In this document: piece after piece, positions 1 to 64,000 of the stretch
Layout of the letters: each line of letters starts with the position of its first letter
How positions within the stretch are numbered: position 1 is the stretch's first letter
Source of the DNA: Polynucleobacter hirudinilacicola
GTDB taxonomy: Bacteria > Pseudomonadota > Gammaproteobacteria > Burkholderiales > Burkholderiaceae
Direction of reading: 5' to 3'
NCBI RefSeq assembly: GCF_002192535.1
Contig: NZ_NAIA01000003.1
Location: 277,952-341,951 of the forward strand
Length of the DNA stretch: 64,000 bases
Notes under the pieces: generated by a model
What the model was told of the DNA's origin: nothing
What the model saw: only the letters and a program-made list of their open reading frames with translations
Database searches by the model: none
Position numbers and translations under genes: made by a program

Positions 1-2674
1 GTTGACGTGACCTTAATAGACGATAAGCACTACCCACTAAGTGGGCAATTTTTTGATCAACCAAACCTACCTCTCCAGCAATGCGGAGTAGGGCAATATT
101 GCCAAGATTGCCAATCAGTTGTGAGTGTTGATGTGAGTAAGCTAGTACCAAGAACTGCACAATAAATTCAATATCCACCATGCCGCCAGAGTCGTGCTTG
201 AGGTCGAACTCGCCACTTGCATTGGGATGACCCGCATGAACCTTACGGCGCATCTCCAGAATTTCAATCCGCAGCTGATCAATATTTCGTTGCTGACTTA
301 ATACTTCTGAGCGCACTAGCTCAAAGTCTAAGCCTACGACTGCATTACCTGCCGAGCAGCGTGCCCTAGTTAAAGCTTGATGCTCCCAAACCCAAGCGGC
401 ATTATCACCTTCACGCATTTGATACTTCTTAAAAGCCTCAGCATTGGTTACTAAAAATCCAGCCGAGCCATTAGGGCGAAGCCGAGTATCAATTTCAAAT
501 AAACTGCCGGTCGATGTAAACGCAGTTAACCAATTAATCATGCGTTTAGCTAATAGTGCATAGATTTCTTGCGCAGCATAATCAGCCTCATCTGATTGGT
601 ACAAAAATACCAAATCAAGATCAGAAGCATAGCCAAGCTCTTTACCACCCAACTTGCCATACGAAATCACTGCAAATGGCGCAAGGAAATCTTGTGGTAA
701 ACCAAACTTCTGAGCTACACCAGGCCATACCCGTTCAAATGTAGTCTGCAACATCAGGTCGGCTAATGCGGATAAATGATCACTCACCTTTTCAACTGAT
801 AGAGGCTCATCAACACCGATACCAAGGTCGGCTAAGAGCGTGATAAATGTCTCAGTATGGTGAGTTACGCGCAAAATATCCATCGCCTGCTCCGAGCCGT
901 CACCTTCAGCCATGACATCATCAAGACGCATGTTCAGATTAGCTTTTACTTCTTGCCAATACTCCTTAGGCTGCTCGATCAAGGCCATCTCAGTTCTTGA
1001 GTTGAGTAAGTGATCCAATAAATGTGGGTGTCTTGTCAGATATTGAGCGCCCCATTGAGATGCTTTGAGTAAATCGAGCACATTGAATAGCGCCCTTGGG
1101 TATTCAGCCAAAATAGATAAGTAGGCACTGCGTCTTGCAATAGCCTCTAGTAAATCAAAAAATCGCAATAGGGCCTGATCACCGCCATCATGCTGCAAGC
1201 TTTCTGCAGCCTTACGCATCAAATTATCAAAGATAAGTCGACTTTTCTCGGGCAGCTGTCTTTGCTTAGGGCTGTCAACCCACAAACTCCAGCGCGCAAG
1301 AGTTTGTGGGAAATATTGCGCATCTGGCTCCCAACTTAAATCTATGGGAACAAGCTCTAATCGAGAACTGTCATCTAATAAGAACGCTTTTTCAAACAGA
1401 CGAGCAACATTATTTTGATGACGATCTAACTCCGCCATGAAAGATTGACTCTCGCTTTCTAGACCCCCTTCTGCCATTGATGAAGCTAAGCGTGAACGAG
1501 CTGACTCATCATCTGGTAGGTAGTGGGTTTGTTGATCATCCCAAACCTGAATACGATGCTCGAGGCGCCTCAAAAAAATGTAAGCCGATTGCAAGGCCTC
1601 GATTTCTTCTGAGGGCAAAATTCCTCGCCGCCCAATTAAACTGAGAACCTCTAAAGTAGGGCGGATCCTAAAGCGAGGGTCAGTTCCTCCTCGCATCAAC
1701 TGAAACATTTGCGCGAGAAACTCAATCTCTCGAATGCCGCCGCGACCCAACTTAATATCGCGGGAGCGGCCCTGATGTCCTGATGAGCGCTTATCAGCCT
1801 CATGCTGAATCTGTGCATGCAGATCCCGGATGGATGCGATCACGCCATAATCCAAATGGCGTCGATATACAAATGGGCGAATGAGTTGATCCAACTCCTT
1901 TGCACAATACAGATGCTCAGATGAACCAGGTAACGGTGCAATCAGGCGACCTTTAATCCAGGCATAACGCTCCCACTCTCTACCTTGAACTAAAAGATAT
2001 TCTTCTAGCATCTCCAAGCTGCATACCAATGGCCCTGAGTCACCATTAGGGCGCAAGCGCATATCTACCCGAAAAACAAAACCATTTTCATCATGCTCAG
2101 ATAAGAGCCTCATTAAATGCTTACCCATACGAGAGAACCATTCATGGTTTGAAAGGCTCTTGGGTCCACCTAAAGTTTCACCCTCATGCTCATACAAGAA
2201 AATCAAATCGATATCAGAGGAGAGGTTCAGCTCGAGGCCGCCTAATTTGCCCATGCCAACGACCATCAGAGGCATCTCAGCATTATTGGGCTTACTCCAA
2301 GGAAGCCCAAATCGATTTTTTAAATCCTCGCGTATGTAAGCAATAGAGTTTGCAACCGCCAACTCAGCAAAATGGCTCAGGCCATGAGTTACCTCATCTA
2401 AACTCGCCATTCCATTGAGATCCCGAAATGCGATCCAAATCATTAACCGCTGCCTAGCAAGCCGCAGATTGGCCATAAACTGGGCCTCTTCCAGCCCCAA
2501 CCCCTGCTGAGAGATTCCAGAAGTTTTTAGTAAATTTTGGATGCCCTGCAAATCGACCTTTATCTGTCCGCAAGACCTCAGCCAGTCAATCCATTCGGGG
2601 CGAGCATTGAGCCAGCGCCGCGCATAGGTGGAATGCTGCTCTAGAAAAGCAATTTGTCGAGAAAATTCATCCAT
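1..2674 (-). CDS. glnE: Glutamate-ammonia-ligase adenylyltransferase (partial, runs off left edge)
   Basis: Minus-strand open frame absent from the ORF track because no stop lies in the window; N-terminus reads MDEFSRQIAFLEQHSTYARRWLNARPEWIDWLRSCGQ and the frame stays open to position 1; nucleotidyltransferase-like duplicated architecture. Confidence 0.85.
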   Translation of the reverse strand, partial: MDEFSRQIAFLEQHSTYARRWLNARPEWIDWLRSCGQIKVDLQGIQNLLKTSGISQQGLGLEEAQFMANLRLARQRLMIWIAFRDLNGMASLDEVTHGLSHFAELAVANSIAYIREDLKNRFGLPWSKPNNAEMPLMVVGMGKLGGLELNLSSDIDLIFLYEHEGETLGGPKSLSNHEWFSRMGKHLMRLLSEHDENGFVFRVDMRLRPNGDSGPLVCSLEMLEEYLLVQGREWERYAWIKGRLIAPLPGSSEHLYCAKELDQLIRPFVYRRHLDYGVIASIRDLHAQIQHEADKRSSGHQGRSRDIKLGRGGIREIEFLAQMFQLMRGGTDPRFRIRPTLEVLSLIGRRGILPSEEIEALQSAYIFLRRLEHRIQVWDDQQTHYLPDDESARSRLASSMAEGGLESESQSFMAELDRHQNNVARLFEKAFLLDDSSRLELVPIDLSWEPDAQYFPQTLARWSLWVDSPKQRQLPEKSRLIFDNLMRKAAESLQHDGGDQALLRFFDLLEAIARRSAYLSILAEYPRALFNVLDLLKASQWGAQYLTRHPHLLDHLLNSRTEMALIEQPKEYWQEVKANLNMRLDDVMAEGDGSEQAMDILRVTHHTETFITLLADLGIGVDEPLSVEKVSDHLSALADLMLQTTFERVWPGVAQKFGLPQDFLAPFAVISYGKLGGKELGYASDLDLVFLYQSDEADYAAQEIYALLAKRMINWLTAFTSTGSLFEIDTRLRPNGSAGFLVTNAEAFKKYQMREGDNAAWVWEHQALTRARCSAGNAVVGLDFELVRSEVLSQQRNIDQLRIEILEMRRKVHAGHPNASGEFDLKHDSGGMVDIEFIVQFLVLAYSHQHSQLIGNLGNIALLRIAGEVGLVDQKIAHLVGSAYRLLRSRQ

Positions 2675-2752
2675 TCCCCCATCTTAATCCGTACCCTAAT
2701 TCTGATGCTAGAAGCTTGGCGACCGACTCCAGGCTGACGGATAATAGGGGTC

Positions 2753-5700
2753 ATGCTGCAAAACATCATCCCGCCTCGCCTCAAGAGCTTGCTGGCAAAA
2801 CGCCCCCAAAGTTTTGACGGGCCTTGGCGTAAACGCGCCCTCTTTCTTTGCGGATTTGTTTTGGTCTTGTTTGTGGTCGGCCACCTGGGAATTCGTTTCA
2901 TAGTTTGGCCTCAAATTGAAAAATCTAAAGCTTCAGTAGAAAGACTCATTAGTGCTCGCATTGGTGTTGATGTTGCCATGGATGATTTAAGGGTTTCTTG
3001 GACTGGCATCCGGCCCGAGTTTGAGCTCGATGGCCTACGCTTTAATGGCCCTGACAAATCGAGGCCCTTATTGCAGATTGCCAAAATTCGCGGTGAGCTC
3101 AGCTGGAATTCCTTCTACCACCTAGCACCCTATTTCCATGAGCTCTACTTTGAAGGCGCTCAAATTTATGCTGAGCGCGATAAAAAAGGCTTGATCAATA
3201 TTGCCGGCATTGCAACTCACGGGAATTCAAATGATTACGGATTCGAAAATTGGCTTCTCGCGCAAAACGAGATTGAAGTTAACAATGTTGAAATATTTTG
3301 GTCTGATCAGCTAGATAAAAAATTAAGTACTTCGTTTCAAATTCAAAATCTAGTACTCATTAATGGCCTACGCAGTCATAAAGCCTCACTGAAAACAACA
3401 ACTCCGTGGGCTAATGGCCCCATACAGGTTGAGGCAAACTTTGTTCACCACCTCGGTGGCCAGGCTGGCAATTGGCGTGACTGGATTGGTAATATCTCGT
3501 GGGATGTAGCCGATCTCAATCTCAGTCAAATTGCAAAAGAATTTACTCTTCCACTCCACGCTTTAGAGGGAAAGCTGAGCTCTAAGGGAAAATTAAAAAT
3601 TGATAACGGCCAACCCGATGGTGGAGTAGTCTTTATAGCTGCAGATAACCTTGTAATTCAGCTCGCCAAAAATGAAGATGGGATTGCTTTAGGTAGATTG
3701 GAAACCAATCTCACCCAAGAAAATGATGGCGGCTTAATTTCTGTCACTACCAAAACATTTGCCTGGCGCGATATTGATAGTTCAAAGACTGGGCCATTAG
3801 AAAACTTAAGTCCGATGACTTTTGCCTGGAGTCCTCCAGGTTCCGATGGTGAGATTAAAGAATTTAGATTCTCTTCCCCTAAAATTTTGGTTGAAGATGT
3901 AGCTCTATTCGCATTGAACTTACCGCTATCTAAAAAAGTTCATCAATGGATTAAGGCCTCTCGTGCAGATGGTGAATTACAAAATCTCGATATCCGCTGG
4001 TCTGAGAGTAAATCTTCCCTATCGTCATTAAATATTCCTGGTGGATGGTTTAAATCAAACAAATTGGATTTTTCTATTAGCGCCAAGCTTGTTAATCTGG
4101 GCTTTATTGGCATCGACAAATCTATGCCATCTGCTTCAAATCTATCCGGGTTTATTAGTGCCGATCAAAATCAAGGAAGCTTTTCTATTAATTCCAGCGA
4201 CCTCGAGATTGAGATCAATGATTTATTGGTTGATCCCAAAATTCAATTAGATCGCGCCAATGGACAGGTGACCTGGTCAAAGAAAAAAGGGAATTGGATT
4301 GTTAATGCAAAACAGCTGGCCCTCAGTAATCCGGAAATAGATACAACGCTCAATATCAATTACGTGATTGGGGCCGCCAAGAAGCCGGATTTCATGACTC
4401 TGGATATGGACTTTGCAAAAGCCGATCTAGCTACCGCATACCGCTACCTACCTCTTGGCATGGGTAAAGAGGCCAGACAGTACTTGAGCAAAGCATTTAC
4501 TGCAGGCACCATACAAAAAGGTAGCCTACATATTAAAGGCGATCCCAATGGCGTCCCCTTCCCCAATAGTGGCGATGGTGAATTCACCCTCAATCTACCA
4601 ATCGTAGGGGCTACGTTCTACCCAGTCCCGTTATTGCCAAGCAACTTAGGAGTTTGGTCTGCATTTAGCAAAGTAAATGGCGTACTTGCAATGCAAAACT
4701 CAAACTTGAAGGTAGATATTTCTAAAGCTAACTTCAAAGATGTACAGCTCAGTCAATTCCATGCAGAAATTCCAAATGTCAGTGCAAAGCAGTTAATGCT
4801 ATCCGTGAATGGCAATGCCCAGGGCGATGCTCCACAGATGCTAGAGTATCTATTCGCCTCTCCATTTGCTAAAAAGCAAAATAAGATAGAAAAGAATCTA
4901 CGAGTAAGTGGGCCAATTAACCTTGACCTAGGACTAAAGATCCCCCTCTCGACTAACGATGACACTGGCGTTGATATCAAGCTGGATCTAACTGGTAACA
5001 AAGCACAGTGGGCAAATTTACCGCCACTGGAGAATCTCAAAGGAAAAATTCGGATTACCGAAGTGAATCCTGAATTTGAAAATGTCACTGCAACCTTCTT
5101 GGGCGGGACTTTAAACATCGGTAGCTCACCCTCAGCACCAGGTAAACAAAACTTTAATATTACGGGCGCTATTACTGCGAACTTTATTAAAGACTATCTT
5201 GTAAAAACACTCAACAATGAGGCTTCTCCAATTCTGGAGGCAATGAGTGGATCTGCCAAATACGAAGGCACTCTCAGCTTTAATAAAACTGGTAGCGAAA
5301 CCAATCTCAAATTTGATCTGCGTAATTGGGCAAGTGCCGCTCCAATGCCAGCCAAGAAGCTGATGGGTACACCCATGACTGGGCAAGTGCTCTTTAAAAC
5401 AACTACCAGCAATGAAGGTAGCGCAAATCGCTTTAGCTGGACTGGAAAGTTTGGAGACCTATATACAGTTCAAGGAGACATGAATAGCAATGATGAGTTG
5501 CGCTATGCCCTTGGCATAGGTGCACCGGCGAATTTATCCCAGACTGGATTCCAAATGAATCTAGCTAGCAATGAGCTCGATATGGATGCTTGGTTAGATT
5601 TCTTTGGAAAACAAAAACAACAAAGTAATACTCCCCCAATAACTAGCTCTGAAACCACTAGCGTTAATTTAACTGCACAGGTGAAGAAGCTCATTTTGTT

Positions 5701-6889
5701 TGACCGCATCTGGCAAGACCTCAATTTATCGGCAAGCAATAAAACGAATGCTTGGCAGTTGCGAATTAACTCGCCTCTCATTGCAGGTCAAATACAGTAT
5801 CAGGAATCCAATAATGCCAATCCTAGCGGCCTAGTGAGCGGAAATTTAAGTCGACTCAAGGTTCCAGATGAGTTCACCCCAGTAATAGAAACAACTAAGG
5901 TAGCACAAAAGACTAATGTTGTTGTGAAGAGTAAGCTTTCACCCAATTCAATTCCAAGTCTAGATGTGACCATCGATGACTTGAATTGGTCAAAGGCACA
6001 TCTTGGACAAACTAAACTCAAAACAAAGACTAGCAACAATCTATTAACAATAGAATCGATTCAATTTAATAATCCCCAAAGCAACTCAATCACCACCGGG
6101 CAATGGATTGGTGCCACACCAAACCAAGCCGAGCATAGCAGTATGAATATAGATTTGGATGTGAAAGATGCTGGGCGCATTATTGCTAATTGGAGTTCAC
6201 AAAAATCTGTTGAAGGTGGCCAAGGCAAGCTGACTGCCAATGCAGAGTGGGATGGCTCGCCCTTTAGTCCCAAATATGAAACTCTTGCTGGTAAGGTCAA
6301 CCTCAATCTGGAAAAAGGACGCTTATTAGAAGTCGATACTAGCGGCGCTCAAATTTTGGATGTGCTAAGCCTGCAAAGTCTCTTCAGATTTGCGACCTTA
6401 GATCTTCAAGGTAGCCTAGGTAATATTGTTAGCAAGGGAACGCCCTTCAACAATATCAATGCAAGCTTCGACCTTAGTAATGGACTGGCCCAAACCAAGC
6501 AATTCACCATGAGCCTAGATCAGGCTAGAGTAGCGATGGTAGGACAAATCAATATTCCCAAACAAACACAAGATCTGCGCGTGACTATCTTCCCAACCAT
6601 TGACGCAACTGCTGGCTCCTTAGCTGCTTTTGCGATCAACCCTATTGTTGGATTGGGTGCACTCGTTGGGCAATACCTCATTACTAATCAAATTAATCGA
6701 AATTTACAATCTGATTATTTAATTCAAGGCTCTTGGGATAAGCCAGAAGTGATTCCGCTAGATCAAAAAGGTCAGCCGATTGATAATAAAACTTTAAATA
6801 CGATACGTAGCAAAGATTTACTTAAAGAACAAAGTAAACCCAGCCCAAACAACGCACCAACCCCAAAACCGCAAACCCAGGCTTTATGA
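2753..6889 (+). CDS. yhdP: YhdP/AsmA-like large membrane-anchored protein (putative phospholipid transport)
   Basis: 1378-aa ORF; N-terminal TM (RALFLCGFVLVLFVVGHLGIRF), long beta-rich body, C-terminal IFPTIDATAGSLAAFAINPIVGLGALVGQYL typical of the YhdP/AsmA family. Confidence 0.85.
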   Translation: MLQNIIPPRLKSLLAKRPQSFDGPWRKRALFLCGFVLVLFVVGHLGIRFIVWPQIEKSKASVERLISARIGVDVAMDDLRVSWTGIRPEFELDGLRFNGPDKSRPLLQIAKIRGELSWNSFYHLAPYFHELYFEGAQIYAERDKKGLINIAGIATHGNSNDYGFENWLLAQNEIEVNNVEIFWSDQLDKKLSTSFQIQNLVLINGLRSHKASLKTTTPWANGPIQVEANFVHHLGGQAGNWRDWIGNISWDVADLNLSQIAKEFTLPLHALEGKLSSKGKLKIDNGQPDGGVVFIAADNLVIQLAKNEDGIALGRLETNLTQENDGGLISVTTKTFAWRDIDSSKTGPLENLSPMTFAWSPPGSDGEIKEFRFSSPKILVEDVALFALNLPLSKKVHQWIKASRADGELQNLDIRWSESKSSLSSLNIPGGWFKSNKLDFSISAKLVNLGFIGIDKSMPSASNLSGFISADQNQGSFSINSSDLEIEINDLLVDPKIQLDRANGQVTWSKKKGNWIVNAKQLALSNPEIDTTLNINYVIGAAKKPDFMTLDMDFAKADLATAYRYLPLGMGKEARQYLSKAFTAGTIQKGSLHIKGDPNGVPFPNSGDGEFTLNLPIVGATFYPVPLLPSNLGVWSAFSKVNGVLAMQNSNLKVDISKANFKDVQLSQFHAEIPNVSAKQLMLSVNGNAQGDAPQMLEYLFASPFAKKQNKIEKNLRVSGPINLDLGLKIPLSTNDDTGVDIKLDLTGNKAQWANLPPLENLKGKIRITEVNPEFENVTATFLGGTLNIGSSPSAPGKQNFNITGAITANFIKDYLVKTLNNEASPILEAMSGSAKYEGTLSFNKTGSETNLKFDLRNWASAAPMPAKKLMGTPMTGQVLFKTTTSNEGSANRFSWTGKFGDLYTVQGDMNSNDELRYALGIGAPANLSQTGFQMNLASNELDMDAWLDFFGKQKQQSNTPPITSSETTSVNLTAQVKKLILFDRIWQDLNLSASNKTNAWQLRINSPLIAGQIQYQESNNANPSGLVSGNLSRLKVPDEFTPVIETTKVAQKTNVVVKSKLSPNSIPSLDVTIDDLNWSKAHLGQTKLKTKTSNNLLTIESIQFNNPQSNSITTGQWIGATPNQAEHSSMNIDLDVKDAGRIIANWSSQKSVEGGQGKLTANAEWDGSPFSPKYETLAGKVNLNLEKGRLLEVDTSGAQILDVLSLQSLFRFATLDLQGSLGNIVSKGTPFNNINASFDLSNGLAQTKQFTMSLDQARVAMVGQINIPKQTQDLRVTIFPTIDATAGSLAAFAINPIVGLGALVGQYLITNQINRNLQSDYLIQGSWDKPEVIPLDQKGQPIDNKTLNTIRSKDLLKEQSKPSPNNAPTPKPQTQAL

Positions 6890-7716
6890 GCAAATCCAAC
6901 TCTGTAGAACTCAAAATTGCCGCGATTCAGATGGTATCTAGCGCATCAGTTCAAGCAAATCTAGAGACGGCTGGCAGGCTGATCCAAGCAGCAGCTCAGG
7001 ATGAAGCTCAGGTTGTCGTTCTACCGGAATACTTTTGCATCATGGGTCTGAAAGACACTGATAAGGTCAACATCCGAGAAGCTTTTGGTAGCGGGCCAAT
7101 TCAAGCAGAACTTGCAGAGCTGGCTAAGGCTAATGGTATTTATTTAATTGCGGGGACCATTCCCCTTAAAGCAAAAGATCCAAACAAAGTATTGAATACA
7201 ACCCTCGTCTTTGGCCCAGATGGGCAGAGAGTAGCGCGCTATGACAAGATTCATTTATTTGGTTTTCAGACCAATACTGAACGCTACCAAGAGTCTGAAA
7301 CGATAGAAGCTGGTGAGATACCCGGCATCGTCAAAATTACAGCCAATAATACTGAGTGGACTCTTGGACTGAGTATTTGTTATGACTTGCGCTTTCCAGA
7401 ACTGTACCGCGCGCTTGGGCAAGTAGATTGCCACATCATTCCTGCTGCCTTTACTTATACAACTGGTAAAGACCATTGGGAAATCCTCTTGCGGGCTCGT
7501 GCTATTGAAAACCAATGCTACGTCTTAGCATCTGCGCAAGGCGGGATACACCAAAACCAAAGGCGGACTTGGGGCAATACCATGCTGATCGACCCTTGGG
7601 GTAGCATCCTAAGCACTCTTAACGAAGGGGAGGGGTTTATTTCTGGGGTTTTAAGCAAAGAAAAATTAAACGAGGTACGCTCTAAGTTACCCGCACTTGC
7701 ACACCGTAAGCTTTAA
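6886..7716 (+). CDS. Carbon-nitrogen hydrolase (Nit1/deaminated glutathione amidase-like)
   Basis: Nitrilase motifs: [11 protein letters not shown] (Glu), KIHLFGF (Lys), [14 protein letters not shown] (Cys); overlaps the yhdP stop by 4 nt. Confidence 0.9.
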
Positions 7717-7736
7717 AGAAAGATTTGCTGAATCAC

Positions 7737-9227
7737 ATGAATGCACCTGAAGCACTATTTCCCGCGAATTGGGCCAAAGCCAAAAAGCAGGCAGATCTTC
7801 TTAAATTAGCCAAGTCCATTCTGCTTGAGCCAACTGGACTCTCAGAGCAAGATCTCCATAAGACATTTGGCAGCATGTTCACCCATCACCTTGATGATGC
7901 TGATTTGTACTTCCAACATACTCGCAGTGAAAGTTGGAGTCTGGAGGAGGGAATTGTCAAATCTGGTAGCTTCAATATTGACCAAGGCGTGGGAGTTCGA
8001 GCTATTTATGGTGATAAGACTGCCTTTGCTTACTCTGACGAAATTAATTTAGAAGCGCTGACTAAAGCTGCTAAAGCTACCCGCGTGATTGGCCCACAAG
8101 GTGGTAAGCAAGCCGTTGCTAGCAAGTTATTCAATCCCATATCCAATAAGCTTTACTCCGATATGAATCCTTTAGACTCATTACAGCCTAAAGAAAAAAT
8201 TGCCCTACTAGAAAGCATTGAGCGTCGCGCAAAAGCACGTGATCCTCGGATTATTCAGGTGATGGCAAGTCTTGCTGGTGAATTTGATGTTGTTCTAGTG
8301 GTACGTGCAGATGGCTTGCTTGCTGCAGATGTAAGGCCACTAGTGCGCGTTTCAGTTCATGTGATTGCCGAGCAAAATGGTCGTCGTGAGTCTGGGTCTT
8401 CCGGTGGTGGTGCGCGCCATGACTATCATTATTTTGACGCCGCTCTGATCAACCAATATGTGGATGAAGCGGTTGATGGCGCCCTCATCAACCTGGAATC
8501 TCGTCCTGCGCCTGCAGGCCCAATGACAGTTGTCATGGGCCCAGGCTGGCCAGGTGTTCTGCTACACGAAGCAGTTGGTCATGGTCTTGAAGGTGACTTC
8601 AACCGTAAGGGTTCCTCAGCATTTGCTGGTCGTATTGGGCAACGCGTAGCAGCTAAAGGTGTCACTGTGGTTGATGATGGCACCCTCTCTGGCCGCAGAG
8701 GATCATTGAACATTGACGACGAAGGCACGCCCACTCAATGCACCACCTTAATTGAAGATGGAATTTTGAAGGGTTATATTCAGGATAGTTTGAATGCGCG
8801 ACTGATGAAAATGCCACTGACAGGTAATGGCCGCCGCGAAAGTTTTGCATCACTTCCAATGCCACGCATGACAAATACTTACATGCTAGCCGGCAAGGAC
8901 GATCCCCAAGAAATTGTGGCGAGCATCAAGCGTGGTTTATACGCAGTCAATTTTGGCGGTGGCCAAGTTGACATTACCAGTGGCAAATTTGTGTTCTCGG
9001 CGTCTGAAGCGTATTGGGTTGAAAACGGCAAAATTCAATATCCCGTCAAAGGTGCCACGATTATTGGCAGCGGCCCCGAGTCCTTAAAACAGGTCTCCAT
9101 GATTGGTAACGATCTCAAATTAGACGGTGGCATCGGGGTTTGCGGCAAAGAAGGGCAAAGCGTTCCGGTCGGCGTTGGACAGCCCACTTTACGCATCGAC
9201 AGCCTCACTGTCGGTGGAACCGCCTGA
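7737..9227 (+). CDS. tldD: Metalloprotease TldD
   Basis: TldD family with [12 protein letters not shown] metal motif; ORF track starts at TTG 7725, ATG at 7737 (MNAPEALF) is equally plausible. Confidence 0.93.
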
Positions 9228-9238
9228 AATTTCTAAAT

Positions 9239-9258
9239 TACGGCTTAAAATAGCCGTA
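9239..9258 (+). promoter_or_regulatory. Perfect 7-bp inverted repeat TACGGCT-TAAAAT-AGCCGTA abutting the aroG start; the loop is a -10-like hexamer
   Basis: Read directly: arms 9239-9245 and 9252-9258, loop TAAAAT 9246-9251, ATG at 9258. Confidence 0.55.
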
Positions 9259-10382
9259 TGAGCCAACAAAATACGAATCCCTCCAATTGGTACTCTGTCG
9301 TTGATAAAACGTCAGATACTGACGATCAACGCATTGATAAGATTTCTGTTCTGCCTCCGCCAGAACATCTGATTCGCTTCTTTCCAATTTCTGGAACCCC
9401 TACCGAAGCATTGATCAGCAAAACTCGCAAGAAAATTCGCGACATCATTCATGGTAAAGACGATCGTTTACTCGTGATCATTGGGCCTTGCTCGATTCAT
9501 GATCCACGTGCGGCACTCGAATATTGTCAACGCCTTTTAGCCGAGCGTGAGCGCTTTGCTGGTGAACTAGAAATTGTGATGCGCGTCTATTTTGAAAAAC
9601 CACGCACTACCGTTGGCTGGAAGGGTCTGATTAATGACCCTTACTTGGATGAAAGCTATCGCATTGAAGAAGGTCTGCGTCTTGCACGTCAAGTCCTCAT
9701 GGAAATCAATCGACTGGGTATGCCGGCTGGTAGCGAATTCTTGGATGTGATCTCTCCACAATATATTGCTGACCTCATCTCATGGGGCGCTATTGGTGCA
9801 CGCACTACTGAAAGCCAAGTTCATCGTGAACTTGCCTCTGGTTTATCTGCGCCCATCGGATTTAAAAACGGCACCGATGGCAATATCAAAATTGCTACTG
9901 ATGCGATTCAAGCGGCAGGTCGTCCACACCACTTCTTATCTGTTCACAAGAATGGGCAAGTGTCCGTTGTGGAAACTAAAGGCAACAATGACTGTCACGT
10001 CATTTTACGTGGCGGAAAAGAGCCTAACTACGAAGCGCCGCACGTACAATCTGCTTGCGCTGAACTAGCATCTGCAAAGCTTCCAGCCAGTTTGATGGTT
10101 GACTTATCGCATGCTAACTCCAGCAAGAAACATGAGCGTCAAATCATCGTGGCAGATGATATTGCCAAGCAAATTGAATCTGGTTCACATGAGATTTTTG
10201 GTGTGATGGTAGAAAGCCACCTGAACGACGGTGCGCAGAAATTTACACCTGGTAAAGATGATCCACGTAAGCTAGAGTACGGCAAGAGTATTACCGATGC
10301 CTGTATTAATTGGGATGATTCAGTAAAAGTGTTGGAGCGTTTAGCTGGCGCAGTAAAGAAACGCCGCAGCAAGAAAAAATAA
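9258..10382 (+). CDS. aroG: 3-deoxy-7-phosphoheptulonate synthase, class I
   Basis: Class I DAHP synthase: LLVIIGPCSIHDPRAALEY, VYFEKPRTTVGWKGLINDP, SHANSSKKHERQ. Confidence 0.95.
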   Translation: MSQQNTNPSNWYSVVDKTSDTDDQRIDKISVLPPPEHLIRFFPISGTPTEALISKTRKKIRDIIHGKDDRLLVIIGPCSIHDPRAALEYCQRLLAERERFAGELEIVMRVYFEKPRTTVGWKGLINDPYLDESYRIEEGLRLARQVLMEINRLGMPAGSEFLDVISPQYIADLISWGAIGARTTESQVHRELASGLSAPIGFKNGTDGNIKIATDAIQAAGRPHHFLSVHKNGQVSVVETKGNNDCHVILRGGKEPNYEAPHVQSACAELASAKLPASLMVDLSHANSSKKHERQIIVADDIAKQIESGSHEIFGVMVESHLNDGAQKFTPGKDDPRKLEYGKSITDACINWDDSVKVLERLAGAVKKRRSKKK

Positions 10383-10408
10383 TACGCGCAGTAATGAAGG
10401 TAAGATTA

Positions 10409-10440
10409 AAAGAGGCTAATTTATTTAGTCTCTTTTTTTT
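10409..10440 (+). terminator. Rho-independent terminator of aroG
   Basis: AAAGAGGCTAA-TTTAT-TTAGTCTCTTT stem (one G-T) followed by T8; overlaps the 3' end of the convergent cobO. Confidence 0.8.
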
Positions 10441-10990
10441 CGTGCTTCCAAAGTACATCAGTACCACCAGCCGCACGATTGAGTATGCGCGAAAGCACAA
10501 ACAATAAATCAGACAAACGATTGACATATTGGCGAGGAGCATCATACAAAGGCTCTGCCCAACCCAAGCGCACAATCGAACGCTCAGCTCTTCTACAGAC
10601 GGTGCGACATACGTGCGCTTGCGCAGCAGCACGAGTACCACCAGGAAGAATGAATTCTGTCAAAGGAGGAAGTTCTTTGTTGTACTTTTCTAACCAAATA
10701 TCTAACTGAGCTACGTGGTCAGGATTTAGTAACTTGTAATTCGGAATGCAGAGCTCGCCGCCCAGATCGAATAAATCATGCTGAACCTGCATGAAAAGCG
10801 CTTTTAGCTCAGGAGCAATGCTTTCTGGGATCTCCTCAGTCATCAAAACACCGATTTCTGAGTTCAGCTCATCCACGTCGCCCATAGCGCAAATCCGCAA
10901 ATGATCCTTCTCAACGCGACTTCCATCGCCTAATCCAGTCATTCCAGCATCGCCCGTTCTAGTGGCGATTTTTGATAGTCGATTTCCCAT
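10421..10990 (-). CDS. cobO: Cob(I)yrinic acid a,c-diamide adenosyltransferase (PduO type)
   Basis: TRTGDAGMTGLGDGSRVEKD, VDELNSEIG and C-terminal CRRAERSIVRL / YVNRLSDLLFVLSR motifs of PduO-type ATR. The symbol is the generic one; family is PduO-type. Confidence 0.88.
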   Translation of the reverse strand: MGNRLSKIATRTGDAGMTGLGDGSRVEKDHLRICAMGDVDELNSEIGVLMTEEIPESIAPELKALFMQVQHDLFDLGGELCIPNYKLLNPDHVAQLDIWLEKYNKELPPLTEFILPGGTRAAAQAHVCRTVCRRAERSIVRLGWAEPLYDAPRQYVNRLSDLLFVLSRILNRAAGGTDVLWKHEKKETK

Positions 10991-11008
10991 GAGCTTAATT
11001 ATAGGTAA

Positions 11009-12523
11009 ATGGCTAAAATGATTCCTATGAATATGGTGACCCCACCCCCCGATCTAGCCGCAATCAGCGCACTTCAGTCAAAACTCGTTGCGGCTTTGCG
11101 ACCGATTCTTCCGGAACACGCCCTACTTTGGGAGCCTGAAGACACAATTCCCTATGAATGTGATGGTTTGGCCGCTTATAAACGCATGCCGCTGGCAGTC
11201 GCTCTGCCAGAAACAGAGGAGCAAGTCGCCAAAATCCTCAAAACCTGCTTTGAGATGCAGGTTCCTGTGGTTCCGCGGGGATCTGGAACTGGCCTATCCG
11301 GTGGAGCGATGCCTATCTCTCAGGGGTTAGTGCTTTCCCTTGCAAAGCTCAAGAAAATTCTCAGTATTGACCCATTTACTCGCACTGCGGTAGTTCAACC
11401 TGGTGTGCGCAATCTTGCTATTTCAGAAGCTGTTGCTCACCTAGGTCTCTACTATGCACCAGACCCCTCATCTCAGATTGCCTGCTCTATTGGTGGCAAC
11501 GTGAATGAAAACTCTGGTGGAGTGCACTGTCTTAAATACGGTCTCACTCTACATAACGTTCTCCGCGTACGCGGCATTTTGATGAACGGTGAGATTGTGG
11601 AGTTCGGAAGCTTAGCGCCAGATTCTCCTGGTTTAGATTTGCTCGCCATTGTTCTGGGTAGCGAAGGCATGCTTGCAGTCGTTACCGAAGTTACTGTGAA
11701 GTTGGTTGCCAAACCAAAACTGGCACGCGTCATCATGGCTAGTTTTGACGACATTGAAAAAGGTGGCAATGCTGTTGCTGCCATCATTGCTGCCGGTATT
11801 ATTCCTGCTGGCTTAGAAATGATGGATCAAGCAACTACTCGAGCTGTAGAAGAATTTGTCAATGCAGGCTATGACTTAGAGGCAGCGGCTATTTTGCTTT
11901 GTGAGTCTGACGGCACACCGGAAGAAGTTGCTGAAGAAATCGAGCGCATGACTAAAGTGCTTGAACAATCGGGCGCTAGTGGTATTCGGATTTCTAGAGA
12001 TGAGACTGAGCGCTTAAAGTTTTGGAGTGGTCGTAAAAATGCTTTCCCGGCAGCCGGACGAATCGCTGCGGATTACTACTGTATGGACGGCACTATCCCA
12101 CGTAGGCATATTGCGACTCTACTGAAACGCATTCAAGGAATGGAAAAAAAATATGGCTTAGGTTGCTTGAATGTATTTCATGCAGGTGATGGCAATATGC
12201 ACCCATTGATTTTATTTAATGGCGCTGATGAGGAAGAGTGGCATCGTGCCGAAGAATTTGGCACTGATATTCTTGAAGCCTGCGTTGAGCTTGGCGGTAC
12301 GATTACTGGCGAGCATGGAGTTGGCCTCGAAAAGATTAACAGCATGTGTATTCAGTTTGGTGAGGGCGAACGTGAATCTTTCTGGGGTGTTAAAAGCGCT
12401 TTTGATCCAGAAAAGCTTCTCAATCCTGATAAAGGCATCCCAACTCTGAGTCGCTGTGCTGAATATGGCCGCATGCGGATTAGTGGAGGCAAACTACCGC
12501 ATCCGGAATTGGAGCGCTTTTAA
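11009..12523 (+). CDS. glcD: Glycolate oxidase subunit, FAD-linked
   Basis: FAD-binding PP motif VPVVPRGSGTGLSGGAMP, C-terminal GTITGEHGVGLEKI; followed by glcE and glcF. Start may be 11027 (see findings). Confidence 0.92.
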   Translation: MAKMIPMNMVTPPPDLAAISALQSKLVAALRPILPEHALLWEPEDTIPYECDGLAAYKRMPLAVALPETEEQVAKILKTCFEMQVPVVPRGSGTGLSGGAMPISQGLVLSLAKLKKILSIDPFTRTAVVQPGVRNLAISEAVAHLGLYYAPDPSSQIACSIGGNVNENSGGVHCLKYGLTLHNVLRVRGILMNGEIVEFGSLAPDSPGLDLLAIVLGSEGMLAVVTEVTVKLVAKPKLARVIMASFDDIEKGGNAVAAIIAAGIIPAGLEMMDQATTRAVEEFVNAGYDLEAAAILLCESDGTPEEVAEEIERMTKVLEQSGASGIRISRDETERLKFWSGRKNAFPAAGRIAADYYCMDGTIPRRHIATLLKRIQGMEKKYGLGCLNVFHAGDGNMHPLILFNGADEEEWHRAEEFGTDILEACVELGGTITGEHGVGLEKINSMCIQFGEGERESFWGVKSAFDPEKLLNPDKGIPTLSRCAEYGRMRISGGKLPHPELERF

Positions 12524-13665
12524 TGAATGCTACCAACCCCATGATTGAGGCATTTCGTGAGCAGATCCTGAATGCAGCAAGCAATAAAACACGGCTCTCT
12601 ATTGAAGGTGGCGGCACCAAGTCCTGGTATGGCAACCCCAATAGTCATACAAAACTTGATACTCGTACTTACTCTGGAATCCTGGAATATCAGCCAGAAG
12701 AATTAGTAATCACTGCCTGTGCGGGTACGCCACTGAAAGAAATCGAAGCTGCCCTCAAAGCAAAAAATCAGATGCTGGCATTTGAACCGCCACACTTTGG
12801 TGAGCAAGCAACCTTTGGTGGTGCGATTGCATCCGGCTTAGCGGGTCCAAATCGCATCAGCGTCGGTAATTTCCGAGACTTTGTTTTAGGTACACGTATT
12901 TTAGATGGCAAGGGACAGGATCTGTCTTTTGGCGGACAAGTGATGAAAAACGTTGCCGGCTACGATATCTCTCGTTTATTACCAGGCTCCATGGGTACGC
13001 TTTCATTACTTCTTGAAGCATCTGTCAAAGTATTGCCAAGACCAGCAGCCATAGCAACACTGCGCTGCCATATCTCTCAAGAAAAAGCATTGCGCACTTT
13101 AAATGAGTGGGCTGGGCAACCATTGCCAATGTCAGCAAGCTGTTGGATCGGCAATGCTACTGGCGAAGGTCAATTGACGATTCGTTTAGCGGGGGCTGCT
13201 GCTGCAATTAAGGCCGCCATTCCCCTAATGAGTTCTTTAGTAAATGCAAGTGAAGTAGACCCTCAATCTGCCGAAGCATTTTGGAATGATTTACGCGAGC
13301 ATCAGCTACCAGCGTTTGAAAATCTCGCTGCCGATCAAACTCTGTATCGCCTAGCTTTACCTGCAGCCTGTGGGCCACTCACTATTCCTGGTGAAAGCAA
13401 TGAAATTATTTTGGAATGGCACGGTCAACAACGTTGGATTAAAGCCTCTGGCGATGAAGCTACATTTAACCTAATCAAACAATTAGTCTTAAGTCATGGT
13501 GGGCATGTCACTCGCTTCAAACAGGGTGCAAGTGTAAATCCTGACTTCCAACGCTTTACTTTACTGAGCGAACAGGCACACTCTAAAGCCCTCGAGCTTG
13601 TACAAGAGCGCCTGAGATCTGCATTTGATCCTGCCGGCGTATTTGCAACTAAACGTCTTCCATAA
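12523..13665 (+). CDS. glcE: Glycolate oxidase subunit, FAD-binding
   Basis: FAD_binding_4-like, GGAIASGLAGPNRISVGNFRDFVLGTRILDGKGQDLSFGGQVMKNVAGYD; overlaps the glcD stop. Confidence 0.92.
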   Translation: MNATNPMIEAFREQILNAASNKTRLSIEGGGTKSWYGNPNSHTKLDTRTYSGILEYQPEELVITACAGTPLKEIEAALKAKNQMLAFEPPHFGEQATFGGAIASGLAGPNRISVGNFRDFVLGTRILDGKGQDLSFGGQVMKNVAGYDISRLLPGSMGTLSLLLEASVKVLPRPAAIATLRCHISQEKALRTLNEWAGQPLPMSASCWIGNATGEGQLTIRLAGAAAAIKAAIPLMSSLVNASEVDPQSAEAFWNDLREHQLPAFENLAADQTLYRLALPAACGPLTIPGESNEIILEWHGQQRWIKASGDEATFNLIKQLVLSHGGHVTRFKQGASVNPDFQRFTLLSEQAHSKALELVQERLRSAFDPAGVFATKRLP

Positions 13666-13673
13666 GCATCTCT

Positions 13674-14951
13674 ATGTACACTCAACTTGCTCCCCAATTT
13701 GCCAATACTCCAGAAGGTATTGAAGCAGCCCGAATTTTGGGTAAATGTGTTCACTGTGGTTTTTGTACTGCCACTTGTCCAACTTATCAGATACTCGGTG
13801 ATGAGCTCGATGGCCCCCGTGGTCGTATCTACCTCATTAAGCAAATGGCTGAAGGTGCAGCTCCTACCGAAAAAACTCGTAACCACCTAGACCGCTGTCT
13901 CACTTGTCGTAATTGTGAGAGCACTTGCCCTAGCGGCGTGCAATACGGCAACCTAGTAGACATTGGCCGCAAGTGGGCTGAAGAGAATACCCCAGCTCGC
14001 CCCCTTGGTGAGCGCCTAACTCGCTGGGCCCTAAAAGAAGGTTTAACAAAGCCGACATTATTTAACTCAGCAATGACTTTAGGTCGCCTCGTGCGCCCCT
14101 TAATGCCAAATGGCATTCAGCGCAAAATCCCGGAAGCCAGAAATAAAGCTTTGGATAGCTCAACAGATCCTTATGCAAGGCCCACCGCTTCACATGAACG
14201 CAAAATGCTGATTCTGGAGGGCTGTGTTCAACCGGGTATGCTGCCAAATATTAATTCAGCAACTGCGCGCGTTTTAGATGCATTAAAGATTCAGCTCATT
14301 AGCGCCCCAAATGCTACTTGCTGCGGCGCATTGCGCTATCACTTGAATGATCAAACTGGCGGGTTAGAGAATGCCAAGCAAAATATTGATGCTTGGTGGC
14401 CATTAGTTGAGAGTGGTATGGAAGCGATTGTGATGACTGCCTCTGGTTGTGGCGTCATGGTGAAAGATTATGGTCATCTCTTTGCTGATGACTCTGCATA
14501 TGCAGCCAAGGCGAAAAAGATTTCTGATCTCACTAAAGATATCTCCGAGATTTTGCCAAATCTAGAAAAAGAATTAATTCAATTACTTGGTACAGATCAA
14601 AAACCAGGCGTGGTTTATCACCCACCTTGCACCTTGCAACACGGCCAACAAATCCGCGGCAAAGTGGAAGGCTTGTTATCTAGTATTGGCATTGGTGTTC
14701 GCCTATGTGCTGACAGCCATCTGTGCTGCGGTTCTGCAGGCACCTATTCCGTAACGCAGCCTGAGCTATCAGAGCAGCTGCGCAGAAATAAGTTAGGCCA
14801 TTTGAATACTGCATGCGAAGAATCTGGTGCGGAAGTGATTGTTTCTGGGAATATTGGCTGTATTACCCATCTTCAACAAGATGACAAGCCAGTACTGCAT
14901 TGGATTGAGATCGTAGATCAACTCGTCAGCAAAGCCTCTAAGGTACGATGA
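13674..14951 (+). CDS. glcF: Glycolate oxidase iron-sulfur subunit
   Basis: Two 4Fe-4S motifs (CVHCGFCTATCP, CLTCRNCESTCP) and CCG domains (CCGALRYH, CCGSAGTYS). Confidence 0.94.
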   Translation: MYTQLAPQFANTPEGIEAARILGKCVHCGFCTATCPTYQILGDELDGPRGRIYLIKQMAEGAAPTEKTRNHLDRCLTCRNCESTCPSGVQYGNLVDIGRKWAEENTPARPLGERLTRWALKEGLTKPTLFNSAMTLGRLVRPLMPNGIQRKIPEARNKALDSSTDPYARPTASHERKMLILEGCVQPGMLPNINSATARVLDALKIQLISAPNATCCGALRYHLNDQTGGLENAKQNIDAWWPLVESGMEAIVMTASGCGVMVKDYGHLFADDSAYAAKAKKISDLTKDISEILPNLEKELIQLLGTDQKPGVVYHPPCTLQHGQQIRGKVEGLLSSIGIGVRLCADSHLCCGSAGTYSVTQPELSEQLRRNKLGHLNTACEESGAEVIVSGNIGCITHLQQDDKPVLHWIEIVDQLVSKASKVR

Positions 14952-15673
14952 ATTCTATTGTTGCTAACTTAATGCAGGTGCGGCAGCGTATTGAGCTTGC
15001 TTGCTTAGCAGCGAAACGCGAGCCCGAAGAAATCGAGCTCTTAGCAGTCAGCAAAACATTCCCCGCCTCTGCTATTGAGGAGGCTATGCATGCTGGACAA
15101 TCTGCTTTTGGTGAAAATTATGTACAAGAAGCGGTTGAAAAAATTACTCAGCTCGCTAAACTACGTCCTTGGTTAGTATGGCACTTCATTGGCCCCCTTC
15201 AAAGCAATAAAACGAGAGAGGTTGCCGAACATTTTGATTGGGTGCATGGTGTTGATCGCCTCAAAATTGCGGAACGTCTATCAGTTCAGCGCGGTGAATT
15301 TCCCAACCTAGCAGAATTGCAGATGTGCGTTCAAGTGAATGTGAGCGATGAGGATAGCAAAAGCGGTATACCACTTTCTGAGGCTGAGGCTCTTTGCGAT
15401 GCCATTGTGAAATTGCCTAATATTGTTCTTAGGGGTTTAATGGCCATACCAGCCCCAAGCGCAGACAAGGCAGAACAACGCAAAGCCTTTGCCCAGGTTC
15501 AGGATTGCTTTAAAAAAATTCAAGCTGCTAAATCGACCGATTTTAGGTATCAATTTTTTGATACGCTATCGATGGGCATGTCCGATGATCTTGAGGCCGC
15601 TATTGCCGAGGGCAGCACTATTGTTCGGGTTGGCACCGCTATTTTTGGGAAGCGCGATAAGATTAGCAAATGA
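14948..15673 (+). CDS. yggS: YggS family pyridoxal-phosphate homeostasis protein
   Basis: LLAVSKTFPASAIEEA, FGENYVQEA, WHFIGPLQSNKTR, LSMGMSDDLEAAI, STIVRVGTAIFGKR. Confidence 0.93.
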   Translation: MNSIVANLMQVRQRIELACLAAKREPEEIELLAVSKTFPASAIEEAMHAGQSAFGENYVQEAVEKITQLAKLRPWLVWHFIGPLQSNKTREVAEHFDWVHGVDRLKIAERLSVQRGEFPNLAELQMCVQVNVSDEDSKSGIPLSEAEALCDAIVKLPNIVLRGLMAIPAPSADKAEQRKAFAQVQDCFKKIQAAKSTDFRYQFFDTLSMGMSDDLEAAIAEGSTIVRVGTAIFGKRDKISK

Positions 15674-16539
15674 GCACAAATCAGAATCATCAAAACATTA
15701 GCAATGTCCACATCACCTTTATCGGTGGTGGCAATATGGGTCGAGCGCTCATTAGCGGTTTACTGGCCAATGGATTTACCCCTCAGCAGATCTCGGTGGT
15801 TGAAGCAAATACAGCGACTGCAATCAAACTATACGAAGACTTTGGCGTACGGAATATCGGCTCTTTGGACCAAGTAGCTTTTGATTTCTCAAAAAATAAT
15901 GTTGTAGTCATGGCCATTAAGCCTCAGGACTTTAATGTGGTTGCCAAAGGCTTGGCCGCAAAACTCAAGCACGCATCCCTACCTGGCCCGCTCATCCTAA
16001 GTATTGCCGCTGGTATTCGCTTATCAGATATGAGTCGCTGGCTTGATCACTCCCGCTGTGTTCGTGCTATGCCCAATACTCCTGCATTAATCGGCCAAGG
16101 GATTACTGGCTTGTTTGCTGATGCCACTGTAAACGCATCGGATCGCAATCTAGCCCAGACCATCTGCAATGCTGTTGGTCAAAGCGTTTGGGTTCCTGAA
16201 GAAACACTGATGGATGCTGTTACTGCTGTCTCTGGTAGTGGCCCCGCCTATGTATTTGCATTTTTGGAAGCCATGCAATCTGCTGGTGAGAAATTAGGTC
16301 TAGATGCAGCGAGTGCACGCAAATTGGCATATGCAACTCTTGAGGGAGCAAGCCAACTCGCACATAACTCCGATGAACATGCTGGCGTACTACGTGAACG
16401 TGTCACCTCCAAGGGTGGCACTACAGCAGCGGCGCTTGAAGTCATGAAACAAGAGGGTTGGAATGAGATTCTAGAAAAAGCAATTGCTGCAGCAAGTCAA
16501 CGTGGCAAAGCAATGGGTGATGAGTTAGGTAAGAACTAA
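15670..16539 (+). CDS. proC: Pyrroline-5-carboxylate reductase
   Basis: FIGGGNMGRALISGL, RAMPNTPALIGQGITGL, AVSGSGPAYVFAFLEAM, RVTSKGGTTAAAL. Confidence 0.95.
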   Translation: MSTNQNHQNISNVHITFIGGGNMGRALISGLLANGFTPQQISVVEANTATAIKLYEDFGVRNIGSLDQVAFDFSKNNVVVMAIKPQDFNVVAKGLAAKLKHASLPGPLILSIAAGIRLSDMSRWLDHSRCVRAMPNTPALIGQGITGLFADATVNASDRNLAQTICNAVGQSVWVPEETLMDAVTAVSGSGPAYVFAFLEAMQSAGEKLGLDAASARKLAYATLEGASQLAHNSDEHAGVLRERVTSKGGTTAAALEVMKQEGWNEILEKAIAAASQRGKAMGDELGKN

Positions 16540-16554
16540 TTACCTAGGGAACTC

Positions 16555-17418
16555 TTAGTTCAGACTAAGACCAAGCACAATCCCAAGAAATAAAAATCCA
16601 CCTAGCCAGTTATTGTGGCGAAAAGCCGCAAAACACTCGTCACGCTTCCGCGTAGAAATAAGTTTCAGATGATAAATAGCGCAAGCTAAGGCTATAAACC
16701 ACCCGACTAAAAAGTAATTACTCAAGTTGGCTAATTGCGCAACCCAAATTTGACTAATGAATAAGATGGCATAACTAATAGCGATTGCCAGAACATCATA
16801 TTGGCCAAAGGTAATTGCCGAAGTACGTAAGCCTAAGCGCAAATCATCCTCCCGATCGACCATAGCATAGGCAGTGTCGTAAGCTATCGCCCAAAAAATA
16901 TTTCCCACAAATAAGATCCATGCTTCTAATGGAATCATATTCAAGATGGCGGCATATGCCATGGGGATACCAAAGCCAAACGCAATACCCAGAATAGCTT
17001 GCGGTATTGCAAAGAAGCGTTTAGTGAAGGGATAAATGAACGCTACCGCTAATGCAAAAACGGAAAGCTTCTTGGTGTAATCATTGAGTGGCTGAATGAT
17101 TGCGAATGCAATCAAGGCCAAAAATGCAGCAATCAATACCGCCTCTTTGCCAGAAATCTTGCCGCTCGTCACTGGACGCCCTTGCGTTCTCTGAACGTGT
17201 AGATCAAAGTTGCGATCCGCGTAATCATTGATTGCACATCCTGCACTACGCATCAAGAAAGTTCCCGCTACAAAGATTAATAAAATTTGGGGATCGGGCA
17301 TTCCGCTACTAGCCAACCATAAGGCCCATAGCGTTGGCCATAAAAGCAATAAGGTGCCAATTGGCTTATCTAGGCGTATGAGATAAGCGTACGAGGTTAG
17401 GCGATCATTTAAAGACAT
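16555..17418 (-). CDS. ubiA: 4-hydroxybenzoate octaprenyltransferase
   Basis: Ubi[63 protein letters not shown]. Confidence 0.95.
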
Positions 17419-17428
17419 GAGGTAATTA

Positions 17429-19495
17429 TCACGCCTTTAAAAATTCAGCGCGGGATCCTAGCCAGCGCTCTAGATGACGCTCCACTAAATCAGCATGCTC
17501 TGCTAGCAAGCGCTCGGCTGCCTGTTGAGCTAACTCAATTAACCAAGCATCGCGCTGTAAATCGACAAACCGCAACATGGCATCACCAGATTGCTTGGCT
17601 CCAAGCAATTCCCCGGGACCACGCAGGGAAAGGTCGCGCTCTGCAATGACAAAGCCATCCGATACTTCACGCAAGGTTTGCAAGCGCTCTTTAGCTGCCA
17701 TTGATAAGGGCTCCGCATACATCAAGATGCAAACTGAATCGGCTGAGCCGCGGCCCACACGTCCACGCAGTTGATGAATTTGAGCATAGCCAAAGCGCTC
17801 AGCATGCTCGATCACCATTAAGGCTGCATTGGGAACATCCACGCCCACCTCAATGACTGTAGTGGCAACTAATAGCTGAATTTCATTGGCTTTAAATGCA
17901 GCCATCACGGCTGCTTTTTCTTCCGCCTTTAGGCGACCATGCACTAGCCCCACTTTAAAATTTGGCAAAGCCTGTGTTAACTGCTCAAAACTCTCAACGG
18001 CAGTTTGCAATTGCAAAACCTCAGATTCTTCTATCAAAGGGCAAACCCAATAGGCTTGTAGGCCTTTGGATAGCCAGCTTTGTAAACCGCCAATCACCTC
18101 ATCACGACGAGTCGCCTTGACCACCTTAGTATTAATTGGTTTGCGGCCTGGAGGTAGCTCATCAATGACAGACACATCGAGATCAGCGTAATAGGTCATA
18201 GCCAAGGTACGAGGAATTGGCGTTGCTGACATCATCAATTGATGACAATAGAACAATTCTGATCCAAGTCTTTGCTGTATTTCTAAGCGCTGCCTAACTC
18301 CAAAGCGATGTTGCTCATCAATCACTGCTAAGCCTAGCTTGGAAAAGCTCACGCTCTCCTGAATTAGTGCATGAGTGCCAATAATGAGTTGAGCTTGCCC
18401 ACTCTCAATCATTTCCTGAGCCAACCTTTTTTCTTTTGCCTTCAAACTACCAGACAGCCAAGCAATGTGCACCCCTAATGGTTCAAACCATTCTTTCATC
18501 TTTAAGTAATGCTGCTCTGCCAAGATTTCAGTAGGCGCCATGACCGCAGCTTGATAACCATGATCCATCACGCGTGCCGCTGCTAAGGCAGCGACTACCG
18601 TCTTGCCGCTACCTACGTCCCCTTGCAAAAGACGGTTCATTGGAAACGAGTTCTCTAGATCCTTAGCAATCTCTAACCATACGCGGTCTTGGGCTCCAGT
18701 TAATTGAAAAGGAAGCGCCTTAAGTAAGCCAATTTCTAGATTTGGCTCTTTTGATGGCTTTGCAAAGCTCGGGGCATGCCGCTCTCTTCGAATCGCATGA
18801 GCACGTTTCAAAGAAATTTGTTGTGCGAGCAATTCTTCGAACTGCACGCGGCGCCATGCAGGATCTGTGCGCTCTAACAAGGCTTGAGTATCAGCATCAG
18901 CAGGTGGCTGATGTAAATAGGTAATAGCAGCTTGTAGACTTGGCCAATCATTGCTTGGAAGCAGTTCTGTCATTAACTGCTTGGGCAAGAACTCAGCCAG
19001 ACTATCTCGCAAGCTTGGATCACGTAAGGCCTGTCCAACTGCTTTGCGAATGACTGTTTGAGAAACGCCGGCACTGGCTGGATAGACTGGGGTCAGACTC
19101 ATTGGCAAGGGAGCATCTGCTGCTACAGCCTTAACGGTGGGATGGACCATTTCTGGGCCCTGAAATCCTTCACGCACATCACCACGCACTCGAATATGCG
19201 CACCCACTGCCATTTGCTTTTGCTGGCTTGGGTAGAAATTCAGGAAACGGAGCTGCAAAGTTGCGGTGTCATCTTCAATGGTGACCAACATCTGTCTTCT
19301 AGGCCTAAATAAGACCTGATTTCGGATCACGATCCCCTGGGTTTGGGCTGAACTAAACCTGCCCTGATTTAAGACCTCTTCAATCGTGAATAGCTCAGTC
19401 TCATCTTCATAGCGGGATGGAAGATGCAAAGCAAGGGCCATTGGGCTGTCTAAACCCATTTTCTGGAGTGTGCTTGGCGCTTGTTTGGTAGTCAT
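17429..19495 (-). CDS. recG: ATP-dependent DNA helicase RecG
   Basis: [69 protein letters not shown]. Confidence 0.95.
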
Positions 19496-19525
19496 CGTTA
19501 AAATCTAATACCTGATGGTAATGCT

Positions 19526-21726
<2,201 letters not shown>

Positions 21727-21858
21727 TAACCCTACGGAGGCCTATCCCCCTCCAAATCACCTCCAAAGCCCCGCACAGTTTAGAATTGCGGGTTTACGGC
21801 TTAACTTAAAAGCCTAAAACTGAAACAGTTTCCAAATAGTCTTTAACGGAGGTTTTGT

Positions 21859-22185
21859 ATGTGGATTAGTAACGCTTTTGCCCAAGCCCCAGCTGCGGGT
21901 CCAGATTCTGGTGGCTTAATGAGCTTCCTGCCATTGGTTTTGATGTTTGCAGTTTTGTACTTCATCATGATTCGCCCACAAATGAAGCGTCAAAAAGAAA
22001 CTAAAGCCATGCTTGAAGCATTAGCAGTTGGCGATGAAGTGGTAACAGTAGGCGGCATCATGGGCAAAGTAACAGCACTCAAAGATGCAGTGGTTACTGT
22101 TGAGATTTCAGCTGGCACTGAAGTGCAATTACAAAAAGGTGCTATCACCAATGTATTGCCTAAAGGCACATTAAAGTCTGCTTAA
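21859..22185 (+). CDS. yajC: Preprotein translocase subunit YajC
   Basis: PLVLMFAVLYFIMIRPQMKRQKE; good SD (cggagg); in the queA-tgt-yajC-secD-secF order. Confidence 0.95.
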   Translation: MWISNAFAQAPAAGPDSGGLMSFLPLVLMFAVLYFIMIRPQMKRQKETKAMLEALAVGDEVVTVGGIMGKVTALKDAVVTVEISAGTEVQLQKGAITNVLPKGTLKSA

Positions 22186-22210
22186 TAGCTTTGTTTAAAA
22201 GTATCTCAAT

Positions 22211-24070
22211 ATGAATCGCTACCCTCTCTGGAAATATCTAGTTATCGTCGTTGCCTTACTCATTGGCGGACTATATTCAATCCCGAATTTCTATGGTGAG
22301 GCTCCAGCGGTTCAAATCTCGTCCGCCAAACCAACCATCAAGGTTGATTTAGCGACACAAGCCCGCGTTGAAAAGATTTTGTCTGATGCCGATATCAGCA
22401 GCACTGGTATCTTCTTTGAAAATGCCAACAATATTGGCTCTATCAAGATTCGCTTCAACAACACCGACATTCAATTGCGTGCACGCGATCTATTGCAGCA
22501 AAAGATTAACGTCGATCAGAGCGACCCGAATTTCACGGTTGCCTTAAACCTTTTATCGAATACGCCAGATTGGTTAAATTCCATTAACGCCCTACCGATG
22601 CCTTTGGGTCTTGACTTGCGAGGTGGTGTTTACTTCCTGCTGCAGGTCGATATGAAGGGCGCGGTTCAAAAGAAGGTTACTTCTTTGGCAACTGATATTC
22701 GCTCACAATTACGCGATAAAAATATTCGCCACCAAGGCATTGAGCGTGGCGCAGATAGCATCACAATTAATTTTGGCAGCACTGCTGATGCTGATGCAGC
22801 TCGTGCGGTTTTACAATCAGCTCAACCAGAACTCACTTGGCAAGTAAGACCAACAGGCTTATCACCAAAATTAGTTGGTGAATTTAAACCAACTGCATTA
22901 AAAGAAATCCAAGATAATGCTGTTAAACAAAATATCGTCACGCTGAATAAGCGCGTGAATGAGTTGGCAGTTAAAGAGCCGGTGATTCAACAACAAGGTG
23001 CCGAACGCATTGTGGTGCAGTTACCTGGCGTTCAAGATACTGCACGTGCTAAAGATATTATTGGTCGTACGGCGACCCTAGAGTCTCGCTTAGCTGATCC
23101 ACTCATTTCTACAATTGGGATTGGCGAGACTCCACCTCCAGGCATGGATACCTTCCGTTTTGGGGAAAATCGTTTAGGCGTATTCAAGAAATCAGTTATC
23201 TTCAGTGGCGATCGCATTACTGATGCAAGTGCTGGCTTTGATCAAAATCAACGTCCCGCTGTAAACATCTCTCTCGATGCTGCGGGTGGCCGTGTCATGC
23301 AAGAAGTGACACGCGAGAATATTGGCAAGCCTATGGGCATGATTTTGTTTGAAAAAGGCAAGGGTGAAGTGTTGACCATTGCTACTATTCAAAGCGAATT
23401 TGGATCTAAGTTTCAGATTACAGGCCAGCCCACTACTGCTAGCGCCAATGACTTAGCCCTCTTATTACGCGCAGGTTCTTTGGCTGCGCCAATGGAAATT
23501 ATTGAAGAGCGCACCATCGGCCCAAGCCTAGGTGCGGAGAATATTGAGAAGGGCTTCAAGTCACTCTTGATTGGCTTTGGGGCAATTGCCATTTTCATGA
23601 TGGCTTACTACTTATTGTTTGGCACATTCTCAGTCATTGCATTGGCGGTGAACTTGCTCCTGCTGATTTCTGTGCTGTCGATGTTACAAGCCACACTCAC
23701 TTTGCCAGGAATCGCGGCGATGGCCCTAGCACTTGGTATGGCGATTGACTCCAACGTATTGATTAATGAACGTATTCGTGAAGAGCTACGCAACGGCGCA
23801 GCGCCACAAACTGCAATTGCAGTTGGCTTTGATAAAGCTTGGGCAACAATTTTGGATTCGAATGTGACAACTTTAATTGCTGGTCTAGCGCTCCTGGCAT
23901 TTGGCTCAGGTCCGATCAAAGGCTTTGCAGTGGTTCACTGCTTAGGTATTTTGACCTCAATGTTCTCGGCTGTCTTCTTCTCTCGCGGTCTTGTCAACCT
24001 CTGGTACGGCAGACACAAGAAGGTTCAAAAGCTCGCTATTGGCCAAGTTTGGCGACCACAGGAGAAATAA
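22211..24070 (+). CDS. secD: Protein translocase subunit SecD
   Basis: LGLDLRGGVYFLLQVDM, MALALGMAIDSNVLINERIREELRNG. Confidence 0.96.
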   Translation: MNRYPLWKYLVIVVALLIGGLYSIPNFYGEAPAVQISSAKPTIKVDLATQARVEKILSDADISSTGIFFENANNIGSIKIRFNNTDIQLRARDLLQQKINVDQSDPNFTVALNLLSNTPDWLNSINALPMPLGLDLRGGVYFLLQVDMKGAVQKKVTSLATDIRSQLRDKNIRHQGIERGADSITINFGSTADADAARAVLQSAQPELTWQVRPTGLSPKLVGEFKPTALKEIQDNAVKQNIVTLNKRVNELAVKEPVIQQQGAERIVVQLPGVQDTARAKDIIGRTATLESRLADPLISTIGIGETPPPGMDTFRFGENRLGVFKKSVIFSGDRITDASAGFDQNQRPAVNISLDAAGGRVMQEVTRENIGKPMGMILFEKGKGEVLTIATIQSEFGSKFQITGQPTTASANDLALLLRAGSLAAPMEIIEERTIGPSLGAENIEKGFKSLLIGFGAIAIFMMAYYLLFGTFSVIALAVNLLLLISVLSMLQATLTLPGIAAMALALGMAIDSNVLINERIREELRNGAAPQTAIAVGFDKAWATILDSNVTTLIAGLALLAFGSGPIKGFAVVHCLGILTSMFSAVFFSRGLVNLWYGRHKKVQKLAIGQVWRPQEK

Positions 24071-24073
24071 GCT

Positions 24074-25048
24074 ATGGAATTTTTCCGGATCAAAAAAGAT
24101 ATCCCCTTTATGCGCCATGCATTGGCGCTCAATGCGATTTCTTTAATCACCTTTTTAGCTGCAGTCTTCTTTCTATGGCACAACGGCTTACACCTCTCGA
24201 TTGAGTTCACTGGTGGTACGGTTATGGAGGTGAGTTACCCTCAAGCTGCTCCACTAGACTCTATTCGCGCAAAGGTTGAGAAGTTAGGTTATGCAGATAC
24301 GCAGATTCAGAACTTTGGCAGCTCACGCGACATCATGATTCGCCTGCCTTTACAAAAAGATACTGAAGGCAAACTCATTTCTTCTGCAGACCAAAGCGCA
24401 GCGGTAATGCAGGCGCTTGAGCCTGCTAGCAGTGGCGCCAAATTGCAACGCGTAGAGTTCGTTGGTCCTCAGGTGGGTGAAGAGCTGGCCTTAGACGGCT
24501 TGAAGGCCTTAATTTTTGTGATTATCGGTATTGTGATTTACCTCTCTTTCCGCTTTGAGTGGAAATTTGCTCTAGCGGGCATCATTGCTAACTTGCACGA
24601 CATCGTGATCATCTTAGGTTTCTTTGCTTTCTTCCAGTGGGAGTTCTCACTCTCAGTCTTGGCAGCAGTCTTGGCGGTACTGGGTTACTCCGTTAACGAA
24701 TCCGTGGTGATCTTTGACCGTATTCGCGAAAATTTCCGTAAGTACCGCAAGATGAATACCCGCGAAATTATTGACAATGCAATTACCAGCACAATCAGTC
24801 GCACTGTGATTACTCACGGTAGCACTGAGATGATGGTTTTAGCTATGCTGATTTTTGGTGGCCCAACTCTCTTCTACTTTGCGCTAGCACTGACTATTGG
24901 TATTTTGTTTGGTATTTACTCTTCAGTATTCGTAGCTGCCGCTTTGGCCATGTGGCTTGGAGTAACGCGTGAAGATTTGGCGAAGAGTGACAAAAAACCA
25001 GATGACAACGCTCGGAATGACGACCCGAATTTCGGAGCGCGTGTTTAA
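24074..25048 (+). CDS. secF: Protein translocase subunit SecF
   Basis: IEFTGGTVMEV, LGYSVNESVVIFDRIRENFR, HGSTEMMVLAMLIFGGPTLFYFALAL. Confidence 0.95.
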   Translation: MEFFRIKKDIPFMRHALALNAISLITFLAAVFFLWHNGLHLSIEFTGGTVMEVSYPQAAPLDSIRAKVEKLGYADTQIQNFGSSRDIMIRLPLQKDTEGKLISSADQSAAVMQALEPASSGAKLQRVEFVGPQVGEELALDGLKALIFVIIGIVIYLSFRFEWKFALAGIIANLHDIVIILGFFAFFQWEFSLSVLAAVLAVLGYSVNESVVIFDRIRENFRKYRKMNTREIIDNAITSTISRTVITHGSTEMMVLAMLIFGGPTLFYFALALTIGILFGIYSSVFVAAALAMWLGVTREDLAKSDKKPDDNARNDDPNFGARV

Positions 25049-25059
25049 GTCAGTCAGAC

Positions 25060-27854
<2,795 letters not shown>

Positions 27855-27892
27855 TTAAGCAGACCTCCATTAGGATGGCTATACTATCCCTT

Positions 27893-28507
27893 ATGAAACT
27901 TATCGGATCCCTCACTAGCCCCTATGTACGTAAGGTACGCATCGTTTTTTCAGAGAAAAAGGTTGATGTTGACCTTCAATTAGAGAACGTTTGGGCCGCA
28001 GACACCAAAATTGCCATTTCCAACCCCTTGGGGAAGGTTCCCTGCCTCATTCTGGAAGATGGTGAGTCACTCTATGACTCTCGCGTTATCGCGGAATACG
28101 CTGATGCCCTCAGCCCAGTCAGCAAGCTCATACCCGCTGACAGCCGGGAGCGCGCGAGCGTGAAAACCTGGGAAGCCCTGGCTGACGGAATCACAGATGC
28201 TGGCATTTTGGCCCGCCTCGAGCGCACATGGCGCCCTGCTGAAGAGCAAAGCTCAGCTTGGGTTGATCGCCAAATGGGCAAGATTCAAAACTCACTTCGT
28301 CAAATGTCTGAGATCTTGGGTGAGAATGCTTGGTGCCACGGCAACCAAATGACGCTTGCTGATATTGCAACAGGTTGTGCACTTGGTTGGTTATTGCTCC
28401 GTTTCCCAGATGTGAAATGGCAGACTCAATATCCAAACTTAGATCGTCTCTATCAAAAATTATTGCAGCGACCTTCGTTTATAGAAACTGAACCGCCAGC
28501 AGCTTAA
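27893..28507 (+). CDS. Glutathione S-transferase family protein
   Basis: MKLIGSLTSPYVRKVRIVFSEKKVD thioredoxin-fold N-domain, TLADIATGCALGWL C-domain; start moved from 27842 to ATG 27893. Confidence 0.9.
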   Translation: MKLIGSLTSPYVRKVRIVFSEKKVDVDLQLENVWAADTKIAISNPLGKVPCLILEDGESLYDSRVIAEYADALSPVSKLIPADSRERASVKTWEALADGITDAGILARLERTWRPAEEQSSAWVDRQMGKIQNSLRQMSEILGENAWCHGNQMTLADIATGCALGWLLLRFPDVKWQTQYPNLDRLYQKLLQRPSFIETEPPAA

Positions 28508-28532
28508 TGCGGATTTAAAAAATTGATTTGGG

Positions 28533-29645
28533 CTAAGCAGAAATAATTCCGCCGCCCAAACAAATATCACCGTCATATAAAACGGCTGATTGCCCTGGCG
28601 TTACTGCCCATTGCGTATCCGGAAATCCTAACGCAAATGTAAGATCGCCTGCGCTTGCAGTTAAAGTGCATGCAGAGTCTGCTTGACGATAACGAGTCTT
28701 CGCAGAATAGTTCCCAGAGGCTGGGGGGCTACCAGCAATCCAGCTCGCATCAATAGCCTCTAGGTTCTTGGCCAGCAGCCACGGGTGTTCATGGCCCTGA
28801 GCCACATACAGTGTGTTATTCGCCATATCCTTGCGTGCCACATACCAAGCATCACCATTGCCATCCTGGCTGCCACCCAAACCAATCCCCTTACGCTGCC
28901 CCAAAGTGAAAAAGGCTAAGCCCATATGCTCGCCGACAGTCTTGCCATCCGGGGTTTTAATGGGTCCTGGTGTACGAGGCAAATAACGGTTCAAGAATTC
29001 TCTAAAGGGACGTTCGCCAATAAAACAAATTCCGGTGCTATCTTTTTTCCGTGCATTGTGTAAACCAATTTTTTCAGCAATGGTGCGCACTTCAGTTTTC
29101 GGAATCTCTCCCAGCGGAAATAAAACATTAGCTAATTGCTGTTGCGTCAAGCGGTGCAAAAAATAACTCTGGTCTTTACTAGAATCCAGCGCTTTTAATA
29201 ATTGCACTTTTCCACCCTCATGGCGGACCCTAGCATAGTGCCCAGTAGCAATTGCATCAGCACCCAAACTCATGGCGTGATCCAAGAAGGCTTTGAACTT
29301 AATCTCAGCATTGCACAGAACATCGGGATTTGGGGTTCGCCCTGCAGCGTATTCACGCAAAAACTCAGCAAATACGCGTTCGCGGTATTCAGCAGCAAAA
29401 TTGACTGCCTCAACGTCAATACCGATGAGATCAGCTACGGAGACGACATCAAGCCAATCCTGGCGGGCTGAACAATATTCATCGTTATCGTCATCCTCCC
29501 AATTCTTCATAAAAAGGCCGATAACTTCATAACCCTGCTCTTTGAGCATCCAGGCTGCTACGGACGAATCTACCCCTCCAGACATGCCGATAACGACTTT
29601 TCTGGGCTTTTTAAGGGGGGGTACCGAACAATTAGGCTGACTCAT
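28533..29645 (-). CDS. mnmA: tRNA-specific 2-thiouridylase MnmA
   Basis: [65 protein letters not shown]. Confidence 0.96.
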
Positions 29646-29824
29646 TAAAAAAATGCGAGAATACTCTATAGACAGATTAACCCCATTGTAGAAGTCTCAA
29701 CCAGACTTCGCATGATTTTAGGCAAAACCATAGCCGGCAGACCTTGGGGCTCAGTAAATAGGTAAAACCTAGCCTGTTTATCTTTAAAATAGACTTTTAA
29801 AATTTTTGCTTTTGGAGACATGCC

Positions 29825-30958
29825 ATGCGCATAGGAGTGCCGCTGGAAACAAGGCCTGGGGAAACTCGAGTAGCCGCCACACCAGAAACCGTAAAAAAAC
29901 TGATTAGCCAAGGTCATAGCGTCGTCATTCAAAAAGACGCCGGCGTCCACGCAAGTCAACCAGACTCCGCATACGAAGCTGTAGGTGCTTCTGTTGGCAG
30001 CGCAGCTGACGCATTTGGAGCAGAAATTGTTCTCAAAGTGCGTGCGCCCGAAGCAGCTGAACTCAAACAAATTAAATCTGGCAGCGTGCTCATTGGCATG
30101 CTCGATCCATTTGATAACGACAATATTGCTGCAATGGCAGCGCAAGGCGTAACAGCATTCTCATTAGAAGCTGCTCCTCGCACAACTCGCGCCCAAAGTA
30201 TGGATGTACTGTCATCGCAAGCAAACATTGCCGGCTACAAAGCTGTCATGATTGCTGCTAATGAGTATCAACGCTTTATGCCAATGCTCATGACTGCAGC
30301 AGGAACTGTCAAAGCAGCGCGCGTACTCATCTTGGGTGCCGGTGTTGCAGGCTTGCAAGCTATTGCTACCGCCAAGCGCTTAGGCGCTGTGATTGAAGCA
30401 TCTGACGTTCGCCCAGCCGCTAAAGAGCAAATTGAATCTTTGGGTGCTAAGTTTGTTGATGTGCCTTACGAAACTGACGAAGAACGCGAAATCGCTCAAG
30501 GCGTTGGCGGCTATGCGCGCCCAATGCCAGAGGCTTGGATGAAGCGTCAAGCAGCCTTAGTTGCTGAACGCGCTCAGCAAGCTGACATTGTCATTACCAC
30601 TGCTTTGATTCCAGGCCGCAAGCCACCAGTCTTATTGCATAGTGACACTGTTACTAATATGAAACCTGGCTCTATCGTGATTGATATTGCTGCTGGTCGT
30701 GGTGATAACGGCTCCGGTAACTGTCCACTGACTCAAGCTGACAAGATTGTTCAAGTCAATGGCGTCAAGATTGTGGGCTACACCAACCTTGCTAGCATGG
30801 TTGCAGCAGATGCGTCAGCACTTTATTCACGTAACTTGATCGACTTCATGAAACTCATTGTTGATAAAGATGCTAAATTGCTCATCCCTACTGATGACGA
30901 TATCGTTACTGCCTGCTTAATGTGTCGCGATGGTCAAGCCGTCCGCAAAAACTCATAG
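29825..30958 (+). CDS. pntAA: NAD(P) transhydrogenase subunit alpha part 1
   Basis: MRIGVPLETRPGETRVAATPETV, ILGAGVAGLQAIATAKRLGA; SD ggaga. Confidence 0.95.
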   Translation: MRIGVPLETRPGETRVAATPETVKKLISQGHSVVIQKDAGVHASQPDSAYEAVGASVGSAADAFGAEIVLKVRAPEAAELKQIKSGSVLIGMLDPFDNDNIAAMAAQGVTAFSLEAAPRTTRAQSMDVLSSQANIAGYKAVMIAANEYQRFMPMLMTAAGTVKAARVLILGAGVAGLQAIATAKRLGAVIEASDVRPAAKEQIESLGAKFVDVPYETDEEREIAQGVGGYARPMPEAWMKRQAALVAERAQQADIVITTALIPGRKPPVLLHSDTVTNMKPGSIVIDIAAGRGDNGSGNCPLTQADKIVQVNGVKIVGYTNLASMVAADASALYSRNLIDFMKLIVDKDAKLLIPTDDDIVTACLMCRDGQAVRKNS

Positions 30959-30983
30959 AACAAATTTAGACTAAGGAAATATC

Positions 30984-31322
30984 ATGGATCTCGCTGCTTT
31001 TCAAAGCATCCTCACAGTCCAAAACATCACTGTGTTTGTGTTAGCCATTTTTGTTGGCTACCACGTGGTTTGGAACGTTACTCCAGCATTGCATACCCCT
31101 CTGATGGCGGTTACTAATGCCATCTCCGGCATCATCATTGTTGGCGCACTCTTGCAAACCGAAGTCATTGGCGGCGATGAGATCACTCTCACCAGCATTA
31201 TTGGCGCTGTTGCAGTATTCCTGGCTTCCATCAATATTTTTGGTGGCTTTATGGTCACCCGTCGCATGCTGGAGATGTTCAAGAAGAAGGCTCCTAAAGC
31301 AGATTCGGCTGGAACCAAATAA
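30984..31322 (+). CDS. pntAB: NAD(P) transhydrogenase subunit alpha part 2
   Basis: Short TM protein [35 protein letters not shown] between pntAA and pntB. Confidence 0.94.
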
Positions 31323-31364
31323 AACGAGAACAAGATCCTCATAGAGATTTAAAGAGACCAAATA

Positions 31365-32732
31365 ATGTCAAACATAACTGCAATTTCCTATCTCATTTCA
31401 TCGGTGTTGTTCATCCTCGCTTTGCGTGGACTTTCTTCACCAACTACTTCACGCCAAGGCAATACTTTCGGCATGATTGGTATGCTCCTAGCAGTCATTA
31501 CCACCTTCCTGATTCCTGACTTTAAGCCAGTCTTTTCGCTGATCATCGCTGCAATTGTTGGCGGCGCAATTATCGGTACGATTGCTGCTAAACGCGTGCA
31601 GATGACTAAGATGCCGGAGCTCGTTGCTTTGATGCACTCGTTTGTTGGTTTATCAGCAGTATTAATTGCGATTGCTGCAGTATTTAATCCTGCACAAGCC
31701 CATACTGGCGCCCAAAAGATTGAACTATTCATTGGCGCATTTATTGGCGCAATTACCTTTACTGCCTCTGTGATTGCTTTCGGCAAATTGTCTGGCAAGG
31801 TCAGCGGTAAGCCAGTTACCTTCTCTGGTCAGCACTTACTGAACTTGATCTTAGCGATTTCGATGGTTGGTGCAGGCATTGCTTATTACATGGGCGATAG
31901 CCACGCAGCCTTCTTGGCCATGTGTGCAATTGCTTTGGTATTAGGTATTACTTTGATCATCCCAATTGGTGGCGCTGATATGCCAGTTGTGGTTTCTATG
32001 CTCAACAGTTACTCCGGTTGGGCTGCTGCGGGTATTGGTTTCACATTGAACAACCCTGTATTAATTATTGCTGGCGCTTGCGTAGGCTCTTCAGGTGCGA
32101 TTCTTTCTTACATCATGTGTAAGGCTATGAATCGCTCAATCGTTGCCGTTCTGCTTGGCGGATTCGGTGCTGAAGCTGCTGCTGGCGGAGCCGATGATGG
32201 CGCTCCTAAGAACTACAAAACTGGCTCCCCAGAAGATGCTGCCTTCCTCATGGAAAACGCAGACACAGTCATCATTGTTCCTGGTTATGGATTAGCAGTT
32301 GCCCGTGCCCAGCATGCTCTGAAAGAGTTAACTGAAAAACTGACTCATCATGGTGTCACCGTAAAGTATGCGATTCACCCAGTTGCAGGTCGTATGCCTG
32401 GTCATATGAACGTACTCTTGGCTGAAGCTGAAGTTCCTTACGATCAAGTGTTTGAGATGGAAGACATCAATAGTGACTTTGGTCAAGCTGACGTAGTGTT
32501 AGTGCTTGGCGCTAACGACGTGGTGAACCCAGCGGCACGCACTCCAGGCAGCCCAATCTTTGGTATGCCAATCCTGGAAGCATTCAAAGCCAAAACGATC
32601 ATCGTTAACAAGCGCTCAATGGCTGCAGGTTATGCTGGTCTGGATAATGAACTCTTCTACATGGATAAAACCATGATGGTCTTCGGTGATGCGAAGAAAG
32701 TAGTTGAGGATATGGTCAAGGCTGTGGAGTAA
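31365..32732 (+). CDS. pntB: NAD(P) transhydrogenase subunit beta
   Basis: VPGYGLAVARAQHALKELTEKL, AIHPVAGRMPGHMNVLLAEAEVPYDQVFEMEDIN. Confidence 0.96.
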   Translation: MSNITAISYLISSVLFILALRGLSSPTTSRQGNTFGMIGMLLAVITTFLIPDFKPVFSLIIAAIVGGAIIGTIAAKRVQMTKMPELVALMHSFVGLSAVLIAIAAVFNPAQAHTGAQKIELFIGAFIGAITFTASVIAFGKLSGKVSGKPVTFSGQHLLNLILAISMVGAGIAYYMGDSHAAFLAMCAIALVLGITLIIPIGGADMPVVVSMLNSYSGWAAAGIGFTLNNPVLIIAGACVGSSGAILSYIMCKAMNRSIVAVLLGGFGAEAAAGGADDGAPKNYKTGSPEDAAFLMENADTVIIVPGYGLAVARAQHALKELTEKLTHHGVTVKYAIHPVAGRMPGHMNVLLAEAEVPYDQVFEMEDINSDFGQADVVLVLGANDVVNPAARTPGSPIFGMPILEAFKAKTIIVNKRSMAAGYAGLDNELFYMDKTMMVFGDAKKVVEDMVKAVE

Positions 32733-32756
32733 AAGAGTGATCTTTTAAACTCATTA

Positions 32757-32781
32757 AAGACCGCCTTCGGGCGGTTTTTTA
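32757..32781 (+). terminator. Rho-independent terminator of pntB
   Basis: AGACCGCC-TTCG-GGCGGTTTTTT hairpin with UUCG tetraloop. Confidence 0.9.
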
Positions 32782-32795
32782 TTCACTGCTATTTC

Positions 32796-33491
32796 TTAAC
32801 GCCTTTGGTAACTATTGGCGAGGTTATCTTGCAAAACATGGGCGATACCATTTGCGATCAAAGATAAATCTTTATCCAGCACTCTGCTTTGATATATCCA
32901 GCCTGAAGGTAGCTTGAGTTGTTTTTCCAAATCCGGAAGATCCTCGATCATCAGACTGGGATTGACGATTTGCGAGTAGGACTGCATGACATAAATCTCT
33001 CCCGCGGGAGAAGTGAGCTCATAGATCGAGCTACCTGCCTTATAAACAAAATTAGTAGTACGGTTAATTTGATTGGGCATGAAATGCTTGCTACCCAGTA
33101 TTTGTTTCAAGAGCCCTAGCTCAATTGTTGCCCTTAAGTTCATTTCCATACCGCTAAAAGACTCTTTAACATTATTAACAGTAGCGCCAGCTGCATGAAT
33201 CTCATCCATCACCCAATAACGCGGGCCGTTTAACAACGCAAAAGATGCGTCGTACTTACTCGTTATAGATTCCTTGGTAATTGCCTTCCATTGCTCCTCA
33301 GGGCATAAATTAAGACCCTGCGTATTAAAAACTTTGACCTCCAAACTCAGCCAGTGACGTTTACCGTAGAGGATCTCGCAATAGCGTTGGTTCCGAAGAT
33401 TAGAAACACTTTTTTCAAAGATTGGTTGTGCATTAACAATTCCAGCACCGAGGCAGATAGCAATCAAAAGCAATGAATAGATTTTTTTCAT
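32796..33491 (-). CDS. Uncharacterised secreted protein
   Basis: 231 aa with signal peptide MKKIYSLLLIAICLGAGIVNAQ; no family recognised. Confidence 0.75.
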   Translation of the reverse strand: MKKIYSLLLIAICLGAGIVNAQPIFEKSVSNLRNQRYCEILYGKRHWLSLEVKVFNTQGLNLCPEEQWKAITKESITSKYDASFALLNGPRYWVMDEIHAAGATVNNVKESFSGMEMNLRATIELGLLKQILGSKHFMPNQINRTTNFVYKAGSSIYELTSPAGEIYVMQSYSQIVNPSLMIEDLPDLEKQLKLPSGWIYQSRVLDKDLSLIANGIAHVLQDNLANSYQRR

Positions 33492-33507
33492 TAACCTACT
33501 GTAACAA

Positions 33508-33540
33508 ATAAAAAACGCCTGGTCTTGTGAACCAGGCGCT
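33508..33540 (-). terminator. Rho-independent terminator of groSL
   Basis: On minus strand CGCCTGGT-TCACAAG-ACCAGGCG-TTTTT, 8-bp perfect stem. Confidence 0.88.
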
Positions 33541-33574
33541 TTAGTTTCTTCAGCGAGAAGCTGGAGAGAGGCTA

Positions 33575-35242
<1,668 letters not shown>

Positions 35243-35255
35243 TTAAGTACCGAAA

Positions 35256-35546
35256 TTACTTCTGTACAACAGCCATGATGTCTTCTTCGCGCATTACGAG
35301 AAGTTCATCGCCATCGACCTTAACTGTTTGACCAGCATATTTGCCAAATAACACGCGATCGCCAACTTTGACGTCAGGTGCATTTAATTTACCGCTGTCA
35401 TCGCGCTTGCCTGGGCCTACTGCCAATACTTCACCTTGATCAGGTTTTTCTGCAGCAGCGTCAGGAATGATGATTCCGGAAGCAGTTTTTGATTCTTGAT
35501 CTAAACGCTTGATGATTACGCGATCATGTAAGGGACGCAAATTCAT
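35256..35546 (-). CDS. groS: Co-chaperonin GroES
   Basis: [53 protein letters not shown]. Confidence 0.98.
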
Positions 35547-35655
35547 CTCTTCTCCTATGTTAGTAAGTGTTAACTATTTAAATATCTATATAAATCAATG
35601 CTTTATAATCTCTTCACGTGAAAACTAAGGGCTATTTACTGCTAAATTAAGCTTT

Positions 35656-35682
35656 TTAGCACTCGCGTGTAGGGAGTGCTGA
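35656..35682. promoter_or_regulatory. CIRCE operator (HrcA binding site)
   Basis: TTAGCACTC-GCGTGTAGG-GAGTGCTGA, one mismatch from TTAGCACTC-N9-GAGTGCTAA. Confidence 0.93.
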
Positions 35683-35711
35683 TTATATAGGTCTGATTCC
35701 TGAGATTTCAA
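35682..35711 (-). promoter_or_regulatory. groSL promoter (sigma70-like; possible overlapping sigma32)
   Basis: Minus strand: TTGAAA (35711-35706) - 18 nt - TATAAT (35687-35682); also CTTGAAA-N14-CCTATATA resembling sigma32; CIRCE begins at the -10. Confidence 0.75.
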
Positions 35712-35810
35712 GGGCAGGAGCATAAATTCCTGAGAAATGGGCCCTTATTTATAATGGGGACAGGTTGGTAGGTCGATTCCTACAGATAAATCAGCCCAAA
35801 GCCCTTACCG

Positions 35811-35852
35811 CTCCAATCCGTCCTGCCTAGACTGGACAGTCACCGATTGGAG
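35811..35852 (+). promoter_or_regulatory. Inverted repeat that would sequester the SD of the EAL-like gene
   Basis: CTCCAATC (35811-35818) ... GATTGGAG (35845-35852) with inner GTCC/GGAC; GGAG is the SD 7 nt before ATG 35860. Confidence 0.5.
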
Positions 35853-35859
35853 AATGCTG

Positions 35860-36702
35860 ATGAGCCCGAAATCCCGGCTGTACACGCTTGTAAAGGCATG
35901 GAAGAACAAACCCTTCCAAGAAGTCCGCGACGCCTGTGGCGCGCCCTGGCTTGGCATGAGTAGCCAAGCCCTCGAAGAACACCAATCCTGGTCCAAGCGA
36001 CAAGCGATTAGCCATGAACCCATTTTTAACTGCAAGGGAACAAAACTGACCGGCTCACTATTTAGACCTCTGCTAACAGCTTCCGATATGCAATTACTGC
36101 GTTTATTCATGGAAGGCTTGGATGCAATTTCCTACTGGTATCGCAGTGGTCGTTTTATTCCTGGCATTTTGCCAATGCCAACTCATGCAATCGCCTCTAG
36201 CGGCTACATCGATGCCCTGAGTGATCTGATTCTGAACTCACGACTACCAGTCGGGTTGATTGCACTAGGAATCCCATCACTGCCTGAGCCGGATATTGCC
36301 GATGCTTACAAAGAGGGTTTGCTACGCATGCGCCGACTAGGTGTCTTGCTGCATTTCATGAATTTCACGGGGACGGTAGAGCAACTGCACTGGATCAATG
36401 AGATGCAAATAGAGGGAATTCATATTGATATGGGGCAGCTTCGTGATGAAGTCCTATCAAATGATGTGATTAGAGAATTAAAACGGTCGCCCTTTTCACC
36501 CACACAAATTTATGCAAGCAATATCAACCTTGTCAAAGACTTAGAGAATGCATCTGTAATGCAAGTAGATCATGGCTACGGCGGCCTCATGCTATCACCA
36601 CTCAGTCGCCATCAGATTCTTCAAATCAATGATAGCCGTATCGCTAAGGCTATTTTTTCGCTGCACCCTCATCCACAACCAAACCAAAATGGAGACCAGT
36701 AA
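35860..36702 (+). CDS. Degenerate (probably non-catalytic) EAL-domain-like protein
   Basis: Whole-domain resemblance by eye to EAL: ISHEPIFNCKGTKLTGSLFRPLL (EAL replaced by SLF), FIPGILPMPTHAIASSGYIDALSDLIL, LRMRRLGVLLHFMNFTGTVEQLHWINEMQIEGIHIDMGQL (DDFGTGYSS replaced), VMQVDHGYGGLMLSPLS (QGYLFSxPL-like). ORF may start at 35854. Confidence 0.65.
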   Translation: MSPKSRLYTLVKAWKNKPFQEVRDACGAPWLGMSSQALEEHQSWSKRQAISHEPIFNCKGTKLTGSLFRPLLTASDMQLLRLFMEGLDAISYWYRSGRFIPGILPMPTHAIASSGYIDALSDLILNSRLPVGLIALGIPSLPEPDIADAYKEGLLRMRRLGVLLHFMNFTGTVEQLHWINEMQIEGIHIDMGQLRDEVLSNDVIRELKRSPFSPTQIYASNINLVKDLENASVMQVDHGYGGLMLSPLSRHQILQINDSRIAKAIFSLHPHPQPNQNGDQ

Positions 36703-37325
36703 TGAGAAAACGCGTGATGTTAGTAGATGACCATCCGGCTATGCTGATGGCCTTAAAAAGTATGTTGCAAGACCAGCTGTTATTTGAAATCGCAGGTCAA
36801 GCTCAGAATGGCGAAGAATGCCTTCGATCCATCAAAGAGATGAATCCTAATATGGTGATTCTGGATCTTGATATGCCCAAGACCGATGGGTTTGATGTCA
36901 TTCGGCGTATTGGCTTGATGTATCCCGATGTGCGAGTGCTGGTTCTATCTAGCATGGATGAGGCGGTTTATGGCGGAAGAGTTCGATCACTTGGTGGGCA
37001 TGGCTTTGTCAATAAAACTGCAGGGGCTGATGTGATCTTGGCAGCCTGTGTAGCGATCTCACAAGGGTATAACTTTTTCACTCATGGAAAGAATGGCAAC
37101 AGCTCATTAAGTGATAACGATAAATTAGCGCTGATTTCTGATCGTGAGTTACAAGTCATGAAGTATCTCGGAAAGGGGAATACCAATCAGCAGATTTCAG
37201 ACATGCTGCATATCAGTAATAAAACGGTAGCTACTTACAAGACCAGAGTTTTTGACAAACTTGGTATTAACAACATTGCCGACTTAATCTTGTTCTGCCG
37301 CATGAACAAGATCATCGAAAGCTAA
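36702..37325 (+). CDS. LuxR/NarL-family response regulator (BvgA/EvgA-like)
   Basis: REC: MLVDDHPAMLMALKSML...MVILDLDMPKTDGFDVI; HTH: LISDRELQVMKYLGKGNTNQQISDMLHISNKTVATYKTRVFDKLGINNIADLI. Confidence 0.93.
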   Translation: MRKRVMLVDDHPAMLMALKSMLQDQLLFEIAGQAQNGEECLRSIKEMNPNMVILDLDMPKTDGFDVIRRIGLMYPDVRVLVLSSMDEAVYGGRVRSLGGHGFVNKTAGADVILAACVAISQGYNFFTHGKNGNSSLSDNDKLALISDRELQVMKYLGKGNTNQQISDMLHISNKTVATYKTRVFDKLGINNIADLILFCRMNKIIES

Positions 37326-37332
37326 AAGCAAT

Positions 37333-39765
37333 ATGCGTCGATTCATCGTCTGTACATCACTACTAATTTGCCCGCTACTGAATCAGGCAAGTGAGATAGC
37401 TCACGCACAAGCCCTGAGCCCAGCAGAACAGCGATGGATCGACCAGCATCCTGTAGTTCACTTCAGCATTCATGAAAAATATGCACACTATTTAAAAAAT
37501 GATGCTAAAAATTCTGGTGTCTTTCATGGGCTCTTGAAAAAACTAGGTGAATTTACTGGACAAGAATTTTCACCCAAGTGGAGAAAAACTGATCATGAGG
37601 GATTAAAGCAATTAGCTGCTGGTGAAGTAGATTTTATGATCGACCCACCCAGCCTCAATGATGAATATCTCCGATTTGGCTCTTTATCAGAGGCAATCTT
37701 TTGGGGGCATGATGCTGTGCTAACGGCGAGTCCAACAAGCATTGAAATAATTGCTCCTGCCAATATTGCTTACTTTGATCGCGGATACGAAAACCAACCC
37801 TTACCAAGACACCCGCAAGCAAAAATTTCTAATAATGTTCAGAAACTGGTTTTAGACTTACTGAAAAATGATATTGAGGCCTTAGTACTACCCATTCGAC
37901 TCGCACATCAGCTAGTCCAGGATCTCAATACATCAGAGCTTCGTGTAGATGGACTGTACCAGCGAGAGCCTTTTGAATATCGCTGGCTTATTGCAAACCA
38001 AAGCAGCGCTTTACATAATCTGCTCAATAGCTTCCTAAACGACTTAGATCCCATTGAATCAAGTCAATTATTTGCGCTTGGAAATCCGAGTGTTGCAAAC
38101 AGCCAGAGTCATTATTGGGCAAAACTACCTTGGCTGTTCACCCTCACTTTAATCACGCTAGGAGGTATCGTATTTTGGCGTCTACAAAAGAGACAGCATT
38201 TACAGGAGCAAGCAGCGGAAGATTTGATGGCCTCCAAAGATTTAGCTGAAAAAGCAAATGCAGCGAAATCTGCCTTTCTAGCAACGATGAGCCACGAAAT
38301 CCGCACTCCGATGAATGCAATCTTAGGGGTGCAAGAGTTATTACTGAGCAGTCGGCAGTTTCCCGATAATGAAAAATCGCTTCTGAAGAGTGCGCATTCT
38401 TCGGCTGAATCATTGCTAGGTATTCTGAATCAAGTATTAGATCTTTCAAAAATTGAGGCTGGCAAGCTCACTCTCAATTTAGAGCCCTGTTGCCTCAATA
38501 CACTCATTGATGATATTCATTCAGCATTTTCAACTGTGGCGCATAAGCAAGGCCTCATCTTGCATACCTCCAAAGATCCACGGATTGCCGCTGTCTTAAT
38601 GATTGATACTTTGCGACTTCGTCAAATTTTACAGAACCTATTGAGCAATGCGATTAAATTTACCGATCGAGGTGAGGTTTATTTCTCCATCAGCGTGCTG
38701 GCGGATGATCATGCTGGGCAGTTAATTGAGTTCAGAATTATTGATACCGGCATTGGTATGGGTGCCGAGGAAATCAAGCTAGCCCTTCAAGCCTTTGAGC
38801 AAGTACCTGGTAAAGCAGATCAGCAAAATGGTACTGGTTTGGGCCTCACCATTACCAACCATTTGGTCAACTCGATGAGTGGTCAACTCAATTTTGAGAG
38901 CGCTCCCGGCTTCGGGAGCAATATTCATTTCTGCGTGGCACTTCCTCGCACCAGCATTGCCGCATCGAGAAACTCTCTTGCCGATAGAAGTTGGGCCTCT
39001 AGAAAACTATTTTCTAGAAATATCCAAAATCAAGATAGGTCACTCCAAGCCTTAGTGGTTGAAGACCATCCTGCTAGTAGGCAAATCATATCCTTGCAAC
39101 TACAGGCCTTAGGTATTGAGGTGAGCGTTTGCGAAAGTGCAAACGAAGCTCTTGAATTGATATCCCAACAATATTTCGACCTCTTGCTTGCAGATCAATC
39201 CATTCCCGGAATGCAAGGTTCAGAGTTAGCAAAACGTGTACGCTCCCTAGGTCATCGTGAGATCGTAATCATTGGCATCACTGCGGATATCTATGCTTTA
39301 GATGCTCGGCACCAATTTCTTGCTGCCGGCATGAATGGGGTTCTCATTAAGCCGCTAAGCTTAATGACCTTAGAAAATGAATTGGCTCGTTACTTCAACA
39401 CTCAAGACATTTCAGAGAAAAGTGAGGGATCAGGTGCTTTTCAAGAATACTCATTCGAACTCTTTTCTAATCTCTTGAAAAAAAGCCCAGGTCATATCGT
39501 TCTCATATTGGATGAGGTTAAAAAGGTACATGACGATACCGTTGCCATACTGAAAGTCGAAACTGTAGATGAAGCTATTTTGGCAAGTATGATTCATAAA
39601 ATTAAAGGTGGCGCTCAACTATTAAGCGCCCAGCGCTTTATTGCCTGCTGTGAAGCCCTTGAAACGATAGGCCCGATTCCTGACAGAGTGAGCGCATTGA
39701 TTCAATTACTGGAAGATCAAAACCGACTAATTGAATGCTATAAGGCAAAGTACGTAAGTAATTAA
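37333..39765 (+). CDS. BvgS/EvgS-like hybrid histidine kinase (VFT-TM-HisKA-HATPase-REC-HPt)
   Basis: Periplasmic VFT (RWIDQHPVVHFSIHEKYAHY...GEVDFMIDPPSLNDEYLRF), TM WLFTLTLITLGGIVFW, ATMSHEIRTPMNAILG, NAIKFT, GTGLGLTITNHLV, REC ALVVEDHPASRQI...LLADQSIPGMQG, HPt SMIHKIKGGAQLL. Confidence 0.93.
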   Translation: MRRFIVCTSLLICPLLNQASEIAHAQALSPAEQRWIDQHPVVHFSIHEKYAHYLKNDAKNSGVFHGLLKKLGEFTGQEFSPKWRKTDHEGLKQLAAGEVDFMIDPPSLNDEYLRFGSLSEAIFWGHDAVLTASPTSIEIIAPANIAYFDRGYENQPLPRHPQAKISNNVQKLVLDLLKNDIEALVLPIRLAHQLVQDLNTSELRVDGLYQREPFEYRWLIANQSSALHNLLNSFLNDLDPIESSQLFALGNPSVANSQSHYWAKLPWLFTLTLITLGGIVFWRLQKRQHLQEQAAEDLMASKDLAEKANAAKSAFLATMSHEIRTPMNAILGVQELLLSSRQFPDNEKSLLKSAHSSAESLLGILNQVLDLSKIEAGKLTLNLEPCCLNTLIDDIHSAFSTVAHKQGLILHTSKDPRIAAVLMIDTLRLRQILQNLLSNAIKFTDRGEVYFSISVLADDHAGQLIEFRIIDTGIGMGAEEIKLALQAFEQVPGKADQQNGTGLGLTITNHLVNSMSGQLNFESAPGFGSNIHFCVALPRTSIAASRNSLADRSWASRKLFSRNIQNQDRSLQALVVEDHPASRQIISLQLQALGIEVSVCESANEALELISQQYFDLLLADQSIPGMQGSELAKRVRSLGHREIVIIGITADIYALDARHQFLAAGMNGVLIKPLSLMTLENELARYFNTQDISEKSEGSGAFQEYSFELFSNLLKKSPGHIVLILDEVKKVHDDTVAILKVETVDEAILASMIHKIKGGAQLLSAQRFIACCEALETIGPIPDRVSALIQLLEDQNRLIECYKAKYVSN

Positions 39766-39808
39766 GGCATCCTTTGCCTTCTCGCGCCCTGGGTTTATCC
39801 TATTGGGC

Positions 39809-41347
39809 ATGCAGCGATCTATACACCATCTTTTTCCTTTAGTCCTTACAGTGCTCTGGACTGGATTTTGCCTTTTTACATTTACAGCAAGAGCTGAAGG
39901 GGTGCTGCTAACCATACCCCAAGCTGTTGCAACAAGCTTAGAACGCAATCAAATCCCAAAGGATGCTGTCAGTATTTCAGTAATGGAAATTGAGTCCGCC
40001 CGTCCAGGCAAGCATCTTGCTAAAAATATTCTCAATTGGCGATCTACTGAAGCGATGAATCCCGCCTCAACCATGAAGCTCTTAACCACGCTCGCGGGTT
40101 TAGATATCTTGGGGCCGCAGTATCGCTGGCGTACCAATATTTATACTGATGGTGCAATTCGCCAAGGAACTCTGAAGGGAAACCTTTACCTGCAGGGCAC
40201 TGGTGATCCAAAGTTAATTCCTGAAGAATTAGCCAAGCTCATGAAATCCTTACAAGCGCTCGGTATTCAAAAGATTGATGGCAACTTATTCTTTGATCGA
40301 AGTGCATATGCTCCAAATGTAATGGAGCACAACACTATCGATGGCGAAGCTTTACGCGCCTACAATGTGCCCCCCGATCCTTTGCTCTACGCCTTTAGAA
40401 CCCTCTCGTTTCAGCTAGGCAAATCACGTACAGCAGACTTCATTGATATTGCCTATACGCCAGCACTCTCGCAACTGAAGATTGATAATCAGATGCAGCT
40501 GGTTGATCGCCCTTGTGACAACTGGAAAAGCAATATTCGCTTTAACCTAGATCCTGAAAGCACAACGAAAACAGATCAGCTGCTCGTAGCGCAATTCTCA
40601 GGGGCGTTTCCCAGCGCCTGCAAGGGGGTGAACTACAACGTGGTTGCCCTTGATGCAAATACCTTTCTGACACAAGGCTTTGCCGCCGCCTGGGAACAAT
40701 CAGGCGGCATATGGACACGACCTCCTACTGGGAAAAATGGCAATGTGCCGCTTGCTGCAAGACTCCTTCTCCAGTTTGAAGGAATCAGTCTGAGCGATGA
40801 TGTTCTAGACATTAATAAGTACTCAAACAATGTCATGGCACGCCAATTACTTTTAACTCTAGCCTTAGAAAAAATAGGAAAGCCAGCAACAACTGCCAAT
40901 GGTGAATTAGTGATTCAAAGTTGGCTAAAACAAAATGGTTTAGATTTTCCGGGGCTTGTGATTGAAAATGGCTCAGGACTATCACGCAATGAAGCGATTA
41001 CTGCTGAGCAATTGAACCAACTCTTACTCGCTGCACGTAACCTGTCGGTAGGCGATATTTTCTATAACAGTCTTCCAATTGCTGGAACTGATGGCACGAT
41101 GAGAAATCGTCTCATGGCACAACTCCGTAAATTTTTACACCTGAAGAAAAAGCCTGAAGCCAGAATTAAAACGGGCTCACTAGCAGACGTGCGATCCATC
41201 TCTGGCTATGTCATGAGTAAATCAGGAAAGCTGTATGCAGTTACCTCTTTCATCAACCACCCCAATGCTTGGAGGGGCCTAGATGCGCACGATCAATTAC
41301 TATCGTGGCTACTGGAAGATGGTCCAGAACCAAAGCATGCACGCTGA
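39809..41347 (+). CDS. dacB: D-alanyl-D-alanine carboxypeptidase/endopeptidase (PBP4)
   Basis: SxxK in NPASTMKLLTTLAGLDILG, SNN motif in YSNNVMARQLLL, KTGSLADVRSISGYV; ORF track start 39803 is TTG, ATG at 39809. Confidence 0.92.
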   Translation: MQRSIHHLFPLVLTVLWTGFCLFTFTARAEGVLLTIPQAVATSLERNQIPKDAVSISVMEIESARPGKHLAKNILNWRSTEAMNPASTMKLLTTLAGLDILGPQYRWRTNIYTDGAIRQGTLKGNLYLQGTGDPKLIPEELAKLMKSLQALGIQKIDGNLFFDRSAYAPNVMEHNTIDGEALRAYNVPPDPLLYAFRTLSFQLGKSRTADFIDIAYTPALSQLKIDNQMQLVDRPCDNWKSNIRFNLDPESTTKTDQLLVAQFSGAFPSACKGVNYNVVALDANTFLTQGFAAAWEQSGGIWTRPPTGKNGNVPLAARLLLQFEGISLSDDVLDINKYSNNVMARQLLLTLALEKIGKPATTANGELVIQSWLKQNGLDFPGLVIENGSGLSRNEAITAEQLNQLLLAARNLSVGDIFYNSLPIAGTDGTMRNRLMAQLRKFLHLKKKPEARIKTGSLADVRSISGYVMSKSGKLYAVTSFINHPNAWRGLDAHDQLLSWLLEDGPEPKHAR

Positions 41348-42393
41348 AGTCGATCTCTAACCCCATCCCATTCCTCGCCGCTCGGCGGTTCAGGAAAGAG
41401 AATCAAATCCCAGCCCTGCTGATCTAAATCACGTAATGAACGATACAAGCGACTAGCAAATTCTCCGCTGTCGCTTGGTACTTCAACCTCTTCAAAGTGA
41501 ACTGATGGATGACCATCCTCACCTAAAGAAGATTCAGAATCCCAAACTGCTACAGCAACGCGAGACTTTGTATCCGGAAATTCGCTTAGCGCATCCAATA
41601 CTCGGCCAGGAGCATACAAACGTAAGGGGGTAGTAGGTGCGTAATGTGCACGCAGACTACCGGATACTCTTGGGGTAGGTTCTGCATTCTCCGCAGTAGC
41701 AAGACTTAACTCGCCTGGCTGCAATACCTTAATCCCAGTCTTAGTAAAAATTTCTTTAGGGGTAATTACACCTGGACGGAGCAAAACAGCTTGATCACCA
41801 GAAGACATATCAACGATGGTTGATTCAATGCCTACCTCACAATCGCCGCCATCCAAAATCATCAGATCAAGAGTATCCTCAAATTCATTGCGAACATCCG
41901 CTGCGCTGGTGGGCGATACCTTGCCAAAACGATTGGCAGAGGGCGCGACTACACCGCCCTTAAATTTACGCAATAACTCTTGTGCCATCGGATGCGCGGG
42001 GGCACGTATTGCTACTGTATCCTGCCCCCCGGTTAAATCATTAAGAACACTTTTATCTTTTTTAAAGACCAATGTTAGAGGACCAGGCCAGAAGGCATTG
42101 ATTAACTTCAAAGCATCTTCGGATACATGTCTTGCCCAAGGCGCCAAAACTGGTATCCAATCGACTTGGGTCTGGTCAAATTTATTCGGTGCCGCTAAAT
42201 GCACAATCAATGGATGATTAGCAGGGCGGCCTTTAGTGCTAAATACTTTTTTGATTGCTGCTGGATTCTTTGCATCTGCACCAAGGCCATAAACAGTCTC
42301 AGTCGGAAATGCAACCAAACCGCCATCTCGAAGGGTCTGCACTGCTTCGTTGATCACCGCTGAAGATTGCAGCGGCTTACTATCGGTCGACAT
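41293..42393 (-). CDS. L-threonylcarbamoyladenylate synthase (Sua5 type)
   Basis: YrdC domain GGLVAFPTETVYGLGADAKNPAAIKKVFSTKGRPANHPLIVHL plus C-terminal Sua5 domain. Confidence 0.92.
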   Translation of the reverse strand: MSTDSKPLQSSAVINEAVQTLRDGGLVAFPTETVYGLGADAKNPAAIKKVFSTKGRPANHPLIVHLAAPNKFDQTQVDWIPVLAPWARHVSEDALKLINAFWPGPLTLVFKKDKSVLNDLTGGQDTVAIRAPAHPMAQELLRKFKGGVVAPSANRFGKVSPTSAADVRNEFEDTLDLMILDGGDCEVGIESTIVDMSSGDQAVLLRPGVITPKEIFTKTGIKVLQPGELSLATAENAEPTPRVSGSLRAHYAPTTPLRLYAPGRVLDALSEFPDTKSRVAVAVWDSESSLGEDGHPSVHFEEVEVPSDSGEFASRLYRSLRDLDQQGWDLILFPEPPSGEEWDGVRDRLQRACFGSGPSSSSHDSN

Positions 42394-42395
42394 TT

Positions 42396-43580
42396 CTAGG
42401 GCTCGATACCTAATTCAATTGCTACAGCAGAGCAATTTTGGCGAGCTTCATTTAATGCTTCACCTAGACAATTAATGTGACCCATCTTTCTGCCAATCCG
42501 TGGAGCTGATTTACCGTAGAGATGTAGCTTTGCGTCTGGATGAGCAAGAACTTTATTCCAAGCAGGTTCTTTAGCTTTATCTTCGCTACCTTCAAACCAG
42601 AGATCGCCCAGTAAATTGAGCATGGAAACTGGCGCTAATTGGCGCGTATCACCCAAAGGTAGACGTGCCATCGCTCTGACTTGCTGCTCAAATTGACCAG
42701 TCACACAAGCATCCATGGTGTAGTGGCCAGAGTTATGAGGACGAGGGGCAATTTCGTTCGCAACGATATCACCATTCTTGAGTACAAAAAACTCAACGCA
42801 AAGAACACCAACATATTCGATCTTACGAATCAGCGCCTTTGCTGCATCAACAATCTTTTTCTCTTGAGCAGGCTTTAGCGATGGAGCCGGTACGGTAGAG
42901 GTATGCAAAATTCCGTCACGATGGATGTTTTGCGACACAGGATAAGCCACAACCGCATCATCATGCCCTCGTACCACCAAAGCAGAAACCTCAAAATCGA
43001 GTTCCATACGCTTTTCTAGAACACAGGACACGCGCCCCAATTCATTCCAGGCAGTAGTCAATTCTGACGGACTATAAACTGTGACCTGACCTTTACCGTC
43101 ATAGCCCATGCGGGCGGTCTTTAAAATTCCGGGAAAGAGATCTACCGGAACATGAGCAATATCAGCATCATGCTCGATCACAAAATAAGGCGCAGGGCCA
43201 ATATTAGTTTCAGACTTCCAAGTAGCTAAGAATTTTTTCTCAGCAATGCGATTTTGCGCTAGCGAGACACAACTACTGCGCGGCGCCACAAAAACACCCA
43301 AAGCTTCAAGCTCATCTAAAGCCTGTGCGGGAACATTCTCAAACTCAGTACTGACTGATGAACATAAAGCTGCCATTTCTTTTAAGGCAGCAGAGTCAAT
43401 GTAATCAGCTTGAATAAATTTTTCTGCAATTGAGCCAGCGGGGCTATCCGATCCAGGATCTAAAACGCACACTTTATATCCCATAGCTTGGGCAGCCTGG
43501 GTGAACATGCGACCTAATTGACCGCCACCTAATATTCCTAAATATGAACCCGGCAAAATGGGCTCCATACGATCTGCCAT
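42396..43580 (-). CDS. purK: 5-(carboxyamino)imidazole ribonucleotide synthase
   Basis: LGILGGGQLGRMFTQAAQAMGYKVCVLDP, VNEIAPRPHNSGHYTMDAC. Confidence 0.96.
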   Translation of the reverse strand: MADRMEPILPGSYLGILGGGQLGRMFTQAAQAMGYKVCVLDPGSDSPAGSIAEKFIQADYIDSAALKEMAALCSSVSTEFENVPAQALDELEALGVFVAPRSSCVSLAQNRIAEKKFLATWKSETNIGPAPYFVIEHDADIAHVPVDLFPGILKTARMGYDGKGQVTVYSPSELTTAWNELGRVSCVLEKRMELDFEVSALVVRGHDDAVVAYPVSQNIHRDGILHTSTVPAPSLKPAQEKKIVDAAKALIRKIEYVGVLCVEFFVLKNGDIVANEIAPRPHNSGHYTMDACVTGQFEQQVRAMARLPLGDTRQLAPVSMLNLLGDLWFEGSEDKAKEPAWNKVLAHPDAKLHLYGKSAPRIGRKMGHINCLGEALNEARQNCSAVAIELGIEP

Positions 43581-43584
43581 GTAA

Positions 43585-44079
43585 TTAATATCCCGGCAAA
43601 TTCATGGAGCGTGCAGTATCAGACTGCTTGGCACGAAACTCCCCAAGACGCTTAGCAAGATCTACATCATGCAAGGCAAGGCCTGCAATCACATGCAGAG
43701 CAGCATTGGCTGCGCCAGCTTCACCAATTGCAAAAGTAGCAACCGGAATACCTTTTGGCATTTGCACAATTGAATACAACGAGTCTTCACCGCGTAAATA
43801 TTTACTTGCCACTGGAACACCATATACCGGAACAATTGTTTTTGAGGCCAGCATACCTGGCAAGTGAGCTGCACCACCTGCACCAGCAATGATGGCTTGC
43901 AAACCATTTGATTGAGCATTTTCTGCATACTGGAACATGTCATCAGGCATACGATGCGCGGAAAGTACTTTAGCCTCGTGAGCAATGCCGAACTGCTCGA
44001 GCATTTGAGCGGCATGCTGCATGGTGTCCCAATCTGAATTGGAGCCCATCACGATTCCGACTATTGGCTTCTTACTCAT
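43585..44079 (-). CDS. purE: N5-carboxyaminoimidazole ribonucleotide mutase
   Basis: VGIVMGSNSDWDTM, SAHRMPDDMFQYA, IIAGAGGAAHLPGM; start set to MSKKP with GAGAGG SD (ORF extends to 44091). Confidence 0.95.
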   Translation of the reverse strand: MSKKPIVGIVMGSNSDWDTMQHAAQMLEQFGIAHEAKVLSAHRMPDDMFQYAENAQSNGLQAIIAGAGGAAHLPGMLASKTIVPVYGVPVASKYLRGEDSLYSIVQMPKGIPVATFAIGEAGAANAALHVIAGLALHDVDLAKRLGEFRAKQSDTARSMNLPGY

Positions 44080-44119
44080 TTGCCTCTCCACATGCCCTAA
44101 ATATTGTCTAAGGACTCTA

Positions 44120-45016
44120 TTATCCCTGAGTTAGACGATTCAGGGCTTCACGGTACTTTTCAGCGGTCTTTTTAATTACCTCAGCAGGTAATTGGGGTGC
44201 AGGAGCGGTCTTAGGCCATAACTTGCCATTTACTTGAGCAGTTTCTAACCAATCACGCACAAATTGCTTGTCATATGAGGGTGGGTTTGAGCCGACATAA
44301 TAGGTTTCTGCTGGCCAGAAGCGGGAAGAATCTGCAGTGAGAATCTCATCCATCAAAACCAATTGACCGGCATCATCCAAACCAAACTCAAACTTGGTAT
44401 CGGCAATGATGATTCCGCGGGTAGCGGCATATTCAGAAGCTTGTTGATAGAGGCGAATACTGACTTCACGAATTTGATTAGCTAATTTCTCACCAATCAA
44501 CTCCACCACCTTCTCAAAAGAAATATTTTCATCATGCTGACCAAACTCAGCCTTAGCAGCGGGAGTAAAAATAGGTTCAGGTAATTTTTGGGCGTTCTCA
44601 AGACCAGCTGGCAATGAAATTCCGCAAACCTTACCTGTATCTTGATAGTCTTTCCAGCCGCTCCCAGCTAAATAGCCACGCACAACTGCCTCTACCAAAA
44701 TAGGCTTTAAGCGCTTAGCAACGACTGCGCGACCTCTCACTTGAGAAACCTCATCAGGTGCAACTACTGTGGCTGGATCAATTCCAGTCAAGTGATTAGG
44801 AATTACTTCAGCTAACTTATCAAACCAAAAATTAGCCATTTGGTTCAGCACAACACCCTTCTCTGGAATGGGTTCACCCATCACGACATCAAATGCAGAC
44901 AAGCGATCGGTAGTAATCATCAAAAGTTTGTCATCGCCTAAGGCATAGACATCACGCACCTTACCTTTAGATAGCAAAGGCAAAGACTTTATGGAGGTGG
45001 CGTACAAAGAGGGCAT
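44120..45016 (-). CDS. purC: Phosphoribosylaminoimidazole-succinocarboxamide synthase
   Basis: [60 protein letters not shown]. Confidence 0.96.
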
Positions 45017-45023
45017 ATTTAAT

Positions 45024-46088
45024 TCACTTCACGATCTGAGTTAGTTTGCCGCTCTTATAAAGTTCAGCCATTTTTTCCAAGGGAATAGGTTTGATTTTGG
45101 ATGCTTGCCCAGCAGACCCAAAGGCCTGAAAGCGCGCAATACAGACCTTCTTGGCTGCCTCACGTGCTGGTTTCAGATAATCACGCGGGTCAAACTTACT
45201 TGGGTTCTCAATGAAATAGCGACGAATTGCGCCAGTCATTGCTAAACGAATATCGGTATCAATATTGATCTTACGAACACCATTCTTAATGCCCTCTTGA
45301 ATTTCCTCCACTGGCACGCCATAAGTCTCTTTCATATCACCACCGAATTGACGAATCTCAGCAAGCAGTTCTTGTGGAACACTTGAGGAGCCGTGCATTA
45401 CCAAATGTGTATTCGGGATACGTGTATGGATTTCTTTAATACGATCGATTGCTAAAATATCACCGGTTGGCTTTTTGGTGAACTTGTATGCACCATGACT
45501 TGTACCAATCGCGATTGCCAAAGCATCGCACTGAGTAGCTTTTACAAAGTCAGCAGCTTGCTCTACGTCTGTTAATAACTGCTCACGTGTCATCTTGCCA
45601 TCAGCGCCATGACCATCTTCCTTGTCACCCTGCATCGTCTCTAAAGAGCCCAATACGCCAAGCTCGGCTTCTACAGTAACCCCAATTGAATGAGAAAACT
45701 TCACGACCTCCTTAGAAACATCGATGTTGTACTCGTAGCTTGCAACTGTTTTACCGTCAGCCTCGAGCGAGCCGTCCATCATGACACTGGTAAAGCCACT
45801 CTTAATTGCTGCCATACAGACCGCTGGGCTTTGGCCATGATCTTGATGCATCACCACTGGAATATGAGGATAGGCTTCCACTGCTGCAGAAATTAAATGA
45901 CGTAAGAAGGCTTCACCAGCATATTTTCGTGCACCTGCTGATGCCTGCATGATGACTGGGGAGTCAGCCTCATTGGCTGCTTCCATAATCGCAGTCACCT
46001 GCTCTAAGTTATTGACATTAAATGCTGGCAAGCCATAACCATTTTCAGCCGCATGATCCAAGAGTTGTCGTAAAGATACTAAAGCCAT
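45024..46088 (-). CDS. fba: Class II fructose-bisphosphate aldolase
   Basis: [49 protein letters not shown]. Confidence 0.95.
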
Positions 46089-46134
46089 GGTGTTCTCTTA
46101 ATAGATATAGATAAATAGTTAATCGATGTACAAA

Positions 46135-47571
46135 TTACTTCACGTGAATAATTTTGAGATTATTGGTGCCGCCGGGTTCACCCATTGGCTCACCTGATGT
46201 CAATACCACAGCGTCGCCCTTTTTAACGGCGCCAGCCTTTTTCAAACAAGCTTCTACTTCCTGCAAGGCAGTATCCCGGTCCTTGGTGTAATCCAAACCA
46301 ATCGGCGTGACATTACGGTAGGTACTCAATGCTCTTTGGGTCGCAATCTTTGAAGTTAAAGCAAAGATAGGCACATGAATGTTATGGCGACTCATCCAAA
46401 TTGCAGTTGATCCAGAGTCCGTGAGAGCGGCAATAGCATTTGCATGCAAATGATGCGCAGTAAATAAAGCGCCCAAAGCAATCGTTTGATCAATGCGGGC
46501 AAAGGTTTGATCTAAAAAGTCTGTGTCTAATTTCACAGGATCTGATTTCTCGGCCTCAACACAAATTTCTGCCATCGCTTTAATCGTTTGCACTGGATAG
46601 GAGCCTGCTGCAGATTCCGCTGAAAGCATTACTGCATCTGTACCATCCAATACGGCATTCGCTACGTCACTGACTTCAGCGCGGGTAGGCACTGGAGCAT
46701 TGATCATGGACTCCATCATTTGCGTTGCAGTAATCGTAAATTTATCTGCCTCACGAGCCCAAGCAATCATCCGTTTTTGTAATGCTGGCACTGCGGCATT
46801 TCCAACCTCAATTGCAAGGTCGCCACGAGCAACCATAATGCCGTCACTTTGAGCAATGATGCTTTTGAGCGCTTCAGGCTCAATTGCTTCCGCGCGCTCA
46901 ACTTTAGCGATGGTTCTTACCTTACCAACGCCATATTTAGCACTAGCAGCATCAGCCAGTTTTCGGGCATATGCCATATCAGCACCATCTTTTGGAAAAC
47001 TAATCGCCAAGAAATCAACACCCATGGCGATTGCAGCATCCAAATCAGAAATGTCTTTTTCGGTGAGGGCGGGTGCAGTCAAGCCACCGCCAGCACGATT
47101 AATACCCTTGTTATTCGAGAGTGGGCCGCCCTGCTCAACGAGTGTAAAAATTTCACCGCCCTTGACACTCTCAACCCGAAGAACAACTAAGCCATCATTT
47201 AACAAGAGGCGATCACCAGGCTTCACATCACTAGGCAACTCTTTGTAATCGAGTCCTACACGGCCTTGATCACCAAGCTCACAAGCAACATCCAGAATAA
47301 ATTTTTCACCTTCTTTGAGAAGAATTTTGCTCTCTACAAATTTACCTACACGTATTTTGGGTCCTTGCAGGTCAGCCATGATGCCAACCTCTTTACCCAC
47401 CTCGGCAGATATGCTCCTCACCAAATCATGACGTGCCTTGTGGTCTGCGACTGTACCGTGCGAGAAGTTCATGCGTACGACATCAACGCCTGCGCGAATC
47501 ATCTCGCGCAATACTTCAGGCTTCTCAGATGCAGGTCCCAGTGTTGCAATAATTTTTGTAGCTCGTAACAT
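46135..47571 (-). CDS. pyk: Pyruvate kinase
   Basis: IIATLGPASEKPEVLREMIRAGVDVVRMNFSHG, IMVARGDLAIEVG, TATQMMESMINAPVPTRAEVSDVANAVLDGTDAVMLSAESAAG. Confidence 0.96.
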   Translation of the reverse strand: MLRATKIIATLGPASEKPEVLREMIRAGVDVVRMNFSHGTVADHKARHDLVRSISAEVGKEVGIMADLQGPKIRVGKFVESKILLKEGEKFILDVACELGDQGRVGLDYKELPSDVKPGDRLLLNDGLVVLRVESVKGGEIFTLVEQGGPLSNNKGINRAGGGLTAPALTEKDISDLDAAIAMGVDFLAISFPKDGADMAYARKLADAASAKYGVGKVRTIAKVERAEAIEPEALKSIIAQSDGIMVARGDLAIEVGNAAVPALQKRMIAWAREADKFTITATQMMESMINAPVPTRAEVSDVANAVLDGTDAVMLSAESAAGSYPVQTIKAMAEICVEAEKSDPVKLDTDFLDQTFARIDQTIALGALFTAHHLHANAIAALTDSGSTAIWMSRHNIHVPIFALTSKIATQRALSTYRNVTPIGLDYTKDRDTALQEVEACLKKAGAVKKGDAVVLTSGEPMGEPGGTNNLKIIHVK

Positions 47572-47573
47572 AT

Positions 47574-48797
47574 TTACCCTTTCGCTCTTTCAGCAAGTAC
47601 CGCAAAGGCTGGCAAAGTTTTACCCTCGAGGAATTCCAAGAAAGCGCCTCCACCAGTTGAGATGTAATCCACTTGATTTTCAATACCGTATTTAGCAATT
47701 GCTGCCAATGTATCGCCACCACCTGCAATTGAGAACGCGGGTGAATGCGCAATGGCTGCGGCCAGCATTTTCGTGCCACCGCCAAATTGATCAATTTCAA
47801 ATACGCCCAATGGGCCATTCCACACAATCGTGCCAGCATGTGCAAGCATTGTGGAAAGGCGCGCGGCAGTCTTGGGGCCAATGTCCAAAATCATGTCATC
47901 TTCCGCCACCTGGTCTGAGGCTACCCGGTTTGCACGCGCCAAGGGGGAGAGCTCATTAGCAACCACAACATCTTCAGGAATAGGAACGTGTGCACCACGC
48001 TTTTCCATCAGATCCATAATTTCTCTAGCCTCATTTACTAAATCTGGCTCGGCAAGCGATTTGCCAATTGGTAAACCTTTGGCAAGCATGAAAGTATTAG
48101 CAATGCCGCCGCCAACGATTAACTCATCGACTTTTTCAGAGAGCGCTTTCAAAATAGTAAGCTTAGAAGAAACCTTAGAGCCAGCAACAATTGCCACCAA
48201 TGGACGCTTTGGACTTGCAAGTGCACGACTCAATGCATCTAACTCAGCAGCCATCAAAGGGCCGGCGCAAGCAACTGGCGCAAACTTTGCAACACCATGA
48301 GTAGTTGCCTCAGCACGATGCGCAGTACCAAATGCATCGTTCACATATACATCACATAGAGCAGCAATCTTTTTTGCTAACTCATCATTATTCTTTTTCT
48401 CGCCCACATTAAGGCGACAGTTTTCTAGAAGAACTATTTCACCTGGATTAACTTCAAATCCGCCATCTACCCAATTGCTGATGAGTGGAACTTTGCGATG
48501 AAGCAAATTAGCAATGCGGTCAGCTACTGGAGCCAAGCTATCTTCAGATTTAAATTGGCCTTCAGTTGGACGACCAAGGTGCGAAGTCACCATCACAGCA
48601 GCGCCAGCATCTAGACACATCTGCACCGCAGGCATCGAAGCCCGAATACGAGTGTCTTCAGTAATATTGCCAGCCTCATCCTGAGGCACATTGAGATCGG
48701 CACGAATCAGAACCCGCTTTCCCTTCAATTGGCCTGATTGAGCTAATTCACTTAGACGTTTAACTTGAAATAAGGATTCCGGCATGAGATTGGGCAA
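47574..48797 (-). CDS. pgk: Phosphoglycerate kinase
   Basis: [39 protein letters not shown]; the 48797 start would be TTG, ATG at 48785 is alternative. Confidence 0.95.
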
Positions 48798-48973
48798 ATG
48801 AGGTGGTTTAAGGGGAATACTCCATTCTAAATCGTCTAGCCCAACTACCCCGAAGGATCTAAGCCACGTAAGGGCCTGCCTGCTCTACAATAGGGGCTTG
48901 GACGCATTTTGGGTCTGGGGCCATAAACCCTCCCTCGGCGACCCGATTAACCAGATACAAAAAGGTAGAGAAA

Positions 48974-49897
48974 ATGTCGATGTCTGACCGCGATGGCTTT
49001 ATTTGGTCCGATGGGAAGCTTATTCCCTGGCGTGAGGCCAATATTCATGTCCTAACCCATAGTTTGCACTACGGCATGGGCGTTTTTGAAGGCATTCGCG
49101 CCTACAAAACCCCCCAAGGCACAGCTATTTTCCGCCTCCCAGAGCACGTAAAGCGCCTCTTCAATGGCACCAAGATTTTCCAAATGAATATGCCTTACAG
49201 CCAAGAGGTGATTACCAAGGCAATTATTGAAGTGGTTAATAGCAATAAGCTCGAGGCTTGCTATATCCGCCCAATCATTTTCATCGGCTCCCAAAAGCTT
49301 GGCATCTCCCCTAAAGGCAATAGTATTCATACTGCGATTGCTGCCTGGGAATGGGGTGCTTATTTAGGTGAGGATGGTCTGAATAAAGGTATTCGCGTAA
49401 AGACTTCGTCATTTACTCGCCACTTTGTAAATTCTTCACTCGTTCGCGCTAAAGCCTCTGGCTATTACATCAACTCTATTTTGGCCAATCAGGAAGTAAC
49501 CGCCAATGGATATGACGAAGCGCTATTGCTAGATACCGAGGGTTATGTATCCGAGGGTTCTGGCGAGAACCTGTTCATGATTCGTAATGGTATTGTGTAT
49601 ACGCCTGACTTAGCGTCCTGCTTAGACGGCATCACTCGTGATTCTGTCATTCAAATTGCCAAGGATCTTGGCTATGAAGTTCGTGAAAAACGATTGACAC
49701 GTGATGAAGTTTATTCTGCAGATGAAGCCTTCTTCACTGGCACCGCAGCTGAAGTAACTCCAATTCGCGAATTAGATGATCGCTCTATTGGGGATGGCAA
49801 GCGTGGTCCGATTACTGAGCAAATTCAGAAAACGTATTTTGATGCGGTATATGGCAGAAATGATCAATACAAATCTTGGCTCACCTACGTTAAGTAA
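48974..49897 (+). CDS. ilvE: Branched-chain amino acid aminotransferase
   Basis: HSLHYGMGVFEGIRAYKTPQGTAIFRLPEHVKRL, YVSEGSGENLFMIRNG, EAFFTGTAAEVTPI. Confidence 0.95.
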   Translation: MSMSDRDGFIWSDGKLIPWREANIHVLTHSLHYGMGVFEGIRAYKTPQGTAIFRLPEHVKRLFNGTKIFQMNMPYSQEVITKAIIEVVNSNKLEACYIRPIIFIGSQKLGISPKGNSIHTAIAAWEWGAYLGEDGLNKGIRVKTSSFTRHFVNSSLVRAKASGYYINSILANQEVTANGYDEALLLDTEGYVSEGSGENLFMIRNGIVYTPDLASCLDGITRDSVIQIAKDLGYEVREKRLTRDEVYSADEAFFTGTAAEVTPIRELDDRSIGDGKRGPITEQIQKTYFDAVYGRNDQYKSWLTYVK

Positions 49898-49911
49898 TCA
49901 GGAATAGAAAT

Positions 49912-50100
49912 ATGACTCAAGCTCAAGTTGTTATGGTGAATGGCAAAGACTTACCATTGCATTGCCCCACCAATCAAACTCCAGCCTGGAACTCGCACCC
50001 ACGAGTTTTTTTGGACATCACCAAAACTGGTGAAGCCAAGTGCCCATACTGTGGCGCTGATTACAAATTGATTCCTGGCACTGAGCCCCACGGACATTAA
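49912..50100 (+). CDS. Zinc-finger (CHCC-type) domain protein
   Basis: 62 aa, HCPTNQTPAWNSHPRVFLDITKTGEAKCPYCGADYKL: C/H/CxxC pattern. Confidence 0.85.
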   Translation: MTQAQVVMVNGKDLPLHCPTNQTPAWNSHPRVFLDITKTGEAKCPYCGADYKLIPGTEPHGH

Positions 50101-50107
50101 GCCCTAT

Positions 50108-50130
50108 CAGCGCCTCTTCAAGAGGCGCTG
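50108..50130. other. Perfect hairpin without U-tract between the zinc-finger gene and waaF
   Basis: CAGCGCCTC-TTCAA-GAGGCGCTG, 9-bp stem, loop 5. Confidence 0.7.
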
Positions 50131-50146
50131 AGTCGGGATACAACAC

Positions 50147-51181
50147 ATGCACAGTATTCTGATCATCGCCCCTAACTGGATTGGGGATGCGGTAACCACT
50201 CAGCCCTTGCTGGCCAATCTCAAAGTTCTTTATCCAGGCTCCAAAATTGATGTACTTGCCAGTAGTTGGGTGGCTCCGATCTATCGTGCCTGCGCAGAAG
50301 TGCATCAAGTAACTGAAGTAAAATTTGAGCACCGCAAACTGCAATGGGACTTACGCAAGCAATTAGCTAGAGAGATTAAAGCTAAAAATTATCAAGCCTG
50401 TTTTGTGTTGCCGAATAGCTTCAAGTCTGCACTTATTCCTTGGCTTGCCAATATCCCTTTTCGAATTGGCTATCGCGGAGAATTGCGTTTTGCGCTCATT
50501 AATCTAGCACTAGATAATCCAAGCAAAATTAACCGTCCCCCAATGGTAGAGCACTACTCGGCGCTCAGCGAACTTCTCAAAGATAGCGAATCGCTTCCAT
50601 TGACTCAGTTAGCTCCTAAGCTCAACGTTTCCAGCTCAGCAAAACAGTCTGTTCAAAATAAATTACAAAGCGCCAACATCAGTAGTGACTTAATTTATGT
50701 AATGTGCCCAGGCGCGGAATACGGGCCCACGAAACGTTGGCCTACTGAGCACTTCGCGATACTCGCACAAAAGCTCATCGCCGAAAATCCAAATATTCAG
50801 ATAGTACTTTTGGGCAGCAAAAGTGATCATGTCCTTGGCCAAGAAATTACCTCCCAGGCACAACTGAACAGCAATATTCATAACTGGTGTGGCAATACTT
50901 CCTTAGATGAGGCAATCGCCCTGATTGGTATGAGCAAAGCAGTGATCAGCAACGATTCAGGCTTGATGCATATTGCAGCCGCGCTCAATACCCCCCAGAT
51001 TGCCATCTTTGGCTCTAGTGACCCTGCCCATACGCCCCCTTTATCCGATAGGGCTCGGGTTATTTGGCTGAATATGCCTTGCAGCCCATGCCATAAACGA
51101 GAGTGTCCATTAGGTCACTTGCGGTGCCTAAAAGACATACTGCCGGAACAAGTTTTAGCTACACTCAATACATTGAAATAA
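50147..51181 (+). CDS. waaF: ADP-heptose:LPS heptosyltransferase II
   Basis: ILIIAPNWIGDAVTTQPLLANLK, MCPGAEYGPTKRWPTEHFA, VISNDSGLMHIAAAL, PCSPCHKRECPLGH. Confidence 0.93.
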   Translation: MHSILIIAPNWIGDAVTTQPLLANLKVLYPGSKIDVLASSWVAPIYRACAEVHQVTEVKFEHRKLQWDLRKQLAREIKAKNYQACFVLPNSFKSALIPWLANIPFRIGYRGELRFALINLALDNPSKINRPPMVEHYSALSELLKDSESLPLTQLAPKLNVSSSAKQSVQNKLQSANISSDLIYVMCPGAEYGPTKRWPTEHFAILAQKLIAENPNIQIVLLGSKSDHVLGQEITSQAQLNSNIHNWCGNTSLDEAIALIGMSKAVISNDSGLMHIAAALNTPQIAIFGSSDPAHTPPLSDRARVIWLNMPCSPCHKRECPLGHLRCLKDILPEQVLATLNTLK

Positions 51182-51197
51182 TGACTCGGAAAAGTAA

Positions 51198-51635
51198 GTG
51201 ATGACCAAACTTGCAAGACTCTTTCACAATGCTGATGAAGTTGTAGACGCCTGGCGAGATGCATTGCGCCATCGCGATGTCAAAAGTGCATTAGATATCT
51301 GGCTTGATGATGACTCCATTACTTGCGTGCTGCCGGAAGGTCATCGTCTAAGTGGTCATGCAGAAATTCGTAAAGGCTTAGAGAGACTTTTATCTAAGCA
51401 GCCATTATTTTTAGAGCCGATTGCCTGTATTAGTCACTCCATTCCAGGGGCTGCTATTTACGATACCACTGAAGCAGTCCATCTCAGAGCCGATCAGGTA
51501 GAAGCCGAGTTTTTCTTAAACATCACTCTCGTGCTCTTACAAGACAGTCAAGGCTGGCGCATCGCACACCTGCACGCCAGCCGCTCTACCGAAGATACTT
51601 TTGACGCACCCTCCACCCCTCACGGCCTGCATTAA
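51198..51635 (+). CDS. NTF2-like (SnoaL/YybH type) domain protein
   Basis: ADEVVDAWRDALRHRDVKSALDIWLDDDSITCVLPEGHRLSGHAEIRKGLERL ... GWRIAHLHAS, cone-fold pattern. Confidence 0.75.
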   Translation: MMTKLARLFHNADEVVDAWRDALRHRDVKSALDIWLDDDSITCVLPEGHRLSGHAEIRKGLERLLSKQPLFLEPIACISHSIPGAAIYDTTEAVHLRADQVEAEFFLNITLVLLQDSQGWRIAHLHASRSTEDTFDAPSTPHGLH

Positions 51636-51643
51636 AAATCAAA

Positions 51644-52267
51644 ATGGATGAGCAAGTATTACGGTCGCTCATCAAGTGGCCTAATGTACCGGATTGCTTT
51701 GGTTGGCTTGCCTTAGATCGACGAGGACAGTGGCGCATGCGTGATGAATTCGCGCAGCAAAATAAATTGCCTGGCCAAGTAATTACTCATATAGCTTTAA
51801 ATGAATTTATCTCCAGAAACTATGCCTGCGATAGCTTAGGAAGGTACTTTTTCCAGAATGGTCCGCAACGTGTATTTGTCACACTCGATGCTACACCCTG
51901 GGTTGTCCGCATCACACCAAGCAACAGTGGCTTGGAGCTGCTCACACAATGCAATACTGCAATAGAAGCAAGTGGCGCCTTCAGTGATGAGAGCGGAAAT
52001 ATCTACATCCTTGGAAAACTGAAACAACTCACTTACAAAGAGAAAAATGCAGGGCAGTTTTCTACAGAAGATTGTCAAACCGTAGCACTTTTACATGATC
52101 ACGACTTAGATCATTTTTCTCGGCTGGCGACACTGCATGAAGAAGCTTGTAGTTTTGGTGGATCATGGCTTTGGCAAGACAAACAATTACCTTTAGATCC
52201 AATCCATTCGGAAGAGCTTGCCGATCGTTTTGATTTCATTACAAAGCCAAGCGATATCCAGCTCTAG
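51644..52267 (+). CDS. Conserved protein of unknown function
   Basis: 207-aa ORF (LIKWPNVPDCFGWLALDRRGQWRMRD) in a dense operon-like context; no function recognised. Confidence 0.75.
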   Translation: MDEQVLRSLIKWPNVPDCFGWLALDRRGQWRMRDEFAQQNKLPGQVITHIALNEFISRNYACDSLGRYFFQNGPQRVFVTLDATPWVVRITPSNSGLELLTQCNTAIEASGAFSDESGNIYILGKLKQLTYKEKNAGQFSTEDCQTVALLHDHDLDHFSRLATLHEEACSFGGSWLWQDKQLPLDPIHSEELADRFDFITKPSDIQL

Positions 52268-53964
52268 CCCGGAATTTTGCCCTGCTCCTTGAGCTCATCT
52301 TGATATTGTCTTTGCATTTCTCGTAAGCGAGCATCAATACTAGAGCCTTGATAGTAGTCAGAGCCACCTGCTGAACGAGCAATCTTTAATTGTTCAATGG
52401 CTGATGGCCAAGCTCCTTCAAGCGCATATTTTTCTCCAAGTGCAAAATGACGCATTGGCACATTCTTAGCCTGATCGTAAGCTTTTGATAACAAACTCCA
52501 CCAGACAATCTCATTTGGCTGAATTCGAGTCCGTGCTTTGAGCCAGGTAATTGCCTCATTGGTTCGACCAAGCGCTAAATTGGCATTAATCATGGCTGCT
52601 CCAGCGGCATAGGACTGGGGATAAGCTCGCAAGGTGGCTTGTGCAATCTGCAAAGCTTCTTCACCCTTACCTTTAGCCAAAACCAATTCAGATGCAGTGA
52701 TGTCCAAGGATAAGCTTTGCCGTTGAATCGGTGAACCTGGGGCACTAGAGGCCTGGGCTAAATTACGGGCTTGCTGCAAATATCCTTCTACCTGATCTAT
52801 CTTACCCTGACGTTGTGCAATAAGAGCTAAACCATAAAAGCCCTCCATTTGTTTACCAGCTTGAGATTGCTTACTCAAGCTTTCAAAGGTATTTTTAAGA
52901 TCGTACATACCGCTAGAAGTGCCCGACTGCTCCATACGAGCTCTTGCTTTAATGAAATAAAACTCTACTGCTGTCGGAACATTACGCGTAGCAACCCGTC
53001 TTGCTCGATCTTGCATATCAGCAATGCGATCGGTTGTTAAGGGGTGGGTTCGTACGTAAGCTGGAACGCCTTTATCCATCACGCCAGTTGCTCTTTGTAA
53101 GCGCTGAAAGAAGCCTGGGGCACCGTTGACATCGTATCCACTAGCCTCCAAAATCTGAAAGCCGACACGATCTGCCTCACGCTCAGCATCTCTAGAATAA
53201 GAAAGTTGATTATCGATGGCCATTGCCTGTCCGCCCTGCATCAAACCTGCGGCGGCCGAAGGGTTACGAGACATCGCCAATGCCCCAAGCACCATACCCG
53301 CAATAGCAATCATCGTGTTGGTAGATTGCTTATCCATTTGGCGTGCGAGGTGACGTTGTAATACGTGCCCAGTTTCATGACCCATGACTGAGGCCACTTC
53401 TGAATCTGTTTCTGCACTCACCAGCAAACCCGTATGAAATCCAATGAAGCCGCCGGGCAAAGCAAACGCATTGATGCTACTGTCTTTGACTGCGAATACT
53501 TCAAAGTTATAAGCGCCACTACCTTGCTCATTGGCGCCGCCAAGCTGCAATTGTTTAGCAGCCTGCAATAAACGACGCTCCATCGCATTTAAAAAATCAT
53601 AGATCGGTAGGTCATTAGAAAAATCAGGGTCAGGACGAATTTGACGCATGATCATTTCGCCATATTTTCGTTCGTCAATTCGGCTAAGAGAGTCCCCTCC
53701 AGGATCACCCATATCGGGCAAGATAATATTAGGCTGTACCTTTAGGGTGTTGCGAGCCGGCAACTTGGAGGACTGAGCCTCTGGAGACTGCATCGCTCGA
53801 CCGATATTTTGGACAGCCGCAGAATTACCATCCACAGAAACATCACCAACAGGTGCTGCGGCATAAGCAGGTACAACGCCCCAGCATGACAAAGCTAGCG
53901 CTAATTGAATAGCTAAAAGACGCTGCCAAAATGAGGTTTTTCTATGGAACTTTATATCCTGCAT
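52264..53964 (-). CDS. bepA: M48 family metalloprotease with TPR (BepA-like)
   Basis: Signal peptide; [19 protein letters not shown] (HExxH), C-terminal TPR-like region. Confidence 0.88.
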
Positions 53965-53987
53965 GTCTATATGGTAAAACTTATCCC

Positions 53988-54464
53988 ATGAACAAACTAA
54001 CTCATTTTGATGAAAGTGGCCAAGCCCATATGGTAAACGTGGGTGATAAAGCCTCTACCCAAAGAATCGCTATTGCCACAGGCAAGATCAGCATGCTTCC
54101 CGATACTTTCAAGATGGTTGAAGCGGGAAGTCACAAAAAGGGAGATGTATTGGGTATCGCCAGAATTGCTGGCATTCAGGCATCAAAAAAGACCTCGGAT
54201 CTTATTCCACTTTGCCATCCCCTTGCGCTAACCCACGTTAGTCTGGAGTTTCAAATCAACGCAAATGACAACAGCATTACTTGCCAAGTAAAAGCCGAAA
54301 CTACAGGCCCTACTGGCGTCGAAATGGAAGCCCTCACCGCAGTTCAGGTTGCCCTCCTTACAATCTACGATATGTGCAAAGCAGTAGACCGTGGCATGGT
54401 GATGGGTGATGTGAAACTCTTAGAGAAGAGTGGTGGCAAGAGCGGGGAGTGGAGGGCTCTTTAA
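53988..54464 (+). CDS. moaC: Cyclic pyranopterin monophosphate synthase accessory protein
   Basis: [63 protein letters not shown]-track start 53931 is too far upstream. Confidence 0.95.
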
Positions 54465-54517
54465 AATTGGCCGCTCTAGAGTGACCAATTAGTTGAGCTA
54501 GCTTCTTGCTTAAATCT

Positions 54518-55009
54518 TTACTTATTAATTCTGCACTCAGATGGTAGGAGTTGGGGGAGTAGATTTGTTTCCGTGGATCTACAAGACCAACCACCCGCCC
54601 AAGTTGCACCCTCTGCTTTTGATAGGTCAATGGGCTTCGGCACATTTGTGTCTGGATTATTTGTTGGAATGAGATGTAGTGTGTTTTTACCTTCTGGCGC
54701 AACGCTTACTTGATAGTCAATAGCGATGGCTCCTGATGGAGTAATTTCGATCAACTTCACACTACGGGTAGGCCCAAAGGTAAATGAACCGCTGGTAGCC
54801 TCATCCATGGCTACAGTGCCACGACTTGCAAATGCCTCTGTTACTGCAAGCTTTGCACTGGACGATAAATTCATCCCCTCAACAACCCGACTACGGGCAA
54901 TGTAATCCTGATACTGAGGTACTGCAACGGCCACCAAAATACCAATGATGGCAACCACCACCATCACTTCGATTAATGTAAATCCCGACTCCTGATTTCT
55001 ACTTTGCAT
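54518..55009 (-). CDS. Type IV pilin (major pilin-like)
   Basis: Class III leader MQSRNQESG^[38 protein letters not shown]-terminal Cys pair ([17 protein letters not shown]). Confidence 0.93.
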
Positions 55010-55082
55010 ATCTTCTTGCTCCTGAGGTGAAATGCCTCATCATCCAGTCTATACCTGTTCTGCACAAGAAATCTAGGCGTTA

Positions 55083-55112
55083 AAAAAGCCGGCTTTAGAG
55101 GCCGGCTTTTCT
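55083..55112 (-). terminator. Rho-independent terminator (downstream of terC)
   Basis: AAGCCGGC-CTCTAAA-GCCGGCTT followed by T-run on minus strand. Confidence 0.85.
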
Positions 55113-55130
55113 GATTTATTTGAAGTCGGA

Positions 55131-55838
55131 TTAATGCGCTTGTTTTCCAGAATTGCGTTTTTTCATATACGTACCTACCAAAATAACAATGGCAACACCG
55201 ATGACCTCAAAGGCTAATTTTGCATCACCCAAAGCCTCTTGAATGCTGTCTTTAATCGCAGGATCATCCACCAACATACCACCTGCCAGCAAGCCCAGTA
55301 AGCCTGCGCCCAAAGTAATAATGATCGGGAAACGCTCCATCACTTTTAATAGCATTGCGCTACCAAAAATGATCAAAGGAATAGACATTGCTAAGCCGAT
55401 AATCAAGAGCAAGAGACGAGTTTCTTCTGGACCTTTTTGTGCCGCAGCAGCCACAGCCAAGACGTTGTCCAAACTCATCACTAAGTCAGCAATCAAGATC
55501 GTACGAATCGCTGCCCAGATGCTAGTTTTAGCTTCCATATGCTCTTCACCACCGCTATCAGATAACAACTGAATACCAATATAGAGAAGTAATAAGCCGC
55601 CAACAATTTTGAGATATGGCAATGTGAGTAAGGCAACTGCAGTAATAGTGAGCACTACGCGCAAAATAATTGCAGCAGCACTACCCCAGAAAATGGCCTT
55701 CTTTTGCTGCTCAGGCGGCAGGTTGCGTGATGCTAATGCAATCACAACTGCGTTATCGCCCGATAACAAAATATTAGCTACGATGATTGATAGAAGTGCC
55801 GCCCAGAAGGTGGCATCAGAAAAAGCTGCAAAATCCAT
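55131..55838 (-). CDS. TerC family integral membrane protein
   Basis: ANILLSGDNAVVIALASRNLPPEQQKKAIFWG, LIADLVMSLDNVLAVAAAA. Confidence 0.93.
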   Translation of the reverse strand: MDFAAFSDATFWAALLSIIVANILLSGDNAVVIALASRNLPPEQQKKAIFWGSAAAIILRVVLTITAVALLTLPYLKIVGGLLLLYIGIQLLSDSGGEEHMEAKTSIWAAIRTILIADLVMSLDNVLAVAAAAQKGPEETRLLLLIIGLAMSIPLIIFGSAMLLKVMERFPIIITLGAGLLGLLAGGMLVDDPAIKDSIQEALGDAKLAFEVIGVAIVILVGTYMKKRNSGKQAH

Positions 55839-55890
55839 TTTGTCTCCCTACGTTTTTTATGTTTTAACTACTTTTTTTAACTACAAATTA

Positions 55891-55940
55891 CTGCAAAAAA
55901 GATACTGCCAAACACTATTGCTATAGCAGTATCTTTTGAC
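55891..55940 (-). terminator. Rho-independent terminator of sucCD
   Basis: Minus strand AAAAGATACTGC-N17-GCAGTATCTTTT then TT; 12-bp perfect stem. Confidence 0.8.
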
Positions 55941-55949
55941 TTGTCGCTA

Positions 55950-56843
55950 TTACAACATGGCTTTCAATAAAGCTGCCATTTCTGATGGGTTCTTTGTTAC
56001 TTTGAAGCCACATTCTTCCATAACAGCAAGCTTGGCATCAGCAGTATCCGCTCCGCCAGAAATCAATGCGCCGGCGTGGCCCATACGTTTTCCAGGGGGC
56101 GCTGTAACACCAGCAATGAAGCCAACTACTGGCTTTTTCATATTGTCCTTGCACCAGCGAGCAGCTTCAGCCTCATCTGGCCCGCCGATTTCACCAATCA
56201 TGATGACTGCATCCGTTTCTGGATCTTCGTTGAACATTCTCATGATATCGATGTGCTTCAAGCCATTGATTGGGTCGCCACCAATACCAACCGCAGTAGA
56301 TTGACCCAAGCCAACCGATGTCAACTGACCAACTGCTTCATAGGTCAAGGTACCTGAACGGCTCACAACACCAATACGACCCTTCTTATGAATATGACCA
56401 GGCATGATGCCAATCTTAATTTCATCAGGAGTGATGATACCGGGGCAGTTAGGGCCAAGTAATAAGGTTTTCTTGCCGCCAGCAGCTTCTTTAGCATGCA
56501 TCTTATTGCGCACTTCAAGCATGTCACGCACAGGGATGCCTTCAGTGATACAGATCACAAAATCGAGGTCAGCTTCAACTGCTTCCCAAATCGCTGCAGC
56601 AGCACCTGGAGGAGGAACATAAATTACAGAAGTTGTGGCGCCAGTTTGGGCAGCGGCTTCTTTAACAGTCGCATAAATTGGAATGTTAAAAATAGACTCG
56701 CCGGCTTTTTTAGGATTCACACCAGCAACAAAACAATTTTTGCCGTTTGCGTATTCTTGACACTTTTCAGTATGGAACTGACCCGTCTTACCAGTAATAC
56801 CTTGTGTAATGACTTTGGTGTTTTTATTGATCAAAATAGACAT
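55950..56843 (-). CDS. sucD: Succinate-CoA ligase subunit alpha
   Basis: [66 protein letters not shown]. Confidence 0.97.
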
Positions 56844-56858
56844 ATTGGAATTCCTGGA

Positions 56859-58028
56859 TTATTTGTTTTTGGCAACAGCAGCGACTACCTTAGTAGCAGC
56901 TTCAGCCATTGAATCGGCGCTGATAATTGGCAAACCAGAGTCAGCAAGAATCTTCTTGCCCAGATCTTCGTTTGTGCCCTTCATACGCACAACCAAAGGT
57001 ACCGTGAGGTTTACCGCTTTACATGCTGTAACTACACCATCAGCGATCACGTCACAACGCATGATGCCGCCGAAGATGTTAACCAAAATTGCTTCAACGC
57101 TCTTATTCTTGAGCATGATCTTAAATGCTTCAGTCACTTTTTCTGCTGTCGCACCACCGCCAACGTCCAAGAAGTTTGCTGGCTCACCACCGAATAGCTT
57201 GATGGTATCCATGGTTGCCATAGCTAAACCAGCGCCATTGACTAAACAACCAATATTGCCATCTAAAGAGATGTAGGCAAGATCAAACTTAGAAGCCTCA
57301 ATCTCAGCCGCATCTTCTTCATCGATATCACGGTAAGCAACGATCTCCGGATGACGGAACAGTGCGTTTGGATCAAAGTTGAACTTCGCATCCAAAGCCT
57401 TGATCTTGCCATTACCTTCAAGAATCAATGGGTTGATCTCGACTAATGAAGCATCAGTATCCCAATACGTTTTATACAAGTTCTTAAATACGTCCCGCGC
57501 CATTGGAATAGAGGCTTCAGGCACACCAATACCTTTAGCAATAGTGTCGCAATCAGCATCTGTCAAACCAATTAATGGATCAACAAATACTTTGATAATT
57601 TTTTCTGGATGAGATTCAGCAACCTCTTCAATATCCATACCACCTTCGCTAGAAGCCATGATCACATTCTTTTGTGTGCCACGGTCTGTAACGATGCTGA
57701 AGTAATACTCTTTTTTGATATCTGCGCCATCTTCAATTAAGAGGCGATTGACTTTTTGACCTTCTGGTCCTGTTTGATGAGTCTTGAGCTGCATGCCCAA
57801 AATTTCAGAAGCGTATTTCTTCACATCGTCCATGCTTCTTGCCAACTTTACGCCGCCACCTTTGCCGCGTCCACCTGCATGAATTTGTGCCTTAACAACC
57901 CATACTGGGCCGCCTAGTTTTTCAGCAGCTTTCACTGCCTCATCAACACTAAACGCAGGGATGCCGTTTGGAACAGGCACATTAAATTGGCGAAGCAGTT
58001 CTTTGCCTTGGTACTCGTGAATTTTCAT
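56859..58028 (-). CDS. sucC: ADP-forming succinate-CoA ligase subunit beta
   Basis: [54 protein letters not shown]. Confidence 0.97.
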
Positions 58029-58216
58029 AATTACTCCGAAACGGTATCTTTTTTAGCAAGCAATGAGGATTAATTAAACCGATGTTGCCTTCATCCCATA
58101 CTTACCCGAGATATAGCTAAATTAGCTAAATTTGAATAAATGCGAACGGCTTGACCGACCCCGTAAGTCTATCATGCTGCAACGCCGCAATTGTCTATTT
58201 CCGATCCGTAATTGCC

Positions 58217-58744
58217 CTAATCGGGCCGCTGGCCGCCAATCACTCTTGCCACGACTTCAGAACTAAAACCCTTAGAGGCCAAGAAGCGGTATTGCCTTGC
58301 TCGTTCCTTCTGATCTGGAGCGGCTACACCATACTTTCGAGTCCAGAGCTCATAAGCACGTTGATATTCCGTTTCCTTGAGCCCTTCCAGAAGTTTGGCA
58401 GATTGCTTGGAATCTACTCCAGCCCTCTCTAGCTCACCCTGAATTTTTCTCATTCCATAACGTTCACTGCGCCTGCGCACTAATGCCTCAGCAAAACGCT
58501 CGTCCGAGAGCCAGCCCCTAGCCTCAAAATCATCCAGCACGGCCTCAATACTTAAGCGCCTAGTGTCTGACGCCTCTTGAGCTTGATCTCCACCTAGCTT
58601 TGCCCACCTTGCTTCTGACTCCGCAAGTTTTGCAGCTAAACCTTTGCGACTATATTCTCGGAGCGACAAAAGACGCAAAGCCCGAGCTTTGAGACTCGGG
58701 CTTTGTTTAGTTCTTTCTTTGCTTTTACTGTCTAGCTCTGACAT
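58217..58744 (-). CDS. recX: Recombination regulatory protein RecX
   Basis: LRLLSLREYSRKGLAAKLAE, LDDFEARGWLSDERFAEALVRRRSERYG; directly downstream of recA. Confidence 0.93.
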   Translation of the reverse strand: MSELDSKSKERTKQSPSLKARALRLLSLREYSRKGLAAKLAESEARWAKLGGDQAQEASDTRRLSIEAVLDDFEARGWLSDERFAEALVRRRSERYGMRKIQGELERAGVDSKQSAKLLEGLKETEYQRAYELWTRKYGVAAPDQKERARQYRFLASKGFSSEVVARVIGGQRPD

Positions 58745-58748
58745 CGAA

Positions 58749-59840
58749 CTATTCGACTTCCTCTTCTTCGCTCAGCACATCAGTGACTACTGCTGAACCA
58801 GATTTAACACCTAACTTCTCACGAATCTTGGCTTCGATATCTTTAGCGATCGCTGGATTCTCTTTTAAGAAGTCACGCACATTATCTTTGCCTTGACCAA
58901 TACGATCACCGTTATAGCTATACCAAGAACCTGATTTTTCAACAAGGTCGGCCTCAACGCCCATATCAATAATTTCGCCTTCTCTTGAAATACCAGCGCC
59001 ATACATGATGTCAAAGATCGCCTCACGGAATGGTGGCGAAACCTTGTTCTTAACTACCTTCACGCGGGTTTCATTGCCAACCACTTCATCACCCTTTTTA
59101 ATACTGCCGATGCGGCGAATATCCAAGCGCATAGAAGCATAGAACTTCAATGCATTACCGCCAGTAGTGGTCTCAGGGGAACCAAACATCACACCAATCT
59201 TCATGCGAATTTGGTTAATGAAAATCACAGTTGTATTGGTACGCTTAATTGCGCCGGTCAACTTACGTAGAGCTTGACTCATGAGACGAGCTTGTAAACC
59301 TGGTAATGAATCGCCCATATCGCCTTCAATCTCAGCCTTAGGAACTAAAGCTGCTACTGAGTCAATGACAATTAAATCAATTGAGCCTGAGCGCACTAAA
59401 GCATCGGCAATTTCTAAAGCTTGCTCACCTGTATCTGGCTGAGAGATCAATAAATTATTTACATCCACACCAAGGCGTGATGCGTACTGAACATCTAATG
59501 CATGCTCAGCATCGATGAACGCACAAGTACCACCAAGCTTTTGCATTTCTGCAATCGCATGCAAAGTTAATGTTGTTTTGCCAGAAGATTCTGGTCCGTA
59601 AATCTCAATCACGCGACCACGTGCCAGTCCACCAACTCCAAGCGCAATATCAAGACCGAGTGAGCCGCTTGATACCACCTGAATATCTTGACTGATTTCA
59701 GCATCGCCCAATCTCATGATCGAGCCCTTGCCAAATTGTTTTTCAATTTGTGCTAAGGCTGCTGTTAGTGCTTTTTGTTTGTCTCCACTCATTCCCTCAA
59801 ATTCTGAGGAGGCTGATTTTCTTTTGTCATCCAAGGCCAT
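58749..59840 (-). CDS. recA: Recombinase RecA
   Basis: [64 protein letters not shown]. Confidence 0.98.
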
Positions 59841-59910
59841 TTTTAATTCCTTTTCGCTTTGTATTGGGCTTTTTCCCGAAGTTTTATCTACTGTTTCACA
59901 ACTTAGAAGT

Positions 59911-59930
59911 TACTGTATATAAAAACAGTA
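59911..59930. promoter_or_regulatory. LexA (SOS) box upstream of recA
   Basis: TACTGTATATAAAAACAGTA: contains CTGT-N8-ACAG; 71 bp before the recA ATG and overlapping a TTGCAA-N17-TACAGT promoter. Confidence 0.92.
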
Positions 59931-59958
59931 GTATTTGCAAGCGACTTTTTAAAGGAAT

Positions 59959-60492
59959 TTACGTATTTTTTACTAGGCTAGGATTGGCTACAGGTCTAAG
60001 CCAGTAGAAAAAGAGAGGCATTGCTACCGCCCAGACTAGGCTAATGAGGCCCAAACCAAGGATATGAGACCCAGAACCCCAGTTTGCCGCCCCCATTCGA
60101 ATACCAGCCTCGTAAGATAAGGGACCGCTAATTGCTCCTAAAACTATTCCTAGTACAGGCTTACCATTTAGCCAAGACAGGGAGCTATTGAGGGTGCTAG
60201 CCACCAAAAGCCAGAGCGCCCACATCCATGCTGGCGATAGATAAGGAGAGGGCCATGTGCCCTTAAAGTCGAGGAACCCTGAATACATCAGAAGGCTATC
60301 GGTCAAGATCCCAAAAGACAGAACCTTTAGCAGCAAGCTTAACTCTAGCTTTGGGGTTTGGGAGCGCCAGATGTGAATAGCAATATAGGCCAGGGTTCCG
60401 ATTACCGCCCAGAGCTCATGCTGATAAGCGGCGCCCAAAATGCAAGCAAACCAGCCTACTTGAAAAAAGACAAAGTTCCAAAATTTAGCCAT
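59959..60492 (-). CDS. DUF2878-like membrane protein
   Basis: 177 aa, multiple TM (FFQVGWFACILGAAYQHELWAVIGTLAYIAIHIW ... GAISGPLSYEAGIRMGAANW). Confidence 0.8.
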   Translation of the reverse strand: MAKFWNFVFFQVGWFACILGAAYQHELWAVIGTLAYIAIHIWRSQTPKLELSLLLKVLSFGILTDSLLMYSGFLDFKGTWPSPYLSPAWMWALWLLVASTLNSSLSWLNGKPVLGIVLGAISGPLSYEAGIRMGAANWGSGSHILGLGLISLVWAVAMPLFFYWLRPVANPSLVKNT

Positions 60493-60553
60493 AAGACAAT
60501 TCTAGCCAGCTTAAGAAAAAAGGCCACTGCTGGTGGGCAATGGCCTTTAGATT

Positions 60554-60630
60554 TGGTGGCGAATCAGGGATTTGAACCCCGGACCTGCGGATTATGATTC
60601 CGTCGCTCTAACCAGCTGAGCTAATTCGCC
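60554..60630 (-). tRNA. tRNA-Met (CAT), CCA encoded
   Basis: GGCGAATTAGCTCAGCTGGTTAGAGCGACGGAATCATAATCCGCAGGTCCGGGGTTCAAATCCCTGATTCGCCACCA; perfect 7-bp acceptor stem, loop ATCATAA. Confidence 0.95.
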
Positions 60631-60700
60631 GAATCTGAGATTTTAGCTTATTTGCTCCAAATGCTCAATTTGCCGACTTGAGATCTCGCAATACCGTGAA

Positions 60701-61513
60701 TCAGACGATCTTAATGACTAAATCAGGCAAATTATCGATGCTGCAACGAACTACATCCCCTCGCACAACTGGCCCCACATTCTCTGGCGTTCCGGAGTAA
60801 ATGATGTCTCCAGGGAATAGTTCGTTGGCTTCTGATAGTTTGGCGATTTGTTCCGCTACAGACCAAATCATCTGATCCAAATTCGCTTTTTGCTTTACCA
60901 CTCCGTTCACGGAGAGTGAGATGGCGCCCTTCGTAAAGTGGCCCACTTGCGCAACAGGAAAGATTGGACCAATAGGTGCAGAGTGATCAAAAGATTTTCC
61001 AATTTCCCATGGCTTTTTTTGATCACCCATAAAGCGCTGCAAATCACGACGCGTCATATCAAGACCTAAGGCATAGCCATAAACATGGTCCAGTGCATTT
61101 TGCGGGGAAATATTTTTCCCACCAGTTTTTAATGCTGCCACTAACTCAACTTCGTAATGATAATTTTTAGTCAGCGTTGGATAAGGATGGTCCACTATCT
61201 TGTTGGGTGCTACAAACTGAATAGCATCCGTTGGCTTTTGAAAAAAGAATGGTGGCTCACGCGTAGGATCAGATCCCATCTCGCGAGCGTGCGCTGCATA
61301 ATTTCTGCCAATGCAGTAAATACGGCGCACAGGAAATTCAGCATTGCCACCTGCAATCGGTATGAAGGTTTGCGCTACAACAAATGGGGTCTTCACTACG
61401 TCATCAGTCTTATGCGCCTGAACTCCAGCAACCAAGCCCGCGGAGGACAGTGAGGCAACGCCTAGCTTGATAGCATTTCGCCGACTTAGCACATCATTAT
61501 TGTGATCTGACAT
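60701..61513 (-). CDS. Fumarylacetoacetate hydrolase family protein with N-terminal Tat-like signal
   Basis: FAH fold: RIYCIGRNYAAHAREMGSDPTREPPFFFQKPTDAIQ, HYEVELVAALK, GYALGLDMTRRDLQ, GDIIYSGTPENVGPV; N-term VLSRRNAIKLGVASLSSAGLVAGVQA. Confidence 0.9.
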   Translation of the reverse strand: MSDHNNDVLSRRNAIKLGVASLSSAGLVAGVQAHKTDDVVKTPFVVAQTFIPIAGGNAEFPVRRIYCIGRNYAAHAREMGSDPTREPPFFFQKPTDAIQFVAPNKIVDHPYPTLTKNYHYEVELVAALKTGGKNISPQNALDHVYGYALGLDMTRRDLQRFMGDQKKPWEIGKSFDHSAPIGPIFPVAQVGHFTKGAISLSVNGVVKQKANLDQMIWSVAEQIAKLSEANELFPGDIIYSGTPENVGPVVRGDVVRCSIDNLPDLVIKIV

Positions 61514-61535
61514 TGTTTCACTCCTTTTAACAAAT

Positions 61536-61946
61536 TTATTTCACCAGAAAAGTACTTACCTCTTGTTCTCGGCCATAACGCACATCCAGTTCAATTTTCT
61601 TAGCCAAAAACAGTTTCTTGAGAATCTCATCCTTATTGTCAAAAATAATCGCCGTTTGCTCAGGGTGTCGTGAGAAGGGGTCGCTTGTAACATCTACAGC
61701 CACCCCATCGATCCTGATTTGTCGAATAGAGCGTTTATAAAAGCGATCAGAGCGGATAAAAATCAGACGCTTTACATATTTATCTAAAACCAATTTCTGC
61801 CCCTGCTCATTGGTCTTGAAGTAATAAACTAACTCATCTTTACCGTTCGTAGTGACATCGCGCTCTTCATCCCATTTAGCGTGAGCCCCTTGACTCAGGA
61901 ATACGCTAAAAAATATGATGGTAACTACCCTATATAGGTGCATCAT
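61536..61946 (-). CDS. Small uncharacterised secreted protein
   Basis: 136 aa with signal peptide VVTIIFFSVFLSQGAHA; SD AAAGAGAG; adjacent to the FAH-family gene. Confidence 0.7.
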   Translation of the reverse strand: MMHLYRVVTIIFFSVFLSQGAHAKWDEERDVTTNGKDELVYYFKTNEQGQKLVLDKYVKRLIFIRSDRFYKRSIRQIRIDGVAVDVTSDPFSRHPEQTAIIFDNKDEILKKLFLAKKIELDVRYGREQEVSTFLVK

Positions 61947-61992
61947 TTACTCTCTTTAATTTATCGTTTGATCTTATCAGGCATTTTTACTT

Positions 61993-62604
61993 ATGCGTCT
62001 TCTATCAATTTCTAGTGGCAAGGTATTACCCCTCCTTGGTAATCACCATCCCGATTACAAAACCGTTGCGTCAGCAATTCACAAAAAGAGCGTGAGCAAT
62101 TTGCAAAACCCAAGTCCAGTTGAAATTACCGCTCTTGGGGTGCGGGGTGACGAGCAAGCAGACTTAAATGTGCATGGCGGTATTGAAAAAGCGATCTATA
62201 TGTATCCAGCAGAACACTACGGTTTTTGGAACGAGTTACTAACTCGCGAAACTAAAAAGCCGACTACGCTAATGCATGGTGCCATTGGCGAGAACTTTAC
62301 GATCGAGGGTCTGCTCGAAACCGAAGTCTTTGTTGGGGATAAATTGTTAATTGGCGACCTCGAATTTGTCGTCGTCAAATTGCGTGAGCCCTGCTTCAAA
62401 TTCAACGCTGCTATGCGCTACAAAGGCGCTTCCAAGGCGATGTTGCAATCTGGCTTTAGCGGCTGGTACCTTCGGGTCATCAAGACTGGTGTCTTGGCTG
62501 CCGGAGCACAGATTACTGTTGCGCCTGGAGCAAGAGATATTTCCATTGCTCAGCAAAATCAAAAGCTGCTAAACAATCGAAATCAAAAAGATTTGTGGGA
62601 ATAA
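61993..62604 (+). CDS. MOSC domain protein (YiiM-like)
   Basis: ALGVRGDEQADLNVHGGIEKAIYMYPAEHY, GAIGENFTIEGL, REPCFKFNAAM. Confidence 0.9.
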   Translation: MRLLSISSGKVLPLLGNHHPDYKTVASAIHKKSVSNLQNPSPVEITALGVRGDEQADLNVHGGIEKAIYMYPAEHYGFWNELLTRETKKPTTLMHGAIGENFTIEGLLETEVFVGDKLLIGDLEFVVVKLREPCFKFNAAMRYKGASKAMLQSGFSGWYLRVIKTGVLAAGAQITVAPGARDISIAQQNQKLLNNRNQKDLWE

Positions 62605-62636
62605 AAAAGCCCGATCATTTTGTGATCGGGCTTTTA
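62605..62636. terminator. Bidirectional Rho-independent terminator
   Basis: GCCCGATCA-TTTTG-TGATCGGGC flanked by A-run and T-run between convergent genes. Confidence 0.9.
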
Positions 62637-62668
62637 GATACTGCAGACTAAAGATGCTTTACATCTAA

Positions 62669-64000
62669 TTAGTCACGTGCATAGATATCTACGTCTTTGG
62701 TTTCTTTAATAAAGAGTGTACCGATTACCAATGTCACCGTAGCGATGATGATTGGGTACCAGAGACCATAGTAAATATTACCGTTTTGCGCAACCAAGGC
62801 GAAGGCGATTGTTGGCATCAAGCCACCGAACCAACCGTTACCAATGTGGTATGGCAAGGACATAGAGGTGTAACGAATGCGGGTTGGGAACATCTCAACC
62901 AACATCGCAGCAATTGGACCATAAACCATGGTTACCAAGATCACCAAAATTACCAAGATACCCAAAATTGCAGCGTGATTGATCGCAGCAGGATCAGCCT
63001 TTGCAGGATAACCAGCAGCATTCAATGCATCACGAATTGCTTTCTTGAACTCAGCGTCTTTTGCTTTCGCATCAGCTGGAGCCATACCCTTAGCAGAGTA
63101 GCCCTGAATCTCTGTATCGCCAATCTTCACAACCGCAGTTCCACCAGCAGGGCCGGCGATAGTTGTGTAGCTAGCAGAGTTAGAGGCCATCACCTGCTTT
63201 GCAATATCGCAAGAGCTAGTGAACTTCGCAGTACCTGTTGGGTTGAACTGGAAAGTACATTCGTTCAAATCAGCAGTAATACTTGCTGGTGCAGTTGCCA
63301 TCGCTTTTTCTAACGCTGGGTTAGCAAAGTGAGTCAAGCCGTTAAACAAGGACACTGGTGTGTTCGGGATATACAGAATGATAGCGATTAGCAAACCACC
63401 CATGATGATGACCTTACGGCCAATCTTGTCAGACAAGGTACCGAAAATCACGAAGAATGGTGTGCCGATTACCAATGAAGCAGCAATTAACAAGTTTGCA
63501 GTCTTAGGATCTACCTTCAATACTTGAGTCAGGTAGAACAAGGCATAGAACTGGCCTGTGTACCAAACCACCGCTTGACCTGCAACCAGACCAAACAATG
63601 CCAAGATAACAATCTTCAAGTTCTTCCATTGACCGAATGACTCTGTCAAAGGAGCTTTGGAGAGTTTGCCTTCTTCCTTCATCTTCTTAAAGGCTGGGGA
63701 TTCGTTCATCGATAAACGGATGTATACAGAAACGCCCAACAATACGATGGAGAGGAGGAATGGAACACGCCAGCCCCAAACATCAAAGTCTGGACCAGTA
63801 AATTCACGTGTGAACAAAATCACGAGCAAGGAAAGGAACAAACCTAAAGTAGCAGTTGTTTGAATCCAAGCTGTGTAGGCACCACGCTTACCATGAGGCG
63901 CATGTTCTGCAACGTAAGTAGCAGCACCACCGTACTCACCGCCCAAAGCTAAACCTTGAAGCATACGTAATGCAATCAAGATTACTGGAGCAGCAACACC
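62669..64000 (-). CDS. MFS transporter, metabolite:H+ symporter type (partial, runs off right edge)
   Basis: LRMLQGLALGGEYGGAATYVAEHAPHGKRGAYTAWIQ; frame continues upstream to 64000 (GVAAPVILIALRM), so the 63979 start is internal. Confidence 0.9.
   Translation of the reverse strand, partial: GVAAPVILIALRMLQGLALGGEYGGAATYVAEHAPHGKRGAYTAWIQTTATLGLFLSLLVILFTREFTGPDFDVWGWRVPFLLSIVLLGVSVYIRLSMNESPAFKKMKEEGKLSKAPLTESFGQWKNLKIVILALFGLVAGQAVVWYTGQFYALFYLTQVLKVDPKTANLLIAASLVIGTPFFVIFGTLSDKIGRKVIIMGGLLIAIILYIPNTPVSLFNGLTHFANPALEKAMATAPASITADLNECTFQFNPTGTAKFTSSCDIAKQVMASNSASYTTIAGPAGGTAVVKIGDTEIQGYSAKGMAPADAKAKDAEFKKAIRDALNAAGYPAKADPAAINHAAILGILVILVILVTMVYGPIAAMLVEMFPTRIRYTSMSLPYHIGNGWFGGLMPTIAFALVAQNGNIYYGLWYPIIIATVTLVIGTLFIKETKDVDIYARD

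Follow-up and report, generated by a model that had tools for sequence, protein, structure and literature searches.

A probable PAS-less BvgS/EvgS-type phosphorelay operon with a degenerate EAL-fold leader gene in Polynucleobacter

The three genes and their products

In the window of Polynucleobacter hirudinilacicola DNA analysed here (64,000 nt), the open reading frame list contains three co-directional genes on the + strand, encoding an EAL-like protein, a LuxR-type response regulator and a hybrid kinase. The degenerate EAL-fold gene comes first in the operon (35860..36702, 280 aa). The start called by the ORF finder, 35854, would give a protein of 282 aa, but the second ATG at 35860 is preferred because its GGAG is better spaced and because it is kept in main-clade relatives, several of which have TTG or no start codon in place of 35854; the original prediction had chosen the same codon. 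The EAL gene ends in a TAATG stop/start overlap (36700..36704, +), preceded by GGAG, with the regulator gene (36702..37325, +). Of 85 main-clade loci, among which some genomes are counted twice, 80 have such an overlap (1 nt in 73 loci, 4 nt in seven), which supports co-transcription of the trio. The kinase gene (37333..39765, +, 810 aa) follows after 7 nt.

Pfam assigned a REC domain (with D55) and a LuxR/GerE HTH domain to the regulator, in line with the LuxR-type call made earlier. Its best NCBIfam models are EvgA (141 bits, cut-off 251) and FimZ (128 bits). Since both scores lie below the equivalog cut-offs, the protein is neither EvgA nor FimZ itself, and its domains and top similarities place it in the BvgA/FimZ/EvgA type. 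Its recognition helix, KTV[AS]TYK, is conserved genus-wide, and main-clade identity is mostly 91-100%.

The kinase has the architecture originally proposed, with one Venus flytrap (VFT) domain (residues ~30-250), one TM helix (~263-284) and a HisKA-HATPase-REC-HPt series. The relay residues (HisKA H321, REC D621 and K673, HPt H755) are intact in nearly all main-clade kinases. The Pfam Hpt score is below the cut-off (20.8 against 24.6 bits), but the HKIKGG motif is present and the histidine motif is conserved. The VFT was undetected by Pfam; the predicted fold of the ~220-residue periplasmic part is closest to BvgS VFT2 (3mpk, E 1.9e-15), with the EvgS periplasmic domain also among the top matches. 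Neither Pfam nor the predicted fold revealed a PAS domain, and a single helix leads from the membrane into the DHp domain. Together with the H-D-H residues, the periplasmic VFT makes this a BvgS-type unorthodox kinase, though it has only one VFT and no PAS instead of the tandem VFT1-VFT2 and PAS of BvgS proper.

No EAL match was found by Pfam in the first protein of the operon, and PHROGs contained nothing matching it. Profile-profile comparison with EAL domains gave E values of 3e-14 to 4e-15 (hhalign, 4e-15). Its AlphaFold2 model (pLDDT 80, core above 90) matched EAL phosphodiesterases in Foldseek with E 1.6e-11, probability 1.00 and TM up to 0.73 on the target. These data indicate an EAL-type TIM-like barrel, as the original prediction had it. 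With residues counted from the 35854 start, the metal and substrate positions depart from the profile of conventional EAL domains as follows: N to P107, E to G139, E to S142, D to M169, D to N170, K to H190, E to S222, E to N224 and Q to G243. Aligning the first two strands by hand adds Q of QPI to E55, E of EAL to L69 and R of EALxR to L73. All alignable catalytic and c-di-GMP-contact positions are thus substituted, and the EAL motif and the metal and ligand residues of an active phosphodiesterase are absent. By sequence, the leader protein is catalytically dead, as had been claimed, and it is most likely a pseudoenzyme that neither degrades nor binds c-di-GMP.

The suggestion that this protein senses c-di-GMP found no support, because the ligand-contact positions are substituted along with the catalytic ones. 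It could in principle be a non-catalytic receptor, like FimX or LapD or as proposed for BvgR (PMC12805831), that reports c-di-GMP status to the relay; the EAL fold and the genome's two GGDEF proteins, one of them a GGDEF-EAL protein, are compatible with this. However, those two proteins amount to sparse c-di-GMP machinery, the aligned metal and ligand positions are replaced, and the pocket is fixed in a different state because the P107, G139 and H190 substitutions are almost invariant in the alignment. We consider such a receptor improbable. The substituted pocket could take another ligand, a point that counts against the contact reading developed below. The same applies to the main-clade identity of the EAL-fold protein, mostly 68-94% and lower than that of the regulator, which is not necessarily expected of a tight obligate complex.

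Of 37 genomes of the genus, 36 contain the trio, usually between groESL and a PBP4 gene; it is co-conserved and syntenic as a unit amid housekeeping genes, as anticipated. A sister clade keeps the trio, yet with a kinase that has no VFT. In a sample of the family, 21 of 22 genomes of the genus had the EAL-fold protein and the 178 other genomes had none; it was not found in 24 other genera of the family. A plasmid search returned no relative. An order-wide search gave partial matches outside the genus, mostly to long multidomain EAL proteins, the best of them in open frames of ~980 aa, and revealed no dedicated relatives. The trio with this EAL protein, for which the original prediction had proposed a search across Burkholderiales, is not a system of the whole order: in this survey, the EAL protein was found in the genus only. 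In the literature searched, no paper combines Polynucleobacter with an EAL domain.

Alternatively, the protein could descend from a RocR/PvrR-type regulator, having lost receiver and active site while still antagonising the LuxR regulator. RocR is among its top PDB profile matches (E 5.9e-5) and PvrR matches weakly (E 0.095), and the regulators outside the genus that are closest to the trio's include two (L190, L191) whose genes diverge from a REC-EAL gene, as in the Roc arrangement. RocR3, whose EAL domain is possibly compromised, antagonises Roc regulators when overproduced (PMC12051241). On the other hand, the ~980-aa frames of the best order-wide matches are not of REC-EAL size, and Pfam and inspection of the N-terminal 50 residues revealed no receiver. 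The protein has neither the N-terminal receiver nor the active EAL site of RocR and PvrR. We regard this descent as possible but do not favour it.

The upstream region and a candidate operator

Upstream of the operon lies a candidate operator, the dyad GTAGGTCGATTCCTAC (TARG-N4-TTCCTAC; 35768..35783, no strand assigned). In 68 aligned main-clade upstream regions, TTCCTAC is invariant and GTAGG nearly so. Its half-site equals TTTCCTA, the optimal BvgA heptad, which is accepted as a high-affinity heptad (PMC4314077); given this sequence match and its conservation, the dyad is a putative BvgA-type operator of inverted TTTCCTA heptads. Three of nine sister-clade loci also have a dyad, ~100 nt before the EAL gene; none is recognisable in the other six, which counts against the preferred explanation. 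The exact pattern has only two matches in the 2.0-Mb genome: that at the trio operon, and one upstream of a gene for an HTH_17/pseudo-receiver regulator divergent from sucA, where the half-site is also conserved. The dyad, shared between the trio operon and this gene, is newly described here, and the trio probably controls itself and one other regulator.

It could instead be the HTH_17 protein, with the same site at its own gene, that binds the operator, and this too counts against the preferred explanation. The trio would then be a target of that protein and not autoregulated. The motif precedes the HTH_17 gene in every one of the 30 main-clade genomes covered and in seven genomes of the sister clade, where it is steadier than at the trio. 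Against this, the half-site is the BvgA heptad and the trio regulator is of the BvgA/FimZ/EvgA type. The motif is also missing at distant HTH_17 homologues outside the genus, which does not itself separate the two binders. Binding by the HTH_17 protein is, in our judgement, rather unlikely.

Other candidate sites were set aside. Another exact dyad, GTAGGTTTGACCCTAC (L100), has no TTCCTAC half-site. Matches with one mismatch, such as GTTGGATAATTCCTACA (L169, L170), recur, but they fall within a coding gene or at its start. In the sister clade, palindromes occur upstream of a TonB-receptor/CNNM pair and near genes for a phosphotyrosine phosphatase and an alternative oxidase; we do not count these as targets because the exact pattern search of the P. 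hirudinilacicola genome gave no counterpart.

Downstream of the dyad, a candidate -10 element TAGACT (35828..35833, +) is conserved also in the divergent relatives L024, L026, L086 and L087. A conserved candidate -35 element TTACCG (35805..35810, +), below the threshold of the consensus scan, lies 17 nt from it, and transcription is expected to start near 35840. Candidate operator, putative promoter, leader and about 70 codons at the 5' end of the EAL gene form a nucleotide-constrained block (35768..36063, +). Synonymous difference in the EAL gene is 0.02-0.04 in codons 1-10, 0.09-0.11 in codons 11-20 and 0.19-0.44 up to codon 70, with a median of 0.53 beyond. An overlapping gene in the block was rejected, as no frame other than that of the EAL gene is consistently open across species.

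The block could also act as an RNA element in place of DNA sites, regulating how the trio is translated, either as a leader or as an sRNA target. Its reach of ~70 codons into the EAL gene agrees with this, as do a CTCCAATC/GATTGGAG hairpin able to sequester the ribosome site (z -2.0) and an alignment fold of -20..+200 with z -2.8. However, the alignment shows hardly any covariation, the fold in shorter windows is not better than that of shuffled columns, and Rfam gave no match; the hairpin is broken in divergent relatives, and the predicted transcription start would exclude its 5' arm (CTCCAATC). An RNA element therefore seems unlikely, and the strong synonymous constraint on these ~70 codons is accounted for in part only.

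A proposed phosphorelay circuit

We propose, with a probability of about 0.6, that the trio forms a phosphorelay of the BvgS/EvgS type with one VFT and no PAS, autoregulated and with the HTH_17 gene as a further target, whose EAL pseudoenzyme acts by protein contact. A periplasmic solute would alter the VFT, and the helix running from the membrane to the DHp domain would switch the kinase. Judging from the intact residues and known family chemistry, phosphate would pass from H321 to D621, H755 and finally D55 of the regulator. The phosphorylated regulator is predicted to bind inverted TTTCCTA-type heptads at two places: upstream of the trio operon, which would provide autoregulation, and upstream of the HTH_17/pseudo-receiver gene divergent from sucA. 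The EAL-fold protein would be made just before the regulator through coupled translation, and may contact the regulator, the kinase or another transcription factor, as YdiV does FlhD. A bolder version, which we put forward only tentatively, is that the genus-specific pseudoenzyme is a co-translated, stoichiometric subunit of the relay that sets regulator output without c-di-GMP, in a minimal circuit of two targets persisting in the VFT-less sister clade.

Comparison with known systems

Like the trio, the Pseudomonas Roc/RcsCB-PvrSR systems are modules made up of an SBP-type hybrid kinase, a LuxR regulator and an EAL protein, and rocR and rocS1 form one operon (PMC12051241). RocR, however, is an active REC-EAL phosphodiesterase, whereas the trio's EAL protein has neither receiver nor active site, and Roc kinases are drawn with a PAS domain that the trio kinase lacks. 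YdiV shares with the trio's EAL protein an EAL fold without catalytic residues, and to our knowledge is not encoded with a phosphorelay. YdiV does not bind c-di-GMP; it works by contact with a transcription activator, which it inhibits (PMC3510510). Its target is FlhDC, whereas no flagellar link is shown for the trio's EAL protein.

With E. coli EvgAS, the trio shares a regulator whose best NCBIfam match is EvgA and a sensor with the EvgS periplasmic domain among its top fold matches; in contrast, EvgS has tandem VFT domains and the regulator scores below the EvgA equivalog cut-off. We know of no EAL partner of EvgAS.

Bordetella BvgAS-BvgR resembles the trio in its VFT hybrid kinase with REC and HPt, its FimZ/EvgA-like regulator and an associated EAL protein without catalytic activity, and its TTTCCTA-type heptads match the half-site of the trio's candidate operator. 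It differs in that the trio kinase has one VFT and no PAS, and the trio's EAL gene comes first and overlaps the regulator gene. The lack of PAS is ordinary: among the two-VFT BvgS homologues, ~30% have none (PMC5829827). In PAS-less homologues with an X linker, as in the trio kinase, the TM helix runs straight into the DHp domain. The PAS-less homologues studied have two VFT domains (PMC5829827), whereas the trio kinase has one and the sister-clade kinase none. BvgR lacks 12 of 13 key residues and, unlike the trio's EAL gene, is expressed from its own BvgA-activated promoter (PMC12805831, PMC11537037). The original prediction of a BvgAS-like relay with a BvgR-like EAL partner accordingly stands as regards the BvgAS-type kinase and regulator and the dead EAL leader gene, while the relationship to BvgR is at best an analogy.

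The mechanism of BvgR is named as an open question (PMC12805831), and purifying the protein proved difficult (PMC11537037). The freshwater bacterium Polynucleobacter carries a relay operon resembling the system that controls virulence in Bordetella, and the free-living genus offers a natural, compact version whose dead EAL protein is encoded in step with the regulator and for which an operator and one more target are predicted. Therefore, whether a dead EAL protein acts by contact or through c-di-GMP becomes directly testable in this relay.

An EAL-fold protein without the canonical active site

The trio comprises three co-directional genes on the plus strand, encoding the EAL-fold protein (35860-36702), the regulator (36702-37325) and the hybrid kinase (37333-39765), which are divergent from groES-groEL and lie upstream of a PBP4/S13 peptidase gene in this 2.0-Mb genome. 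The first gene's stop codon overlaps the regulator start (TAATG), and 7 nt separate the regulator and kinase genes. Because a CIRCE element, TTAGCACTC-N9-GAGTGCT (35656-35682), is present upstream of groES, groESL is probably under HrcA control. The c-di-GMP set is minimal: a genome-wide search found just one GGDEF-EAL protein and one additional GGDEF protein.

The first protein had no match in a Pfam search, even at E 10, and its single sequence matched PDB entries only at E 0.7 and above. An alignment of 40 members matched RocR and other EAL structures (E 6e-5) and a conventional EAL-domain profile (E 4e-15; 3e-14 in global alignment), and EAL domains were the nearest solved structures to its AlphaFold2 model (pLDDT 80). 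Aligned active-site positions are substituted (N to P107, E to G139, E to S142, D to M169, D to N170, K to H190, E to S222, E to N224 and Q to G243, numbered from the alternative start 35854), and almost no variation is seen among the 40 members at P107, G139 and H190. The EAL motif, in a region aligned by eye, is replaced by LFR (residues 69-71). Judged from profile matches, predicted fold and substituted active site, the first protein is EAL-folded and almost certainly not a phosphodiesterase, in agreement with the original prediction of an EAL-like, apparently catalytically dead protein.

The regulator is a REC-GerE protein with EvgA and FimZ as its best curated matches. The kinase contains HisKA, HATPase and REC domains plus a weak HPt that bears the motif. 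Its periplasmic part is a single VFT, to which BvgS VFT2 is the closest solved fold, and its TM helix runs directly into the DHp, a PAS-less arrangement that has been described (PMC5829827). The predicted sensor with one VFT and without PAS was thus borne out.

Conservation and decay in the genus

The EAL gene was detected in 36/37 Polynucleobacter genomes in a first search and in 21 of 22 in a second sample, in which it was not found in any of the 178 genomes representing 24 further genera of the family. In the loci examined, the regulator and kinase genes come after the EAL gene wherever the contig reaches, except in a decayed genome (L094), where only a fragment of the kinase was found. groESL adjoins the trio in most of these loci and is farther off in two (L085, L086). 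The regulator is the most conserved member, mostly at 91-100% within the main clade, followed by the EAL protein and, last, the sensor domain. In the sister clade of the genus, identities are 56-60% for the regulator and 24-30% for the EAL protein, and the kinase (530-590 aa) lacks the VFT, keeps HisKA, HATPase and REC and carries an HPt-like C-terminal motif, HKxxGGA. Since the EAL gene is broken beside an intact regulator gene in two genomes (G017 and G023; loci L094 and L095), and the sensor part is shortened in the kinases of L080 and L087, module decay seems to start with the sensor and the EAL protein.

Synonymous differences among main-clade sequences of the EAL gene rise from 0.02-0.04 in codons 1-10 to 0.09-0.11 in codons 11-20 and 0.19-0.44 up to codon 70, and are about 0.53 beyond. 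Such low values are not seen in the first codons of the genes for the kinase (0.37), PBP4 (0.54) and Sua5 (0.35); groES and groEL are also low at their starts (0.12 and 0.08). Neither an alternative reading frame nor a covarying RNA accounts for this 5' block, which was not seen in a sister-clade set of six sequences. Constraint in the last 20 EAL-gene and first 10 regulator-gene codons can be explained by the regulator's ribosome site and the overlap.

A candidate operator shared with a divergent regulator

A candidate operator, GTAGGTCGATTCCTAC (35768-35783), recurs with an invariant TTCCTAC in the upstream regions of 68 main-clade trios, and is followed downstream by a weak, conserved candidate promoter (TTACCG-17-TAGACT). 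Just upstream of this dyad, TATAAT/TATACT (35750-35755) is conserved in most main-clade genomes and may be a second promoter, from which transcription would begin close to the dyad. When this genome was searched for exact TARG-N4-TTCCTAC, just two places matched: the trio site and an intergenic region (L189), carrying TAAGAACTTTCCTAC, between sucA and a divergent gene whose HTH_17 product has a receiver-like C-terminus (L189:724-1389, minus strand; G000:C3:695816-696481). Across 12 genomes, the trio site was present in all 12, the HTH_17 site was present in 11, and further matches were sporadic. Moreover, TTTCCTAC at the HTH_17 site is kept in 30/30 main-clade genomes examined, bar one base in one genome.

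High-affinity BvgA sites have TTTCCTA as their heptad (PMC4314077), and we infer that the trio's regulator binds the candidate operator sites. A rival binder is the HTH_17 protein, whose own gene adjoins the same operator; it occurs genus-wide, and searches of the family's other genera gave only distant relatives (38-40%).

In the sister clade, pattern searches revealed palindromic relatives of the site, located in 7 genomes between sucA and the HTH_17-protein gene. Near-perfect palindromes, TTTGTAGGAAATTTCCTACAAA, were also located (L154-L168): upstream of a TonB-receptor/CNNM pair, close to the gene for a low-molecular-weight phosphotyrosine phosphatase and, with a single mismatch, close to an alternative oxidase gene. 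Given these palindromes near further genes, the sister clade may have a larger regulon.

Comparison with known systems

The closest working analogues of the trio are BvgAS with BvgR, and the Roc systems. In BvgR, 12 of 13 key residues are missing, and the protein is considered to work non-catalytically (PMC11537037, PMC12805831); YdiV, a dead EAL protein that does not bind c-di-GMP, inhibits FlhD through contact (PMC3510510). Outside the genus, two of the closest regulators have a REC-EAL gene as divergent neighbour, an arrangement shared by rocA1 and rocR (PMC12051241), so it is plausible but unproven that the trio's EAL protein descended from, or replaced, a REC-EAL-type partner. From these comparisons with BvgR, YdiV and Roc, we favour, with a probability of about 60%, a relay that would be autoregulated and have a very small direct regulon, in which the EAL pseudoenzyme would act through contact.
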